From Pseudomonadota bacterium (GTDB lineage: Bacteria > Desulfobacterota > Binatia > UBA9968), in NCBI GenBank assembly GCA_021324155.1, contig JAJPJQ010000042.1:1-64000 (forward strand): DNA of 64,000 nt, written 5' to 3'. Shown here one piece after another: positions 1 to 64,000 of this stretch. Numbering within the stretch: the first letter of the stretch is position 1; each line of letters opens with the position of its first letter. The notes under the pieces are model-generated. The model saw only the letters and a program-made list of their open reading frames with translations. It did no database searches and was not told the DNA's origin. Made by a program: the position numbers and the translations under genes.

Positions 1-957
1 GACCGCGATCGCGGTCGGTCCGCCGCCGGCGCCGGGCCCGGCGAAGGCGTAGCTCCAATCGCGGCCCGAAGCGCCGCTGCGCTTGCCGCGAAAAAAGATC
101 GCGTTGGTGGCGCCGTCGATCGCGGCGAGAAAATGCTCCTCGCGAACGAGCACCGGCGAGACGTAGGCCTGCACCGAGCCGTCGAGCGCGCTCGCGGCGG
201 CGACGCTTTTGATCGTGCTGCGGCCTTTTTGCCGCGCGTATTGAAAATCGATCGCGTTGATCTCGTCGATGCCCTTGCGCCAGAAAGCGCCCGGCTGCGC
301 TTGCAACCCGAAGGTCACAGCCGCGAGAAGAATAAGCTTCGCCTCGGCGTCTTTGCCGGTGACGTCGGCGCTCGGATTGGTCTCGGCGTAGCCCTTCTCT
401 TGCGCCTCTTTCAGCGCGGTGGCGTAAGATTTCCCGCCGCGGCTCATCTCCGTGAGGATGTAATTGCTGGTGCCGTTGACGATGCCGTAGATCGCCTCGG
501 GCTCTTCGGCCGCGAAGCTCTCGCCGATCGAGCGGATGATCGGCACACCGCCGCCGACGCACGCCTCGAAGCGCACGTCGCCGCCGTGCTTGCGCGCGGC
601 TTCCCAGATCTCCGCGCCGTAGCGCGCGAGCACGGCCTTGTCGGAAGTCACGACCGATTTGCCGTTCTTCAGAGCGCGCAGGATTAAATCTTTGAAGCCG
701 GCGAGCTCTTTCTCGTCGTGAAAGCCGAGCGCTTCGACGACGATCGCCGCATCCGGATGATCGACGACTTCTTCGGGCTTGTCGGTGAAGAGCGCGGGGT
801 GGGTCTTGTGCCACTTCTTGCCTTTCGGCCGGCGGGTGTAGATCTTCACCAGCTCGATCGGCAGATCGCCGTCGCCGAAGACGAAGTCCTGCACCGCCTG
901 GCCGACGACGCCGGAGCCGAGCAGGCCGATGCCGATTTTCTTCCGCTTATCAGCCAT
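1..957 (-). CDS. hom: Homoserine dehydrogenase, 3' end cut off by window
   Basis: Reduces aspartate semialdehyde to homoserine with NAD(P)H, the branch point to threonine and methionine, in the cytosol. Translating the minus strand from the ATG at 957 gives 319 open codons running off the window edge. The N-terminal nucleotide motif GIGLLGSGVVGQ (residues 8-19), the catalytic-domain motifs GGGVPIIRSI and NGTSNYIL, and the lysine-bearing DVTGKDAEAKL are all present. A GGGAG Shine-Dalgarno lies about five bases before the start. It follows the aminotransferase gene by about 40 bases on the same strand and is probably cotranscribed. The C-terminal part, including any ACT domain, is not visible. 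Confidence 0.93.
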   Translation of the reverse strand, partial: MADKRKKIGIGLLGSGVVGQAVQDFVFGDGDLPIELVKIYTRRPKGKKWHKTHPALFTDKPEEVVDHPDAAIVVEALGFHDEKELAGFKDLILRALKNGKSVVTSDKAVLARYGAEIWEAARKHGGDVRFEACVGGGVPIIRSIGESFAAEEPEAIYGIVNGTSNYILTEMSRGGKSYATALKEAQEKGYAETNPSADVTGKDAEAKLILLAAVTFGLQAQPGAFWRKGIDEINAIDFQYARQKGRSTIKSVAAASALDGSVQAYVSPVLVREEHFLAAIDGATNAIFFRGKRSGASGRDWSYAFAGPGAGGGPTAIAV

Positions 958-996
958 CACGGCTCCCTTGAGGAGTTATGGCACAAGTATTCGGAA

Positions 997-2175
997 TTAA
1001 TCGAGAAGCTTGCCCAAGGCTTTACGGATCGTGCGCACGGCCTGCTTCGTGCGGTGCTCGTTCTCGATCAGCGCGAAGCGCACGTAGGGATCGCCGTACT
1101 CGCCGAAGCCGATGCCCGGCGAGACCGCCACCTTCGCTTCCTGAAGCAGGAACTTCGAGAACTCGACCGAGCCCATCGCCTTGCACGGTTCGGGAATCTC
1201 CGCCCAGACGAACATCGTGCCGCGCGGCTTCTTGATCCTCCAGCCGACGCGGTCGAGCCCGTCGACGAGCGCGTCACGGCGCCTGCGATAGGTCTCGCAG
1301 ATTTCCTCAACGCAGTCCTGCGGGCCGTTGAGCGCCTGGATCGCCGCGATCTGCACCGGCTGGAAGATGCCGTAGTCGAGATAGCTCTTGATGCGCGCGA
1401 GCGCGTGGATCATGTCGCGGTTGCCGACCGCGAAGCCGATGCGCCAGCCCGGCATGTTGTAGCTCTTCGACATCGAGAAAAATTCGAGGCCGATGTCCTT
1501 CGCGCCGGGAACCTGGAGCAGGCTCGGCGGCTTGTGGCCGTCGAAGGCGAGATCGGCGTACGCGAGATCGTGGATCACGAGCATGCCGTTCTCGCGCGCG
1601 AAGTCGACGACCTTCTGAAAGAAGTCGAGCTCGACGACTTCCGTCGTCGGATTGTGCGGGAAGCTCACGATCAGGAGCTTCGGCTTGGGCCAGGTCTGCT
1701 TGACCGCGCCCTGAAGACGCTCGAGAAAGTCGTCGCCCGAGTACATGGGAATATTGTGCAGATCGCCGCCGGCGAGCACGACCGAATATTGATGAATCGG
1801 GTAGGTCGGGCTCGGGCAGAAGACCACGTCGCCGGGATCGACGATCGCCCACATAAGGTGGCTCAGCCCTTCTTTCGCGCCGATCGTGACGATCGCCTCG
1901 GCGTCGGGATCGATATCGACCTCATAGCGCCGCTTGTACCAGTCGGAGATGGCGCACCGGAGCCTGTAGATTCCGCGCGAAACCGAGTAGCGGTGATTCT
2001 GCGGCTTCGCCGCGGCCTCCATCAGCTTCGCGACCACGTGCGGCGGCGTCGGCATGTCGGGATTGCCCATGCCGAAATCGACGATGTCCTCGCCGCGGTG
2101 GCGCGCCTCGAGCTTCAAATCGTTGATGATGTTGAAGACGTACGGAGGCAGCCTCTTGATCCGCTGAAATTCCAC
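997..2175 (-). CDS. alaC: PLP-dependent class I aminotransferase, AlaC-like
   Basis: A cytosolic fold-type I aminotransferase of 392 residues. It resembles the AlaC/LL-diaminopimelate aminotransferase group; glutamate-pyruvate transamination is the likeliest reaction. Visible features are the N-terminal substrate loop [12 protein letters not shown], the HNPTT segment, and the PLP-binding lysine K237 within [15 protein letters not shown]. The length is normal. In many related bacteria this gene sits directly before homoserine dehydrogenase, as here, which fits amino acid metabolism around the aspartate family. The exact substrate cannot be read from sequence; the family call is firm and the symbol tentative. 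Confidence 0.85.
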
Positions 2176-2254
2176 TGGCTTCCCTTTCGCTCGGAAAAAA
2201 GTAGGACTATGCGATTGTAAGCCATTCGAGAAATATTCGCAAATTAACCGCGCC

Positions 2255-2293
2255 GTTAGCCCCGTAAGGACGGAAAGCCTGCGGCTGGCTAAC
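2255..2293. repeat. Perfect three-way-junction REP-like element at the recG 3' end
   Basis: The 39 bases form an outer 7-bp stem (GTTAGCC at 2255-2261 with GGCTAAC at 2287-2293). It encloses two small hairpins: CCGT/ACGG (2262-2273) with loop AAGG, and AGCC/GGCT (2276-2286) with loop TGC. Only two bases at the junction are unpaired. The recG stop codon lies inside the outer stem. It could be a REP-like palindrome or an RNA processing or stability element between recG and the downstream aminotransferase gene. No run of T follows, so it is not a canonical terminator. Confidence 0.6.
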
Positions 2294-4487
2294 CGATATT
2301 TCCGAGCTCGAGGCGTCCGGCCCAGCGGTGCTTCAGCACCGCTTTCATCGCGCGGGATTCCGGCAGAGCGAGCCGCGGGTCGTTCTCCAGCCAGGCGAGC
2401 GCCTCCTCGCGCGCTTCGAGCAGCAGGCCCGAGTCGCGCGCGAGATTGGCGATGCGGAAGTCGGCGAGGCCGGACTGGCGCGTGCCGATCATCTCGCCGG
2501 GGCCGCGGAGTCGCAGGTCCGCCTCCGCGATCTTGAAGCCGTCGCGCTCGCGCTCCATCACGCGCAGTCGCTCGAGCGCTTCAGTGCTGTTGCCGCCGTA
2601 GTAGATCATGACGCAATACGAGCGATGCTCGCCGCGGCCGACTCTGCCGCGGAGCTGATGCAGCTGCGACAGGCCGAAGCGCTCGGCGTGCTCGATCAAC
2701 ATGACGCTCGCGTTCGACACGTCGATGCCGACTTCGATCACCGTCGTCGCGACGAGAACCTGAACCTCGCCTTCCTTGAAGCGCCGCATCGTCTCGTCGC
2801 GCTCGGCCGCGGACATGCGGCCGTGAATCAGCCCGACGCGGCAGTCTTTGAACGCGCCCTGCGAGAGCTCCGCGGCCATGCTCGTCGCGTCGCGCACTTC
2901 GAGCTTCTCCGAGGCTTCGACGAGCGGATAGACGACATACGCCTGACGGCCTTTCCGCACCTCGTCGCAGACGAGGTCGTACGCGCGTGCACGCGCCGAA
3001 GAACGGATGAGTCGCGTCTCGACCGGCGTGCGTCCCGGCGGCAATTCGTTCAGCCAGGAGATTTCCAGGTCGCCGTAGAGCACCATCGCGAGGCTCCGCG
3101 GGATCGGCGTCGCGCTCATCAGAAGGATGTCGGGCTCGGGCAAAGAATCGGCCGCGCTTCCCCGGCAGGCGGCGAGCTTTTGCAGCGCCATCCTCTGCAT
3201 GACGCCGAAGCGGTGCTGCTCGTCGATGATGCCGAGGCCGAGCCGCGGCACGCGCACATTTTCCTGGATGACAGAGTGCGTGCCGATCACGAATGAGACT
3301 CGTCCATGTTTAACTTCATCGATGATCTCTTTTCGCGTTTTCGCCGGCATCGACCCGGTCAGCAGCGCGATCGGCACGGCGAGCTTCGCCGCGAAGTCTT
3401 TGAGATTTCGATAATGCTGCTCGGCCAGAAGCTCGGTCGGCGCCATCCAGACGGCCTGAAAGCCGTTCTCGATCGCCCGCAGCGCGGCGAACCAGCCGAC
3501 GATCGTCTTGCCCGAGCCGACGTCGCCTTGGAGCAGGCGCTGCATCGGCCGCGGCGCCGCCATGTCGAGCGCGATCTCCTGGAGCACTTTTTCCTGCGCG
3601 CGCGTCAAGCGGAACGGCAGCATCTCCCACATTTTTTGCGTGAGCGATTTTTTCTCGCGCGCGAACGCGATCCCGCTCCGATCCGTACGGTTCTGACGTC
3701 TGAGCGCGAGACCCAATTGCAGATAGAAGAATTCGTCGAAGACGACGGCGCGATGCGCGGCGGACGCGCAACGGTTCAGCGCCTCGACGTCGTCGCCCTT
3801 CTCCGGCCGATGCAGCCGGGCCAGCGCGGCGCGCGCGTCGAGCAGTCCCGTTTTTTTCATCACCGCCGGGGGCAGGAACGCCGGAACGTGCGCCCCATAC
3901 GCCTCGACCGCCTCGGCGAGCCATTTGCGCATCGTCTTCAGCGGTATGCCTTCGGGCCGCTCGTACACCGGCAGAATCTTCTCGTGATCCGGCGGATCGC
4001 CGGGATCGACGACCTCGAAATCTGGATGCGCCATCTGCTTGTGCCCGCCTGGACCCGCTTCGACTTTTCCATGAATGACGAGCGTCTGCCCCTGCGCGAG
4101 ACCGTCGACGAGATAGGAAGGCGCCCGATACCACACCAGGCCGAGGCGGCCGGTGTCGTCGTCGAGCATGGCGGTGAGCATCCGCTGACGCCGGCGCGGA
4201 TTGAAATGCTTGCCGAGGGCGATCAGCTTGCCGATGAAGGTCGCCTCGTCGCCGACGCGCGCGTCGCGCACTTTCACGACACTGCGCCGGTCCTCATAAC
4301 GAAACGGCAGGTGGTAAAGGAGATCTTCGATCGTGCGCAACCCAAACGCCTCGAGCTGCGCCGCGCGCGCCGGACCGACGCCCTTCAGGAAGCGGACGGA
4401 GGTTCGAAGCGCGCTGAGGGATTCGCGAAAGTTGAGGGCCGCGGCAGCGGTCGGCGCGTAGTCCGTTCTCGGCCTCTCGGCCTTCAT
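2289..4487 (-). CDS. recG: ATP-dependent DNA helicase RecG
   Basis: A branched-DNA translocase that remodels stalled replication forks and Holliday junctions. The 732 residues show an N-terminal helix-hairpin-helix-like [12 protein letters not shown], an OB-fold wedge domain (about 80-170), Walker A GDVGSGKT, the DExH box DEQHRFGV, the motif III-type SATPIPRS, and a C-terminal helicase domain with [11 protein letters not shown] and QLRGRVGRG. Length is slightly above the usual 690-700, and the first 20 or so residues may not be translated. It starts 6 bases after the carB stop, so it probably belongs to the pyrimidine operon transcript. Its stop codon is inside a small palindromic element. 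Confidence 0.97.
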
Positions 4488-4493
4488 TTTAGG

Positions 4494-7723
<3,230 letters not shown>

Positions 7724-7724
<1 letters not shown>

Positions 7725-8893
7725 TATCGACTCTGCTTTTCCATCATGTCGACGAAGCGCTTGAAGAGATAGCTCGCATCGTGCGGGCCCGGCGAAGACT
7801 CGGGATGATACTGCACGGAGAAGATCGGCATCTCTTTATGCGCCAAGCCTTCGACCGTGTTGTCATTGAGATTCACGTGCGTCACGACGGCGGCGCCCTT
7901 GAGCGAATCGGCATCGACGGCGAAGCCGTGGTTCTGCGCGGTGATCTCGACTTTTTGGGTCGTCAGATCCATCACCGGCTGGTTGCCGCCGTGATGGCCG
8001 AATTTGAGTTTATAGGTTCTGCCGCCGAGCGCCAGGCCTAAAATCTGGTGTCCGAGGCAGATGCCGAAGATCGGCTTCTTGCCGAGAAGCTGTTGCACGT
8101 TCTCTTTCGCGTACGGGACCGCGTCGGGGTCGCCTGGGCCGTTCGAGAGAAAGATCCCGTCGGGATTGAGCGCGAGGACTTCTTCGGCCGGCGTGGAAGC
8201 GGGAACGACTTTGACGCGGCAGCCCGATTCGGCGAGGCCGCGCAAAATGTTGCGCTTGATGCCGAAATCGTACGCCACGACGAAATACCCCGGCCGGTCG
8301 AGCGTCGGATTTTTCGTCTTACGGTTTTTCTGCGACTGCTCCGGTTCTTTCCGCTTGCGATAACCTTCGCCGAGCTCCCAGCGCCCTTCGCTCCAGTCGT
8401 AAGCCTCGCCGCAGCTCACCTCTTTGACGAGGTCGCGGCCGACGAGCCCGGGCGACGCCTTCGCCTTGGCGATCAGCTCTTCGGGGTTGTCGCTCCGCGT
8501 CGAGATGATCGCATCCTGCGAGCCCTGGTCGCGCAAGCGGCGCACGAGCGCGCGCGTGTCGATGTCTTCGATTCCGACGATGCCGTGCTCGCGCATGTAG
8601 TCGCCGAGCGTCCGCGTCGCGCGCCAATTGCTCGGCTTCGCGCAGTATTCCTTGACGATGAAGCCTTTCACGAACGGCTTCTGCGACTCGACGTCCTCGG
8701 GATTGACGCCGACATTGCCGATCTCGGGATAAGTCATCGCGACGAGCTGGCCTTCGTAGGAGGGATCGGTCAGGATCTCCTGGTAGCCCGTCATGCTGGT
8801 ATTGAAGACGACTTCGCCGACCGCTTCCCCTTCGGCGCCGAAGCCGCGGCCGATGTAGTAGGTTCCGTCTGCGAGCGCGAGAATGGCTTTCAT
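7724..8893 (-). CDS. carA: Carbamoyl-phosphate synthase small subunit (glutaminase)
   Basis: Hydrolyses glutamine and passes ammonia to CarB. The 389 residues contain the N-terminal CPSase small-chain domain and a class I glutamine amidotransferase domain with [11 protein letters not shown], the nucleophile cysteine in [11 protein letters not shown], and the [10 protein letters not shown] histidine/glutamate motif. An extra polar linker of about 20 residues, rich in Lys, Gln and Asn, sits between the two domains near residues 175-200; this is slightly unusual. The gene overlaps carB by one base. About 55 bases separate it from the upstream pyrB fusion gene, and that gap carries a short-word repeat. 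Confidence 0.97.
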
Positions 8894-8903
8894 TCTTTTA
8901 ATA

Positions 8904-8996
8904 AGAATTCAGGAGACAGGAGTCAGAATTCAGAATAACAAAGATAATCATATTCCCGCTCCCGTACTCTGGATTCTGGCTTCTGGATTCTCTGCT
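8904..8996. repeat. Self-complementary short-word repeat between the pyrB fusion and carA
   Basis: The region contains approximate 7-base iterations of an AGAATTC/GGAGTCA type on one side and GGATTCT/GGCTTCT words on the other, which are roughly complementary and could fold back. One arm lies inside the 3' end of the pyrB fusion gene and encodes its last residues (AENPEARIQST). The other arm fills the gap to carA. Similar arrays built from different words occur at 32616, 33850, 34887, 41675 and 59289. Confidence 0.55.
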
Positions 8997-10909
8997 TTTT
9001 CGGCGCCTATGATCGAATAGATCACAACCTTATCCTTTTCGTCCTGTTCGACTTCGCGCAGCTTCACGCGCACGCGCTCTTTTTCCGAGCTGGGAATGTG
9101 CTTGCCCACGTAGTTCGGTTTCACCGGAACCTCGCGGTGACCGCGGTCGATCAAAACCGCGAGGCGCACCGAGCGCGGGCGGCCGGCTTTGAAGATGATG
9201 CTGAGCGCGCTCTTGACCGTCTTGCCTGTATAGATGACGTCGTCGACGATGACCACCGGCCGGTCTTTCACACTCAGCGGCTCGGTCGTGCCGTCGTCGC
9301 CCGCAACTCTATGAATGCCTTCGTTGCCGCCGAAGATTTCGATCTCGGCGGCTTCGACTTTCCGGCCGTGGCTGTTTTCGATCTCCGCGGCGATGCGTCG
9401 CGCGAGCACGGCGCCTTTGCTCTTGATGCCGAGCAGCGCGAGCCGCTCGTCCCCTTCGCCGTCCTTGAAAATCTGCTTGCTGATCTGGCGGATCGCGGTC
9501 AGGATCTCTTCCTCACCCATGATGCTGCGCTGCGGCCCGCCCTTATACGGCTCGTAGTCGAGCTCTTCCGCCTGCTTGATGGAGTCGAAAACCGCGAGCT
9601 CGCCGCGCGTGAACCATTCCATGACGGTCTCGCCGAGCGACGCGTCGCAGGCGCAATACCTGCGCGATACCGTGTGGCCGACAAACTCCACCTTGAGCTG
9701 GTGGTTGCAATAGAAGCAGCGGAGAATCAGAGCGCCCCCCGGTCCCGCCGGCAGCAGCTCGAAGCACGGCTGGGTCGATTGAATCTCCGTACGCGTGACG
9801 CAGTTGAGGTTGGGGCATTCCGGTCCCAAGCGCTCCGGGCTGCGGTAAAGCAGCATGCGTCTATGACTTCGCGCTCGCGCCCCCGATCCCGTGAGCAGAA
9901 ACTGCAGCAGCGCCATGCGCACCGGCACGCCGTAGGCGGCCTGCTTGAAATAGATGCCGCGGCGGTCTTTATCGATCGCCGGGGAAAGCTCGTCGACGCG
10001 CGGCAGCGGATGCATGACGACGGTGTCTTTGAAGCGCCGCTCCTTGAGAAATTTCTCGCCGAGGCTCGGGTACTGCCCGCCGGCATCTTTTTTGATCCGC
10101 TCCTTTTGCTTGCGCGTGACGTAAAAGGCGTCGAATTTGAGTCCCTGCGCCATGCCTTCGATGCGTCCCTGCAGATCGCGGTCGACCTGCGTGAACAGCG
10201 CGAGCTGGTGCGGATGATTCGGCGTCAGGTAAATCGCGTCGGTCTCGGCGACGGCGCTCTGCAGATCGTTCGAGGAGACCGGCGTAAGATCGTAGCGGTA
10301 CTCGCGCTCGAGCTTCTCGATCACGTACTGCGGCAGCTCCATGCCGTTCGCCGCGAGCGTCACGACGTTGACGCCGAAGCGCGCGAGCGCGTAAACAAGC
10401 GAATGAATCGTCCGTCCGTGTTTCAAATCGCCGCAGATCACGACGGTCAGGCCTTTGAGCGAGCCCTTTTCCTTTTTCAGCGTGTACAGATCGCAGAGCG
10501 TCTGCGTGGGATGCTCGTGGCTGCCATCGCCGGCGTTGATCACCGGCACATCGGCGAACTCCGCCATCGCCTGCGCCGCGCCGTCCCAGTAATGGCGCAC
10601 GACCATGACGTCGGCGTAGCTCGAGACGACGCGCGCGGTATCCGCGATCGTCTCGCCTTTCGCCGCTGAAGAGTTTTTCATGTCGGGACAGCTGATGACC
10701 GAGCCGCCGAGGCGCTGCATCGACGCTTCGAAAGAGAGGCGCGTGCGGGTGCTCGCCTCGTAGAAGAGCGTGGCCATGATCTTGCCCGCGAGAACGCCCG
10801 CTTTGGCGGCGCGCCGCTCGGGCAGCATCTCGTCGGCAAGCGCGAAGATTTCTTCGATCTCGCGGTCGCTCAGGTCTTCGATAGAAATGAGGTCGCGCTT
10901 GACGTTCAT
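8948..10909 (-). CDS. pyrB: Aspartate carbamoyltransferase fused to a PyrI-type zinc domain and a PyrR domain
   Basis: The 653 residues hold three modules. Residues 1-345 are an aspartate carbamoyltransferase with carbamoyl-phosphate loop STRTR (53-57), the 80s loop SSAAKGET, HPTQ (133-136) and HPLPRVDE (300-307). Residues about 360-425 match the C-terminal zinc domain of PyrI: CPNLNC (C365, C370) and CFYC (C398, C401). Residues about 465-635 are a PyrR-type phosphoribosyltransferase with the PRPP loop VVIVDDVIYTGKT (552-564) and DRGHREVP. PyrI's nucleotide-binding domain is absent. The start overlaps the free pyrR stop (ATGA). The first module makes carbamoyl aspartate for pyrimidine synthesis. 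I infer that the PyrR module acts as a replacement UMP or PRPP sensor. No stop or frame break separates the modules. Confidence 0.93.
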   Translation of the reverse strand: MNVKRDLISIEDLSDREIEEIFALADEMLPERRAAKAGVLAGKIMATLFYEASTRTRLSFEASMQRLGGSVISCPDMKNSSAAKGETIADTARVVSSYADVMVVRHYWDGAAQAMAEFADVPVINAGDGSHEHPTQTLCDLYTLKKEKGSLKGLTVVICGDLKHGRTIHSLVYALARFGVNVVTLAANGMELPQYVIEKLEREYRYDLTPVSSNDLQSAVAETDAIYLTPNHPHQLALFTQVDRDLQGRIEGMAQGLKFDAFYVTRKQKERIKKDAGGQYPSLGEKFLKERRFKDTVVMHPLPRVDELSPAIDKDRRGIYFKQAAYGVPVRMALLQFLLTGSGARARSHRRMLLYRSPERLGPECPNLNCVTRTEIQSTQPCFELLPAGPGGALILRCFYCNHQLKVEFVGHTVSRRYCACDASLGETVMEWFTRGELAVFDSIKQAEELDYEPYKGGPQRSIMGEEEILTAIRQISKQIFKDGEGDERLALLGIKSKGAVLARRIAAEIENSHGRKVEAAEIEIFGGNEGIHRVAGDDGTTEPLSVKDRPVVIVDDVIYTGKTVKSALSIIFKAGRPRSVRLAVLIDRGHREVPVKPNYVGKHIPSSEKERVRVKLREVEQDEKDKVVIYSIIGAEKAENPEARIQSTGAGI

Positions 10910-11451
10910 GATACCTTTTTCGCCGTCACGGTGACGACATCGGCGCCGTCCGATTCCAGCAGCCGCACGTTGACGCGCTCGGAGGCGTCGACCTTGACGT
11001 TTTTTCCCACAATGTCGGCCCGAATCGGGAGCTCGCGATCGCCGCGGTCGACCAGCGTCGCGACGAGAATCTTTTGCGGCTTGCCGATGTGCCCGAGCAT
11101 TTCGAGCGCCGCCCGGATGGTTCGGCCCGTGTTGATCACATCGTCGACCAGCACGACGGCGCGGTCGTCGATCGACACCGGCACTTCCATCCGCGGCGGC
11201 TCGTCCGCCGCCGAGCGGCCGACGTCGTCACGATAAGGCGTGACATCGACGACGCCGAGCGAAGGCGCGCCGCCCGCGAGCGCCTCGATCTTGCGCGCAA
11301 TGCGGCGCGCCAGATGCGCGCCGCGCGAGCGGATGCCGACCAACGCGATTCCGTCCGTGCCGCCGTTCTTTTCGATGATCTCGTGCGCCATCCGGCTGAT
11401 CATGCGCCTTAGCTCCTCTTCTTCGAGGATAACGCGCTTCTCCGCTTCCAT
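10906..11451 (-). CDS. pyrR: PyrR, pyrimidine operon attenuation regulator / uracil phosphoribosyltransferase
   Basis: An RNA-binding regulator of the phosphoribosyltransferase fold. With UMP bound it holds an anti-antiterminator in pyr leader RNA and promotes termination; many members also convert uracil and PRPP to UMP. The 181 residues show VGIRSRGAHLARRIA, the PRPP loop VVLVDDVINTGRT, and the DRGDRELP/VGKN segment that lies on the RNA-binding face in Bacillus PyrR, where DRGHREL is usual (here His is replaced by Asp). First gene of pyrR-pyrB fusion-carA-carB-recG, overlapping the fusion by 4 bases. A matching RNA loop and terminator lie just upstream. Confidence 0.96.
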   Translation of the reverse strand: MEAEKRVILEEEELRRMISRMAHEIIEKNGGTDGIALVGIRSRGAHLARRIARKIEALAGGAPSLGVVDVTPYRDDVGRSAADEPPRMEVPVSIDDRAVVLVDDVINTGRTIRAALEMLGHIGKPQKILVATLVDRGDRELPIRADIVGKNVKVDASERVNVRLLESDGADVVTVTAKKVS

Positions 11452-11452
11452 A

Positions 11453-11491
11453 AAATTAAAAAGACCTCGGCGGCCTTACCGCGGAGGTCTT
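11453..11491 (-). terminator. Attenuator (intrinsic terminator) in the pyr leader
   Basis: Read on the minus strand, AAGACCTC and GAGGTCTT form an 8-bp outer stem, continued past one C-C mismatch by GCGG/CCGC, with loop TAAGG. A U-rich tract follows immediately and the pyrR ATG begins about 10 bases after the stem. A terminator this close to the first structural gene, inside an operon, is an attenuator. The 5' arm (minus strand CGAAGACC, 11486-11493) can instead pair with GGTTTCG (11524-11530) with one bulged G, a candidate antiterminator. Confidence 0.8.
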
Positions 11492-11534
11492 CGAGCGTCT
11501 TTAAAAAAAGCCGAGTTTGCCATCGAAACCTTTT

Positions 11535-11552
11535 CCAATCTCGCGGGATTGG
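11535..11552 (-). promoter_or_regulatory. PyrR-type RNA binding loop (anti-antiterminator)
   Basis: On the minus strand the leader RNA forms a perfect 6-bp stem CCAAUC/GAUUGG closing a hexaloop CCGCGA. The known Bacillus PyrR site has the consensus ARUCCNGNGAGGYU, with hexaloop CNGNGA. The match here is 13 of 14, and the single difference turns a U-G wobble into a U-A pair, so the structure is kept. It begins directly after the phosphodiesterase stop codon and about 84 bases before pyrR. Between it and the attenuator lies a possible 15-codon leader reading frame (11476-11523) whose stop codon falls in the terminator loop. Confidence 0.8.
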
Positions 11553-11553
11553 C

Positions 11554-12078
11554 TTAAAAGGCTGAATTTTTTATATGTCGCGATTTACGCGAAGTCAAGG
11601 ATTTCTTTGGAGCCGCGTCGACAGCGAGCGTGATAATTTCCGCGCGTGCGGATGCTCCATCGATTTTCAGCCGCGCCACGGCGATCGGCAGCTTGAACCG
11701 CCGCGGTCCGGCGCTGCCGGGATTGAGATACATGATCCCGCTCTTCTCGGCGATCGAGGGCATGTGGGAATGGCCGCTGACGACGACGCGAAAACCCGCG
11801 ACGGCTGGATTGAAGTCCAGGTCGTGAACGTTGTGAATGATATAAACCTCGACGCCGTCGACGCTCACCGCGGCAGTCTCAGGAATCTTGCGCGCCCATG
11901 GATCGCGGTCGTTGTTGCCTTTGATCGCGACTACATCTGCGATCGCGCGCAGCCGGTCCAGGACCTCCGGCGCGCCGATGTCGCCGGCATGGAGGATAAG
12001 ATCCGACCCCTGCAGCGCCTTCAGCGCCTCGGGGCGAAGAAGGCCGTGCGTGTCGGATATGATGCCGACGGTTTTCAT
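11554..12078 (-). CDS. YfcE/MJ0936-type metallophosphoesterase
   Basis: A small cytosolic dinuclear-metal phosphodiesterase of 174 residues. The calcineurin-like metal motifs are complete: SDTHG near the N-terminus, HAGDIG, GNND, and GHSHMP with a following NPGSAG. Members hydrolyse model phosphodiesters; the physiological substrate is generally unknown. It is divergent from the amidohydrolase gene and lies upstream of the pyr leader on the same strand, so read-through into the attenuated pyr operon is possible. Length is typical for the family, with a lysine-rich tail of about 15 residues. Confidence 0.9.
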   Translation of the reverse strand: MKTVGIISDTHGLLRPEALKALQGSDLILHAGDIGAPEVLDRLRAIADVVAIKGNNDRDPWARKIPETAAVSVDGVEVYIIHNVHDLDFNPAVAGFRVVVSGHSHMPSIAEKSGIMYLNPGSAGPRRFKLPIAVARLKIDGASARAEIITLAVDAAPKKSLTSRKSRHIKNSAF

Positions 12079-12114
12079 CCGCTTCCTTTATCAAATTATG
12101 AGAATACGTTCGTC

Positions 12115-12145
12115 TTGACAATCGCGGGAGGGACTGCGCTATACA
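12115..12145 (+). promoter_or_regulatory. Candidate sigma-70 promoter for the amidohydrolase
   Basis: A perfect TTGACA (12115-12120) is followed, after a long 19-base spacer, by TATACA (12140-12145). The spacing is not ideal. The same site read on the minus strand gives TTGTCA upstream of a CATAAT (12095-12100), so divergent promoters may overlap here. Confidence 0.3.
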
Positions 12146-12199
12146 TCTCTATAAATTCGCCGTCACTGGATGTAAAGTTTTCGTATATTGGAGGGTTTT

Positions 12200-13291
12200 A
12201 TGGGGATCGTCGACGCAGACACGCACGTTTCAGAGTCCACGCACATGTGGGAGCTTTTCGACCGCGAGATGTATCCGCGGCGTCCGGTCGTCGTGAAGGC
12301 TCCCGAAGACACCCTTTACGGCCCACGCAACGCCTTCTGGCTGATCGACGGCGATATCGTTCCGCGTCCCGTGGGGCGCCGCAGCTACCGGCTGATCACG
12401 CCGTCGGCGACGAAGCTCGAAGAAACGCGCGGCGACATTCAGCTCGCTTCCCGCGAGTTGACCGACGTCCCGGCCCGGCTTAGAGATATGGATAAGCTCG
12501 GCGTCGATGTGCAGGTGATCTATCCGACGCTGTTTCTCGTTTACTTGACCGATGATCCCGTTCTCGATACCGCGCTGAGCCGCGCCTACAATCGCTTCCT
12601 GGCCGGGGCTTGCGCGAAAAGCAACGGCCGGCTCCGCTGGGTCATCGTGCCGCCGCTCCGCTCGATCGAAGAATCGGTAAAGGAGCTGCATTGGGGCAAG
12701 GAACACGGCGCCGTCGGCGTTTTCTTTCGCGGGCTCGAGGGCGACAAAACGCTCGACAGCCCGTCCTTGTTCCCTGTCTATCAGGCGGCGAACGATCTCG
12801 ATCTGCCCATTTGCATTCACACCGGCATCGGCAACGCCGATCTGCTCGACCTGATCGATGTCGAGCGCAATCACAGCTTCCTCGCGAGCCGCGTGCTGCC
12901 GCTGGTCGCATTTCGCGATCTCGTCGCAAATAAAATCCCCGAGACCTTCCCGAAGCTGCGCATCGGCTTTATCGAAGCCTCGGCCGGCTGGGTGCCGTTC
13001 CTGGTCCACATCCTGCGCAGACTGATCAAGGAAAAATGGAAGTACTATTCGAGCAGCACCGATCTTTTCGAGGATTACCGCCTCTTCGTCGCCTGCGAGG
13101 CCGACGAGGACGTGCCCTATCTCGCGCGCTACACCGGCGACGGCCATTTGCTCATCGGCTCGGATTACGGGCATAACGATCCCTCGGCCGAGCGTCAGCT
13201 CGCGGCGACGATGCGCGCGCGCGAGGATACGCCCGCTGCGTTGGTCGAAAAGATTCTTGGCGACAACGCACGGCGCTTTTACGGCATCTAA
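12200..13291 (+). CDS. Amidohydrolase of the ACMSD-like family (Amidohydro_2)
   Basis: A TIM-barrel metal-dependent hydrolase or decarboxylase of 363 residues. Its N-terminal DADTHVSE supplies the usual metal-binding DxH-type site. CIHTG carries a barrel histidine, and GSDYGHNDPS near the C-terminus carries the conserved catalytic aspartate. This group includes 2-amino-3-carboxymuconate semialdehyde decarboxylase and many uncharacterised relatives common in soil bacteria; the substrate is unknown. I chose the ATG at 12200 because GGAGGG lies four bases upstream; an in-frame TTG at 12188 is less likely. No related pathway genes are adjacent. Confidence 0.88.
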   Translation: MGIVDADTHVSESTHMWELFDREMYPRRPVVVKAPEDTLYGPRNAFWLIDGDIVPRPVGRRSYRLITPSATKLEETRGDIQLASRELTDVPARLRDMDKLGVDVQVIYPTLFLVYLTDDPVLDTALSRAYNRFLAGACAKSNGRLRWVIVPPLRSIEESVKELHWGKEHGAVGVFFRGLEGDKTLDSPSLFPVYQAANDLDLPICIHTGIGNADLLDLIDVERNHSFLASRVLPLVAFRDLVANKIPETFPKLRIGFIEASAGWVPFLVHILRRLIKEKWKYYSSSTDLFEDYRLFVACEADEDVPYLARYTGDGHLLIGSDYGHNDPSAERQLAATMRAREDTPAALVEKILGDNARRFYGI

Positions 13292-13366
13292 GGTTTTTCG
13301 CCCGCGCGTCGGGTTCTTCCCCGGCCGCGTTTCGGGTATTTAGCCGATTGCCGGGTGAAACTCAGT

Positions 13367-13392
13367 CGGTTACTTCTAGGCGACAGTAACCG
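13367..13392. repeat. 7-bp inverted repeat just upstream of a small gene
   Basis: CGGTTAC (13367-13373) and GTAACCG (13386-13392) form a perfect stem around a 12-base loop. The right arm touches the ribosome binding site of the gene at 13404. It could be an operator or a translation-controlling hairpin; no T run follows, so it is not a terminator. Confidence 0.45.
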
Positions 13393-13403
13393 CGAGGTGA
13401 ACC

Positions 13404-13667
13404 ATGGATGTCGAAGTTCATCTACAACCCGAATGGCGCAATCGATTGCTGGATTATATTCCCGGCAGATCGAGGGTTCATGCGGCGCTCGAAAACGCCG
13501 TCGAGCTGATCGGCGGTAGGCAAGTCATCGACGAATTCGTCGTGACGTGCGACGAATCGGAGTTGCCCATACTGCGAGAGGCCGCCCGGCAACGCTGCCC
13601 CAGCGCGCTGAAGTTCATCGACTTCGCCCTGGAGCGCTCGCGCCTGTATCGCTCGGCGAGGTCGTAA
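13404..13667 (+). CDS. Small protein of unknown function (87 residues)
   Basis: I do not recognise this family. The product is charged and soluble, with no signal peptide or membrane segment, and a C-terminal Arg/Ser-rich tail. A GAGGTG ribosome binding site lies five bases before the ATG, which supports it over the overlapping minus-strand frame of similar length. It follows a small inverted repeat and precedes another small gene by a few bases, so the two may be cotranscribed. Confidence 0.5.
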   Translation: MDVEVHLQPEWRNRLLDYIPGRSRVHAALENAVELIGGRQVIDEFVVTCDESELPILREAARQRCPSALKFIDFALERSRLYRSARS

Positions 13668-13672
13668 CTCCA

Positions 13673-13984
13673 ATGGAGTTGCGGCGGCATCCTCTCATGA
13701 CCTATCGCGGCGCTCCAAGCTGGCCGCCGGTGTGGGCCGCCGAAGGCGATTCCACGAACCGCCCCAACGGCGAGGTCGGCGTTCTCGTCGGCGTAGAACA
13801 GTCCAGAGTCGACCCCGGCAATCGCTACTTCATCACCATCAAGCACAAGGGCTCATCCTATTCGGGCTGTCTCCTCGTCGACGACGACCGCTTCGGGCAA
13901 AAGGTTTCGCGCCTGCTGCGACGCCATCTCCACTGCCCTCTCGAAGTTATCGGCGGCATCGAGCTCCGCGATCGCCTCGATTAA
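13673..13984 (+). CDS. Conserved small protein of unknown function (MTYRGAPSWPPVW type)
   Basis: A predicted cytosolic protein of 103 residues. It carries a short motif near its N-terminus, MTYRGAPSWPPVW, that I associate with a small uncharacterised family in soil and sediment bacteria. The middle, GVLVGVEQSRVDP and FITIKHKGSSYSGCL, looks like a compact beta-rich domain. I chose the ATG at 13673 because the conserved part begins just after it; the open frame extends further upstream through the preceding gene. No function can be assigned. Confidence 0.6.
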   Translation: MELRRHPLMTYRGAPSWPPVWAAEGDSTNRPNGEVGVLVGVEQSRVDPGNRYFITIKHKGSSYSGCLLVDDDRFGQKVSRLLRRHLHCPLEVIGGIELRDRLD

Positions 13985-14083
13985 CTTCATCGCCTTTCAC
14001 ATTTCCTGGGTCAAAACCTGAATTGATCGTCTTCCTCACGATCCTCACAATGGGCTTAGTAATCTTTGGGAGGAGGTGAAGAG

Positions 14084-14872
14084 ATGAATCGCACTAAATA
14101 CATCGGTTTTATGTCGCTCGCGGGCGTGCTAGCCCTCGGCGGCTGCACGGTTCACGAGCACGACGGCCGCGGCGTGAGAAGCGACACCGTCATCCACGAA
14201 GATCGCGGCGCGCGGGGCGAAGCCGTCATCCGAGATGATCGCGGAGTGCGCAACGACACGATCATTCGCGAGGACAACCGCGTCCGCAACGATACGACGG
14301 TGCGGGGTGGCGCGTCGACGGGCTCTATAGACGCGTCGAGAGACTCGTCGAGATCCAGCTCCGGCGCGGTATCCGGCTCCGGCAGCGCGGCGGGCTCTGC
14401 GAGCGGCTCCGGCACGCTGTCCGGGTCCGGCGACCGGTCGTCGAGTTCGTCTTCGCGGACCAACGACACGACGTCGTCTTCCGGCGCAGTCTCCGGCAGC
14501 GGCTCGGGCTCCGCGAGCGGCTCGGGCTCGATGTCGTCGAGTGCCGGCGATCGTTCGTCGTCGTCAACGCGAACCAATGACACGACGTCGTCCTCCGGCG
14601 CAGTCTCGGGGTCGGGCAGCGCGTCGGGTTCCGGCAGTGCGGCGGGCAGCAGCTCGGGCTCGCTCTCGTCGGATAAACAGAGCTCCACTTCTTCGTCTAC
14701 GGGGATGAAGAGCGGAACCACATCCGGCTCCGGGTCGACCGCAGGCAGTTCGTCCGGCAGCAGCGCCGGCTCGACGAGCGGCTCGATGGACAAGTCCGGA
14801 TCGGCGAGCGGCAGCCTTTCGGGCTCCGGCAGCGCCTCGGGCAGCCTCTCCGGCACCGGGACTATTCAGTAG
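14084..14872 (+). CDS. Ser/Gly-repeat lipoprotein
   Basis: A 262-residue secreted lipoprotein. A type II signal peptide ends in LALGGC with the lipidated cysteine at residue 21. Next come four or five degenerate repeats of a charged DRGVRxDTxIxED type (about 25-80). The rest is almost wholly Ser, Gly, Ala and Thr, with two near-identical RTNDTTSSSGAVSGSGS units. It is probably an unstructured surface or periplasmic polymer; function unknown. GGAGGAGGTG precedes the ATG at 14084, so I reject the TTG six codons earlier. A smaller lipoprotein of the same style lies at 21260. A strong terminator follows. Confidence 0.85.
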   Translation: MNRTKYIGFMSLAGVLALGGCTVHEHDGRGVRSDTVIHEDRGARGEAVIRDDRGVRNDTIIREDNRVRNDTTVRGGASTGSIDASRDSSRSSSGAVSGSGSAAGSASGSGTLSGSGDRSSSSSSRTNDTTSSSGAVSGSGSGSASGSGSMSSSAGDRSSSSTRTNDTTSSSGAVSGSGSASGSGSAAGSSSGSLSSDKQSSTSSSTGMKSGTTSGSGSTAGSSSGSSAGSTSGSMDKSGSASGSLSGSGSASGSLSGTGTIQ

Positions 14873-14897
14873 AACACGGCAGACAGGCTGTTTCGAT

Positions 14898-14941
14898 AAA
14901 CGGGCGGAAGAGAATCGCGCATTCTCTCCGCCCGTTTTTTT
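14898..14941. terminator. Strong intrinsic terminator between the lipoprotein and dgkA
   Basis: AAACGGGCGGA-A-GAGAAT pairs with ATTCTC-TCCGCCCGTTT (17 bp, one bulged A) around loop CGCGC, followed by seven T on the plus strand. It serves the convergent lipoprotein gene and perhaps dgkA in reverse. The stem belongs to the same GGGCGGAAGAGA family as the terminators at 16254 and 21524. Confidence 0.85.
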
Positions 14942-15299
14942 ATCCAAATAAAACCAGAATCCAAACGATAACCGCGAGCGCGATCGCGCAGAACACTCCG
15001 GCGGAACCCAGATCCTTGGCCCTGCCCGCGAGCTCGTGGCGCTCCGGACCGATGCGGTCGATGGCCGATTCGATGGCGGTATTGATCAACTCGACAATGA
15101 TGACGATGAGCCAGCTTCCCACGAGCAGCGTGCGCTCGACGCCGTTCTTTCCCAGCCACAGCGCCGCCGGCGCGAGGACGATCAAAACCGCGGCTTCCTG
15201 CCGGAAAGCCTGCTCGTGGCGCCATGCCGTGCGCAAACCGGAAAGAGAATAGCGCGTCGCCCACCAGAGACGCGACAAGTTTCGGCTGAGCCAGTCCAC
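14940..15299 (-). CDS. dgkA: Diacylglycerol kinase, DgkA type
   Basis: A small inner-membrane kinase that phosphorylates diacylglycerol, or undecaprenol in some bacteria, with ATP. The 119 residues contain three predicted membrane helices and the signature ELINTAIESAIDRIG, which holds the catalytic glutamate region of the E. coli enzyme. The N-terminal amphipathic SLSGLRTAWRHEQAFRQE is also typical. Length is normal. It converges with the upstream lipoprotein gene across a terminator and is divergent from the peptidoglycan-binding protein gene. Confidence 0.95.
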   Translation of the reverse strand: MDWLSRNLSRLWWATRYSLSGLRTAWRHEQAFRQEAAVLIVLAPAALWLGKNGVERTLLVGSWLIVIIVELINTAIESAIDRIGPERHELAGRAKDLGSAGVFCAIALAVIVWILVLFG

Positions 15300-15350
15300 G
15301 TTGTTTGTTCCGGCGCAGCGCGATTTACGCGCATCCGTTAATCATAGTCA

Positions 15351-15381
15351 AGGAAGTTCCTGCGTTGACCGAACGCGTTCG
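15351..15381. promoter_or_regulatory. Two palindromes in the dgkA / peptidoglycan-binding gene intergenic region
   Basis: AGGAAGTTCCT (15351-15361) and the perfect 12-base palindrome CGAACGCGTTCG (15370-15381) sit side by side between divergent genes. A TTGACC (15365-15370) lies between and overlaps the second. These look like operator sites over a promoter, but no clear -10 box is present at the right distance. Confidence 0.4.
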
Positions 15382-15428
15382 AACGATAAGGATGAGAATT
15401 GGAAGAACGTCGATGAAAGGAAGAACCT

Positions 15429-16220
15429 ATGGCTTCAAAAACGTTGCAAACGATTTTCTTAATTCCAGCCGCGGTCGCGATCGGCGCGTTTCCGGTGTGT
15501 GCTCAAACGCGCACCGATCGAATGCAACCCGGCAGCACGGCGCAATCTACGGGCGGCGGTGATGCGGCGGTAACGGGACAGACACCGACAGGAAGAACGC
15601 CGGGCACGGTTACCCCGCAAAGCTCAGCCGGCATGGCGGCCAGCAGCGCAGAGATTCAGAAACTCCAGCAAGCGCTGAAAGATCGCGGGCAAGATCCCGG
15701 GACGGTAAACGGCGTCATGACGCCGCAGACGCAGCAGGCACTGCGCTCTTTCCAAAAGCAGCAAGGTCTCAATGCGACCGGCACGCTGGACGCGCAGAGC
15801 CGCACGGCGCTCGGCTTGGGGCTTGGCGCCGGCGACGCTCCGGCGACGGGCGGCACGGGTGCGAGCAATGCGACCGGCACAGGCCTCGGCACGCCGATCG
15901 ATCCGACACTCACCCCCGGCCAGGAAGCCGTGCCGGGATCGACTTCTCGCGGCACCTCGGCGCCGAGACCGTCAACGGGTCTCGGCACTCAACCTCCATC
16001 GACGCTTCCGGGCGGAACGACGGGTTCGAACCTTCCCGGCGGCACGACCGGTTCAACTCTTCCCGGTGGCAGCACCGGATCGACCCTTCCAGGCGGCACG
16101 AACGGGAGCGGTCTCGGCGGAACGACGGGTACGGGTACAGGCGGCGCGGGCGGAATGGGTGGCGCAGGTGGAGTCGGCGGCGGCGCGGGCGGAGCCGGTG
16201 GTGGCGGAGGCGGCAAATAA
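15429..16220 (+). CDS. Secreted peptidoglycan-binding (PG_binding_1) protein with Gly-rich tail
   Basis: A 263-residue exported protein. An N-terminal signal peptide (cleavage about VCA-QT, residues 24-26) leads to a Thr/Gly/Pro-rich linker. A PG_binding_1 fold follows at about 75-130, with KLQQALKDRGQDPGTVNG and QQALRSFQKQQGL. The tail has four to five tandem LPGGTTGS-type units (about 190-225) and ends in almost pure glycine. It probably binds the cell wall and displays a flexible tail; no catalytic domain is present. A GGAAG Shine-Dalgarno precedes the ATG. A hairpin terminator follows. Its style matches the two Ser/Gly lipoproteins nearby. Confidence 0.85.
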   Translation: MASKTLQTIFLIPAAVAIGAFPVCAQTRTDRMQPGSTAQSTGGGDAAVTGQTPTGRTPGTVTPQSSAGMAASSAEIQKLQQALKDRGQDPGTVNGVMTPQTQQALRSFQKQQGLNATGTLDAQSRTALGLGLGAGDAPATGGTGASNATGTGLGTPIDPTLTPGQEAVPGSTSRGTSAPRPSTGLGTQPPSTLPGGTTGSNLPGGTTGSTLPGGSTGSTLPGGTNGSGLGGTTGTGTGGAGGMGGAGGVGGGAGGAGGGGGGK

Positions 16221-16253
16221 TTCTACCAGCTAAAGGACCCACCCCCCGGAAAT

Positions 16254-16325
16254 GGGCGGAAGAGACTGCTCGCGCAAAACGAGCATACCTACAAACAGAT
16301 AGTCTCTTCCGCCCGTTTCGATTTT
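16254..16325. terminator. Long hairpin terminator between the PG-binding protein and lhr
   Basis: GGGCGGAAGAGACT (16254-16267) pairs perfectly with AGTCTCTTCCGCCC (16301-16314). Inside lies a second hairpin, GCTCG/CGAGC (16268-16272 with 16280-16284). GTTTCGATTTT follows. It sits between convergent genes and its stem matches the terminators at 14898 and 21524. Confidence 0.75.
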
Positions 16326-16337
16326 AAATTGCCGACG

Positions 16338-19300
16338 TTAGTCGTGCTCGGCGGCTTGGGTTTGTCCGAGCTTGCTGAGAACCGCGCCGAGCGGACCGAT
16401 GTCAGCCGGCATTCCGTTCGTGAACGCGATCGTCAGCCCCGAGTAAGGCGACACGCGCGGTCCGGGCGTCAAAATGCCGGCGAGATTCAATGGGTCGGCG
16501 GCGGAGACGAGAATCGTCTCGGATTTCTTTTCGCGGCGGATCGCGCGCAAAATCTCCACGGCTTCCGGCAGCGCGAACTGCTGGCCGACAAAACCGTTGA
16601 CGAACCTGCCGCCGCGGATTTCCCCGCGGGCTTCGAGACGCCGGCAGACGTCGAGCACGCTGCGCCACGAAGGCGCGGCGCTCTCGCGCGCGAGCAATTC
16701 GCGCAGAACGACGCCGTAGCGGCGCAGCAGCTGCCGGGTGATGAATTCGGCGGATTCTTCCGCGGCCGCGGCGTGCGTGCGCCAGAGCGACCAGCGGCCG
16801 ACCGGCATCAAGCGCTCAGGAGCGCGCCCGCCGGATACGATGCGCAGCCGCCGGCGCGAGTGCCGCTTGTTCTCCGGCAGGAGCAGCGTACGCAGCCCCG
16901 CGATGCCGTCGCCGGTGACGAGCCCCGCGGCGACGAGCTCCCAAAGCGCCGCCTCGGCGCCCGCTTTGAGCAGCCCTGCGCCGCGCGCGACCTCGGCTAA
17001 AAACGACGCTCCGTTTTTTTCCAGATACTCCAGAGCAGCTCGCGCCGAACCCGATAACCGCGTTCCGCCGCTGTGCGCCTGAAGAAAGTTTTGCATGTCC
17101 TCGCGCAGAACGAACGAGATCGGCGCGGCGCGCCCGGGCGACTGACGACGGCGCTTTCTACGGGCCGGCGTGTCGGCGTCGTCTTCTTTCACGTTCGGCC
17201 GCAGCCTGCCCCAGCTCACCACGCCGCCGAGGCACAATTCCTCCAGCGCGCGCGGATCGTAATTCGCGACGCGGGCAGGCAACACGTGCTGCTCCCACGC
17301 CGGCGCGGGCAGCTCGAGACCCTGCAATTGTCCGATGATCTCCTCCACGCCCGCACGTCCGTGAAGCTGCGTGCCCTGAGCGATGTGCTGCCAGCGGAAG
17401 AGAAACCGCATGAAATCGGCCGCGGTCACCGGCTCGATCTCGCGCCTGAGCTCGCCGAGCGTCAGCCGATGGATGCGCGCGAGCAGCACGCGCTCGCACC
17501 ATTCCGTCTCGGCCGCCGCGCCGGTGAATTCTCCACGCAGCACCACGCCCGAGACTTCGAGCGCGACGAGCGCCTGCTCGATCATGTTGCGCGGCAAGCC
17601 GAGCATCGTCGCGAGTGCCGTCGCGGTCGTCGGTCCGGTGATTTCGAGCCAGCCCTGAACGACCTTTCGCACTGCCTGTTCCTGGTCGAGCGCTTCGCCC
17701 GCCGCCGCGGAAAGAGGCGGATCAAAGCGCGCGCTCGGCAAAAGCGCCTGAACCAGGGCGATGCGCTCGGCGGCGACATAAGCCCGATGGTCGGCGGAAT
17801 CCGCCGACCACGAAGCCAGCGACGCTCGGCTTTCCGCAATGAGCTTGTCGGCCCAGTCGGTCCATTCTGCCGCGCGATCGATCGGCAGAATGCCGAGGGA
17901 AAGTAAAAGATCGTGCAGCTCTTCGGCGTCGCGGAGATCGGGCCGGACAGAATCGCGCACCTGCTCGATCGCCGCCCCGCTCAGCGCGCCGATGCCGCGG
18001 GCGAGGTCGGGATCGGTTCGCCTGAGCGACACCGCCCGCGCCCGCCGCTCTTCGAGCGGTGCGTCGTCGAGAAACGCGTACGGATTGGCGTTGAGAATTT
18101 CGTGCGCCATCGGCGACGGCGCGGGCGTATCGACGGAGATCGTCTGCAATTGGCCTGATTCGAGGTCCGCGACGATTTCTTTGAGGCCGTCGATGTCGAG
18201 AGCTTCGTGCAGGCAGTCGTAAATCGTCGTGTCGACCAAGGGGTGATTCGGCGGCTCGACCGGCCCGGTGCGGTTGTCGCCGCACATGAGCTGCTCGGGA
18301 AAAACCGCGCCCAGCAGGTCTTCGGCGCGCATACGCTGGAGGGCGACCGGAACTTTTTTCCCGCCCATGAAGCGCAGCAGCGCCAGCGCCCGCGACGCGT
18401 TCCAGCGCCAGCGGTTGTCGAACATCGGCGAAGCCAGCACCGCCTGGATGAGCTCAGGCTCGAGCGTTGCCGTGCGAACCATGGAAAAGACATCGGCGAG
18501 CGCGAACGAGTGCTGCTCGCCGAGCGACAACACGATGCCGTCGTCGGTGGCCGCCGCCTGAAGCTCACGGTCGAAATTCAGACAGAAACGTTTCCTCAGC
18601 GCGAGCCCCCAGGCGCGGTTGACGCGTCCGCCGAACGGCGCATGGATAACGAGCTGCATGCCGCCCGCCTCGTCGAAGAAGCGCTCGGCGACGACGCAAT
18701 GCTCCGTCGGCACGCATCCGAGCATCGCCTGCGTCTCTTCGACGTAGGCGATCATCTGCGCCGCCGCCGCTTCCGGCACGCCGGTTTCGGCAATCAGCCA
18801 AGCCATTGCTGCTCGTTTATCCGAAGCGCGGCGAAAGATCTCTTCTCTCAACTCCGACACCGAGCCGGAGAGCTCGCGGCTCCGTCCCGGCGATTCGCCG
18901 AGCCAGAACGGAATCGAGGGTGGCAGACCGTGCGCGTCCTCGACCCAGACCTTTCCGGCGGCGACGCGCTTGATGCGCCAGGAGTTGTTGCCGAGGAGAA
19001 AAATGTCGCCGGCGAGGCTCTCGATCGCGAAGTCCTCGTTCACCTTCCCGACGAAAGTCTCGTCGCCGGCCATGATGACGTCATAGTCCGCGGTCTCCGG
19101 AATCGCCCCGCCGTTGGTGATCGCGGCCATGCGCGCGCCGCGGCGAGCGCGCAGACGCCGGTGGATCTGGTCGCGATGAATATACGCCTGTCGCCGCCCT
19201 CGCCTTCCGGCGATGCCTTCGGCGAGCGTCTCCAGCACGTCGTCGAACTCGCGCCGCGTCAGATCGCGGTACGGATACGCGCGGCGCATGAGATCGAATA

Positions 19301-20654
19301 ACTCGTCTTCGCCGATCGACTTGCTTTCCCCTGCTTCTTCCTTCGCCCCGGGCTTCGGCGACGGCGCGACGCTGGCGACGGTCGCAACCATCTGCTGCGA
19401 CAGTATGTCGAGCGGTTTCTGGGGAATCGTGACGCGATCGAGCGCGCCGGCCCGAACCGCGCGCACGGCGGCGGCGGACTGCATGAGATCGTCGCGCGTG
19501 AGCGGATAGAAAATCCCTTTCGGCACCGCGCCGAGCCAGTGTCCCGAGCGGCCGATGCGCTGGAGCAGCGAGGCCAGATTGCGGGGCGCGCCGATGTGGC
19601 AGACGAGCTCGACGTGGCCGATGTCGATGCCCAGTTCGAGCGACGCGCTCGCGACCACGACCGGCAGCTTGCCGGTCTTGAGGCCTTCCTCCACTTCCAG
19701 GCGGCGCTTGCGCGAGAGGCTGCCGTGATGCGCGCCGACCTTCCCCTCGCCGAGACGCGATGTGAGCTGATGCGCGACGCGCTCGACCAGCCTGCGCGTG
19801 TGGACGAAGACGAGCGTCGTCCGGTGCGCCTTCACCTGCTCGACGATGCGGTTGTAAACTTCGGCCCAGACCTCCTGACTCGTAATCGGCCCCAACTCCT
19901 GCTCCGGCACGTCGATCGATAGATCGAGCGCGCGCCGGTGGCCGACGTCGACGATCGCGCAATCCGGCGTCCCGCTCGGGTCGATGTGCCGCGGCCCCAC
20001 GAGCAGCCGCGCGATCTCGTCTATCGGCTTCTGCGTCGCCGAGAGACCGATCCGCTGGAGCGGTCTTTCCGCGAGCGCGTCCAGCCGCTCAAGCGAAAGA
20101 GCGAGGTGCGAGCCGCGCTTGTCGCCCGCGAGCGCGTGAATCTCGTCCACGATGGCGGTCTCGGCGCCGCTTAAGATTTTCCGGCCGTTCTCAGAGGTGA
20201 GCAGGATGTAAAGCGACTCCGGCGTCGTAATCAGGATGTGCGGCGGCCGGCGGATCATCGCCTGGCGGTCGGCAGCCGGCGTGTCGCCCGAGCGCACGGC
20301 GATGCGAATCTCCGGAAGCTGAAGAAAAAGCCCCTCTGCTTCGGCGAGCTTCATAATCCCGCCTAGAGGAATGCGGAGATTCTTCTCGATATCGTTGCCG
20401 AGCGCCTTCAGCGGAGAGACATACACGACGCTCGTGCGGTCCTCGAGACCGCCGGCAAGCCCGCGCTCGACGAGACGATTGATCGACCACAGAAACGCCG
20501 CGAGCGTCTTGCCCGAACCGGTGGGCGCGGCGATCAGTGCGGCCCGGCCTTCGGCGATGTGCGCCCATCCCGCTTCCTGCGCGGCGGTCGGGCCGGCCGC
20601 AAAGTTTTCGGCAAACCAGCGCCGGACCAGTGGATGGAAAGGAATATCGTTCAT
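16338..20654 (-). CDS. lhr: Large Lhr-family DNA helicase
   Basis: A superfamily 2 3'-5' helicase linked to DNA repair. The 1438 residues approach the length of E. coli Lhr (about 1540), so this is the long form with core plus C-terminal half. The core has Walker A APTGSGKTLAAF (about 38-49), the DEIH box in VDEIHAL, motif III SATQKP, and a second RecA domain with HHGSLSRKRR and QRIGRSGHW. Winged-helix and Lhr-specific domains follow to about residue 900. The C-terminal half contains further winged-helix segments. It is alone between a terminator and a small unknown gene, with no nuclease neighbour. Confidence 0.95.
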   Translation of the reverse strand: MNDIPFHPLVRRWFAENFAAGPTAAQEAGWAHIAEGRAALIAAPTGSGKTLAAFLWSINRLVERGLAGGLEDRTSVVYVSPLKALGNDIEKNLRIPLGGIMKLAEAEGLFLQLPEIRIAVRSGDTPAADRQAMIRRPPHILITTPESLYILLTSENGRKILSGAETAIVDEIHALAGDKRGSHLALSLERLDALAERPLQRIGLSATQKPIDEIARLLVGPRHIDPSGTPDCAIVDVGHRRALDLSIDVPEQELGPITSQEVWAEVYNRIVEQVKAHRTTLVFVHTRRLVERVAHQLTSRLGEGKVGAHHGSLSRKRRLEVEEGLKTGKLPVVVASASLELGIDIGHVELVCHIGAPRNLASLLQRIGRSGHWLGAVPKGIFYPLTRDDLMQSAAAVRAVRAGALDRVTIPQKPLDILSQQMVATVASVAPSPKPGAKEEAGESKSIGEDELFDLMRRAYPYRDLTRREFDDVLETLAEGIAGRRGRRQAYIHRDQIHRRLRARRGARMAAITNGGAIPETADYDVIMAGDETFVGKVNEDFAIESLAGDIFLLGNNSWRIKRVAAGKVWVEDAHGLPPSIPFWLGESPGRSRELSGSVSELREEIFRRASDKRAAMAWLIAETGVPEAAAAQMIAYVEETQAMLGCVPTEHCVVAERFFDEAGGMQLVIHAPFGGRVNRAWGLALRKRFCLNFDRELQAAATDDGIVLSLGEQHSFALADVFSMVRTATLEPELIQAVLASPMFDNRWRWNASRALALLRFMGGKKVPVALQRMRAEDLLGAVFPEQLMCGDNRTGPVEPPNHPLVDTTIYDCLHEALDIDGLKEIVADLESGQLQTISVDTPAPSPMAHEILNANPYAFLDDAPLEERRARAVSLRRTDPDLARGIGALSGAAIEQVRDSVRPDLRDAEELHDLLLSLGILPIDRAAEWTDWADKLIAESRASLASWSADSADHRAYVAAERIALVQALLPSARFDPPLSAAAGEALDQEQAVRKVVQGWLEITGPTTATALATMLGLPRNMIEQALVALEVSGVVLRGEFTGAAAETEWCERVLLARIHRLTLGELRREIEPVTAADFMRFLFRWQHIAQGTQLHGRAGVEEIIGQLQGLELPAPAWEQHVLPARVANYDPRALEELCLGGVVSWGRLRPNVKEDDADTPARRKRRRQSPGRAAPISFVLREDMQNFLQAHSGGTRLSGSARAALEYLEKNGASFLAEVARGAGLLKAGAEAALWELVAAGLVTGDGIAGLRTLLLPENKRHSRRRLRIVSGGRAPERLMPVGRWSLWRTHAAAAEESAEFITRQLLRRYGVVLRELLARESAAPSWRSVLDVCRRLEARGEIRGGRFVNGFVGQQFALPEAVEILRAIRREKKSETILVSAADPLNLAGILTPGPRVSPYSGLTIAFTNGMPADIGPLGAVLSKLGQTQAAEHD

Positions 20655-20721
20655 GCGAATGGAATGAAAAAAGTCATTCCATTCTAAAGGCGGGAGCGGC
20701 AGGAGGCAAGCTTAAAGCGTA

Positions 20722-21114
20722 TCAGACGGTTTCCGACGTGCTTTCGATCACCATAACGGGCCAATACGTATCAGTGTCGTAGCAAAGCCAAAGCTGATTC
20801 GGGTCGATAAATTTCGCGACCGGCTCCTCCGCTGCCACCGTCACGGTCCCGTCCTCGACATGAAGATGCGAAAATGGCCCCAATACAGGGCCGGCTCCGC
20901 CTCCAGCGTCTTCGAAATGGATTTTATGAGGCTCGAAGCATTCATAGACTGGGAAATGCTCCGACCCTACTTCCCACACGTGCTTGCGAAACGTGCCGAC
21001 GATGGCGCCGTGTGGACCCTGGCGGATGAAGTTCCCGGCAATACGGAACCAGGGGGCCGGACCAATCGTAAGGGAGGAATTCGAGCTCGCACGGTGGAAA
21101 TGGAGATTAAGCAA
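20722..21114 (-). CDS. Unknown protein, 130 residues
   Basis: I do not recognise it. The translation has a balanced composition rich in Trp, His, Phe and Pro (for example FRIAGNFIRQGPHG and QLWLCYDTDTYWPV), unlike a shadow frame, and suggests a small beta-sheet protein. The start is a TTG with AAGGAAAG about 11 bases upstream; a later start is possible. The competing plus-strand frame at 20860 is shorter and less protein-like. It is upstream of lhr on the same strand, 67 bases away. Confidence 0.55.
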   Translation of the reverse strand: MLNLHFHRASSNSSLTIGPAPWFRIAGNFIRQGPHGAIVGTFRKHVWEVGSEHFPVYECFEPHKIHFEDAGGGAGPVLGPFSHLHVEDGTVTVAAEEPVAKFIDPNQLWLCYDTDTYWPVMVIESTSETV

Positions 21115-21259
21115 GATGTTGCGCTTTCCTTGTAAAAGATACCGCAGCGAACCGATGCGTCAATCCCCCGTGCTGGTTTGTTAACACGATTCCTGCGTTT
21201 ACCCGAATTGATGCGCACCTCGTCGACCGGCGACAATACCATGAAGGGAGGTGCATGGT

Positions 21260-21481
21260 ATGGATGGAAAGAAATTATTGGCGACAACGCTGGTGCTAGC
21301 CATGGTAGCGCTCGCGGGCTGCAGCGCCTCGGGTTCGGGCTCGGCTTCGGGCTCAGGCAGCGGCTCGGCTTCCGGTTCGGTTTCCGGAACGGATAGAGGC
21401 AATACTGGCAGCGCTTCAGGAAGCGTTTCGGGCTCGGGCTCCGGCGCGGGCAGCGCAGCGGGCTCAGGCACGGTCCGTTAG
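21260..21481 (+). CDS. Small Ser/Gly-repeat lipoprotein
   Basis: A 73-residue lipoprotein. The signal peptide ends in VALAGC with the lipidated cysteine at residue 21. The rest is an alternating Ser-Gly-Ala polymer (SGSGSASGSGSGS style) with one charged break, GTDRGN. It is a short version of the protein at 14084; function unknown. GGGAGGTG lies seven bases before the ATG at 21260, which decides the start over the GTG at 21251. A double hairpin follows. Confidence 0.8.
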   Translation: MDGKKLLATTLVLAMVALAGCSASGSGSASGSGSGSASGSVSGTDRGNTGSASGSVSGSGSGAGSAAGSGTVR

Positions 21482-21490
21482 TCACCTCGA

Positions 21491-21574
21491 TTGAGGCGCG
21501 GCTTACATTGTCGCCTCAAAACGAAGCGGGCGGAGACTGATCGCAGAAGCGACTGGTCTTCGCCCGCTTTGTTT
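21491..21574. terminator. Tandem hairpins after the small lipoprotein gene
   Basis: The first hairpin is TTGAGGCG (21491-21498) with CGCCTCAA (21512-21519). The second is AAGCGGGCGGAGAC (21524-21537) with GTCTTCGCCCGCTT (21556-21569), containing one G-U pair, then TGTTT. The second stem resembles the terminators at 14898 and 16254. It separates this gene from convergent lepB. Confidence 0.75.
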
Positions 21575-21604
21575 ATCTGAATCGAAGCGCCGCTTTAATG
21601 CCGC

Positions 21605-22273
21605 TCAGTAAATAATTTCCCCCAGCCGTTCCCATCTCACCCATCGATCGCCGCCGTCCCATGACCAATAGATCAGGAACGCCTTGCCTTTGACGTCGTC
21701 GAGATCGACGTAGCCCCAGAAGCGGCTGTCGTAGCTCTTGTCGCGGTTGTCGCCCATGACGAAAATGTGGTGATCCGGCACGGTTTTCGGGCCGTAGTCG
21801 TCCTTGATCTGAATTCCTCCGCCACCGTCGTCGCCTTCGAAGTAGGCGTGGGGATCCTCGATCGGCTTGCCGTTGATGAAGATTTTTTTGTTTTTGATCT
21901 CCACCGTATCGCCGGCCACGCCGATGACGCGCTTGATGAAATCTTTTGTCCGGTCCTCGGGAAAAATAAATACGACGACGTCGCCGCGCTTCGGCGAGGC
22001 GAACTGGGCCGCGTAATGGCCCCAACCGGGGATACGAATGCCGTAGGAAAGCTTGTTGACGAGGATGTGGTCGCCGATCTGGAGCGTCGGGATCATGGAT
22101 CCGGAAGGAATCTTGAAAGCCTGCACGATAAAGGTGCGAATAAAGAGCGCCAGGAGGAGCGCCATGATGATCGCTTCGGCGTATTCCCGGACGGTCGATT
22201 TTGCCTTCTTGTTTTCTACGGCGATGTCTTTTGCCACGTGACTCTCGATTCCCCTTTCGTCTTCGGGCTTCAT
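21605..22273 (-). CDS. lepB: Signal peptidase I
   Basis: A membrane-anchored serine protease that removes signal peptides after Sec or Tat export. The 222 residues include one N-terminal membrane helix (about 33-52), the catalytic serine S59 in KIPSGSMIPTL, the general-base lysine K114 in KDFIKRVIG, and the box E motif GDNRDKSYDSR. Single-anchor architecture and length are typical. Last gene of the long minus-strand array, 93 bases after lepA; that lepA-lepB order is common. Confidence 0.96.
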   Translation of the reverse strand: MKPEDERGIESHVAKDIAVENKKAKSTVREYAEAIIMALLLALFIRTFIVQAFKIPSGSMIPTLQIGDHILVNKLSYGIRIPGWGHYAAQFASPKRGDVVVFIFPEDRTKDFIKRVIGVAGDTVEIKNKKIFINGKPIEDPHAYFEGDDGGGGIQIKDDYGPKTVPDHHIFVMGDNRDKSYDSRFWGYVDLDDVKGKAFLIYWSWDGGDRWVRWERLGEIIY

Positions 22274-22366
22274 CCCAAGGCGGGCGTGGGCTGCAACACT
22301 AAAGATTATTCACTTAAGATTATTAAGGATGACATGAAGCGCGCAGGATGACAATCCTAATGAACT

Positions 22367-24169
22367 CTACCTGTCGCCCGGCTTCAGCGCCGCGAGGAAA
22401 GCCTCCTGCGGGATCTCTACGCGCCCCACCTGTTTCATGCGCTTCTTGCCCTCTTTTTGCTTTTCCAACAATTTCCGCTTTCGCGTGATGTCGCCGCCGT
22501 AGCACTTGGCGGTCACATTTTTTCTCAGCGGCTTCACGCTTTCGCGCGCGATGATGCGGCTTCCGACGGCGGCCTGGATGACGACCTCGAAGAGCTGCCG
22601 CGGGATGACCTCGCGCAATCGCTGCACCAGATCGCGTCCGCGCGGGTACGCCTTGTCGCGGTGGGTGATCATCGACATAGCGTCCATCGGGTCCCCGTTG
22701 ATGCGGACATCCAGACGGACGAGGTCGCCCGCGCGGTAGCCGGCGATCTCATAATCCATCGAAGCGTATCCTCGGCTCAAAGATTTGAGGCGGTCGTAGA
22801 AGTCGACGACGATCTCCGTCATCGGCAGCTCGTACGTGAGCATGACGCGGTTCGGCCCGAGATAGCGGATTTCTTTCTGGATTCCTCGCTTCTCCTCGCA
22901 GAGACCGAGCACGCCGCCCAAATATTCCTGCGGCAGATGAATCGTCGCGGCGATGACGGGCTCTTCGATGTGATCGATGTCGGATTCCGGGGGCAGCTTG
23001 ACCGGATTGTCGATCATGAGCACCTCGCCGGAGAGCTTAACGACGCGGTAAACGACCGTCGGCGCGGTCGTGATGAGCGTCACGCCGTACTCCCGCTCCA
23101 ACCGCTCGCGCACGATGTCGAGATGAAGCAGCCCGAGAAAGCCGCAGCGAAAGCCGAATCCCAGCGCCTGCGACGTCTCAGGCTCGAAGGTGAAGGCGGA
23201 ATCGTTCAACCGCAGCTTCTCGAGCGCGTCGCGCAGCGCCTGGTACTGTCCCGAGTCCGCCGGATAGAGCCCGCTGAAGACCATCGGCTTCATCGGCTTG
23301 AAACCGGGAAGCGGCTCGGCCGCAGGCCGCGCCGCTTCCGTGACGGTGTCGCCAATGCTGGTATCGCGGATTTCCTTGATGCCGGCCATGAGAAATCCGA
23401 CGTCGCCGGCCCTGATCTCGGCGACCTCGAGCGGCGCCGGTGCAAAGACGCCGACGCGCGTGATCTCGAACGATTTGCCCGTCGCCATCATGCGGATCAT
23501 CATGCCCTTGCGCGCGACGCCGTCCTTCACGCGCATGACCACGACCGCGCCGTGATACGGGTCGAACCAGCTGTCGAAGATCAAGGCGCGGAGCGGCGCG
23601 TCGGGATCGCCCTTCGGCGGCGGAAAGTAGTTGACGATGCCTTCGAGGATCTCCTTAGTGCCGATGCCTTCTTTGGCGCTCGCGAGGATCGCGTGCGAGG
23701 CGTCGATGCCGATCACGTCCTCTATCTCGCGTTTGACGCGCTCGGGCTCGGCGCTCGGGAGGTCGATCTTGTTGATCACCGGCAGGACTTCGAGATTGTT
23801 GTCGATCGCGGTCTGCACGTGAGCGACCGTCTGCGCCTCGACGCCCTGCGCCGCGTCGACGACGAGCAAGGCGCCGTCGCAGGCGGCGAGGCTGCGCGAA
23901 ACCTCGTAGGTGAAATCGACGTGGCCGGGGGTGTCGATAAGGTTCAGCGTATAGTCGAGCCCGTCGGCCGCGCGGTACCTGAGCCGCACCGGGCTCGCTT
24001 TGATCGTGATGCCGCGCTCGCGCTCGAGCTCCATGCTGTCGAGAAACTGCGCGGTCTTCTCGCGCTCGCTGACGGCGCCGGTATATTCGAGAAGGCGATC
24101 CGCCAAAGTGGACTTGCCGTGGTCGATGTGGGCGATGATGGAAAAATTCCGGACGCGCTCCGCGCTCAT
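22367..24169 (-). CDS. lepA: Elongation factor 4 (LepA), ribosomal back-translocase
   Basis: A translational GTPase that acts on stalled or misregistered ribosomes. From the ATG at 24169 it has 600 residues, the normal length. The G motifs [17 protein letters not shown] and NKID are present, and the C-terminal LepA-specific domain ends with [18 protein letters not shown] reject an in-frame start 24 codons earlier because the ATG at 24169 overlaps the upstream epimerase stop as ATGA and begins the conserved region ([18 protein letters not shown]). Confidence 0.97.
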
Positions 24170-25092
24170 GAAGGCTTGGCTTTCCGATAAAAGGCGATCG
24201 TCTCGGCGAGCCCCTGATCGAGGCTCGTCTTCGGCGTCCACCCCAAGATTTTTTTTGCGCGCGAGGCGTCGAGAACGCTGCGGCGCTGCTCGCCTTCCTT
24301 GGCGGCGCCGTGGATCGGGGCGACGTGGCTGCTAAGACCGGCGGCGAGCTTCGCGTAAAGCGCGTTCAAATCCGTCTCGACGCCGGTGCCGATGTTGATG
24401 GCGCCGACGAAGGAGCTCTCGAGCGCCAGCATGTTCGCCGCGGCCACGTCGCCGACGTAGACGAAATCGCGCGTCTGCTTGCCGTCGCCGTTGATCACCG
24501 GCGTATGTCCCGAAAGCAGCTGATCGATAAAAATCGCGATAACGCCGGCCTCACCGCGGAAATTCTGCCGCGGGCCGTACACGTTCGCATAGCGGAGCGC
24601 GACATAAGGAATGCCGAACGTCGTATGGTAGTATACCAGATAATTCTCACCGGTAAGTTTGCTCACGCCGTAGGGACTGGCCGGCCGCGTCGGATGCTCC
24701 TCGGGAGCAGGAAACTTCTCCTGGTCGCCGTAGATCGCACCGCCCGAAGACGAGAAGATAACCTTCTTCACGCCGGCCGCCCGGCCCGCTTCGAGCAGAT
24801 TCAAAAAACCCAGGACGTTCACTTTGGCGTCGAACACGGGGTCGGCGACCGAGCGTCGGACGTCCATCTGCGCCGCATGATGGTTCAGGACATCGGGTCT
24901 GATCTCGCCGATAACGCCCTGGAGCTTGGGATCGAGGATGTCCATGGCGTGCAACGTCGCCTTCGGATTCAAATTTTTCTTGTCCCCGGAGGAGAGATTG
25001 TCGACGACGAAAACCTCGTGGCCGCGCGCGACGTAGCCGTCCACGATGTGCGATGCGATGAAGCCGGCGCCGCCGGTCACGACAACCTTCAT
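24166..25092 (-). CDS. NAD-dependent sugar-nucleotide epimerase, GalE-like
   Basis: An extended short-chain dehydrogenase of 308 residues, probably UDP-glucose/UDP-galactose 4-epimerase or a close relative. It has the Rossmann motif [10 protein letters not shown], the serine region SSSGGAIYG, the YGVSK catalytic Tyr/Lys pair ([13 protein letters not shown]), and the substrate-side [10 protein letters not shown]. Slightly short compared with classical GalE (about 330). It lies in a run with UDP-glucuronate decarboxylase, UDP-glucose dehydrogenase and a glycosyltransferase, which fits UDP-sugar supply for cell-surface polysaccharide. The exact substrate is open. Confidence 0.88.
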
Positions 25093-25096
25093 GGTT

Positions 25097-26027
<931 letters not shown>

Positions 26028-26035
<8 letters not shown>

Positions 26036-27332
26036 CGCGCCGTCCTATGGAGAAGTAAGTAAAGCCCATTTTGCGCAGATCTTCCGGATCGTAAATATTG
26101 CGCCCGTCGAAAATGACGGGCTCCTTCAGCAGCTGCTTGATGAGCGCGAAGTTCGGGCGGCGGAATTCGTTCCATTCGGTCACGATAAGAAGCGCGTCGG
26201 CGCCCTTGAGGGCGTCGTAATTGCGGCGGAAATAGCTGATGCGATCGCCGAAGATCTTTTTCGCTTCGTCCATCGCTTCCGGGTCGTGCGCATGGACGAC
26301 GGCGCCGGCCTTCAGGAGCGCTTCGGCGACGACGATGGCCGGGGCGTCGCGCATATCGTCGGTGCGCGGCTTGAACGAAAGGCCCCACAGCGCGAAAGTC
26401 TTGCCTTTGAGATTCTCGCCGAAGTGCCGCGTCACCTTTTCGACCAATAGCTTTTTCTGCCGCTCGTTGACCTTTTCGACGGCGCGGAGGAGCGGCATCT
26501 CGAGCTCCTCCTCGCCCATGGCGATGGCGGCGCGGACGTCCTTCGGAAAACACGAGCCGCCGTAGCCGACGCCGGGAAAGATGAAGTGCGGCCCGATGCG
26601 GCGGTCCAGCGCCATCGCGCGGCGAACCTCGTTCACGTCGGCGCCCATCTTCTCGCAGAGATTCGACACTTCGTTGATGAAGGAAATCTTGGCCGCGAGC
26701 ATCGCGTTCGCGGCATATTTGCTCATCTCGGCGCTGCGCGCGTCCATGACGAGAATCGGGTTGCCGGTACGGACAAACGGCTCGTAGAGCTCCTTGAGCT
26801 GCTCGATGGCCGCGGGGTTGTCGCTGCCGACGACGACGCGGTCGGGCTTCATGAAGTCTTCGACGGCCGCGCCTTCTTTTAGAAACTCCGGATTGGAGAC
26901 CACGGCGAAGGGGTGCTTCGCCAGCGGCGCCATGACTTCCTTGATTTTTTCCGCCGTGCCGACCGGCGAGGTGCTCTTGTTGACGATGGTCTTGGGACCG
27001 TTCATCGCGCGCGCGATGCCCTGGGCGGTCGCGAGCACCTGACGGATATCGGCCCTGCCGTCGTCGCCTTGCGGTGTGCCGACTGCGATGAAGATCACCG
27101 CCGCCTGGCTGACCGCCGCAGCGAGATCCGTGGAAAACGACAGCCGCTGCTCCTCCAAATTGCGCTGCACCAGCTCCTCGAGTCCCGGCTCGTAGATCGG
27201 CACCTTACCGGCCTTCAGCGCGGCGATCTTTTCCGCGACGATGTCGACGCATACGACATCGTTGCCCGTCGCCGCGAAGCAAGTGCCCGCAACCAGTCCG
27301 ACGTACCCGGTTCCCACCACGGCGATGTTCAT
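26028..27332 (-). CDS. ugd: UDP-glucose 6-dehydrogenase
   Basis: Oxidises UDP-glucose to UDP-glucuronate with two NAD+. From the ATG at 27332 there are 434 residues with the N-terminal Rossmann [14 protein letters not shown], the STSPVGT loop, and the catalytic cysteine in [13 protein letters not shown]. The open frame extends 118 codons further upstream, but that part lies in the glycosyltransferase gene and is not protein-like. The true ATG overlaps the glycosyltransferase stop by 4 bases. Together with the next gene it makes a UDP-glucose to UDP-xylose route. Confidence 0.96.
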
Positions 27333-28357
27333 GCCGTGTCCCTCCCGTCCAGAATTTCCTTCACGGCGTAGATCGGCTTGTCTTGGGATTCGTGATACGT
27401 GCGCGCGAGCATCTCGCCGAGGAGCCCCATCGTGATGAATTGAAAGCCGATGATGATAAGCAGAATCGCAAGGAGCAGCAGCGGCCGGCCGCCGATTGGC
27501 CCTCCATATACGATTTTTTCCACTGTGAGATAGGCGCCGATCAGAAAACCAACCCCGCCGCAGAGCAAGCCGATAAGGCCGAACGCGTGCAGCGGCCGCG
27601 TCGCGTACGTCAGGAGAAATTTCACCGTTAATAGATCGAGAAGCACGCGCGACGTGCGCGCGATGCCGTATTTCGATCTGCCCCACAGGCGCGGCCGATG
27701 GTGGACTTTCATCTCCACGATCCTAGCGCCGCGCTCGAAGGCGATCGCCGGAATGAACCGGTGCATCTCGCCGTAAAGCCGCATCTCCTTCGCAAGCTCG
27801 CTGCGGAGCGCCTTCATCGTGCAGCCGTAGTCGTGGATGCGGACGCCGGTCATCCACGCGATGAGGCCGTTTGCGGCGAGCGACGGCAACCTGCGCGTGA
27901 ACAGCGGGTCGCGCCGCGGCGCGCGCCAGCCGCAGACGAGATCGTAGCCGTCGTCGATCTTCGCGAGCATCGCCGGAATATCTTTCGGATCGTTTTGGCC
28001 GTCGCCGTCCATTGCGACGATCGTGCCGCCCTCGGCGTAGGCGAAGCCCGCGGCGACGGCGGCGGTCTGGCCGAAATTGCGCTTGAGGCGGATCGCCTTC
28101 AGGCGCGGCTCCTTTTGATGCAGACTGAGGATCAGCGGGTACGTGCCGTCGATGCTGCCATCATCGACGACAACGATCTCATAGTTTTTGCCCGTCGGAT
28201 CGAGCGCGGCACGAATCTCATCCACGAGCGGCTCGATGCTCGCTTCTTCGTTATAGACGGGAATAACGATGGAGATCTCTACCTTCGGCGATTCCAAAGG
28301 CGCGGCTTTCGACAGGCTCACAGTCATCGGGAAAATGCGCTTACCGGATAAATCCAT
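27329..28357 (-). CDS. Family 2 glycosyltransferase with C-terminal membrane helices
   Basis: A dolichol-phosphate-mannose-synthase/ArnC-like GT2 enzyme of 342 residues. The catalytic domain has VVIPVYNEE-like SIVIPVYNEEAS, VVDDGSIDGT and the DxD-type MDGDGQNDP. Two membrane helices follow (about 255-280 and 290-315), as in enzymes that load undecaprenyl phosphate with a sugar. Position next to UDP-glucuronate and UDP-xylose synthesis suggests one of these sugars as donor, which is inference. The start is uncertain: the in-frame Met ten codons later (MTVSLSKAAP) is also possible. Confidence 0.88.
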   Translation of the reverse strand: MDLSGKRIFPMTVSLSKAAPLESPKVEISIVIPVYNEEASIEPLVDEIRAALDPTGKNYEIVVVDDGSIDGTYPLILSLHQKEPRLKAIRLKRNFGQTAAVAAGFAYAEGGTIVAMDGDGQNDPKDIPAMLAKIDDGYDLVCGWRAPRRDPLFTRRLPSLAANGLIAWMTGVRIHDYGCTMKALRSELAKEMRLYGEMHRFIPAIAFERGARIVEMKVHHRPRLWGRSKYGIARTSRVLLDLLTVKFLLTYATRPLHAFGLIGLLCGGVGFLIGAYLTVEKIVYGGPIGGRPLLLLAILLIIIGFQFITMGLLGEMLARTYHESQDKPIYAVKEILDGRDTA

Positions 28358-28385
28358 CTACTCTCGGCAATGGCCGTCGATCGCT

Positions 28386-29291
28386 TCACGTTTGGAAATC
28401 CGTCAGCGCGACGAAGCGGCGATAGCGCTCTTCGATGTCCTCGATCGAGAGCGCCTTCAGCCGCTCGACGCCGAAATCCTCGACCGTGAACGAGGCGACG
28501 ACACTGCCGTAAACGATCGCGCGCCTCAGTCCCCGTTCGGCGGGATCACCCGACCGCGCGAGGTGGCCGAACAGGCCCCCGGCGAACGAATCCCCAGCTC
28601 CCGTCGGGTCGAAGACTTCTTCCAGCGGGTAAGCCGGCACGGCGAAAATCGAGGAGTCTGAAAATTGAAGCACGCCGTATTCGCCGCGCTTGATCAGGAC
28701 CGTTTTGGGCCCCATCTTGAGGATCGCCCGCGCCGCACGGACGATATTGCTTTCCCCCGAAAGCAGCCGCGCTTCCGAATCGTTCACCACCAGCATCTCG
28801 ATTTTGCCGAGCACGCGGCGCAGCGCCTCGAGGCTGTTGTTGATCCAGTGGTCCATTGTATCACAAGCGACGAGGCGAAGACACCGGATTTGCCGCAGCA
28901 CTTCGAGCTGCATCTCCGGGTCGATGTTGCCGAGGAAAACATACTCCGCGTCGCGGTACGACTCCGGCAGCTCGGGCACGAAGCCTGAGAGGACGTTCAA
29001 ATGGAGCTCGATCGTGTCGCGCACGTTCAAATCTTCGTGGTACCGCCCGCGCCAATGAAACGTGTCGCCGCTCTCGCGCTTCAGGCCCTCGAGATCGATG
29101 CCGCGGCGGCGGAAGAGATCGATGTATTCGTCGGGAAAATCCCGGCCGATGACGCCGACGATTCTCACGGGGGCGAAGAAGCTCGCGCCCATGGCGAAGT
29201 AGGACGCCGATCCGCCCAGGATGCGCTCGGCGGAGCCCGATGGCGTCTCGATCGAATCGAAAGCGACGGTGCCGACGACGAGTATGCTCAT
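28386..29291 (-). CDS. PfkB-family carbohydrate/nucleoside kinase
   Basis: A ribokinase-fold kinase of 301 residues. The N-terminal GGSASYFAMGAS motif binds substrate, and the C-terminal DPTGAGDSFAGG holds the anion hole and catalytic aspartate. The substrate is not evident; adenosine or a ribose derivative would fit its partner. The ATG at 29291 overlaps the methylthioadenosine phosphorylase stop by 4 bases, so a role in salvage of the phosphorylase products is a fair guess. The frame extends upstream through the phosphorylase gene but that is not coding. Confidence 0.88.
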   Translation of the reverse strand: MSILVVGTVAFDSIETPSGSAERILGGSASYFAMGASFFAPVRIVGVIGRDFPDEYIDLFRRRGIDLEGLKRESGDTFHWRGRYHEDLNVRDTIELHLNVLSGFVPELPESYRDAEYVFLGNIDPEMQLEVLRQIRCLRLVACDTMDHWINNSLEALRRVLGKIEMLVVNDSEARLLSGESNIVRAARAILKMGPKTVLIKRGEYGVLQFSDSSIFAVPAYPLEEVFDPTGAGDSFAGGLFGHLARSGDPAERGLRRAIVYGSVVASFTVEDFGVERLKALSIEDIEERYRRFVALTDFQT

Positions 29292-30154
29292 TTGATGTAC
29301 TTTCCTATGATCGGTTTGAGATCGCGGACGATTTTCGCCGGGATTTTCTTCCGATCGGTTATGATCGCGTTCGCCAGCGCGGCGCCGCAGCCGCAGCCGC
29401 GGGCGTCGGGCAAGCGCGTGACGACGCGCCGGATGATGCGCTGCGCCAAGTCGACGTTCTGCTTGAGCACGGCGAGCACGCGCTCGATCTCGACATCGCC
29501 CGCGGCCTCGTTCCAGCAGTCGTAGTCGGTCGCGAGCGCGACCGTGCCGAAGCAAATCTCCGCCTCGCGCGCGAGCTTCGCCTCTTGAAGATTGGTCATG
29601 CCGATCACATCCGCTTTCCAGCTGCGATAGAGATGCGACTCCGCGCGCGTGGAGAACTGCGGCCCCTCCATACAGACATATGTCCCGCGCTGATGCACGC
29701 TGGCGCGCTCCTCGCGCGCCGCGCGCGAGAGGGCCTCGGAAAGCTCCGGACATACCGGATCGGCGAAGCTCACGTGCGCGACGATGCCGCGGCCGAAAAA
29801 CGTGCTCGGCCGCTGCGTGGTCCGGTCGATGAACTGATCGGGAATGACGACGTGGCCCGGCGCGATCTCTTCCTGCAGGCTGCCGACGGCGCTCACCGAA
29901 ATGATGCGCTCGACGCCGAGCTTCTTCATGGCGAAGATATTCGCGCGGAAATTGACCTCGGTCGGCAGCTTCACGTGCCCGCGCCCGTGCCGCGGCAGAA
30001 AAACGACCTTCGCGCCGTCGAGCGTTCCGGCGACCAGGGCGTCGGAAAGCCGGCCGAACGGCGTGGTCATCCGAAGCTCTCGTACCTTCGCAAGCCCCGG
30101 CATCTGGTACAGGCCGCTGCCCCCGATGATCCCGACGATCTGCCGCTCCGCCAC
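29288..30154 (-). CDS. mtnP: S-methyl-5'-thioadenosine phosphorylase
   Basis: Splits methylthioadenosine with phosphate into adenine and methylthioribose-1-phosphate in methionine salvage. From the GTG at 30154 there are 288 residues, close to the family length. The N-terminal GIIGGSGLYQMPGL phosphate site, PRHGRGH, and MEGPQFSTRAES are diagnostic. GGGAG four bases before the GTG supports this start; an ATG 15 codons upstream would overlap rlmN. It overlaps the following kinase gene by 4 bases. Confidence 0.93.
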   Translation of the reverse strand: MAERQIVGIIGGSGLYQMPGLAKVRELRMTTPFGRLSDALVAGTLDGAKVVFLPRHGRGHVKLPTEVNFRANIFAMKKLGVERIISVSAVGSLQEEIAPGHVVIPDQFIDRTTQRPSTFFGRGIVAHVSFADPVCPELSEALSRAAREERASVHQRGTYVCMEGPQFSTRAESHLYRSWKADVIGMTNLQEAKLAREAEICFGTVALATDYDCWNEAAGDVEIERVLAVLKQNVDLAQRIIRRVVTRLPDARGCGCGAALANAIITDRKKIPAKIVRDLKPIIGKYIK

Positions 30155-30164
30155 CCGTCTCCCT

Positions 30165-31274
30165 TTAATGATGATTAACCGGCGAGGAGTGCGATTCATC
30201 TCCGGGTTTGCGCGTTGAGATTCTTGTGAAATCGCCGCTCATCGTCTCGCTGTTCGCCGCCATGAGCTGGCCGCAGGCGGCATGAATGTCGTCGCCGCGC
30301 GGCCGGCGCACATTGACCTGCAAGCCGTATGCCGCGAGCTGATTCTGAAACGTCTCGATCTCGGCTTGTGTGGGGCGCGTAAACTCGCTTCCCGCATGCG
30401 GATTGAAAGGAATGAGATTGATCTTCGCGCGAACGCCGCTCAAGAGCCGCGCGAGCCGCTTGGCGTCCTCCGCCGAGTGGTTGACGCCGCGGAGCAGGAC
30501 GTATTCGAACGTGATGCGCTTGCGCTTGGGAATCGGGAGCGCGCGGCAGCACGCGATCAGCTCGGCCAGCGGATACTTGCGGTTGATGGGCATAAGCCGC
30601 GAGCGCACCTCGTCGGTCGTCGCGTGGAGCGAGATCGCGAGGTTCACCTGCGTCTCGTCGATGAGCTTTTTGATCTGCGGCACGAGGCCGACGGTCGAAA
30701 GCGTCACACGCCGCGATGAGAAGCCGAGGCCGCTGTCGACGTCGGTCATAAGACCGATCGCGCGCAGCGTCTGCTGGTAATTCGCCAGCGGCTCGCCCAT
30801 GCCCATGAGAACGACGTGCGTAATGCGCCGCTCCGGCGGCAGCGTGCGCGAAACTTCGAGGATCTGATCGATTATCTCGGACGCGGCGAGATTGCGGTTG
30901 AGGCCGAGCTGCGCAGTGGCGCAGAACGCGCAGCCGAGGCCGCAGCCGGCCTGCGCCGAGATGCAGAGTGTCAGGCGCTTAGTTTCGGGAATCAGGACGC
31001 TCTCGATCTCGTAACCGTCGTCCAGCGTGAAAAGAAATTTGACCGTGCCGTCGGCGGAGCGGTCGCTGCGCGCGACGCGGAGCCTGCTGATCGCAAAACC
31101 GGCAGCCAATGCCTCGCGCAGTTTCGCGGAGAGATTGCTCATCTCATCGAACGAGACGGCGGCCTTTTGAAAAAGCCAGCGGCGAATCTGATCGGCGCGG
31201 TAGCGCGGCTCGCCGCGCTCGGCGAGCCAGCTTTCCAATTCCTCGCGGCTCAAGTCTTTGATGTTCGCCTTCAT
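30165..31274 (-). CDS. rlmN: 23S rRNA (adenine-C2)-methyltransferase RlmN
   Basis: A radical-SAM enzyme that methylates C2 of A2503 in 23S rRNA and of A37 in some tRNAs. The 369 residues include the CxxxCxxC cluster in CGLGCAFCATAQLGL, the MGMGEPLANY motif, and a C-terminal cysteine (DIHAACGQL) that acts as the methyl carrier in the family. Slightly longer at the C-terminus than usual. It lies 10 bases before mtnP and 31 bases after ndk. Confidence 0.97.
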   Translation of the reverse strand: MKANIKDLSREELESWLAERGEPRYRADQIRRWLFQKAAVSFDEMSNLSAKLREALAAGFAISRLRVARSDRSADGTVKFLFTLDDGYEIESVLIPETKRLTLCISAQAGCGLGCAFCATAQLGLNRNLAASEIIDQILEVSRTLPPERRITHVVLMGMGEPLANYQQTLRAIGLMTDVDSGLGFSSRRVTLSTVGLVPQIKKLIDETQVNLAISLHATTDEVRSRLMPINRKYPLAELIACCRALPIPKRKRITFEYVLLRGVNHSAEDAKRLARLLSGVRAKINLIPFNPHAGSEFTRPTQAEIETFQNQLAAYGLQVNVRRPRGDDIHAACGQLMAANSETMSGDFTRISTRKPGDESHSSPVNHH

Positions 31275-31305
31275 GGCTTCGCCGCGTCGAACAGTTTCCG
31301 TGGGA

Positions 31306-31728
31306 TTAGGACGAATGGATTTCGTCCGGCTTGAAGAAGAATTTGATCTCGGCGGCGGCTGTCTCGGGACCGTCGGAGCCGTGGACGGCGTTTTTTTCGA
31401 CGTCCTTGCCCCATTCGCGGCGGATCGTGCCCGGCGCCGCCTTCGCGGGATCGGTCGCGCCCATGATCTCGCGATGCTTCGTGATCGCGTTATCGCCTTC
31501 GAGCACAGAAACCAGAATCGGTCCGGAGGACATGTATTCGCACAGGCCGCCGAAGAACGGCCGCTCTTTGTGGACCGCGTAGAACTCGCGCGCGCGCTCG
31601 GGCGTGAGCCGCGTTAGCTTCGTCGCGACGACTTTCAGTCCGCCGCTTTGGAATTTCTTCAAGATGTCGCCGAGCAGCCCGCGTGCCACCGCGTCCGGCT
31701 TGATGATGGAAAGCGTCCGTTCAACCAT
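31306..31728 (-). CDS. ndk: Nucleoside diphosphate kinase
   Basis: Transfers the gamma phosphate between nucleoside triphosphates through a phosphohistidine. The 140 residues are standard: [13 protein letters not shown] at the start, the active-site histidine in [12 protein letters not shown], and the closing EIKFFF. It lies 7 bases downstream of sucD, a common partner since succinyl-CoA ligase makes ATP or GTP. Confidence 0.98.
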
Positions 31729-31735
31729 GGTGAAT

Positions 31736-32608
31736 TTACCTCTGCAGCGCCTCTTTCATCGTCTGGCCGATCAGGGCCGGCGACGGCGTTGTGCGAATCC
31801 CTGCGGCCTTGAGCGCCGCGACTTTTTCCTGCGCCGTGCCTTTGCCGCCGGAAATGATCGCGCCGGCGTGACCCATGCGCTTTCCCGGCGGCGCGGTCTG
31901 ACCGACGATGAAAGCGGTGACCGGCTTTTTCATGTGCGCTTTGACCCAGGCGGCGGCTTCCTCTTCGTCGCTACCGCCGATCTCGCCGATCATCACGACC
32001 GCCTCAGTCGCAGGATCGTCGTTGAATAATTTGAGCACGTCGATAAAGCCGATCCCGTGAACCGGATCGCCGCCGATGCCGACGCAGGTGGATTGTCCGA
32101 GCCCGATGCGCGTCAGCTGGTCGACCGCCTCATACGTGAGCGTACCGCTGCGCGAGACGACGCCGATGCGCCCGGGCTTGAAAATATGACCCGGCATGAT
32201 GCCGATTTTGCACTCGCCGGGAGTAATCACTCCTGGACAGTTCGGCCCGAGCAGGCGCGACGGCCTGCCTTCAAGATAACGTTTGACCCGGACCATGTCC
32301 ATTACCGGCACGCCTTCGGTGATCGAGATGATGAGGTCGATGCCGGCATCCGCCGCCTCCATCATCGCGTCGGCGGTGAACGGCGGCGGCACGTAGATCA
32401 CGCTCGTGTTGGCGCCGGTTTCCGCCACCGCCTGCGCCACGGTGTCGAAAATCGGAATGCCCTCGAAATCCGTCCCGCCCTTTCCGGGCGTAACGCCGGC
32501 GACCATCTTCGTGCCGTATTCCTTGCAGGCGCGCGTGTGAAACTGTCCCGTCGCGCCGGTGATGCCCTGCGTCAGGACCTTGGTGTTTTTGTCGACCAGG
32601 ATGCTCAT
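31736..32608 (-). CDS. sucD: Succinyl-CoA ligase alpha subunit
   Basis: Forms succinate and NTP from succinyl-CoA in the TCA cycle with SucC. From the ATG at 32608 there are 290 residues; the upstream extension of the frame lies in the short-word repeat and is not coding. [11 protein letters not shown] binds CoA, GPNCPG and GIGGDP are typical, and the phosphorylated histidine is in [11 protein letters not shown]. ndk follows after 7 bases. Confidence 0.97.
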
Positions 32609-32615
32609 AGTCAAT

Positions 32616-32682
32616 GCTGAATTTTGAATGACGAATTTTGAATTTTTTCCGGATAATTCAACATTCAAAACTCAAAAATTAA
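32616..32682. repeat. Self-complementary GAATTTT-word array between sucC and sucD
   Basis: Plus-strand TTTTGAAT words (32622-32629 and 32636-32643) face ATTCAAAA (32663-32670) and related AT-rich words, so the gap can fold into a long imperfect hairpin directly upstream of sucD. There is no promoter-like pattern. Confidence 0.6.
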
Positions 32683-32684
32683 AA

Positions 32685-33845
32685 TTATCTTTTGTTAACC
32701 GCCTTGACGATCTTTTCCGCGGCATCGCCGATCGTATCCGCCGGCGTGATCGCAAGGCCCGAGTCGGCGAGGATTTTTCTCCCCTGCTCGACGTTCGTTC
32801 CCTGCAAACGCACGACGAGCGGCACCGTGACGGCAAGCTCGCGCGCCGCGTCGACGACGCCCTGCGCGATCACGTCGCAGCGCATGATGCCGCCGAAGAT
32901 ATTGACCAGCACGCCTTTGACGCGCTTATCGGAGAGGAGAATCTTGAACGCCTCGGTTACGCGCTCTTTGGTTGCGCCGCCGCCGACGTCGAGGAAGTTC
33001 GCCGGCTCGCCGCCGCAGAGCTTGATGATGTCCATCGTCGCCATCGCGAGACCGGCACCGTTGACCATGCAGCCGATGTTGCCGTCGAGCGAAATATAGG
33101 AGAGGCCGAGCTTCGATGCGTCGTACTCCTTGGGATCTTCCTCGTTCAAATCGCGCAGCGCTTCGATCTCCGGCCGGCGGAACAGCGCATTGTTGTCGAT
33201 GTTGATTTTGGCGTCGAGCGCGAGCAGCCGGCCGTCCTGCGTCACCACGAGCGGATTGATCTCGGCCAGCGAGCAGTCCTTCTCGGCGAACGCGCGCGCG
33301 AGCGCCTGCAACAGCGCGGTGAACGGACCAGCCTGCTTGCTCAAGCCGAGCGCGTACGCAAGCCGCCGGCATTGAAACGGCAGCAGGCCGACGGCGGGAT
33401 CGATGACTTCCTTTAATATTTTCTCCGGCGCTCTGCGCGCGACCTCTTCGATCTCGACGCCGCCTTCGGTAGAAGCGATGACGGTGACGCGGCCGGTCGC
33501 GCGATCGAGGACCATGCCGAGATACAGCTCGCGCGCGATCGGCAAGCCCTCTTCGATCAGCAGGCGCTTCACCTCGCGTCCCTGCGGCCCCGTTTGATGT
33601 GTGACGAGCGTTTTTCCGAGCATCGCGGCCGCGGCCTTCTCGGCCTCTTCCGGCGACTTTACGACCTTGACGCCGCCGGCCTTGCCCCTGCCGCCGGCGT
33701 GGATCTGCGCTTTCACGACGACGGTCCCGCCCATCTCGCGCGCGATCGCCGCCGCTTCCGCAGCGGTATTGGCGACGCGGCCTTTGGGCACGGGAACGCC
33801 GAACGGCTTCAAGAGCTCTTTAGCCTGATGCTCGTGGATATTCAT
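32685..33845 (-). CDS. sucC: Succinyl-CoA ligase beta subunit
   Basis: Binds ADP or GDP and succinate in the SucCD complex. From the ATG at 33845 there are 386 residues, the family standard, starting [20 protein letters not shown] with the ATP-grasp fold and glycine-rich [13 protein letters not shown]. The C-terminal half has the phosphate-loop [10 protein letters not shown]. The first 17 codons of the longer open frame are repeat sequence and are rejected. Short-word arrays flank it on both sides. Confidence 0.97.
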
Positions 33846-33849
33846 CGAA

Positions 33850-33915
33850 GGGAAAATGTTGAATGTTGAATTTTGAAGGTTGAGTTTCCAATTCAAAATT
33901 CAAAATTAAGAATCA
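33850..33915. repeat. Self-complementary TTGAATTTTGAA array between mdh and sucC
   Basis: TTGAATTTTGAA (33866-33877) and TTCAAAATTCAA (33892-33903) are perfect 12-base reverse complements around a 14-base loop, extended by further imperfect words on each side. It lies in the mdh-sucC gap immediately upstream of the sucC start. Confidence 0.7.
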
Positions 33916-33919
33916 AAAA

Positions 33920-34861
33920 TTATGCTTTTTGAACGCGCTCCATCGCGGCGACGAGCTCCTTCACGTGCGACAGCGACACGTCGAAGAGCTGCTTTTCGCG
34001 CTGCGAGAGTTCGACTTCGATGACTTTCTCGACGCCGCCCGCGCCGATCATCACCGGCACGCCGAAATAATACCCGTTCACGCCGTACTCGCCTTCGAGA
34101 TAGGCGGCGCACGGAAGAATTTCTTTCTTGTCTTTGAGATAAGCCTCGGCCATGCGGACTGCGGCCGACGCCGGGGAATAAAACGCCGACCCGGTCTTCA
34201 GCAGCGCGACGATTTCGCCGCCGGCATTGCGCACACGCGCCTCGATCTCGTCGAGGCGCTGCGCCGGAATGAATTTTTCCACCGGCACGCCGGATACCAA
34301 GCAGCCGCTGCGCACGGGAACCATGTCGTCGCCGTGGCCGCCCATCACCATCGCCGACACGCTCGCGACCGAGACCTTGAGCTCCTGCGCGATGAACGTA
34401 CGATAGCGCGAGGAATCCAGGATGCCCGACTGGCCGACGACCTGGTTCTTAGGAAAGCCGGTTTTCTGCTTGACGAGCCCCACCATCGCGTCGAGCGGGT
34501 TGGTAATGACGATGACAAATGATTTCGGCGCAAATTTTTTGATGCCGTCGCAAACCTGCGTGAGGATTTTGGCGTTCGTCCCGAGCAGATCGTCGCGGCT
34601 CATGCCGGGCTTGCGGGCGATGCCGGCCGTGATGATGCAGACATCCGCCCCTGCGATGTCGTCGTATTTCGTCGTGCCGACGATCTCGGCGTCGAAATTC
34701 TCGATCGGCGCCGACTGCTGGAGATCGAGCGCCTTGCCCTGCGGCAGGCCGTCGATCACATCGTAGAGCACGACGTCGCCCAAATGCTTGAGCGCGCACA
34801 AGTGCGCCATCGTCCCGCCGATGTTGCCGGCGCCGATCAATGCGATCTTATTTCTTGACAT
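33920..34861 (-). CDS. mdh: Malate dehydrogenase (LDH-like type)
   Basis: Oxidises malate to oxaloacetate with NAD+. The 313 residues begin with the Rossmann IALIGAGNIGGTMAH and contain ITAGIARKPGMSRDDL (substrate-binding arginines), ITNPLDAMV, and the catalytic histidine in MGGHGDDMVPV. This is the LDH-like tetrameric MDH class found widely in deltaproteobacteria and alphaproteobacteria. It lies between icd and sucC with repeat arrays on both sides. Confidence 0.97.
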   Translation of the reverse strand: MSRNKIALIGAGNIGGTMAHLCALKHLGDVVLYDVIDGLPQGKALDLQQSAPIENFDAEIVGTTKYDDIAGADVCIITAGIARKPGMSRDDLLGTNAKILTQVCDGIKKFAPKSFVIVITNPLDAMVGLVKQKTGFPKNQVVGQSGILDSSRYRTFIAQELKVSVASVSAMVMGGHGDDMVPVRSGCLVSGVPVEKFIPAQRLDEIEARVRNAGGEIVALLKTGSAFYSPASAAVRMAEAYLKDKKEILPCAAYLEGEYGVNGYYFGVPVMIGAGGVEKVIEVELSQREKQLFDVSLSHVKELVAAMERVQKA

Positions 34862-34886
34862 GATTTTTTAACCTATCGGCTCTTCG

Positions 34887-34970
34887 TTTGTTGAGTTGAT
34901 TGAGTTGTTGGGTTTCTTGAGTTTAACTCACAAACGCAACCGACCCAACAAACCCAAAAAACTCAACAAA
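34887..34970. repeat. Self-complementary TTGAGTTTG-word array between icd and mdh
   Basis: TTTGTTGAGTT (34887-34897) and AACTCAACAAA (34960-34970) are perfect 11-base reverse complements. Both interior arms consist of TTGAGTT/TTGGGTTT and CCCAACAAACCC words. The right arm touches the icd stop codon. The words differ from those of the neighbouring arrays, although the design is the same. Confidence 0.7.
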
Positions 34971-36179
34971 CTATTTTTTCTGGACGTACGCGTCCCAGCG
35001 GCTCTCGAGCTTGGGATCGGCGACGGTGTCGAGGATGTAATCGCCCAGCTGCTTCGCCGTCGCGCCGTTCGGGCGCCCGGTGAGGACGACCTTCTTCTCG
35101 TACATGCTGCAGACATCCATCGCCTTGTCGAGCTTGCGCGCGATATCCGGGAAGCCGATGTGCTCGACGAGCAGCGAGCCCGCGCGGATCATCGAGCTGG
35201 GATCCGCGTATTGCGCGCGCCCTTCCGTCACCATGCGCGGCGCGCTGCCGTGGATCGCCTCGAACATCGCGTGCTGCTTGCCGATGTTGGCGCTTCCCGC
35301 GGTGCCGACGCCGCCCTGGATCTGGGCCGCTTCGTCCGTGAGAATGTCGCCCCACATATTGGGCATGACAAAGACCTGGAAGTCGCTACGGCGCGCAGTG
35401 TCGATCAGCTTTGCCGTCATAATATCGATGTACCACGCATCCGTCTGGATGCCAGGGTACTTCTCGGAAACTTCCTTGAAAACGTCCAGGAACTTTCCTT
35501 CCGTCGCTTTGATGATATTGGCTTTCGTGACCGCGGTGACTTTGGTGCGGCCGGTCTTCTTCGCGTGCGCGAAGGCCGCTTCGCAGATGCGGCGGCTGCC
35601 CTGCGTCGTGATGATGCGGAGATCGATCGCGAGGTCGTCGGTGACGTTCAGCCCCTGGCTGCCGACGGCGTAGAGGTCCTCGGTGTTCTCGCGGAAGAAC
35701 ACCCAGTCGATCTTCTCGCGCGGGATGCGCACGGGGCGAACGTTGGCGAATAGATCGAACACTTTCCGCATGCCGACGTTCGCGCTCTCGATATTCGGAT
35801 AACCGTCGCCCTTCTCGGGTGTGTGCGTGGGGCCTTTCAGCGTCACGTGACACTTTCTGATGTCTTCGAGGACCGCATCGGGAATGCACTGCATGTGCTG
35901 AACGCGGTTTTCGATCGTAAGTCCGTCGATGACTCGGAACTGAACCTTCCCCGCGTCGACCTGAGGCTTGAGAAGCTTTTCCAGGATTCGCTGCGCTTCG
36001 GCCGAGATCGTCGGACCGATGCCGTCGCCGCCGAGAATGCCGATGATAATCGGTTTGATTTTCGAGAAGTCTTGCCAGGGTTCGTCTTTTTTAAGCCGCT
36101 CGACGCGCTCAAGCTGCTGCTCGAATACTTTTCCGAAATGCTCCTGCGCTTTGCGCACCGCCGCCGAATCTACTGCCAT
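34971..36179 (-). CDS. icd: Isocitrate dehydrogenase, monodecarboxylating dimer type
   Basis: Oxidatively decarboxylates isocitrate to 2-oxoglutarate. The 402 residues have GILGGDGIGP, the GYPNIESANVGMRK and ENTEDLYA substrate regions, and the C-terminal metal and cofactor segments DILTDEAAQIQGG and IHGSAPR. It belongs to the isocitrate/isopropylmalate dehydrogenase family. The N-terminus carries a helical charged extension of about 45 residues. AGGAGG precedes the ATG by four bases. First gene of the long minus-strand TCA and housekeeping array. Cofactor preference (NAD or NADP) is not assigned. Confidence 0.94.
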   Translation of the reverse strand: MAVDSAAVRKAQEHFGKVFEQQLERVERLKKDEPWQDFSKIKPIIIGILGGDGIGPTISAEAQRILEKLLKPQVDAGKVQFRVIDGLTIENRVQHMQCIPDAVLEDIRKCHVTLKGPTHTPEKGDGYPNIESANVGMRKVFDLFANVRPVRIPREKIDWVFFRENTEDLYAVGSQGLNVTDDLAIDLRIITTQGSRRICEAAFAHAKKTGRTKVTAVTKANIIKATEGKFLDVFKEVSEKYPGIQTDAWYIDIMTAKLIDTARRSDFQVFVMPNMWGDILTDEAAQIQGGVGTAGSANIGKQHAMFEAIHGSAPRMVTEGRAQYADPSSMIRAGSLLVEHIGFPDIARKLDKAMDVCSMYEKKVVLTGRPNGATAKQLGDYILDTVADPKLESRWDAYVQKK

Positions 36180-36212
36180 CGTTCCTCCTATGTGCTTGTC
36201 GAATAAACGTTT

Positions 36213-36241
36213 TGTTTAACCGATTCGGCACGGCCAGTCAA
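36213..36241 (-). promoter_or_regulatory. Candidate promoter for the icd operon
   Basis: On the minus strand TTGACT (36241-36236) is followed after 17 bases by TAAACA (36218-36213). The -35 is good and the -10 weak. It lies about 35-60 bases before the icd ATG in the divergent icd/ccmA gap. Confidence 0.35.
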
Positions 36242-36326
36242 GGCGACGGCGCAGTCGCTTGAATCTGCGTAAGCCGGCGTTTATAGTCGTCGAGCCATAC
36301 CGGTTTTTTCTTCCACGGAGACCGTT

Positions 36327-37037
36327 TTGCATCTACAAATCCGCCGTCTATCGAAAGCCTACGGCACGGCCTGGGCATTGCGCGACATCGATTTACAGCT
36401 CGGCTCGGGCGAATGCATTGCGCTGCTCGGCCCGAACGGCGCCGGGAAAACCACGCTGATCAAAACGCTGGCCGGTCTCGTCCGACCCACATCAGGCGAA
36501 ATTCTCCTCGACGGCGTCAAGCATTCCGGGGAAACGGCGCGGCGCATCGGCATCGGCATTCTCGCGCCCGGCGATCATCTGTACGACCAATTGACGGCCG
36601 AAGAAAATCTGAAACTTTTTCTCGCGCTGTACGGCGGCGACAAACGCGCCCCGATCGGCGACGCGCTGGCGTCCGCGGGGCTCGCCGACTGGGCGCACGA
36701 ATACGTCGGCGCTTTTTCCAGCGGCATGAAATGCCGGCTGTCGATCGCCAAGTGGCGACTTCTCGATCCGCGGCTGCTGCTCGTCGACGAGCCGTACGGC
36801 GTGCTCGACGGCGCGGGCGTCAAGTTATTGGAATCGTATCTGTCGGATGTCTGCCGGAGCGGCGGGCTCGTCGTCATCGCGACACACGACGTCGGGCGGG
36901 CCGCGGCGCTCTGCTCGCGCGCGGTTATCCTCAAACGCGGGAGAGTCGTCTTCGACGAGGCCAAGCACGCTTCGTGGGACAGTTTTTTTTGCGCCGTCGG
37001 CGAATTCGCTCCGCGCGGGGAAGCATGGCCTTCTTGA
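36327..37037 (+). CDS. ccmA: Haem exporter ATP-binding subunit CcmA
   Basis: The ABC ATPase that works with CcmB and CcmC to release haem-loaded CcmE. It has 236 residues with Walker A GPNGAGKTT, the signature-like FSSGMKCRLSIA, Walker B LLLVDEP and the H-loop ATHD. The start is a TTG at 36327 with GGAG six bases upstream; no better ATG exists before the conserved region. It overlaps ccmB by 13 bases and opens the cytochrome c maturation operon. Confidence 0.92.
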   Translation: MHLQIRRLSKAYGTAWALRDIDLQLGSGECIALLGPNGAGKTTLIKTLAGLVRPTSGEILLDGVKHSGETARRIGIGILAPGDHLYDQLTAEENLKLFLALYGGDKRAPIGDALASAGLADWAHEYVGAFSSGMKCRLSIAKWRLLDPRLLLVDEPYGVLDGAGVKLLESYLSDVCRSGGLVVIATHDVGRAAALCSRAVILKRGRVVFDEAKHASWDSFFCAVGEFAPRGEAWPS

Positions 37038-37702
37038 GACAGGCGGCCTGGCTTTTGTGGAAGGACTTGCTGCTTGAGCTTCGGCGGCGCGAAAGCCTTA
37101 TCGCGATGTTTTTTTTCGGCGCGCTGCTGCTTTTCATCTTCAACTTCGCCCTCGACGTGGAGCGCGCCAAAGCGACCGAGATGGCGCCGGGACTGCTCTG
37201 GCTGGCGGTCGTTTTCTGCGGCACGCTCGGACTCATGCAGTTGTTTCAGCCGGAGCGCGAGAACCATTGCCTCGAGGCGCTGCTCATCGCGCCCGTCGAT
37301 CGCGCGGCGATTTTCGTCGCGAAGGCGTGCTTCAATCTACTCTTGATGGCGCTAGTGGAGATCGTGGTCTTTCCGCTTTACTGGGTGCTGTTCAGCGTGA
37401 CGGCTTGGGACCGGCTGCCGTTGGTATTTCTTTACGGACTTTTGGGCACCGTGGGGTTTTCCGTCCTCGGCACGCTTTTTTCGGCTTTGACTCTTTCCGC
37501 CCGCGGGCGCGAGATATTGCTGCCGCTCCTGATCCTGCCGCTCATCATCCCGATCGTGCTGGCGACGATCCGCGGCATGGACGCGATTCTGCGCAACGCC
37601 GAGCTTGCCGAGTCGCTCCCGTGGCTCAATATGCTGATCGCCTTCGATGTAATCTTTTTAACCGCGGGAATTCTCGTCTTCGACTGGGTCGTCGAAACGT
37701 AG
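37025..37702 (+). CDS. ccmB: Haem exporter permease CcmB
   Basis: An inner-membrane subunit of the CcmABC complex. The 225 residues have about six predicted membrane helices, typical length, and an N-terminal cytoplasmic WKDLLLELRRRE segment that is characteristic of CcmB. It starts inside the last codons of ccmA. About 48 bases separate it from ccmC. Confidence 0.92.
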   Translation: MAFLRQAAWLLWKDLLLELRRRESLIAMFFFGALLLFIFNFALDVERAKATEMAPGLLWLAVVFCGTLGLMQLFQPERENHCLEALLIAPVDRAAIFVAKACFNLLLMALVEIVVFPLYWVLFSVTAWDRLPLVFLYGLLGTVGFSVLGTLFSALTLSARGREILLPLLILPLIIPIVLATIRGMDAILRNAELAESLPWLNMLIAFDVIFLTAGILVFDWVVET

Positions 37703-37750
37703 CGTTTGGTTGCGTCGGCGCGCTGGATTTGATTTTATAGATGTCTACCG

Positions 37751-38452
37751 ATGGCCACGAAGGAACTTAAGCGGAGCCGCGGCATTTTGGGCAGCCTCAC
37801 GCTCGTGTTCATCGCCGTCGGACTGTACTTCGGTCTCGTCAAAGCGCCGCCCGACGCGAATCAGGGCGATCTCCAGCGCATCATGTATCTCCATATTCCG
37901 AGCATCCTCACGGCGTATCTTTCTTTTTTCATCGTTTTCGTCGGCAGCTGCATGTATCTCTGGAAGCGCGAACAGCGCGACGACATCCTCGCGCGCTCGG
38001 CGGCGGAGATCGGCGTCGTTTTCACAGCGCTCACGATAATCGAAGGATCGATTTGGGGACGGCCGACCTGGGGAGTATGGTGGACGTGGGACGCGCGGCT
38101 TACGCTGACGGCGATCCTTCTGATCATTTTTGCCGGCTACCTGATGCTGCGCTCGCTCATCGAGGACGAAGAGCGCGGCGCCGTTGCCGGCGCCGTTCTC
38201 GGCATCATCGGCTTTCTCGACATTCCGCTGATCCACATGTCGGTTTACTGGTGGCGCACACTGCACCAGCCGCCGTCGATCCTGCGGCCCGATAAAGCTC
38301 CGTGGGAAAATGTCCATCCCGCGATGCTGACGGCGCTCGCGCTTAATTTTGTCGCGTTCATGCTGCTCTACTTTTATCTCCTCTCGCTGCGCATCCGCGT
38401 CGGCGAAAGTGAAGCGAAAGCTCAGCGCGCGGTTCTCGAAGGAACGGCGTAA
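37751..38452 (+). CDS. ccmC: Haem-handling protein CcmC
   Basis: Presents haem to CcmE at the periplasmic face. The 233 residues have six predicted helices and the tryptophan-rich WWD motif GVWWTWDARLT between flanking histidines (HIPS in LHIPSI and the later IHMSVYWWRTLH). Length is typical. It lies before the tiny ccmD gene in the standard ccm order. Confidence 0.95.
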   Translation: MATKELKRSRGILGSLTLVFIAVGLYFGLVKAPPDANQGDLQRIMYLHIPSILTAYLSFFIVFVGSCMYLWKREQRDDILARSAAEIGVVFTALTIIEGSIWGRPTWGVWWTWDARLTLTAILLIIFAGYLMLRSLIEDEERGAVAGAVLGIIGFLDIPLIHMSVYWWRTLHQPPSILRPDKAPWENVHPAMLTALALNFVAFMLLYFYLLSLRIRVGESEAKAQRAVLEGTA

Positions 38453-38466
38453 TACGAAAGCTTAAT

Positions 38467-38616
38467 ATGGACCGATGGGGATACGTGATACTCGCCTACG
38501 GCATCGTGTGGACGGGAATTGGCCTGTATTGGCTCAGCTTGCGCATGCGGCTGAAACGGACGCGGGCAAAGCTTTCGGAGGTCGCCGCTCGGAAAAAAAC
38601 AGGCACCCATGCATAA
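38467..38616 (+). CDS. ccmD: CcmD, small haem exporter subunit
   Basis: A 49-residue protein below the size of most gene calls. It begins MDRWGYVILAYGIVW, with one membrane helix (about 5-25), then a strongly basic cytoplasmic tail (RMRLKRTRAKL). CcmD proteins have this layout and help release holo-CcmE. Position between ccmC and ccmE and an 8-base overlap with ccmE settle the call. Confidence 0.88.
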   Translation: MDRWGYVILAYGIVWTGIGLYWLSLRMRLKRTRAKLSEVAARKKTGTHA

Positions 38617-39052
38617 AAAAAGATTCTTGATCGGCGGGTTGATTATCTTGGCTGCGATCGCCTTCCTCGTGTCCCGCGGGATGCAGCAGGCCATGGTTTA
38701 CTTTCGCACTCCGTCCGAGATCAAAGGCAACGAGGCGAAATTTAATAGTCAATCGCTGCGCGTCGGTGGCATGGTCGTGAAAGGCTCGCTCCACCGAAAC
38801 GCCGACGGTCTCACCTACCGCTTCCAATTGACGGACGGCAGCGCGAATATTCCGGTGTACTTCCACGGCGTGCCGCCGGATCTCTTCGGCGACGGCAAGG
38901 GCGCGGTCGTAGAAGGCAAGCTCGGCACCGACGGCGTTTTCATGGCTAGCACGATCATGGCGAAGCACGCCGAGGAATACAGTCCCGCGGAGCACGGCAA
39001 GCCCAATTCACCGAAAGCGTTCGTTCCGGCGGCGGAGGAAAAGAAGTCGTGA
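38609..39052 (+). CDS. ccmE: Haem chaperone CcmE
   Basis: Covalently binds haem in the periplasm and passes it to CcmF. The 147 residues have an N-terminal anchor (about 6-22), an OB-fold domain, and the HxxxY motif H120-Y124 in AKHAEEYSPAEH, where the histidine forms the haem bond. So it is the classical His type. It overlaps ccmD by 8 bases. Confidence 0.95.
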   Translation: MHKKRFLIGGLIILAAIAFLVSRGMQQAMVYFRTPSEIKGNEAKFNSQSLRVGGMVVKGSLHRNADGLTYRFQLTDGSANIPVYFHGVPPDLFGDGKGAVVEGKLGTDGVFMASTIMAKHAEEYSPAEHGKPNSPKAFVPAAEEKKS

Positions 39053-39095
39053 CTCCTTCGACCAGGTCGAGGCGCGCTATAAAGGACACGGAGCC

Positions 39096-41084
39096 TTGAC
39101 AGCATTAATCGGCCATAGCGCCATTCTGCTCGCCTTTGCGCTCTCACTCTGGGGAATCGCCGCTCCGCTGCTGCTTAACGGCACCGGCAATGAATTTTTC
39201 CGCTCGAGCGCGCGGCTTTCCATTCTCGGCCAGCTCGCGTTCGTGACGCTTGCCGCCTCGGCGCTGATTTACGCTCTGGTCAATACGGACTTCTCAATAC
39301 AATACGTCGCGATGAATACGACGCGCGCGACGCCGATTTATTATCGCGTGACCGGGCTATGGGGCGCTCTCGAAGGCTCGCTCATGCTGTGGGAATGGCT
39401 GCTCATTATTTTTTCCGGCCTCGTCGCTTGGATATATAAGGAGCGCCAGCGCGAGACAATGCCTTGGGTCCTGATGATCTTCTCAATCGTCTCCGCGTTC
39501 TTCCTCGGCGTGCTCGCCTTCGCGTCGGATCCCTTTCAAACGGTTTCACCGGTTCCTGCCGACGGCCGTGGACTTAATCCGCTGCTCGAAGACGCGAATA
39601 TGATGAGCCATCCGCCGCTGCTCTACACGGGCTTCGTCGGTCTGACGGTGCCGTACGCCTTCGCCATGGCGGCGCTGATCGTCGGCAAAGCCGACGAAGA
39701 ATGGATCGTCACGACGCGTCGCTGGACGATCACGGCGTGGTTTTTTCTCACGATGGGCAATCTCGTCGGCGCTTGGTGGTCCTATCACGTCCTCGGCTGG
39801 GGCGGCTATTGGGCGTGGGACCCAGTCGAGAACGCGGCGTTCATGCCATGGCTGCCGGCGACCGCGTTTCTCCATTCGGTTCAGGTGCAGGAGCGACGAC
39901 GCATGCTCAAGGTCTGGAACTTATCGCTCATCATGGTCGCCTTCAGCCTGACGATCTTCGGTACGTTCCTCACGCGATCCGGCGTTCTCTCATCCATTCA
40001 TGCGTTTTCCAACGGACCGGTGGGGAAGATCTTCCTCGTTTTTCTTGCTGTGATCTTAATCGCATCCTTCGGCCTGCTCGCCTATCGCGCCGACTTGCTG
40101 AAAGGCCAGCCGCAGCTCGACTCGATGGTGAGCCGCGAGTCGACCTTTTTGCTCAACAACGTGCTCCTGGTTTCCGCGCTCTTCACGATCTTTTTGGGAA
40201 CGATTTTTCCACTCCTCGCCGAGGCCGTGACGGGCCGGCCCGTCAGCGTCGGAGCCCCGTACTTCAACGCGGCGACGGTGCCGATTTTTCTCGCGCTCGT
40301 CTTTCTGATGGCGATCGGGCCGATGATCGCCTGGCGCCGCGCCTCGCTGGATAACATCAAGCGGAATTTTCTCTGGCCCGCGGTCGCTTCGCTGGCCATT
40401 GCGATAGCGGTGTTGATCCTCGGCGTGCGCGATTTCCTTCCGCTGCTCGGCGTGACGGTCTGCGCGTTCGTCGTCGCGACGATCCTCTTCGACACCGCGC
40501 TCGCTCTGCGCGCGCGGCGGCGGCTCGCCCGTGAAAACATTTTCTCCGCGCTGGTCACGCTTGCGCGCCGAAACCAGCGGCGCTACGGCGGGTTGGTGGT
40601 CCATCTCGGCATCGTGTTGATCGCCCTGGGCATTTTGGGATCGATGAGCTATAGCGTCGAGCGCCAGGCGACGCTCGGTCGCGGCGAAACTTTGGAAGTC
40701 GGGAACTACAAAATCCGCCTGATTGCGCTCCGCGCGATCGAAGAGCCGACCCATTATCGCGTCGAGGGCGTCTTCGACGTGACGCGCGGAGGGCGCGATA
40801 TCGGTGAGCTCGCGCCCGCGCTTAAATTTTTTCCCAACCAGCAGTCGCCGGTCGGACGCGCCGTTCACCGGAGCACGTTCGGCGAAGATCTTTATCTGAT
40901 TCTCTCGGGCTTCAGCGAGCTGCAAAACAATCGCGCGACGCTGAAAGTGCTGGTCAGGCCGCTCGTCGTATGGATTTGGCTCGGCGGCGGCGTCATCGTG
41001 CTCGGCACGCTGATCGCCATCATGCCGGCGCGCAAGCGCCAAGCGGTCGCGGTCTCGTCCGCCGAGCTGGAAGAAGTGGCGTAA
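39096..41084 (+). CDS. ccmF: Cytochrome c haem lyase subunit CcmF
   Basis: The large integral membrane core of the ligation complex, joining haem from CcmE to apocytochromes. The 662 residues contain about 13-15 helices and the WWD motif GWGGYWAWDPVENA. Full family length. The start is a TTG at 39096 with a GGACACGGAG purine stretch just upstream. Confidence 0.95.
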   Translation: MTALIGHSAILLAFALSLWGIAAPLLLNGTGNEFFRSSARLSILGQLAFVTLAASALIYALVNTDFSIQYVAMNTTRATPIYYRVTGLWGALEGSLMLWEWLLIIFSGLVAWIYKERQRETMPWVLMIFSIVSAFFLGVLAFASDPFQTVSPVPADGRGLNPLLEDANMMSHPPLLYTGFVGLTVPYAFAMAALIVGKADEEWIVTTRRWTITAWFFLTMGNLVGAWWSYHVLGWGGYWAWDPVENAAFMPWLPATAFLHSVQVQERRRMLKVWNLSLIMVAFSLTIFGTFLTRSGVLSSIHAFSNGPVGKIFLVFLAVILIASFGLLAYRADLLKGQPQLDSMVSRESTFLLNNVLLVSALFTIFLGTIFPLLAEAVTGRPVSVGAPYFNAATVPIFLALVFLMAIGPMIAWRRASLDNIKRNFLWPAVASLAIAIAVLILGVRDFLPLLGVTVCAFVVATILFDTALALRARRRLARENIFSALVTLARRNQRRYGGLVVHLGIVLIALGILGSMSYSVERQATLGRGETLEVGNYKIRLIALRAIEEPTHYRVEGVFDVTRGGRDIGELAPALKFFPNQQSPVGRAVHRSTFGEDLYLILSGFSELQNNRATLKVLVRPLVVWIWLGGGVIVLGTLIAIMPARKRQAVAVSSAELEEVA

Positions 41085-41104
41085 CCTCAGCCTTATTCCG
41101 CTGC

Positions 41105-41671
41105 ATGCCTATACGCCGCCTCATCCTTACGCTGGCCGTCATTCTGTCGCTCGTCGCTCTGTTAGCCTATGGGTTCTTCCGCGATCCGCGCTATATCCCC
41201 TCGCCGCTCGTCGGAAAACCCGCGCCTAATTTCTCCCTTCAGCTTTACAGCGGAGAGAAGGTCGAGTTGTCCGCGCTGCGCGGCAAGGTCGTCTTTATCA
41301 ATTTTTGGGCCTCGTGGTGCCCGCCGTGCATCGCCGAAGCGAAAGAAATGGAAGCGGCGTGGCGAAAGCTCAAAGACCAGAATGTCGTGTTTATCGGCGT
41401 CGAGATTCAGGACACGGAGGCGAACGGGCGCGCCTTCGTAAAAGAATTCGACATCACGTATCTTATGGGAAACGATCCGACGGGCAAGATCCCCATCGAC
41501 TACGGCGTGTGGGGGATTCCGGAAAGCTTCTTCGTCGACCCCGACGGCCGGATCGTCTATAAACACGTCGGCGCGATCGATCCCGAGCTTCTCGTGGCAA
41601 AAACCGCCGAGGCGCATCAGCGCATCATGACGGCCAAAGAAGGCAAAGGCGAATACCAGTCCATCAGGTAG
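41105..41671 (+). CDS. ccmG: Thiol:disulfide reductase CcmG (DsbE)
   Basis: A membrane-anchored periplasmic thioredoxin that keeps apocytochrome CXXCH thiols reduced. From the ATG at 41105 it has 188 residues: one anchor helix (about 5-24), the WCPPC active site (C72, C75), and the cis-proline region GIPESFFVD. The frame is open further upstream, but that overlaps ccmF and is not protein-like. Confidence 0.94.
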   Translation: MPIRRLILTLAVILSLVALLAYGFFRDPRYIPSPLVGKPAPNFSLQLYSGEKVELSALRGKVVFINFWASWCPPCIAEAKEMEAAWRKLKDQNVVFIGVEIQDTEANGRAFVKEFDITYLMGNDPTGKIPIDYGVWGIPESFFVDPDGRIVYKHVGAIDPELLVAKTAEAHQRIMTAKEGKGEYQSIR

Positions 41672-41674
41672 CGA

Positions 41675-41766
41675 GGAGTGAGCCGTGAGGCGTGAGAAGT
41701 TAAAAGCCGTATTGCTCGGAGTATTTCTCTCACTTCTCACTGCTCACTTACTCACTTACTCACTCC
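41675..41766. repeat. Self-complementary GTGAG-word array running into ccmH
   Basis: GTGAGAAGT (41692-41700) and ACTTCTCAC (41732-41740) are exact reverse complements. Flanking words GAGTGAGCCGTGAGGC and TGCTCACTTACTCACTTACTCACTCC extend both arms imperfectly. The left arm includes the ccmH GTG start (41685), and the right arm encodes its signal-peptide core. Confidence 0.7.
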
Positions 41767-43307
41767 ACGCGACGCAGCCGGCCGACGTCGAACAACAGGC
41801 GCACGCGATCGCGGCCGAGCTGCGCTGCCCCGTGTGTCAGAATCTCTCAGTCGCCGACTCCCCTTCCGAGCTTGCGCAGCAGATGCGCGCGTCGATCGAG
41901 GAGCAGCTGCGCCAGGGAAAAAGTCCCGACGAAGTGAAACGATTCTTCGTCTCCAAATACGGCGACTGGGTCCTGCTCGCGCCGCCGGCGAAAGGCTTCA
42001 ATCTAATTTTATGGCTGTTGCCGGCGGTCGCGGCGCTTTGCGGGGTGATTCTCGTCGGATTCGCGCTCAGGCGCTGGGCGCGTAAAAAAGCCGTCCAGCC
42101 GACCGATGCGGCATATCCATCGCCGCCCGCCGGCGAGGACCGGCGCGACTTTCTCGCTGCCGAGCAAGCGCGGCTCGACACCGAGATGAGAGAGCTCGAC
42201 TTCGATTTTCAAGCCGGGAAACTCTCGGACGCGGACTATGCCGCCCTTAGCGGCGAGCTGAAGGTGCAGGAAGCGGCGGTCGGCAAACAGCTTGCGGCCG
42301 TTCCGCAATATATCGCGCCGCGGCACCCGGCGGAGAAACCCAAGGCTCGGGCCGGAAGCGAGGCGCGCGCGCCCAAAAACTGGCAGCTCGCGACGGGCGC
42401 GGCTTTTCTGCTGCTACTCGGACTCGGCCTCGGCGTCCTTCTGACGCAATCGGTACGCTCGCGCGACTCCGGCGATACCATGACCGGCGATTTCCTTACC
42501 GGCACCCAGGCCGCCGGACCGCAAGAGGCAACGCTCGCGCGCGGACGCGCAGCGATAGAAAAGGGCGACTTCCCGCAGGCCATCGAGGCGTTCAAGCAAG
42601 TTTTGACCGCCGATCCGAATAATCCGGAAGCGCTCGCCTACATGGGTATCATGCTGTCGCAGGCGGGCCACAAGGACGGCGCGCTCACCGCGTTCGACCG
42701 CTCCCTCGCCGCCGATCCCAACTTTCCGCTCGCTCTCTGGGGCAAAGGCATGCTCCTCTACCGCACGGGCGGCGATCCGGTCGAAGCGCGGCGGCTGTTG
42801 GAGAAAGTCTCGAGTATGATGCCGGCCGGGCCGGAAAAGACCGAGGTGCAAAACGCGCTCACCCAGATAAGTCAATCGCCGGGCGCGCCAACAACCGCGG
42901 CGGCAAAACCGGAATCTGTCCCACAGGCCGGCACGGGCAGCGCGGCGGCGGAAGGACAAATTGCGGGTGTGATCGATGTCGACGCAAAAGCCAAAGCGAA
43001 CCTGGACGCGCGCGCGGTGCTGTTCATCATCGCCAAGCCGTCCCGCGGCGGCGGCCCGCCGCTGGCGGTGAAAAAAGTCCCGTCGCCCAAGTTTCCGTTT
43101 TCCTATTCGCTGAGCGCAAAAGATGTCATGATGCCGGGGGCGGTCTTCTCAGGAAAACTTTATGTCACGGCCCGCCTCGACAAGGACGGCGACCCGTTGA
43201 CGCACAGTCCGGAAGATCTCGCGGGAGAGTACAGTAAGAATCCGGTCGATGTGGGTTCCAAAAAAGTCGACTTCGTGCTCGCCCCGGCCCGCCCGGATGC
43301 GCGTTGA
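41685..43307 (+). CDS. ccmH: CcmH-CcmI (CycH) fusion, cytochrome c maturation
   Basis: The 540 residues join two ccm functions. A signal-like helix (5-28) precedes the CcmH domain with redox pair C48 and C51 in LRCPVCQNLS, then a membrane helix (about 105-128). A CcmI-type N-terminal region follows, a second helix (about 218-240), TPR repeats (about 270-360) that would bind apocytochrome C-termini, and a C-terminal CycH-like beta domain (about 410-535). CcmH reduces apocytochromes or CcmG mixed disulfides. Such fusions occur in several proteobacteria. The signal peptide is encoded by a short-word repeat. Last gene of the ccm operon. Confidence 0.92.
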   Translation: MRREKLKAVLLGVFLSLLTAHLLTYSLHATQPADVEQQAHAIAAELRCPVCQNLSVADSPSELAQQMRASIEEQLRQGKSPDEVKRFFVSKYGDWVLLAPPAKGFNLILWLLPAVAALCGVILVGFALRRWARKKAVQPTDAAYPSPPAGEDRRDFLAAEQARLDTEMRELDFDFQAGKLSDADYAALSGELKVQEAAVGKQLAAVPQYIAPRHPAEKPKARAGSEARAPKNWQLATGAAFLLLLGLGLGVLLTQSVRSRDSGDTMTGDFLTGTQAAGPQEATLARGRAAIEKGDFPQAIEAFKQVLTADPNNPEALAYMGIMLSQAGHKDGALTAFDRSLAADPNFPLALWGKGMLLYRTGGDPVEARRLLEKVSSMMPAGPEKTEVQNALTQISQSPGAPTTAAAKPESVPQAGTGSAAAEGQIAGVIDVDAKAKANLDARAVLFIIAKPSRGGGPPLAVKKVPSPKFPFSYSLSAKDVMMPGAVFSGKLYVTARLDKDGDPLTHSPEDLAGEYSKNPVDVGSKKVDFVLAPARPDAR

Positions 43308-43332
43308 CTTCAAACACCGGATATCGTAAAAA
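43304..43332 (+). promoter_or_regulatory. Candidate sigma-70 promoter for the small peptide genes
   Basis: TTGACT (43304-43309), overlapping the ccmH stop codon, is followed after 17 bases by TAAAAA(T) (43327-43332). The ATG of the next gene is about 35 bases downstream. This suggests that the peptide genes are transcribed separately from ccm. Confidence 0.45.
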
Positions 43333-43367
43333 TACGGCGTTCAGTTCCATTCAGACGAGGTACGAAA

Positions 43368-43703
43368 ATGACAAAGAAAAGCCGAACGGGAAATGCCGAA
43401 CTCGATATCCGCGTCGCTGCGTTTACGGAATCTTCGGGTCTCTCGCCGACCTCGCTGCTGCAAACGATCGAGACCTGGCGCCGCTTGCAGTCCGGCGCGA
43501 GCGCCAAGAAATCACCTCTCTACTCCCAAGAGATTAACAGTGCGGAGGGGGTCATGGATGATATAAAGACAACCGCCGAGACCTTCGTCGAGAGTTCACG
43601 GCTTTCCCACACGGCCCTTCGGCGCGTGCTCGAAGCATGGCGTCGCCTGCAGTCCGGCGCGAGCGACAAGAAAACGCCGGCCTACTCGAATATCGAAGAT
43701 TAG
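43368..43703 (+). CDS. Tandem small peptide gene with two WRRLQSGAS units
   Basis: An unrecognised 111-residue product made of two homologous units. Each has a predicted amphipathic helix (SGLSPTSLLQTIETW; SRLSHTALRRVLEAW), then RRLQSGAS(A/D)KK(S/T)P and a YS-containing tail. Third-base differences between units with conserved residues point to selection on the peptide. An internal ATG at 43554 has its own GGAGGGGG four bases upstream, so unit two (49 residues, ending 43703) could be made alone. No signal peptide or membrane segment. A third unit follows at 43740 in the same frame after two stop codons. Function unknown. Confidence 0.65.
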   Translation: MTKKSRTGNAELDIRVAAFTESSGLSPTSLLQTIETWRRLQSGASAKKSPLYSQEINSAEGVMDDIKTTAETFVESSRLSHTALRRVLEAWRRLQSGASDKKTPAYSNIED

Positions 43704-43739
43704 GAAGAGCGCCGTATGTGGATATAAGTCCGGAACTTC

Positions 43740-43856
43740 ATGGAACTCTCCGGCCTTTCCCGCGAAGCTCTCCTGCGGCTCATCGAAAATTGGCGTCGGC
43801 TTCAATCCGGCGCGAGCGATAAGAAGACACCCGGTTACTCGGCCACTGAGGATTAA
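43740..43856 (+). CDS. Third WRRLQSGAS small peptide (38 residues)
   Basis: Too short for most gene finders. Its codons diverge from the two upstream units mainly at third positions while WRRLQSGASDKKTP and the YSxxED ending are kept. It starts MELSGLSREALLRL. The ribosome binding site is weak (CCGGAAC region). It lies in the same reading frame as the preceding gene, separated by TAG (43701) and TAA (43725), so it may be an independent peptide or a unit cut off by stop codons. Function unknown. Confidence 0.55.
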   Translation: MELSGLSREALLRLIENWRRLQSGASDKKTPGYSATED

Positions 43857-43872
43857 TTCACCCGGTTTCCCG

Positions 43873-44676
43873 ATGAGCGACGGCGCGCCAGGCTCCAATC
43901 CCGTCTCGGACATGCGGGACCTGCTGGCGCGAGGCTACGTCGCCCCTTCTCCGTCCCAGGCGCTCGAAAGAATGCGCCAAAGATTTTGCTGCGAGCTTAC
44001 CGTGCGCGGCAGCGACTGCGCCGGTATCGCAACGCTGCGGCGCTTGATCGCGTCGATGGACGCCGACGGTCGTTACGCTCGATCGCTTCTGATCACCGCG
44101 CCCCATACCCATTGGGGCGAGCAAACGATCATCGAATCGTTCGACGCGGACCGCCGGATGTATCTCATAGGGGCGCAATCGGCAACGGCGGTCGCGCCCT
44201 ATTCATTCGTCTTTTCCGCCAAAGGACCGATCGCTTACGAGTGGGCCGGCGACAGCGTGCCGCTCGTCCGCGCGGAAATCGAAACAGCGAAAACATTCAT
44301 CGACCGCCTCAACGCTTTGGTCGTCACCGAGTTTCCGGAATTGCCGATTCCTTTGGGCGTGACGATCGACCATCGGTTCAAAAAATCGATCTTCGACGCG
44401 CAGATCTTCGCCTTCGCCGAGACGCCTCCGCCCGGCGGCGATGGTCCATCGATTGTTCGCGCGTTCGTGGAGTCGGTCGTCGAAGCAAATCCCCTCTACC
44501 CAGGAGCGCTTCAGGCGGCCTGGTTTTCGGCTACGGACGAGGCGCTCTCGGATGCAGGCATGGATAACCGCCAGCGCGCCGCGCTCGCGCGGCTGGAAAG
44601 CATTCTCGCTGAGCAACCGCCGGAAGACGCGCTCAGATTCGTAGAAGAGTTGGAATCCTACCTGCGCGGGAAATAG
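43873..44676 (+). CDS. Unknown protein, 267 residues, downstream of the small peptides
   Basis: I do not recognise this family. The composition is that of a soluble globular alpha/beta protein with no signal peptide or transmembrane segment. Noticeable segments are FCCELTVRGSDCAG with three cysteines (about 38-50) and an acidic C-terminal helix. It begins 17 bases after the third peptide stop on the same strand, so it is probably in the same unit. It converges with ppiB, with only 10 bases between. A role with the peptides is possible only by association. Confidence 0.65.
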   Translation: MSDGAPGSNPVSDMRDLLARGYVAPSPSQALERMRQRFCCELTVRGSDCAGIATLRRLIASMDADGRYARSLLITAPHTHWGEQTIIESFDADRRMYLIGAQSATAVAPYSFVFSAKGPIAYEWAGDSVPLVRAEIETAKTFIDRLNALVVTEFPELPIPLGVTIDHRFKKSIFDAQIFAFAETPPPGGDGPSIVRAFVESVVEANPLYPGALQAAWFSATDEALSDAGMDNRQRAALARLESILAEQPPEDALRFVEELESYLRGK

Positions 44677-44686
44677 CCCGCTCTTC

Positions 44687-45214
44687 TTACGATACAAGCT
44701 TGACCGAATGGATGACGACCGGCTCGACCGGGACGTCCTGGTGCAGGCCACGGTTGCCCGTGCGCACCTTCTCGATCTTATGAACGACGTCCATTCCTTC
44801 CGTTACCTGTCCGAAGACCGCGTAACCGTAGCCGTCCGGGCTGGTATTTTTATGGTCGAGGAAATCGTTGTCGGTGACGTTGATGAAAAATTGAGAAGTT
44901 GCGCTGTCGACGACATTCGTGCGCGCCATCGCGAGTGTCCCGCTCTTATTTTTCAGGCCGTTGGTCGCCTCGTTTTTGATCGGCGCTTTAGACTTTTTCT
45001 GCTTCATGTCCTTGTCGAAACCGCCGCCCTGGATCATGAAGCGCGGGATGACGCGGTGAAAAATCAGACCGTCGAAAAATCCCTCTTTGACGTAGCTCAA
45101 AAAGTTTTCGGCGGTGACCGGCGCTTTGTCGGCGAAGATCTCCGCGGAAAAGTCGCCCGTGCTGGTCGAGAAGCGAACAATCGGGTTCGCCGTCGCTGGA
45201 TGAGTTTCTGCCAT
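44687..45214 (-). CDS. ppiB: Cyclophilin-type peptidyl-prolyl cis-trans isomerase
   Basis: Catalyses proline isomerisation during folding. The 175 residues lack a signal peptide, so it is cytosolic. Diagnostic segments are [16 protein letters not shown] (with the catalytic Arg), [16 protein letters not shown] and [14 protein letters not shown]. Typical small bacterial cyclophilin. It is divergent from the PaaK-like gene and convergent with the unknown gene before it. Confidence 0.96.
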
Positions 45215-45248
45215 AAAGCCTCCGGGTTGTTTCTGAATTCATACTACA

Positions 45249-46940
45249 TTGATTCAATATCCGATGAAAGACGAGGCCGGGTTGCGCGCAAACGCCGGCG
45301 ATGATAGCAGCCGTGTGAAGCGGAACGACCCGATGGCGATCGCGGCGCTAAACAAGCTCAAAAAACATTTCGTGTTTCGCAGAGACCTGGCGCGGATTCT
45401 CGCGCGCCGGCTGCGTCCGCAGGACTGCGCCGACATCATCCGCGGACAGATCGCTCGACGCGATGCGAATTTTCTCCTTCGCGTCGACCGCGACGTCTAC
45501 CGAAATCCGCGGAGCCCTTATCTGGCGCTGCTCCGCGATGCTGCAATCGGATTGGAAGACATTCGCATGTCTATCGAACGCAGCGGGTTGGAGGGTACGC
45601 TGATCGAATTGCGCGACGCCGGCGTTTACTTAAGCTTCGAGGAATATAAGGGCCGAGCGCCGATCGTCCGCGGCGGACGGACCTACCGTATCGATCCCGC
45701 CGATTTCGCCGTGCAGCGTTCGGCGGTCACGTACGAAAGCACGACCGGCGGCTCCACCGGACCGGCGGTGCGCGTGGCGCAGAGCCTGGAGCAACAGGCG
45801 GAGCAGGCGATTTATACCGGGTTGATTTCCGACCTCTGGATGCCGCCGAATTGCAAGACTGCGCTCTGGCGCTCGGAGCCACCGAACGCGAGCGTCAACG
45901 CGCTGCTCCGCTTGAGCCTCATCGGACAACCGCCCGCGGCGTGGTTCACGCCGATGCTGAGCGGGACCGAGCGCCCCTCCTGGCAGAGCCGCGCGCTGCT
46001 CAAAAGCACGCTGCGCGCGATGCGGCGGCAGGGCTTGGCCATTCCCAATCCCGAATATGTTCCGCTCAACGAAGCGCACCGCATCGCCGCATGGGTCGCG
46101 TCTGAAAAGGGCGCCGGTATTACGACCATGATCCAGTGCAACGTAAGCAGCGCCGTGCGCGTGTGCGCGGCCGCGCGCGAGCGCGGCCTCGACATCGCGG
46201 GCGCGCGCTTTTTTATGCTCAGCGAGCCGCTCACCGAGCCGAAACGGCGCGAGATCGAGGCCGCGGGCGCGGTGCCGATCTCGGTTTACAGCGCAGTCGA
46301 CGCGGGCCGCTTGGCGATTCCGTGCCTGAACCCGACGTCTGCCGACGACATGCACGTCTGCAAAGATATCGTCGCGATCATCTCGCGGCGCCGGCTGCAC
46401 CCGGGAACGGATGAAACAATCGACGCTTTGCTGATCACGACGCTGGGGCCTTTGAATCCACGGTTTCTGTTGAACGTTGAGTTCGACGACTTCGGCGTTC
46501 TCGAGAATCGCGACTGCGGCTGCGCGGTCGCCCGCCTCGGCCTCGATCAGCACGTGAGCCGCGTGCGTAGTTTTGCCAAGCTCACCGCCGAAGGCACCGC
46601 GATTACGTCCGCCTACGTCGCCTCTATTATTGAAGAGGCGCTACCGCGGCGATTCGGCGGTGCGAGCGTAGATTACCAGCTGGTCGAGGAAGACCGCGGC
46701 AGCACAACGCGGCTGACGATCGTTGTCAGCCGGCGTGTCGGCGACATCGTCGACGGCGATATTATCGCGGAGTTTTTACAGCAGGTGCGGGCGCATCCGG
46801 CCCTCCGCGAAGCGAGCCGCCTCTGGCGGGATTCGCACGCCCTGCGCGTCGTGCGCGCCGAACCAATTCTTACGCCTCGCGGCAAGCTCATGCCCGTGCG
46901 CGTGCTGCGCGATTACGAGCCCTCCCCGCTTCCGGCATAG
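45249..46940 (+). CDS. PaaK/CapK-like adenylate-forming enzyme
   Basis: A cytosolic member of the phenylacetate-CoA ligase-like branch of the AMP-forming superfamily, 563 residues from the first possible start. The adenylation loop is YESTTGGSTGPAVRV (about 158-172), a variant of TSGSTGxP. A later SEPLTEPKRREIE and the C-terminal domain with ILTPRGKLMPVRV fit the family. Substrate unknown. The start is uncertain: TTG 45249, ATG 45264 or ATG 45333; none has a strong ribosome site. No CoA-pathway genes adjoin. Its neighbours are ppiB and a UbiD-family gene in convergent orientation. Confidence 0.75.
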   Translation: MIQYPMKDEAGLRANAGDDSSRVKRNDPMAIAALNKLKKHFVFRRDLARILARRLRPQDCADIIRGQIARRDANFLLRVDRDVYRNPRSPYLALLRDAAIGLEDIRMSIERSGLEGTLIELRDAGVYLSFEEYKGRAPIVRGGRTYRIDPADFAVQRSAVTYESTTGGSTGPAVRVAQSLEQQAEQAIYTGLISDLWMPPNCKTALWRSEPPNASVNALLRLSLIGQPPAAWFTPMLSGTERPSWQSRALLKSTLRAMRRQGLAIPNPEYVPLNEAHRIAAWVASEKGAGITTMIQCNVSSAVRVCAAARERGLDIAGARFFMLSEPLTEPKRREIEAAGAVPISVYSAVDAGRLAIPCLNPTSADDMHVCKDIVAIISRRRLHPGTDETIDALLITTLGPLNPRFLLNVEFDDFGVLENRDCGCAVARLGLDQHVSRVRSFAKLTAEGTAITSAYVASIIEEALPRRFGGASVDYQLVEEDRGSTTRLTIVVSRRVGDIVDGDIIAEFLQQVRAHPALREASRLWRDSHALRVVRAEPILTPRGKLMPVRVLRDYEPSPLPA

Positions 46941-46950
46941 GTTGCGTCCT

Positions 46951-48540
46951 TCATTTACCTGCCGGCCGCGCGCGGCCGGTTTTTCTCACCTCGCCGGTCG
47001 CGTAGTGCTCGCCGCGCAGCGCGCGCTCGGCGTCCGCTTGATCCTCTTCGCTCCAGCTGCCGAGATTATAGCCGAACCAAGGATTTTTAAGTTGCAGCGC
47101 GGGCAGCTCGAGCTCGCGCCAGATCTCCTGCGCCTTGTCCATGAACTCGCGCCGCGGCAGCGATACCGGCGGATACTCCCACTTTCGCGTGGCGTCGATC
47201 AAGATCGCCGAGCCGCGCTGCTCCGCGGCCTGCTCGCGCGAGGATGGCGGCGCGAGCGAAAAATCCAGCCCCGTGGAGACCTTGATGTCGCGGATCTGAA
47301 TGTCGCGGTGCGGCTGCATGCGATAGGACATCGCCCATTGCACCGCATCGGCGTCGCGCGCGTCGATGTCCTCATCGACGGCGACGAGGATTTTCGGCGC
47401 GGCGCGCGGCATATCGGCGATTATATTGAGCGCGGCCATTGGATCGGCCCCGGCGGCCCGGTTCATCCGCACGACCCCGACGCCGTGGCTGCCGGCGGCG
47501 TCGGGCAGCGCGACTTCGACGATGCCTTTCATTTTCTTATCGACCGTCAGAATCTTAAAAATGAGCCCTTCCAAGCCGACGCCGCGCAGCACGCTCGATT
47601 CGCTCGGCGGAAATTGGCTGAGGAACGCCTGGAAGATCGCGTCGCGCCGCCGTGTGATGCATTTCACGTTCATGAACTTGTCGGGCGCGCGATGCGCCAT
47701 GTAGCCGGTGAACTCGCCGAACGGTCCTTCCGGCTCGACCTCGTCGGTCGGAATGATGCCCTCGATGACGATCTCGCTCCGCGCCGGCACCAGCAGATCG
47801 ACGGTCTTGCAGCGCACGAGCTCGACCGGCCCGCCGGCGATCGCGCCCGCGATAGGATATTCGGCGGACGTCAGCCGCGCCGTCGAGCAGTACGAGAGGT
47901 TCGGCGTGCAGCCGATCACGATCGCCGCCTCGAGCGGCATCTTGCGGGCGCGCGCCTTCTTCCAATGCTGGCTCACATCCTGGTACGCGAAGGCGAAAAG
48001 CCCGATGCGCGTCGGACTCTTGATCTGTCCTCGATATGTGCCGAAATTGTATTCGCCGGTTTCCGGATCTTTCGTCACCCAGTGCCCCGAGCTTAAAAAC
48101 GGTCCGCTGTCGAAGCCGGGCGTCGAGATCGGCACAGGCAGCATCCCCGCGCCGCCGGCCTCGTCAAGCTTTCTACCCTCATAGACGATTTCCTGGCACG
48201 GCCCCGTCTCCACGACGCGCGGCGGAATCGGGTGCGTCTGCGCCTCTGCCCATTTCCCCGCAATCTGCTCCGGCGCATCGACAGCCATGCCGAGCGCGTA
48301 GACTGCGCGGCTCGGCGCCATCACCGCGAGCGCAACGGGAATGTCGAATTTATTTCCGCGCACGTCGACGATATTCTCGAAGAGCCAGCCCTTGCGCTCG
48401 CGCTCGTTTAAGCCGCGGAACTGCAAGCGCACGAGCGGATGCATCTCAGTATCCTTGTCGATGCGCCGCCGGATGCGGTTCAAGTATCCCTTCGCTTCGA
48501 GCGCGTCGAGCCATTCGTGTAGGTCGCGATAATAGGCCAC
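46951..48540 (-). CDS. UbiD-family decarboxylase, copy 1
   Basis: A prenylated-FMN-dependent (de)carboxylase family member of 529 residues, acting on aromatic or alpha,beta-unsaturated acids. In the family alignment I can make by eye, the cofactor and catalytic pair N/R is kept (YNFGTYR), as is the glutamate motif EGPFGE; the family metal histidine is replaced near AYQD. Length is normal. UbiX, which makes the cofactor, is not in the window. Two other UbiD homologues lie at 53677 and 55235. Substrate unknown; it need not be the ubiquinone enzyme. Confidence 0.88.
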   Translation of the reverse strand: MAYYRDLHEWLDALEAKGYLNRIRRRIDKDTEMHPLVRLQFRGLNERERKGWLFENIVDVRGNKFDIPVALAVMAPSRAVYALGMAVDAPEQIAGKWAEAQTHPIPPRVVETGPCQEIVYEGRKLDEAGGAGMLPVPISTPGFDSGPFLSSGHWVTKDPETGEYNFGTYRGQIKSPTRIGLFAFAYQDVSQHWKKARARKMPLEAAIVIGCTPNLSYCSTARLTSAEYPIAGAIAGGPVELVRCKTVDLLVPARSEIVIEGIIPTDEVEPEGPFGEFTGYMAHRAPDKFMNVKCITRRRDAIFQAFLSQFPPSESSVLRGVGLEGLIFKILTVDKKMKGIVEVALPDAAGSHGVGVVRMNRAAGADPMAALNIIADMPRAAPKILVAVDEDIDARDADAVQWAMSYRMQPHRDIQIRDIKVSTGLDFSLAPPSSREQAAEQRGSAILIDATRKWEYPPVSLPRREFMDKAQEIWRELELPALQLKNPWFGYNLGSWSEEDQADAERALRGEHYATGEVRKTGRARPAGK

Positions 48541-48617
48541 GTCTTCCTCCGTCGAAAACTTTACGCTCTCCCCTACACCGGCCGGTTTGGGGGGTCAAGA
48601 AGTTCTCTTAGACGTCG

Positions 48618-48646
48618 TTGACTTTTTTCCGCGCCTATTATGTTAT
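48618..48646 (+). promoter_or_regulatory. Candidate promoter for the first S74 protein
   Basis: TTGACT (48618-48623), 17 bases, then TGTTAT (48641-48646), about 40 bases before the ATG at 48687. The AT-rich patch stands out in this otherwise GC-rich gap. Confidence 0.4.
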
Positions 48647-48686
48647 GGCGGGCGTTTTTTCACATTTCCCACCACAGGGAGGTCCT

Positions 48687-49661
48687 ATGCGCACGATAAC
48701 GGTTTTGGTTGCGCTCTGCCTTATTTTATCCGCGTTGTCTACAGCATCGGCCAAAGGGCCGCAAACGAATACGAAACTAGGATCGAGCGCACTTGGAGCG
48801 AAAAATCCAGCGCCGAATAACACCGCAGTCGGTTTCCAGGCGCTGGAATTCGACACTGCTGGCGCGGCGAATACGGCGGTTGGGTCCGGCGCGCTGCAGA
48901 ACAACAACGGTAACGCGAACGTCGCCGTGGGAATAAGCGCGCTGAACGCCAACACATTAGGCGATGAGAACACGGCGGTGGGCGGTTCAACGCTCCTAAA
49001 CAATGTAGTCGGCAACGACGTAACCGGTGTGGGTTTCGCGGCACTTGAGAACAGCACGGGCAGCGGCAATACCGGCGTTGGAAGTTTTGCGCTCTTTACG
49101 AACGTCAGTGGAACCGAGAATACGGCAATAGGACACAACGCCGACGTTTCCGCTGACAATTTGACGAATGCCACAGCCGTTGGTGCGGGTGCCGTTGTGA
49201 CGGCGAGCAACCAGGTCCAAATCGGCAGGGATGGATTTGACCTGGTTTCGATTGGGCTGTTCGGTAGCGGTGGCAGTCCCGTCTGCGTGTCCGGTACTGT
49301 TTTGACGAAGTGCACAATAGTATCGAGCCTGCGCTACAAAGAAAACGTGCAGACCTTTCAGCCCGGGTTGACGATTATCGAACGGCTGCGGCCGGTGACC
49401 TTCGACTGGAAGGATCGTAAGGAGCACGACCTTGGCGTCATCGCAGAGGAAGTTGCGCAAGTCGAGCCGCTGCTCATCACCTATGATCGCAAAGGCGAGA
49501 TTGAAGGCGTGAAGTATTCGCAGCTTACCGTTGTTCTCATCAATGCGGTGAAGGAACAGCAGCAGGAAATCGAGCGGCAGCGCGAGCAAAATGCCGCGCT
49601 CACTCAACGCCTCGATCGGCTGGAGGAATTGCTGCGAGCCCGGACGGCGTCTGCGCAATAA
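48687..49661 (+). CDS. Secreted YadA-head-repeat protein with S74 autoprocessing domain, copy 1
   Basis: A 324-residue exported protein. It starts with a signal peptide (cleavage about ASA-KG, residue 22). It then has about eight NTAVGxxAL-type repeats of 14-18 residues, as in trimeric adhesin heads and phage fibres (about 45-185). The C-terminus is a peptidase S74 intramolecular chaperone (about 235-305) with Ser-Lys dyad pattern SSLRYKENV and LGVIAEEVAQVEPLL, then a coiled coil. S74 domains trimerise fibres and cut themselves off. AGGGAGG precedes the ATG at 48687, so earlier starts are rejected. No phage genes nearby. Confidence 0.88.
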   Translation: MRTITVLVALCLILSALSTASAKGPQTNTKLGSSALGAKNPAPNNTAVGFQALEFDTAGAANTAVGSGALQNNNGNANVAVGISALNANTLGDENTAVGGSTLLNNVVGNDVTGVGFAALENSTGSGNTGVGSFALFTNVSGTENTAIGHNADVSADNLTNATAVGAGAVVTASNQVQIGRDGFDLVSIGLFGSGGSPVCVSGTVLTKCTIVSSLRYKENVQTFQPGLTIIERLRPVTFDWKDRKEHDLGVIAEEVAQVEPLLITYDRKGEIEGVKYSQLTVVLINAVKEQQQEIERQREQNAALTQRLDRLEELLRARTASAQ

Positions 49662-49705
49662 AGCATGCAAGAACTTTTAAGCCAAACACCGAAAAGGAGC
49701 TTTGT

Positions 49706-50773
49706 ATGAGCAGAAGAATAATTACCGTATTCGCGTGCTGCGCACTTCCAGTCCTGTCGCTTTCCACAGGCTGGGCCAAGAGCCCGACGCGGAACACCAA
49801 ATTGGGAACCGGCGCTCTCGCTAATAAAACGGCCGGCACCGACAACACCGCGATCGGCTTCGACGCGCTTGAGCGCGACACTTCCGGAAACGGAAACACC
49901 GCTGTTGGCTCCGGCGCGCTGCAAAACAACACGGCCGGAATCGCCAATACGGCGGTCGGCTTTAACGCTCTTTTCAGCAATATCGACGGCACACTCAACA
50001 CCGCAGTCGGCCCCGGCGCGCTCGGCGACAACACGAGCGGGCTGGTGAACACCGCAGTCGGTGTAAACGCGCTTTCATCAAATACGACTGGTGAAAGTAA
50101 TGTCGCTCTTGGGATCGACGCATTGGACAGCAATATCGGCGGAAGCGACAATACCGGGATCGGTGCCGACGCCTTGAACACGAATGCGACGGGACATCAC
50201 AATACCGCGGTCGGCTCAGGTGCTAATGTCTCCACGGATGGCTTGAGCAATGCAACCGCCATTGGTGCGGGCGCCGTTGCCGACGGCAGTAACCTTGTCG
50301 TCCTCGGCAATACCTCCGTCGTGCTGGTAAAAACATCCGGCGATTTACGCGTAAAATCCTGCGTAACCAGCGGCGACGGAAGCACTGCTATCGCGGGCAT
50401 CTGCGCGTCCGACGCGAGGCTCAAAACAGGCATTCGCCCGTTCCCCTTCGTAGTCGACAGACTCGCTAAGCTTCAACCCGTGTATTTTCACTGGAAACCT
50501 GAAGAGTACCCCGAGCTACAGCTCGGCACCGGCGAGAGCTACGGCTTAATCGCTCAGGAAGTCGAGAAGGTCATGCCGGAGCTCGTAAGCGAGGATTCGA
50601 AAGGCTTCAAAGCGGTTCATTACAGCATGCTCCCGCTGATGATGCTTCAGGGAATGAAAGAGCAGCAGCAGGAAATCGTCCGCCAGCGAGAAGAGAACGC
50701 GGCGCTGAAAACACGCCTGGAGCGGATTGAGCAATTATTGCGCGAGCGGACGGCGGCGGCCGAAGTACGGTAA
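49706..50773 (+). CDS. Secreted YadA-head-repeat protein with S74 autoprocessing domain, copy 2
   Basis: A 355-residue paralogue of the gene 44 bases upstream. It has a signal peptide (cleavage about GWA-KS), nine or ten NTAVG-type repeats (about 45-205) and an S74 domain starting at SDARLKTGI (Ser-Lys dyad), with YGLIAQEVEKVMPELV and a C-terminal coiled coil. Probably a tandem duplication and cotranscribed; the repeats and dyad context have diverged (SSLRYK against SDARLK). GGAG lies before the ATG. It may form a hetero- or homotrimeric surface fibre. Confidence 0.88.
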   Translation: MSRRIITVFACCALPVLSLSTGWAKSPTRNTKLGTGALANKTAGTDNTAIGFDALERDTSGNGNTAVGSGALQNNTAGIANTAVGFNALFSNIDGTLNTAVGPGALGDNTSGLVNTAVGVNALSSNTTGESNVALGIDALDSNIGGSDNTGIGADALNTNATGHHNTAVGSGANVSTDGLSNATAIGAGAVADGSNLVVLGNTSVVLVKTSGDLRVKSCVTSGDGSTAIAGICASDARLKTGIRPFPFVVDRLAKLQPVYFHWKPEEYPELQLGTGESYGLIAQEVEKVMPELVSEDSKGFKAVHYSMLPLMMLQGMKEQQQEIVRQREENAALKTRLERIEQLLRERTAAAEVR

Positions 50774-50838
50774 TTCGCTGCCGTTGACGTGGCAGCGCGC
50801 GACGGGATAAGAAGGTAAATCATCTTCCGGGGGAAAAC

Positions 50839-51783
50839 ATGAAAGCGATTGTCACGCTCGCGGTTTTCATCCTGTGTCTCGCGTTCGCCACCGTTTCTCG
50901 CGCCGAGATCGTCACGCTCGGCATCTCGACCGTCGGCCTGTACGAGCTGCCGACCGAGATCGCGAAGCGCAAAGGCTTCTATCAGGAAGAAGGCCTGGAG
51001 GTGCGGAAGATCGCCATTCGCACCGGCATCCAGGTTGCCGCGCTGCTCGCGGGCGAGCTCGACTACTCCACCGTCTCCGGCATCGTCTCCAGCGCGAGTA
51101 TCCAAGGTCTGCCGCTCAAGACCGTCATGGGATGGCTCGACAAGCCGCTGCACATGCTGATCGCGCGGCCGGGCATCAAAACGCTCGCCGACTTGAAAGG
51201 GAAACGTATCGCCATCAGCAGCTTGAACTCGGTGCCCCACGTCGCGGTGCGCGAAGCGCTCGCCCAAGCGGGCATGAATCCCGACAAGGACGTTACGTTC
51301 CTGGCGCTAGGCGGCTCGAGCGAGCGCGTGAGCGCGCTCGCCTCCGGGACCGCGGACGCCTCCCCTGTCGACCTCGCCTACATTCAAAAAACCGAGCAGA
51401 TGGGGTTCACGGATCTGCTCTACCTCGGCGACGCTGTCAACATCCGGCTCGGCGGTCTCGGCGTGACCGAGGATAAAATCAAGAAAAATCCCGAGCAGAT
51501 TAAACGCATGATCCGTGCGACGCTGAAAGGCGTGCGCTTCATGCGTCCGAACAAAAACGAGACGCTCGCCATCATGCGCGATTACTTGAAGATCAGCGGC
51601 GACTCCGGGGATAAAATCTATCAATACGCGCTGCGCTCGCTGAACGAAGACGGCCTGGTAGCGAAAAAAACCGTCGACACGGAAATCCGCATCGCGCGCG
51701 AGCAGCTCAAGATCAAAGAGGAAATTCCCGAGTCGAAAATCTTCGACTGGAGATTCATGAAGGAGATTGCGGCGAAAAAGTAG
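50839..51783 (+). CDS. NMT1/THI5-like periplasmic substrate-binding protein, copy 1
   Basis: A 314-residue periplasmic protein with a signal peptide (cleavage about SRA-EI). The bilobed SsuA/NMT1-like fold is marked by AKRKGFYQEEGLEV, a LLAGELDYSTVSG segment, and DLKGKRIAISSL. Family members bind nitrogenous bases, sulfonates, aromatic acids or other small ligands for an ABC importer. No permease or ATPase gene is in the window. Two relatives lie at 60286 and 61282. Ligand unknown. Confidence 0.85.
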   Translation: MKAIVTLAVFILCLAFATVSRAEIVTLGISTVGLYELPTEIAKRKGFYQEEGLEVRKIAIRTGIQVAALLAGELDYSTVSGIVSSASIQGLPLKTVMGWLDKPLHMLIARPGIKTLADLKGKRIAISSLNSVPHVAVREALAQAGMNPDKDVTFLALGGSSERVSALASGTADASPVDLAYIQKTEQMGFTDLLYLGDAVNIRLGGLGVTEDKIKKNPEQIKRMIRATLKGVRFMRPNKNETLAIMRDYLKISGDSGDKIYQYALRSLNEDGLVAKKTVDTEIRIAREQLKIKEEIPESKIFDWRFMKEIAAKK

Positions 51784-51860
51784 CATCACCGTTTATCCGA
51801 GAGACTCTCCGAATGACATGATGCAGATTTCACCGGCATTCTGTCATCCTGAACGAAACC

Positions 51861-51888
51861 TTGACATTATCGAACGCAAGCATATAAG
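51861..51888 (+). promoter_or_regulatory. Promoter of the DapA-like/diiron/UbiD unit
   Basis: TTGACA (51861-51866), a 16-base spacer, and TATAAG (51883-51888) give a strong sigma-70 match 30 bases before the ATG at 51918, within the 134-base gap after the binding-protein gene. The flanking GTCATCCTGAACGAA resembles a common intergenic repeat. Confidence 0.6.
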
Positions 51889-51917
51889 CGAAGAACAGAA
51901 GATTCCGGAGGTGGGTT

Positions 51918-52844
51918 ATGACGAGTAACGCGCAGATCGAGGGCATCCTGATCCCGATGCCGACTTCCTTCAAGGAAGATGGCGCGATCGACGAAGCGGG
52001 CACCGACGCATTGACCGATTTTTACATCAACGCGGGCGTGCAGGGCTTTTTCGCGCTCGGCACGCACGGACAAGGCATGGTGATGGAGATCGACGAGCGC
52101 AAGCGCGTCGCCGAACGGCTCGTGCGCCGCGTCGCCGGCAAGGTCCCGATCGTGCTTCACATCGGCACGGCGAACACTTATTCCTCGATCGATCTCGCCA
52201 AGCACGCCGTGAGTCTCGGCGTCGACGCCATCGCCGTCGTGCCGCCTTATTACTATCCGCACAACGACGCCGAGGTTTATCTCCATTACAAAGCGATCGC
52301 GAAGGCGGTGCCCGGCACGCCGATGTTCATCTACGACAACACCGAGACGACGCACGTCCACATCACACCGCCCAAGGTGCTGAAGGTGATCGAGGCGATC
52401 GCGCCGAACCCGCTCGCCGGCATCAAAGTCTCATTTCTTCCCTTCGATCAATTGCTCGGCTACGCGTTCAAGCTGCCGAAGTCGGTCGGCATCTTCCCGG
52501 GCTCGATCTACTCGCTGTTCGCCGCCTACTCCCTCGGCGTGCGCGGCGCGATCAACCCGCCGACCACGCCCTTCCCGGAGCTCTGCGTCAAAATGTTCCT
52601 CGGGTTGAAGCACGGCAAATTGGAAGAAGCGCGCAAGGCGCACGACCAGCTCGCGGCGATCATGAACGTCGTGAGCCGCTATCTGCCCGAGCACGGCCGC
52701 GTCGTCTTCGGCGAGCTCATGCGCATGCGCGGGCTTCCGGTGCCGCGCTTCCCGCGCTGGGAATGCGCGCCCTTCACGGACAAGGAGCGGCAAGAATTGC
52801 GGCAGGGGTTGATCGATACCGGCGTCTCGCTGCCGCTCGGATAA
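51918..52844 (+). CDS. DapA/N-acetylneuraminate lyase superfamily aldolase
   Basis: A Schiff-base TIM-barrel lyase of 308 residues. The active-site lysine is in LAGIKVSF and the tyrosine region is PPYYYPH with YDNTE. The usual GTTGE loop of dihydrodipicolinate synthase is GTHGQG here, so the Thr-Thr proton relay is missing and lysine synthesis is unlikely; a different aldol or hydratase reaction is more plausible. GGAGGTG precedes the ATG. It heads a unit with a diiron-type protein and a UbiD-family enzyme. Confidence 0.85.
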   Translation: MTSNAQIEGILIPMPTSFKEDGAIDEAGTDALTDFYINAGVQGFFALGTHGQGMVMEIDERKRVAERLVRRVAGKVPIVLHIGTANTYSSIDLAKHAVSLGVDAIAVVPPYYYPHNDAEVYLHYKAIAKAVPGTPMFIYDNTETTHVHITPPKVLKVIEAIAPNPLAGIKVSFLPFDQLLGYAFKLPKSVGIFPGSIYSLFAAYSLGVRGAINPPTTPFPELCVKMFLGLKHGKLEEARKAHDQLAAIMNVVSRYLPEHGRVVFGELMRMRGLPVPRFPRWECAPFTDKERQELRQGLIDTGVSLPLG

Positions 52845-52864
52845 TCAGCTTTTACGGAGTGAAC

Positions 52865-53662
52865 ATGAGCGCGAACGGCAAGCTCGAGTGGGGTAAGAAA
52901 TTCAGCGCCGACGAAGCGGCGGCGTTCACCGACGACATCATCAAGAAGATGTACGCGCGCTGGCAGAAGAAAATCTTCCAGGGCGACTTCATGCGCGATC
53001 TTACGGCCGGCAAGCTGCCGCTCGAGACGATCAAGCTATTCTGGAAACACTGGTACAGCTATCCGGTCGAGATCAACAATTTTCATCTCATTATTTATCA
53101 GAGGCACCAAGGATTCTTCAGTCGCCATCCGGACCTGCTCGGGCCGTATGTCGGCAAGATCAGCGACGAGCTCGTGAACCCGAAGATTCCGGGACACATT
53201 CAAGTACTGATCGAGCAGGGAAAAACCTTCGGGGTGAGCCGCGAAGACATGGTCAACTGCGAAGTCTTCGCGGAATGCCGCGCGCTAACCGAATATGCGC
53301 GCGGTCTCGTCTATGAAGGCGCCATGATCGAATGGTGGGCGCGCTCCCTTAACGAAGAGATGTTCGGCCACTGGGCGCGCGAATGGCGCCAGGCGCTGCT
53401 CGGCAAATACAACTTCAAAGACGCCGATCTGCATTATTTCCAGGTGCACGAAGAAGCCGACTTGGAAGAGCACGAGGAAGGTCTCATGGCGCACGGGCAG
53501 GTCGCGCGCATGATCTTCCAGACGCTCTTGCAGGACGGCCTTGTCTGGACGCGGCCGGGCTGGTCGCCGGAATACTGCTGCCTGACGAATGCCGATTTCG
53601 TCGCGCTGTTTCACGACGGCATTTACAAGCACGCGAAAGAAGCCGGCCATTTTGTAGTCTAG
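52865..53662 (+). CDS. TenA/PqqC-like haem-oxygenase-fold protein, putative diiron enzyme (1)
   Basis: A 265-residue all-helical protein of the haem-oxygenase-like superfamily. Candidate metal residues are E102 and H111 in one helix pair, then H195, D199 and H203 in FQVHEEADLEEHEE. Characterised diiron members (SznF, BesC, CADD) have H-x3-D-x2-H; this one has H-x3-D-x3-H, so metal binding is uncertain. It lies between the DapA-like gene (20 bases) and a UbiD gene (14 bases). It could oxidise, cleave or decarboxylate a small molecule. Start ATG with GGAG upstream. Confidence 0.75.
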   Translation: MSANGKLEWGKKFSADEAAAFTDDIIKKMYARWQKKIFQGDFMRDLTAGKLPLETIKLFWKHWYSYPVEINNFHLIIYQRHQGFFSRHPDLLGPYVGKISDELVNPKIPGHIQVLIEQGKTFGVSREDMVNCEVFAECRALTEYARGLVYEGAMIEWWARSLNEEMFGHWAREWRQALLGKYNFKDADLHYFQVHEEADLEEHEEGLMAHGQVARMIFQTLLQDGLVWTRPGWSPEYCCLTNADFVALFHDGIYKHAKEAGHFVV

Positions 53663-53676
53663 CTCGTAACATCCCA

Positions 53677-55122
53677 ATGCCGTTCAACGATCTTCGCGAA
53701 TTCATCGACGCCGCGCGTAAAATTGGCGACGTCGAAGAGATTCACGGCGCGACCTGGGACCTCGAGATCGGCGCGCTGACGGAGCTCTTCGCCAACAAAG
53801 CCGATCACCCGCTGCTGCTGTTCGACAAAATTCCCGGCCATCCGCCTTCGTATCGCGTCGCGTCGAATCTCGTGACGCACCCGCGGCGAATCGCGCTCGC
53901 GTCGGGAATGCCGCCGGATCTGCCGCGGACCGAGATGGTGCGGCGCTGGCGGAAATCGCTTCAGGAGATGAAACCGATTCCGCCGAAAACGGTCGGCGAA
54001 GGACCGGTCCTCCAGAACAGCAAAAGCGGCGGCGAAATCGACATGACCGCCTTCCCCGCGCCGCGCTGGCACGAGCTCGACGGCGGACGCTACCTCGGCA
54101 CTGCTTGCTGCGTGATTACGACAGATCCGGACGAACCATGGGTCAATGTCGGCATCTACCGCGTTCAGGTCCACGACCGCGATCGCCTCGGCCTCTACAT
54201 CTCGCCGGGCCATCACGCGCGCATTATGCGCGAGAAATACTGGGCGCAGGGAAAAGCTTGTCCGGTCGCGGTCACATTCGGACAGGAGCCGCTTACGTGG
54301 CTGGCCGCCGGACAATCGGTGCCCTATGGCGTATCGGAGTTCGATTATGCCGGCGGGCTGCGCGGCGCGCCGGTGGAGGTCATCAAGGGCGAGCGCACCG
54401 GGCTGCCGATTCCGGCCGCTGCGGAGATCGCGATTGAAGGCGTCGTTCCTCCGCCCGAAGAGGAGAACCGCGTCGAAGGACCGTTCGGCGAGTGGCCCGG
54501 CTACTACGCGCACGGCGCGCGCATCGAGCCGGTCATCCGCGTGCAGGCGCTTTATTTCCGCAACGATCCGATCGTCGCGGGCGCGCCGCCGATGAAGCCG
54601 CCGATACTCACCTTCGGCATTCCGATCGGGGCGGCGGCGATCTGGAACTATTTGGAGAAAGCCGACGTGCCCGACGTGCGCGGCGTCTGGTCTTTCGCCG
54701 GCGGGTCCGCGCCGGGCGGCGGCGCGCCGTTCATCGTCGTGTCGATCAAGCAGCGCTACCACGGTCATTCACAGCAGGCTGCCCTCGCCGCGCTCGCGTG
54801 CCGCGCGGGCAATTATCACGGCCGCTATGTCGTCGTCGTCGACGAAGATATCGACCCTGCGGACATGGGCGAAGTTCTGTGGGCGATCGCGACGCGCTGC
54901 GATCCGAAGTCGGCCCTCACAATCGTCGACAACTGCTGGTCCACGCCGCTCGATCCCGCGATGACGCCGGAGAAGCGCGACGCCAACGATCTCACCAACA
55001 GCCGTGCCATCTTGAACGCGTGCCGCCCGTATTTTTGGAAAGACCGTTATCCGCCAGTGAACGCGCTCTCTCCGGAGCTTAAGAAAAAATTCACCGAAAA
55101 GTGGAAAGACATCCTGACGTAG
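53677..55122 (+). CDS. UbiD-family decarboxylase, copy 2
   Basis: The best-preserved UbiD here, 481 residues. Aligned by eye with fungal ferulate decarboxylase, it keeps the Asn and Arg of VNVGIYR, the metal histidine in SPGHHA, and both glutamates of EGPFGE, so a prenylated-FMN (de)carboxylase is likely. Substrate unknown; family members act on aromatic and acrylic-type acids. Last gene of the unit starting at 51918. It differs clearly from the truncated copy that follows. Confidence 0.9.
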   Translation: MPFNDLREFIDAARKIGDVEEIHGATWDLEIGALTELFANKADHPLLLFDKIPGHPPSYRVASNLVTHPRRIALASGMPPDLPRTEMVRRWRKSLQEMKPIPPKTVGEGPVLQNSKSGGEIDMTAFPAPRWHELDGGRYLGTACCVITTDPDEPWVNVGIYRVQVHDRDRLGLYISPGHHARIMREKYWAQGKACPVAVTFGQEPLTWLAAGQSVPYGVSEFDYAGGLRGAPVEVIKGERTGLPIPAAAEIAIEGVVPPPEEENRVEGPFGEWPGYYAHGARIEPVIRVQALYFRNDPIVAGAPPMKPPILTFGIPIGAAAIWNYLEKADVPDVRGVWSFAGGSAPGGGAPFIVVSIKQRYHGHSQQAALAALACRAGNYHGRYVVVVDEDIDPADMGEVLWAIATRCDPKSALTIVDNCWSTPLDPAMTPEKRDANDLTNSRAILNACRPYFWKDRYPPVNALSPELKKKFTEKWKDILT

Positions 55123-55179
55123 CCGCCACCGATTAATCGCCGCGGCACGGCAAAAAATAATACCTCAAAATTCATTTAT

Positions 55180-55196
55180 GTATTGACTATCAATAC
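55180..55196. promoter_or_regulatory. Operator-like palindrome between the two UbiD units
   Basis: GTATTGA (55180-55186), spacer CTA, TCAATAC (55190-55196): a perfect 7-bp inverted repeat in a locally AT-rich gap. It overlaps a TTGACT -35 candidate (55184-55189). This is a typical layout for a repressor site of the MarR, GntR or PadR size class. No regulator gene is in view. Confidence 0.55.
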
Positions 55197-55234
55197 AAAA
55201 AGCAATTAGATAAGGGCAGCTTCCGGAGGTGCAG

Positions 55235-56401
55235 ATGCCCTTCTCAGACCTACGCGACTATATCTCCCGGCTCGAATACGAAGACGAAGTTCAGCGAATG
55301 GACGACGAGGTCCAGCCCGTCTTTGAGATCGGCGCCGTGCTCCGCCGCGCCTACGAGCTGCGCGCGCCCGCACCGTTTTTCACGCGCATTCGCGGCTTTC
55401 CCGATCAGCGCGTTTTCGGGGCGCCGATCGGCCTCAGCCGGAGAAGAAACGCGCCGTTCCTGCGCTTCGCCGTCGCCATGGACATGCGTCCCGAGTCAAC
55501 GCCGCCGGAAATCGTCGAAGAATACATGCGTCGCATTGCGAAGCCGATCCCGCCGGTACTGGTGAACAGCGGCCCCTGCAAGGAAAACATTCTGACCGGC
55601 TACGCCGTCGATCTGCAGAGCTTCCCGGCGCCCGTGCTGCACCGCGACGACGGCGGGCCTTACATCGGGACCTGGCACGCCAATATCGCGAAAGATCCCG
55701 ACACCGGCGCGCGCCGATGGGGACTCGACCGCTTGATGATCCACGGCAGAAAAATGATGGGTGGTCTGCTGCTGCCGGGACAGAAATTCGCCGAGCATTA
55801 CTACGCAAAGTACGAGCCGCGCGGACGCGCGATGGAATTCGCCGTTGCGATCGGCACCGAGCCGGTGACGCCATGGGTGGCGGCGACGCGCTTGCCGCCT
55901 AATGTCGCCGAGGCGGATATCGTCGGCGCGATCCGCGGCGCCCCGCTCGAGCTCGTGAAATGCGAGACCGTCGATTTGGAGGTGCCCGCGACGTCGGAGA
56001 TCGTGATCGAGGGATTCATTCCGCCGTACGAAAGGCAAAAGGAAGGCCCTTTCGGCGCCGACGTCGCGGATGCTGGCGGCGAGCGCGCGCCGCGTCCGGT
56101 GTATCACGTCACCGCCATCACGCATCGCGACCGGCCGATCCTGCCCGTTGCGCTCGACGACTTGGCCGTCGCCCTCTCTCTGACGCGCGCGGCGGAAATC
56201 CTCGCCGAGACGCGCCGCCGAGGTTTTCCGGTGCGCTCACCGTTCTTCCCACCGGAGGCCGCGATCTCGTATTGGCAAGGCGAGAACGGAATAGGCGACT
56301 GGCCGCATGAAGATCCCCTGCGCTCCGCGTGGTCGTCGGAAATTCAAAAGATCGTACGCGACTGGCGTCTCCACACCTACCGTGGCGAAGCCTCTGAATG
56401 A
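55235..56401 (+). CDS. Truncated, divergent UbiD-family protein, copy 3
   Basis: UbiD-like over its 388 residues, but about 100 shorter than usual at the C-terminus and altered in the active site. The Asn of the N-x4-R motif is Arg (RRWGLDR), the metal histidine position is Gln (LLPGQK), and the second glutamate of EGPFGE is Ala (KEGPFGADV). It is probably not a standard decarboxylase; it could be a partner subunit or catalyse another reaction. GGAGG lies five bases before the ATG at 55235. Its stop overlaps the acyltransferase start (ATGA). An intact reading frame argues against a simple pseudogene. Confidence 0.82.
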   Translation: MPFSDLRDYISRLEYEDEVQRMDDEVQPVFEIGAVLRRAYELRAPAPFFTRIRGFPDQRVFGAPIGLSRRRNAPFLRFAVAMDMRPESTPPEIVEEYMRRIAKPIPPVLVNSGPCKENILTGYAVDLQSFPAPVLHRDDGGPYIGTWHANIAKDPDTGARRWGLDRLMIHGRKMMGGLLLPGQKFAEHYYAKYEPRGRAMEFAVAIGTEPVTPWVAATRLPPNVAEADIVGAIRGAPLELVKCETVDLEVPATSEIVIEGFIPPYERQKEGPFGADVADAGGERAPRPVYHVTAITHRDRPILPVALDDLAVALSLTRAAEILAETRRRGFPVRSPFFPPEAAISYWQGENGIGDWPHEDPLRSAWSSEIQKIVRDWRLHTYRGEASE

Positions 56402-57336
56402 GGCCGCGGCGCATCGCCGATCGACTCGCGTACCGCGCGATCGAGCTGCTGTTTGTCGCGTTCCGCTTTGTCATCCGCTGCCTGCCCGCCGATAGCTTCC
56501 GGCGTTTAGCGACGCCCGCAGTCAGGCTCATCGTCCGGATAATGATTCCTCGCCGACGCATCGTTAAAAACCTGCACGCGGCGTTCGGCCGCTCCTATTC
56601 GACTGCGACCAAGGCCGGTCTGGCACGCGGGGTTCAGGACAACTTCGTGCGCGGGCTGATCGACTGCTTTCTTCAACTCGCCGATCCCGAGCGCGCGCGT
56701 CGGAAAATTGCCATCGAAGGGTTCAAACATCTCGAAGCCGCGCTCGCCAGAGGCAACGGTGTCATCGCCCTCGGCGCGCACCTCGGCAACTTCGTCCTGG
56801 TCGGGACGCGCCTCGGCATGGAAGGCTATTGCGTCTCGACCCTCTTTCGCGTGCCGGACGACGAGCGCCTGCGCGCCCTCATCGAAGAACATCTGAGGTA
56901 CTTTCACCAGCAGGTGATCCCATCGCGGCCGCGCCGCGCGGCCGTTCGCGCGATGACCGATAAGCTCAAGCGCAACGAGATCGTTTTCATTCTCGGGGAC
57001 AATCTCAAAGAGGGAAAAGTCGAAGGCTCTCTGTTCGGCCGGCGCGTCTATACGCCGCGCGGGCCGGTCAGCCTCGCGTTCCGCACCGGCGCTGCGCTCG
57101 TGCCGATGTATCTGGTGCGGAACTACGACGGCAAACTCACGCTCGTAATCGAGCCGGAGCTGCTTTTAATCAGAAACGGAAGCGTGTATGAAGATGTCAG
57201 CGGCAACACGCGTCGGATCGTCGGTTATCTAGAAGGGCTGATCGGCCGCTATCCCGATCAATGGAACTGGCTCACCGTCCGTATGAGGAAGAATCCTCGC
57301 GGCCGAGGTGAACGAAGCGCGCAACGGCTTCAATGA
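56398..57336 (+). CDS. LpxL/HtrB-like lysophospholipid acyltransferase family protein
   Basis: A 312-residue protein with an N-terminal membrane-associated helix (about 14-28) and the lipid A acyltransferase-type core. The active-site motif, usually H-x4-D/E as in GHxGNWE, reads AHLGNFVL here: the histidine is kept and the acidic residue is Val. Activity is therefore in doubt. ILGDNLKEGKVEGSLFGR and the TPRGPVSLAFRTGAALVP segment fit the family. It overlaps both neighbours by 4 bases, so it is embedded in the UbiD/diiron unit rather than in a lipid A locus. Confidence 0.78.
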   Translation: MRPRRIADRLAYRAIELLFVAFRFVIRCLPADSFRRLATPAVRLIVRIMIPRRRIVKNLHAAFGRSYSTATKAGLARGVQDNFVRGLIDCFLQLADPERARRKIAIEGFKHLEAALARGNGVIALGAHLGNFVLVGTRLGMEGYCVSTLFRVPDDERLRALIEEHLRYFHQQVIPSRPRRAAVRAMTDKLKRNEIVFILGDNLKEGKVEGSLFGRRVYTPRGPVSLAFRTGAALVPMYLVRNYDGKLTLVIEPELLLIRNGSVYEDVSGNTRRIVGYLEGLIGRYPDQWNWLTVRMRKNPRGRGERSAQRLQ

Positions 57337-58031
57337 ATACTTTAGAAAAAGAGATCAAAGATATTGTTTTGCAATCGATTTATTTGGATGCATCCACGTT
57401 CAATCGCGTCCAGCCCGGCCAGCTTACGAAGGACGGCGGGCGCGTCTTCGTAACCCAGTTCTCGCATTTCACCCGCAACTTCCCGCGCTGGCTTGCCGCT
57501 GTGGCGGCGAATTGCCCGGTGGCCGACGCGCGGAAATTTCTCGTCGCCAATATGTACGAGGAAGAAGTCGGCCCCGGCGCGCAGGGATCGCATTACGATT
57601 TATTGTTGCGTCAGGGTGAAGCGCTCGGCCTCACGCGCGATCAGATCGAGACGACGATTCCTTTGCCTTCTACGGCGGTCGCGATCGACGCGCTCGACAG
57701 CATCTGCCGCAGCCGCTCGTGGCTCGAAGGCCTCGCGGCGACGACCGGACTCGAATGCATCAACGATCCGACGCTGCGCGCGAAAGCGGGCGTCGTTATC
57801 ATTAACGACGTGCGCTCCTGGCAGCATTTAGGGTTGAATCAGCAGCAGCTCCGATCGCGCACGATCCACATGGAAGAAGACGAGAAGCACGTCAACACCG
57901 GCCTTAAAATCCTCGCTGAGCAGGCGAACACGGAAGAAGCGGCGGCGAAAGCCGTCGCTTCGGCGCGCGAAGCCCTGCTCGCGTTTCGCCTGTTGATGGA
58001 AGGAATCGGCCGCGCCGCGCTCGGGGAATGA
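57333..58031 (+). CDS. Haem-oxygenase-like diiron protein, putative (2)
   Basis: A 232-residue all-helical protein with a well-formed HDO-type metal set: E77 in NMYEEEVG and H87 ten residues later, then H179, D183 and H186 (H-x3-D-x2-H) in IHMEEDEKHVNTG. The spacing matches characterised members such as SznF and BesC, which use a transient diiron centre to oxidise or cleave amino-acid-like or fatty substrates. It overlaps the acyltransferase by 4 bases and ends the unit that starts with the truncated UbiD. Substrate unknown. Confidence 0.8.
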   Translation: MNTLEKEIKDIVLQSIYLDASTFNRVQPGQLTKDGGRVFVTQFSHFTRNFPRWLAAVAANCPVADARKFLVANMYEEEVGPGAQGSHYDLLLRQGEALGLTRDQIETTIPLPSTAVAIDALDSICRSRSWLEGLAATTGLECINDPTLRAKAGVVIINDVRSWQHLGLNQQQLRSRTIHMEEDEKHVNTGLKILAEQANTEEAAAKAVASAREALLAFRLLMEGIGRAALGE

Positions 58032-58034
58032 TGC

Positions 58035-58101
58035 GGGCGGGTTTGAAACCCGCCCTACCCAAGACGGTTGACGATACTTTGTAGGGACAGGTTAAACCTG
58101 C
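58035..58101. repeat. Two REP-like hairpins between convergent genes
   Basis: GGGCGGGTTT-G-AAACCCGCCC (58035-58055) is a perfect 10-bp palindrome with a one-base centre. CAGGTT-A-AACCTG (58089-58101) is a second, 6-bp one. No T runs follow the first. They resemble widespread extragenic palindromes and may also limit read-through between the convergent genes. Confidence 0.65.
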
Positions 58102-58110
58102 CGTTTGTTT

Positions 58111-59214
58111 TTACCGCAGCGCCGGCATTTTGTTCGGGATGCCGCGCTTCTTGATCTCCGCTTCGAAAATCCGCCGAATCTCCGGATCCTCGTCCTCGTA
58201 CTCGATCAGTGTGCCGCCTTCTTTGACGCTGATGAAGACGCCGCCGTCGCGCTTCTGTGCTGCGACGTAGAAGGCCATCTTGTGCCGCTTGCTGCCGTAG
58301 CGGAGGGCGAGCTGGCGCGCGGGCGCCTCGCCGAGATTGAAGTGCTGGTGGAACCAGCCGTTCGGCGGGCCGAACGCGGTGCCCGGCTTCCAATCGACAC
58401 GCACGACCTGATCGCCGTGGCCGCTGGCGTAAGGATGGATGCCGAGCTCGTTCGGCCACATGATCGTGTAGCCTTCCGACTTGAGAATCAGCAGCACGGC
58501 GCCGGCGCCGTGGTAATGCGCCTTATGGTACATACCGACCGGCCATTCCACGAGATGGCCGACGAGCGAGTTACCCGCGATTTCGAAGCCGGTGAAGGAG
58601 CCGCCCTTGCCTTTGTATTCGTGGGCGTCGATCGACGCGGTCGCAACGTCGGCGATGAAGTTCGTATCCCAGTAGTTGCCGCGGCCGATCACGTAGCGCT
58701 TGTTCGATACCTCGAAATAATTCTCCTCGCCGTTGTAACGGTCGGTAAACTGATATTCGCAGTTGAAGACGAAGTCGGCGTTGTGGAACATGTCCATGAT
58801 CATCGGTGCGTTAGTCACCGCCGCCAGGCGCGCGGGCTGGCCGCCGCCGTTGATCAGACGATACGAGGAATTGAGCGGGACGGCGAAAAGACTTCCGGCG
58901 CCCCACTCGAAGAACCGTTTCGCCTGGCCTTCCTGCCAAATCTCCGTCGAGCCCAGGCCGCTCACCACGTAAAAAACTTTTTCGTAGAGGTGCTTCTCCG
59001 GCTGAAGCGCTTTGCCGCCTGGAATCTCGACTACCTCCATTGCGGTCGCGCCTTCCATGCCGCGGAGCTGCACGAAAGCGCCGCGGCCGCCTTTGCGCGG
59101 CCAATCGCCCAGCTTGATATCGTCCACGTCGACGCCGTATCCCTCGATCACGGGAACGCCCTGCTCTTTAATCCACCGTTCGTAAAACGGAGCGGGATTT
59201 TCCATTTCCGCCAT
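58111..59214 (-). CDS. Bicupin-domain protein
   Basis: A 367-residue protein with two cupin modules. The first (about 60-130) has KHLYEKVFYVVSG and a glycine-rich second motif. The second (about 215-310) has MYHKAHYHGAGAVLLIL and NGWFHQHFN, whose histidines suit a metal site. No signal peptide. Bicupins include dioxygenases, decarboxylases and isomerases; the reaction here is unknown. It is on the opposite strand to the UbiD units and has its own promoter-like sequence, but may belong to the same catabolic neighbourhood. Confidence 0.82.
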   Translation of the reverse strand: MAEMENPAPFYERWIKEQGVPVIEGYGVDVDDIKLGDWPRKGGRGAFVQLRGMEGATAMEVVEIPGGKALQPEKHLYEKVFYVVSGLGSTEIWQEGQAKRFFEWGAGSLFAVPLNSSYRLINGGGQPARLAAVTNAPMIMDMFHNADFVFNCEYQFTDRYNGEENYFEVSNKRYVIGRGNYWDTNFIADVATASIDAHEYKGKGGSFTGFEIAGNSLVGHLVEWPVGMYHKAHYHGAGAVLLILKSEGYTIMWPNELGIHPYASGHGDQVVRVDWKPGTAFGPPNGWFHQHFNLGEAPARQLALRYGSKRHKMAFYVAAQKRDGGVFISVKEGGTLIEYEDEDPEIRRIFEAEIKKRGIPNKMPALR

Positions 59215-59254
59215 TTCGATCCTGCCTTTCGATGATGAAGATGCTTCGATCAGA

Positions 59255-59281
59255 CTTATAAAGCGGCATCGGGAGAGTCAA
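59255..59281 (-). promoter_or_regulatory. Candidate promoter for the bicupin gene
   Basis: On the minus strand TTGACT (59281-59276), a short 15-base spacer, and TATAAG (59260-59255), about 40 bases before the ATG. Both boxes are good but the spacing is tight. Confidence 0.4.
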
Positions 59282-59288
59282 GCGGCGA

Positions 59289-59372
59289 GAGAAGTTTCGA
59301 GTTTCGGATTTCGAGTTGAGCTCGGAAATTCAGGACCTCCGAACCCGAAACGAGAAACTCGCAACCCGAAAT
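59289..59372. repeat. Self-complementary TTTCGAG-word array upstream of the bicupin promoter
   Basis: TTTCGAGTTTCGGATTTCGAG words on the left face AACCCGAAACGAGAAACTCG words on the right, forming an imperfect fold-back. It fills the gap behind the cytidylate-kinase-like gene. Same design as the arrays at 8904, 32616, 33850, 34887 and 41675 with another word. Confidence 0.6.
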
Positions 59373-59375
59373 CGT

Positions 59376-60194
59376 TTAAGGATACATGTATTCGATCGGC
59401 GGCGATTCGAATTCCGAGTCGACCTTGACGACCCCGGGTACGCCCTCGGCAAGGCGAATGATGTCGCGCTCGAGGTCGAGGTTGGCGAGAATTCCGGAAA
59501 GGTGCACGCGCCCGCCGTCGACGTCGACATTGATCGTCAAGTTGCGCGTCTTGGGCGAGACGATGAGCGCGGCCTGCACCCTGGCCGTTATCGTTAGATC
59601 CTGAAACGCGCGCTCGGATTCCGCCGTCGGCTGGTACTCCGGCCGTCGCGACGCCTCGACGATCAGATGTGCCGCACTATCCAGGCTCATGGCGCCGACA
59701 TTGATCACGAGGTCGTAGCGGCTGGGATCGCGCCAATCGCCGCCGAAAAGCGCCTGCAGGCGGCGCATGCGGGCTTTATCGACCTGCTCGATATAATGCA
59801 GTGCCGCGGTCTCGCTCATGCCCTCGCGCGCGCGCACCTGCTCGACGCGGTAGCTCATCGGCGCGGTCAGATAGACGCGCAGCACGTGGCGGATGCCGGG
59901 GAATAGGTCCTGGCCGGCGTGGCCGTGATAGACGATGTTGCCGCTTTGCGCGACCTCGCACATCGCCGCCTGGAGCACGATACGGTAGAGCCGCAGCCCT
60001 TCCTGCCAGCGCTCCCACCAGCGCGGCGCCGTGTCGAGTATCTCGGTGAATTTCGCTTCGGGGATCCCGTAGCCTTCGCTCGCCTTCATGAGAACTTCGC
60101 GGCTGACGCAGCGGTAGCCGAGCTGCGCAGCGACCCGTTCGGCCAATTCAGGGCCGCCGCTGAAAGCGCCTCTGGTGAGAGTAATGATCGACAT
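59376..60194 (-). CDS. Cytidylate-kinase-like protein fused to a BON domain
   Basis: The 272 residues combine a P-loop-kinase-like domain of the Cytidylate_kin2 type (about 1-190; ITLTRGAFSGGPELAERVAAQLGY, YHGHAGQDLFPG, REGMSETAALHYI) with a C-terminal BON domain (about 205-270). The nucleotide loop lacks the usual GK(S/T), as is common in this family, so catalysis is uncertain. BON domains bind membranes or small ligands and normally sit in exported proteins, whereas no signal peptide is present here. GGGAGG eight bases before the ATG at 60194 fixes the start. Function unknown. Confidence 0.78.
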   Translation of the reverse strand: MSIITLTRGAFSGGPELAERVAAQLGYRCVSREVLMKASEGYGIPEAKFTEILDTAPRWWERWQEGLRLYRIVLQAAMCEVAQSGNIVYHGHAGQDLFPGIRHVLRVYLTAPMSYRVEQVRAREGMSETAALHYIEQVDKARMRRLQALFGGDWRDPSRYDLVINVGAMSLDSAAHLIVEASRRPEYQPTAESERAFQDLTITARVQAALIVSPKTRNLTINVDVDGGRVHLSGILANLDLERDIIRLAEGVPGVVKVDSEFESPPIEYMYP

Positions 60195-60285
60195 TTGCGT
60201 CACCTCCCTTGAGCGCAGGCTGGTGCCCGATATTTCGCGATACCCTTTAGCATGCCGGTAGGGAGCGATTCAACCCGGCCGGGGT

Positions 60286-61266
60286 GTGCGCATAGGCAAG
60301 CGCTTGACACCCGCTCGGCTGCGACTGCATAACGTGCGTGTGCGTGTCCGACTCGTTTACCTACTGCTGATCTTGCTGGCGCCCTGCCCGGCGTTCGCCG
60401 ACGGCAAGATCCTCGTCTCCGCGCCGTCGAAATCTCTCACGTGGTTTCCCGCAGCTCTGGCGAAAGAAAAGGGCTTTTATCGCGACGAAGGCCTCGATGT
60501 CGACTTCGTCGTGATGAATCCGCGCCTGGCGCTCCAGGCTGTGATATCGGGCGATGCCGCTTACACGACGGCTCTGGGATCGACGATCCGCGCCGCCGTT
60601 CGTGGCGTGCCGCTCCGCGTCGTGCTGACGATCTGCGAAAAGCCCCATTTCGCGCTGATCGCCAGGCGCGGCATCACCTCTATCGAGCAGCTCAAAGGCA
60701 AGCTCGTCGGCATCTCCTCCTTCGGCGCGAGCAGCGACACGATGGCGCGCGCCGCGCTGCTCAAATATAAGCTGTCGCCGGAAAAGGACGTCAAAATTCT
60801 CGCCGTCGGCGGCGGTCTCAACCGGCTCGCCGCGCTGAAATCCGGCGCCATCGACGCGACGCTGATCGAGGCGCCCTACAACGTCATGCTCGAGCAGGAG
60901 GGTTTCCCGCGCCTGCTGTTCGTGGGCGACGTGGTCCCCTCGCCCATCGCCGGCTTCGGCACCTCTTTGGACCGCGTCAACAAGCATGCCGGCGAAGTCC
61001 AGCGCATGGTGCGCGCCGCGCTCCGCGCGATCCAGTTCGCGAAGACGAACCGGCGCGACACGGTCGCCGCGATCGCCAAATGGACCGGCATGGACGCGAA
61101 GCTCGCCGACGGGAGCTACGACATGGCCGCGCCGACGTGGGCGGCGAACGGCGTGCCAGGGCCCGAGACGCTCCGGGCCGCCATGGAGGAAGTCCAGCGC
61201 GAGCTCAAACTGGATCGCGCGCCGGACCCTGCGCAGGCGTTCGACTGGAGCTTCGTCAAACCATAA
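60286..61266 (+). CDS. NMT1/THI5-like periplasmic substrate-binding protein, copy 2
   Basis: An exported bilobed binding protein, up to 326 residues. The hydrophobic core VYLLLILLAPCPAFA ends in a signal-peptidase site before DGKIL. LAKEKGFYRDEGLDVDF, ISGDAAYTTALGSTIRAA and IEQLKGKLVGISSFGAS are family features. The start is unclear: GTG 60286 gives a long n-region, while GTG codons near 60334 would give a normal signal peptide. It is followed after 15 bases by another binding protein and no transporter genes. Confidence 0.83.
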   Translation: MRIGKRLTPARLRLHNVRVRVRLVYLLLILLAPCPAFADGKILVSAPSKSLTWFPAALAKEKGFYRDEGLDVDFVVMNPRLALQAVISGDAAYTTALGSTIRAAVRGVPLRVVLTICEKPHFALIARRGITSIEQLKGKLVGISSFGASSDTMARAALLKYKLSPEKDVKILAVGGGLNRLAALKSGAIDATLIEAPYNVMLEQEGFPRLLFVGDVVPSPIAGFGTSLDRVNKHAGEVQRMVRAALRAIQFAKTNRRDTVAAIAKWTGMDAKLADGSYDMAAPTWAANGVPGPETLRAAMEEVQRELKLDRAPDPAQAFDWSFVKP

Positions 61267-61281
61267 ATTCCGGGAGACCCC

Positions 61282-62241
61282 ATGAACAATGTCCGGCATT
61301 CGCTCGGTGGAGTAATCCTAATCGTCTCTGTTTTGCTGCCACTCAACGCATTCGCGCAGGCGCCGGAGAAGATCAAGATCGTCTACGCGAGCCGCTCGCT
61401 GCCCTTCTTCACCTCGTTCGTTTCCAAAGAAATGAATTTTTACGCCAAGCAGGGACTCGACGTCGATCTCGTGCAAGTCGCGCCGCGCATCGCGATCACT
61501 GCGCTGGCGACCAACCAGGTGGATTACTCGATGAACATCGGCTCCACCCTCCGCGCCGCCATGCGCGGCCTCCCGGTGCGCGCGGTCGCGTCCAGCACCG
61601 TGGCTCCTTTCTTCGCGCTTGTGGCAAAAGAGAAAACCGTTCAAGAACTGAAGGGCAAAGTCGTCGGCGTGACCGATCCGGGCGGCACGAATTACCAGGT
61701 GACCAAGCTGATACTCGCGCATTACGGCCTGTCGGCGCCTAAAGACGTGCCGCTGCTTACGATCGGCGACGAGAAGCTGATTCTCGACGCGCTGCTCTCG
61801 GGCCGCATCGCGGCGGCCGCGATCTCGCCGCCCTGGCCGTTCGAAGCCGAGCGGCATGGGTTTAATATCCTCGTCAAGGCGTCCGACGTCGCGCAGTTCC
61901 CGTTCGTCGGCGTGACGGCGAACGTCGAGAAGATCAAAACGCAGCGCGAGCAGGTGAAAAAAGTCATCCGCGCCGAGCTCGACGCGCTACGCTTCGTGCG
62001 CGAGCGGCGCGCGGACAGCATCGAGCTGATCAGCCGCATCTTCAAAATGGACCGCGACATCGCGCACAAGTCCTATGATTTCATCGCGTCGTTTTTCAGC
62101 CGCGACGCGCGCATTCAGCCGGAGGCGGTAAAGCGGCTGATGGCGCTGGAAAAGGAAGCGGGAGGCGTGAAAGACGACGTCGAGGTATCTCAGATCGCCG
62201 ATCTGTCGCTCGTCGAGGAGGTGCTCAAAGGCCCGAAATAG
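61282..62241 (+). CDS. NMT1/THI5-like periplasmic substrate-binding protein, copy 3
   Basis: A 319-residue periplasmic binding protein with signal peptide (cleavage about AFA-QA). It contains FVSKEMNFYAKQGLDVDL, ATNQVDYSMNIGSTLRAA and VQELKGKVVGVTDPGG. It is clearly related to copy 2 (same GSTxRAAxRGxPxRxV segment) and the two look like an old tandem duplication. Ligand unknown; no permease or ATPase adjacent. Convergent with the FRG protein, with no gap between stops. Confidence 0.88.
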   Translation: MNNVRHSLGGVILIVSVLLPLNAFAQAPEKIKIVYASRSLPFFTSFVSKEMNFYAKQGLDVDLVQVAPRIAITALATNQVDYSMNIGSTLRAAMRGLPVRAVASSTVAPFFALVAKEKTVQELKGKVVGVTDPGGTNYQVTKLILAHYGLSAPKDVPLLTIGDEKLILDALLSGRIAAAAISPPWPFEAERHGFNILVKASDVAQFPFVGVTANVEKIKTQREQVKKVIRAELDALRFVRERRADSIELISRIFKMDRDIAHKSYDFIASFFSRDARIQPEAVKRLMALEKEAGGVKDDVEVSQIADLSLVEEVLKGPK

Positions 62242-63213
62242 TCACTGCTCCCATTCCGGATCGGGAACGAGGATGTGCGGAAAGACCATCAGCATCTCGA
62301 GCGACTGGCTAAAGCCGTCGAGACCCGGGAAGAGCGTCGCGCGATTTAAGTTCATGCGCTGAAGGCGCTGCATGATGGTTTTTCTAAGCTGCGGGTCGTT
62401 CTTGATGATGAACTTGATGAGGTTGCCGGAGAAATCCTTCTTGCCGTTCTTATCCCCCGCCAGCGCCTCCAGATTCGCCTCGAAGGAGGACGAGATGTCG
62501 CCGGGACAGAGAAACAGCCCTTGCTGCAGGACGAGGCGCTCATTCAGCCGGTAAGGATTGATCGGAAAGACGAAGCGCTTGCCGGCCTGAAACGCGTCGC
62601 GAAAGGTCTCGCGCCTCGTCACGTTGGGATCGTTGCCGCCGTACTCGCTGTCGATCATTTGCGAAACGTCGTTGAGCTGCGCCTTCACGCGCTGGCGGAT
62701 CCAGCGCGAATCGAGCGCCCACACCACGCATTCCTTTTCCGATTCCTCCACCGCGAAATAGACGGCGACCCAAAACGAATACGTCCAGTCGAGGAGGCGC
62801 GTCGGCGCGCCGTAATGCTGCATGAGCGCGAGCCACTCCATGATATTCGCCTCGCCGGGAACGGCCATTGTGTAATGGTGGCACTGACGCTTGAAGCGCC
62901 TGAGCAAGCCGCCCTCGATCGCGGATGCGCTGTGCGTCTTGTCGGGAGCGTCCAGGCCTTCCTTCAAGGTCGGCTGCAATAGCGCCCGCTTGGACTCCTT
63001 GTCGAGCGGCGCGTTGACGTTCAGGCCGAACTTGAAGATCGCGCGCTGGAGCTTGGTCTCGAAATCCCACGAGCTGTTTTTGTACCCGCGGAAGATCCAT
63101 TGCTTATTGTGGTTTTGGTCGGTGCTCGGCTCGAGCAGCTGCTTGAAGCAGCGGTCGAGGTCGTCGAGCGACTCGATGCGGTCTTCCACAAAGATGTGGC
63201 GTTTGCTGTCCAT
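62242..63213 (-). CDS. FRG-domain protein
   Basis: A cytosolic protein of 323 residues named for the motif Phe-Arg-Gly, seen here in WIFRGYKNSSWDFETKL (about 39-55), with the second family signature MQHYGAPTRLLDWTYS (about 131-146). The biochemical role is unknown; such proteins often occur in mobile or defence-related neighbourhoods, which is association only. No toxin, antitoxin or restriction gene adjoins it here. The gene ends exactly where the convergent binding-protein gene ends. Confidence 0.85.
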   Translation of the reverse strand: MDSKRHIFVEDRIESLDDLDRCFKQLLEPSTDQNHNKQWIFRGYKNSSWDFETKLQRAIFKFGLNVNAPLDKESKRALLQPTLKEGLDAPDKTHSASAIEGGLLRRFKRQCHHYTMAVPGEANIMEWLALMQHYGAPTRLLDWTYSFWVAVYFAVEESEKECVVWALDSRWIRQRVKAQLNDVSQMIDSEYGGNDPNVTRRETFRDAFQAGKRFVFPINPYRLNERLVLQQGLFLCPGDISSSFEANLEALAGDKNGKKDFSGNLIKFIIKNDPQLRKTIMQRLQRMNLNRATLFPGLDGFSQSLEMLMVFPHILVPDPEWEQ

Positions 63214-63336
63214 AGAGAGGCGGCGCTTCCGTTACAGTAGATTCTCCACTTATCCGGCGCGCCCGTCAACTCCAGATCCGCAGGAGCGGCTTCTCAACGC
63301 GCTTCGCGGTGCTAAACTACAACGGTTCGCTGCGGT

Positions 63337-64000
63337 ATGAGATCGATCGTTATAGAACCGGCGCTCCGGCGGCTTGCCGTCGTCATCGTCACTCTCATAT
63401 TAGCGGCGGGGCTGTCCTCCGATGGCCCGGCTAAGGCGCCGCCGTTCGGCCGCTCCGACACCCTTGTCACAAAAAAAGTCTCGTTCGCGGTCCTCGACGA
63501 CTACGACAAGGGCGACGACCTCGCCGAAGTCGCCAAAGATTTCGCGCTCATGAAGCAGCTCGGCATCGACACGATGCGAACCAGCTTCGGCTGGGACGAT
63601 TACGAGCCCCAGCGCGGCCAGTACGACTTCGACTGGCTCAAGCGCTTCGTCGCGCTCGCCGCGAAAAACGGCATCAAGCTTCGGCCGTACATCGGCTACA
63701 CGCCGAAATGGGCCGGAAAGCCCGGCGCGGACAAGGAAGACTGGAACAACGCGCCCGCCGACCCGCGCGATTGGTACAACTTCGTCTACAACCTCGTTCG
63801 CGCTCTGCAGCCTTACGGCAACGTCATATCGTACGAAATCTACAACGAGGAGAACGCGCGGCTGTGGTGGGACGGCTCGATCGATGAATATATGGAGACG
63901 TTAAAGACGGGCTATCTCGCCGTCAAGGCCGTCGATCCGCGGCTAGACGTTCTGATCGGCGGCTTCGTCTTCCCCGACGCGAACTGGATGTACGCGATCA
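63337..64000 (+). CDS. Secreted clan GH-A glycoside hydrolase, 3' end cut off
   Basis: Open to the window edge (221 codons). An N-terminal signal-like helix (about 10-28) is followed by a TIM-barrel glycosidase start: LMKQLGIDTMRTSFGWDDYE, FDWLKRFVALAAKNGIKLRPY, and the acid/base motif YEIYNEEN (the NE of clan GH-A). The pattern resembles GH39, GH5 or related beta-glycosidases; the family cannot be fixed without the nucleophile, which lies beyond the window. Substrate unknown. Confidence 0.8.
   Translation, partial: MRSIVIEPALRRLAVVIVTLILAAGLSSDGPAKAPPFGRSDTLVTKKVSFAVLDDYDKGDDLAEVAKDFALMKQLGIDTMRTSFGWDDYEPQRGQYDFDWLKRFVALAAKNGIKLRPYIGYTPKWAGKPGADKEDWNNAPADPRDWYNFVYNLVRALQPYGNVISYEIYNEENARLWWDGSIDEYMETLKTGYLAVKAVDPRLDVLIGGFVFPDANWMYAI

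Follow-up and report, generated by a model that had tools for sequence, protein, structure and literature searches.

The analysed DNA, here called the window, is a stretch of 64 kb that contains two neighbouring gene sets, each combining a UbiD homologue with a protein of the haem-oxygenase-fold (HDO) type. All six genes of the two sets, as described in an earlier note on this DNA, are confirmed in position and strand. The two sets and the genes around them are as follows.

46951..48540, minus strand: third UbiD nearby; PF01977, E 2e-51; triad R-E-E intact
50839..51783, plus strand: periplasmic binding protein of NMT1 type, 5' of unit 1; PF09084, E 3e-25
51918..52844, plus strand: gene 1 of unit 1, a class I aldolase/lyase of DapA type (DHDPS family, 308 aa); PF00701, E 5e-47
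52865..53662, plus strand: HDO1, haem-oxygenase-fold protein and predicted dimetal oxidase, 265 aa; AlphaFold2 fold with match to CtCADD
53677..55122, plus strand: UbiD1, intact prFMN-type decarboxylase, 481 aa; PF20695 (UbiD_N), PF01977 and PF20696 (UbiD_C) over cut-off
55235..56401, plus strand: UbiD2, 388 aa, the UbiD of unit 2 in shortened form; no UbiD_C match, catalytic Glu replaced by Ala
56398..57336, plus strand: protein of the lipid A acyltransferase (LpxL) family, encoded between UbiD2 and HDO2; PF03279, E 1e-31
57333..58031, plus strand: HDO2, CADD/PqqC-like haem-oxygenase-fold protein, 232 aa; PF14518, E 1e-23
58111..59214, minus strand: protein with a cupin domain, convergent to unit 2 and conserved beside it; PF07883

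Unit 1 spans 51918-55122 with intergenic gaps of 20 and 14 bases, and a spacer of 112 bases separates it from unit 2, in which adjacent genes overlap by 4 bases. Scans for promoters and terminators gave no more matches than in shuffled sequence. The third UbiD is absent from the earlier note.

The aldolase has K170 at the place of the Schiff-base Lys and Y139 at that of the catalytic Tyr, as in class I enzymes of the DHDPS superfamily, and both residues are retained in all 13 rows of the alignment (the window, 11 of the 12 orthologues and one paralogue from the same genome). It shares PF00701 and the catalytic Lys and Tyr with NanA, KDG aldolase and YagE of the DapA superfamily, but has GTHGQG and YDNTETT instead of the usual motifs. 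The DapA enzyme of the lysine pathway was rejected as its identity (NCBIfam equivalog TIGR00674, 104.3 bits against a cut-off of 206.15), and each of the seven NCBIfam models that it matched scores it under the cut-off.

HDO1 matches PF14518 with E 0.0018 and is missed at the Pfam cut-off, but it is placed among HDO-type proteins because of its predicted structure. The AlphaFold2 model (pLDDT 93.3) has the haem-oxygenase fold of the HDO superfamily and aligns with CtCADD, one of the self-sacrificing pABA synthases, at Z 25.1 and rmsd 1.9 A (212 aligned residues, 19% identity). The predicted fold is the same as that of UndA (Z 21.8), HrmI (Z 21.9) and BesC (Z 19.5), at 9-16% identity over the alignments, and a profile of the HDO1 set matches CADD (1rcw) with E 2e-7. 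E102, H111, E164, H195 and D199 of HDO1 correspond to five of the six CADD metal ligands and are invariant in 23/23 aligned homologues; the HEEAD stretch is identical letter for letter in HDO1 and CADD. At the sixth position CADD has His (H181), whereas HDO1 has Glu202, found in 21 of the 23 homologues (one D and one P in the others) and adjoined by His203 in 22 of them.

HDO2 carries the whole set of three His and three carboxylates (E77, H87, E141, H179, D183, H186), as do CADD and the pABA synthases, and this set is given for the HDO superfamily in the accessible text of PMC13108848. The residues are invariant in 17 aligned proteins, except D183 (at least 90%), in an alignment that left out 4 of the 18 non-HDO1 matches of the genome. 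A profile of the HDO2 set matches 9pj4, named 4-aminobenzoate synthase, with E 6e-31, and HDO2 itself reaches 71.6 of the 200 bits needed for the NCBIfam CADD model.

CADD-type pABA synthases use a sacrificial Tyr (Y27) and Lys (K152), according to the available part of PMC11965152. In HDO1 these positions are Met43 and Trp174, and the tyrosine of 9pj4 equivalent to CADD Tyr27 is Phe23 in HDO2. The sacrificial Tyr is thus absent from both proteins, and pABA synthase was rejected as their identity. Both adjoin genes of catabolic type, unlike pABA synthases, and no folate gene was seen beside them. PqqC was also rejected (equivalog TIGR02111: 40.0 of 240 bits for HDO2, no match for HDO1).

UbiD1 has all three UbiD domains and the intact triad R162-E267-E272; an E(D)-R-E triad is described for UbiD enzymes in PMC8988006. 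Its nearest solved relative is 7pda (448 bits over the whole length), with AroY, Fdc1, AnInD and other UbiD decarboxylases more distant. No open PMC paper tying 7pda to UbiD was found, and the entry is absent from the available portions of PMC8988006 and PMC10865409. Among the NCBIfam UbiD families, UbiD1 is under the equivalog cut-offs and above a subfamily cut-off only. PF02441 has two matches in the genome, in open frames of 216 aa (UbiX size) and 403 aa (CoaBC size), assigned by length only.

The earlier note considered the two units a possible duplicated module of which one copy had become regulatory. Neither part agrees with the comparison. UbiD1 and UbiD2 are 34.3% identical and stand far apart on the UbiD tree, and HDO1 and HDO2 are 21.0% identical and fall into different HDO subgroups. 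In the related genome G121, UbiD2 is full length (488 aa) with triad R-E-E, whereas the window copy has R-E-A and matches PF01977 and UbiD_N but not UbiD_C, so that it lacks both the complete domain set and the triad of a UbiD. Between the two copies dN/dS is 0.20 before residue 265 and 0.45 after it, which indicates relaxed constraint in the second half of the window protein. The window UbiD2 is a UbiD by descent and probably not an active decarboxylase. There is no sign of a regulatory role, and recent decay or change of UbiD2 in the window genome is the simpler explanation, because G121 has the intact gene. The LpxL-family acyltransferase is missing at the equivalent place in G121, which has two homologues (37-39% identical) elsewhere; the cupin gene has an 83% identical counterpart at the same place. 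An HDO2 orthologue (72% identical) occurs only in G121 among 25 genomes of the family. Unit 2 is best seen as a UbiD-HDO pair of its own that occurs in two genomes and whose UbiD has decayed in the window genome.

In an uncultured bacterial group, unit 1 is conserved as a set of closely spaced genes. Of 148 genomes of the class, 13 have an HDO1 orthologue; all 13 belong to one family, and in every one of them the aldolase lies immediately 5' of HDO1. A UbiD1 orthologue follows immediately 3' in ten (two of them partial). It is missing downstream in L103, L104 and L106, whose contigs stop 0.4 to 1.9 kb past HDO1; given these three, UbiD1 may be optional. Between the window and G121, dN/dS values of 0.14 (aldolase), 0.064 (HDO1) and 0.13 (UbiD1) point to strong purifying selection. 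The binding protein at 50839 is retained 5' of unit 1 in L101, L102 and L103. In L109, two CoA-transferase subunits and an OCD protein precede unit 1 and an amidohydrolase follows it. HDO1 paralogues in the window genome adjoin FAA hydrolase, dienelactone hydrolase and arylmalonate decarboxylase-like genes. Neighbours of both kinds are typical of catabolism. Flanking periplasmic binding proteins, which the earlier note suggested could deliver the substrate, say little about it, since the genome encodes at least 151 NMT1 proteins.

The same genome (4.8 Mb) has 41 UbiD and at least 27 HDO genes, the latter a lower bound to which gene calling adds one HDO2-type gene at C29:41686. The chance of adjacency was estimated by circular shifts, with three distances tried per test and the lengths of some contigs estimated. 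A UbiD lies within 3 kb of 6/27 HDOs, both window HDOs included, against 1.26 expected (1.1% of shifts as high). In three relatives, 10/75 HDOs are near a UbiD at 3 kb against 3.5 expected (1.0% of shifts), two of the ten pairs being unit 1 itself; at 2 kb the pooled count is 6/75 (5.4% of shifts). Adjacency of HDO and UbiD genes is above chance in both sets. Taken by themselves, HDO1-type genes show no clear enrichment in the window genome (2/9 near a UbiD, a count reached in 4.2% of shifts for 2 kb and in 7.9% for 3 kb). In G123, one of the three relatives, none of 16 HDOs is near a UbiD. On the UbiD tree, the UbiDs beside HDO1-type genes fall at four positions, of which three or more are clearly separated, with neighbour labels assigned by hand and the L082 UbiD put with HDO2 although an HDO1 is equally near. 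That different genera keep unit 1 is stronger evidence than the enrichment.

We consider it probable, at roughly 60%, that the genes of unit 1 are transcribed together and form a catabolic module in which aldolase, O2-dependent oxidase and decarboxylase serve one pathway. A DapA-superfamily aldolase/lyase working through a Schiff base, a dimetal HDO that activates O2 and a prFMN-dependent UbiD would share a route for an aromatic or unsaturated carboxylic acid, with UbiX encoded at another place in the genome. The aldolase and HDO1 would form the tightest pair and UbiD the usual third step. The data are best read as one shared pathway, because HDO-UbiD adjacency is above chance in several unrelated pairs and unit 1 is conserved. 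Unit 1 looks like an undescribed breakdown pathway. The substrates of known substrate-oxidising HDOs are mostly fatty acids or amino acids, and these enzymes serve mainly in natural-product synthesis (PMC13108848), whereas HDO1 adjoins an aldolase and a UbiD. Against a shared pathway stand the 21 of 27 HDOs without a UbiD within 3 kb and the 36 of 41 UbiDs without an HDO at that distance (5/41 have one); nor does any of the genes point to a particular substrate. The earlier idea that decarboxylation and diiron oxidation act on one substrate is accordingly supported in part, by the adjacency and by the conserved unit.

An unlikely alternative is that the genes are neighbours by crowding only, with UbiD, HDO and binding-protein paralogues shuffling freely and no pathway behind their order. 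The sheer numbers of these paralogues speak for it, as does the variety of enzymes beside HDO1 paralogues, one of which has a UbiD 3' in G126 and G128 and DLH and AMDase-like genes 3' in the window genome, where its upstream side is a contig end. The order of unit 1 across genera and the enrichment over shifted controls in two sets speak against it. For independent assortment, which the earlier note had named as refuting the pairing, the outcome is thus divided: HDO1 always comes with the aldolase (13/13) and less regularly with UbiD (10/13), and one paralogue changes partner.

HDO1 might also lack a dimetal site and act on the aldolase product as a metal-free enzyme of TenA or PqqC type. This is rather improbable; the Glu at the H181 position and the fold matches to PqqC (Z 22.5) and TenA-type proteins (about 17-21) would suit such an enzyme, but the remaining five ligand positions, including the HEEAD stretch, are invariant. 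Very improbable is a service role, in which HDO proteins would use O2 to bring the prFMN of their UbiD partner to the active oxidised form, much as the small protein LpdD presumably assists another UbiD: UbiDs require oxidative maturation, some with a partner protein (accessible text of PMC10865409), and HDO1-type proteins stand beside UbiDs from at least three separate tree places, but HDO1 stays with the aldolase in L103 and L106 where no UbiD1 follows, and few UbiDs have an HDO nearby.

The catabolic module may be one case of a wider pattern, put forward here tentatively and with odds somewhat against it. HDO-fold dimetal oxidases would be a main catabolic oxygenase class of the order and, with tens of UbiDs and up to tens of HDOs in a genome, would form exchangeable oxidase-decarboxylase pairs with UbiDs, sometimes with a DapA-like aldolase or with a Rieske oxygenase replacing the HDO; the HDO1 subgroup would have an altered metal site, with Glu-His for the third His. 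HDO-fold oxidases have so far been characterised mainly in natural-product and cofactor synthesis. If the catabolic reading of unit 1 holds, HDO enzymes would acquire a catabolic role, and UbiD enzymes would have an oxidase to work with. No open PMC paper was found with a UbiD beside an HDO, diiron or iron-containing redox enzyme or a DapA-like protein, or on a haem-oxygenase-like HDO in a catabolic pathway. The occurrence of the unit 1 operon in many related genomes offers a direct handle on the search for the substrate.

A second operon in the window genome, found in stretches picked for their UbiDs and so not an unbiased count, combines a UbiD, a Rieske oxygenase and an aldolase 40% identical to that of unit 1; its reaction types are the three of unit 1, but a different oxygenase is used. 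UbiD matches, of which at most 20 were scored per genome, number at least 19 in each of 31 genomes of the order examined (completeness at least 80%), and a bacterial order with so many UbiDs is a large untapped store of (de)carboxylases. HDO matches range from 1 to at least 22 per genome of the family, all with at least 19 UbiD matches, so that HDO and UbiD numbers do not rise together within the family.

The window carries two neighbouring gene units, each with a UbiD homologue and a haem-oxygenase-like diiron-type (HDO) protein, and the six genes that the earlier note claimed for them were all found where it had placed them. A third UbiD gene lies nearby on the opposite strand.

46951-48540, -, third UbiD
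51918-52844, +, unit 1, DapA-like aldolase
52865-53662, +, unit 1, HDO1 (PF14518 E 0.0018, under the Pfam cut-off)
53677-55122, +, unit 1, UbiD1
55235-56401, +, unit 2, UbiD2 (388 aa)
56398-57336, +, unit 2, acyltransferase (4-base overlap with each neighbour)
57333-58031, +, unit 2, HDO2

Within the class, 13 of 148 genomes, the window's own among them, have an HDO1 orthologue (E <= 1e-100), and all 13 belong to one family of 25 genomes. In the named relatives, nine MAGs labelled 'Deltaproteobacteria' and one labelled Syntrophobacter, the orthologues are 75-88% identical. The aldolase gene is immediately upstream of HDO1 in 13/13 genomes, and a UbiD1 orthologue (64-82% identical) immediately downstream in 10/13, a count including the partial genes of loci L111 (limited to the first 248 residues) and L112 (59 residues, contig end). 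UbiD1 was not found downstream of HDO1 in L103, L104, and L106, where the contigs stop 0.4-1.9 kb past HDO1; L104 has a UbiD, 47% identical, upstream of the aldolase. In L109, which is on the same contig as L087, unit 1 is preceded by genes for two CoA-transferase subunits, an HbpS-like protein and an OCD protein, with a cyclophilin on the other strand, and is followed by an amidohydrolase. Comparison of the window with the relative G121 gives dN/dS values of 0.14 (aldolase), 0.064 (HDO1), and 0.13 (UbiD1).

The most probable reading of unit 1 is an operon for catabolism: the aldolase as Schiff-base lyase, HDO1 as O2-dependent dimetal oxidase, and UbiD1 as prFMN decarboxylase would together dismantle one acid. 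The aldolase retains Lys170 and Tyr139, and UbiD1 has the catalytic triad and complete domain set, its nearest solved relative being 7pda (448 bits; runner-up 190). An operon elsewhere in the genome (L037, contig C41, 11763-16421) encodes a UbiD, a Rieske oxygenase, a 40% identical DapA-like aldolase and a TPP enzyme as two genes, with a TctC protein after, and shows the three reaction types of unit 1 with a different oxygenase; it serves as an illustration, not a count, because it was met in stretches picked for UbiDs and HDOs. Thiamine-diphosphate enzymes as separate N- and C-domain genes are seen on contigs C20, C27, C41, and C51 (e.g., L060, L061, L076), and the stretches sampled contain eight of the N-domain kind.

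The AlphaFold2 model of HDO1 (mean pLDDT 93.3) has its best structural match in CtCADD (Z 25.1, rmsd 1.9, 212 residues, 19% identity), followed by PqqC, HrmI, and UndA (Z 21.8-22.5). Of the six CADD ligand positions, His181 being the sixth, HDO1 retains five in 23/23 aligned homologues, and its HEEAD stretch, which holds retained positions, equals that of CADD letter for letter. The sixth position is aligned with Glu202 (21/23), next to which stands His203 (22/23). Judged from the alignment, Glu202 may itself bind metal, for a set of two His and four carboxylates, or the ligand may be His203, with one extra residue between. A Glu-Tyr-Cys triplet (residues 236-238) is present in 23/23 aligned HDO1-type proteins. 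HDO2 has the full HDO ligand set in alignment. The sacrificed Tyr of CADD lacks an equivalent in both HDOs, and therefore neither is a pABA synthase of the CADD kind.

The genome, a 4.8 Mb draft (98% complete), has 41 UbiD matches, at least 151 NMT1 binding proteins, and at least 27 HDOs (nine of HDO1 type plus 18 other PF14518 matches), the last a lower bound because gene calling added one more (C29:41686). The ubiX gene sought by the earlier note has a candidate by size: one of two PF02441 matches is UbiX-sized. Among 140 genomes of the class (completeness >=80%, up to 20 UbiDs scored per genome), each of the 31 of its own order has at least 19 UbiD matches, and just 7 of the other 109 have any. 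Genome G133 (8.3 Mb) gave 125 UbiD candidates at first look, and 20 of them were scored.

HDOs lie near UbiDs more often than by chance, both in the genome and in three relatives pooled. Within 3 kb, 6/27 HDOs of the genome are near a UbiD, including both window HDOs, which raised the question, vs. a mean of 1.26 in circular shifts (1.1% reach 6); the values are 4/27 at 2 kb (2.7%) and 6/27 at 5 kb (4.1%), and at 3 kb 2/9 for HDO1-type genes (7.9%) and 4/18 for other HDOs (2.8%). Genomes G123 (0/16), G126 (5/27), and G128 (5/32) pooled give 10/75 at 3 kb vs. 3.5 expected (1.0%), two of the ten being unit 1 (L107, L111), with 6/75 at 2 kb (5.4%) and 15/75 at 5 kb (0.4%). In L115, L116, and L117 an HDO1-type gene adjoins a UbiD; in L118 (3/10), L119, and L120 HDO2-type genes adjoin a UbiD or lie one gene off.

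UbiDs beside HDO1-type genes fall at four places in a tree of 61 UbiDs: UbiD1; L115_3603 with L116; L115_6966 with L117_9155; and C32_162608. The first two could have a common origin. A program's label count between two groups on this tree, with 39 rows set aside, gave three changes for each. An HDO1-type gene followed by a UbiD in G126 and G128 has a 72% identical relative in the window's own genome (contig end upstream) whose downstream neighbours are dienelactone hydrolase and AMDase-like genes, which counts against a fixed HDO1-UbiD partnership. Neighbourhood comparison gives a mixed picture, with HDO1 tied to the aldolase in every genome that has it and less tightly to UbiD1, and with one HDO1 relative beside other downstream genes.

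The two units are not copies of each other, against the idea of a duplicated module: UbiD1 and UbiD2 are 34% identical and HDO1 and HDO2 21%. An HDO2 orthologue occurs in 2/25 family genomes, the window's own and G121, where it has the same position, adjoining unit 1 (dN/dS 0.14). UbiD2 has 488 aa and the triad R-E-E in G121 vs. 388 aa and R-E-A in the window, with dN/dS of 0.20 up to residue 265 and 0.45 beyond. Two acyltransferase homologues were found in G121, at other places and 37-39% identical. Among 39 of the 41 UbiDs of the genome (two are outside the set), the triad is R-E-E in 31, R-D-E in three, R-E-D in one, and broken in four; two of these four adjoin an HDO2-type gene. One UbiD beside an HDO2-type gene, as is the window UbiD2, has the broken triad R-H-D (L041, contig C44 near 54748).

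About a dozen HDOs are validated, with predominantly fatty or amino acids as substrates (2026 review, PMC13108848), and the term UbiD is absent from the text of that review. No open-access paper was found on UbiD together with an HDO or with a DapA-like protein. The gene families are established ones; what appears undescribed within the open literature searched is the operon, how widely it occurs, and the ligand change of HDO1.

Two tandem ORFs at 48618-49661 and 49706-50773 look secreted, carry NTAVG-type repeats and a coil at the C-terminus, and by eye resemble tail-spike proteins with a chaperone domain. The gene at 59376-60203 (-), by eye a cytidylate-kinase-like part fused to a BON-like part, has a 75% identical counterpart at the same place in G121.
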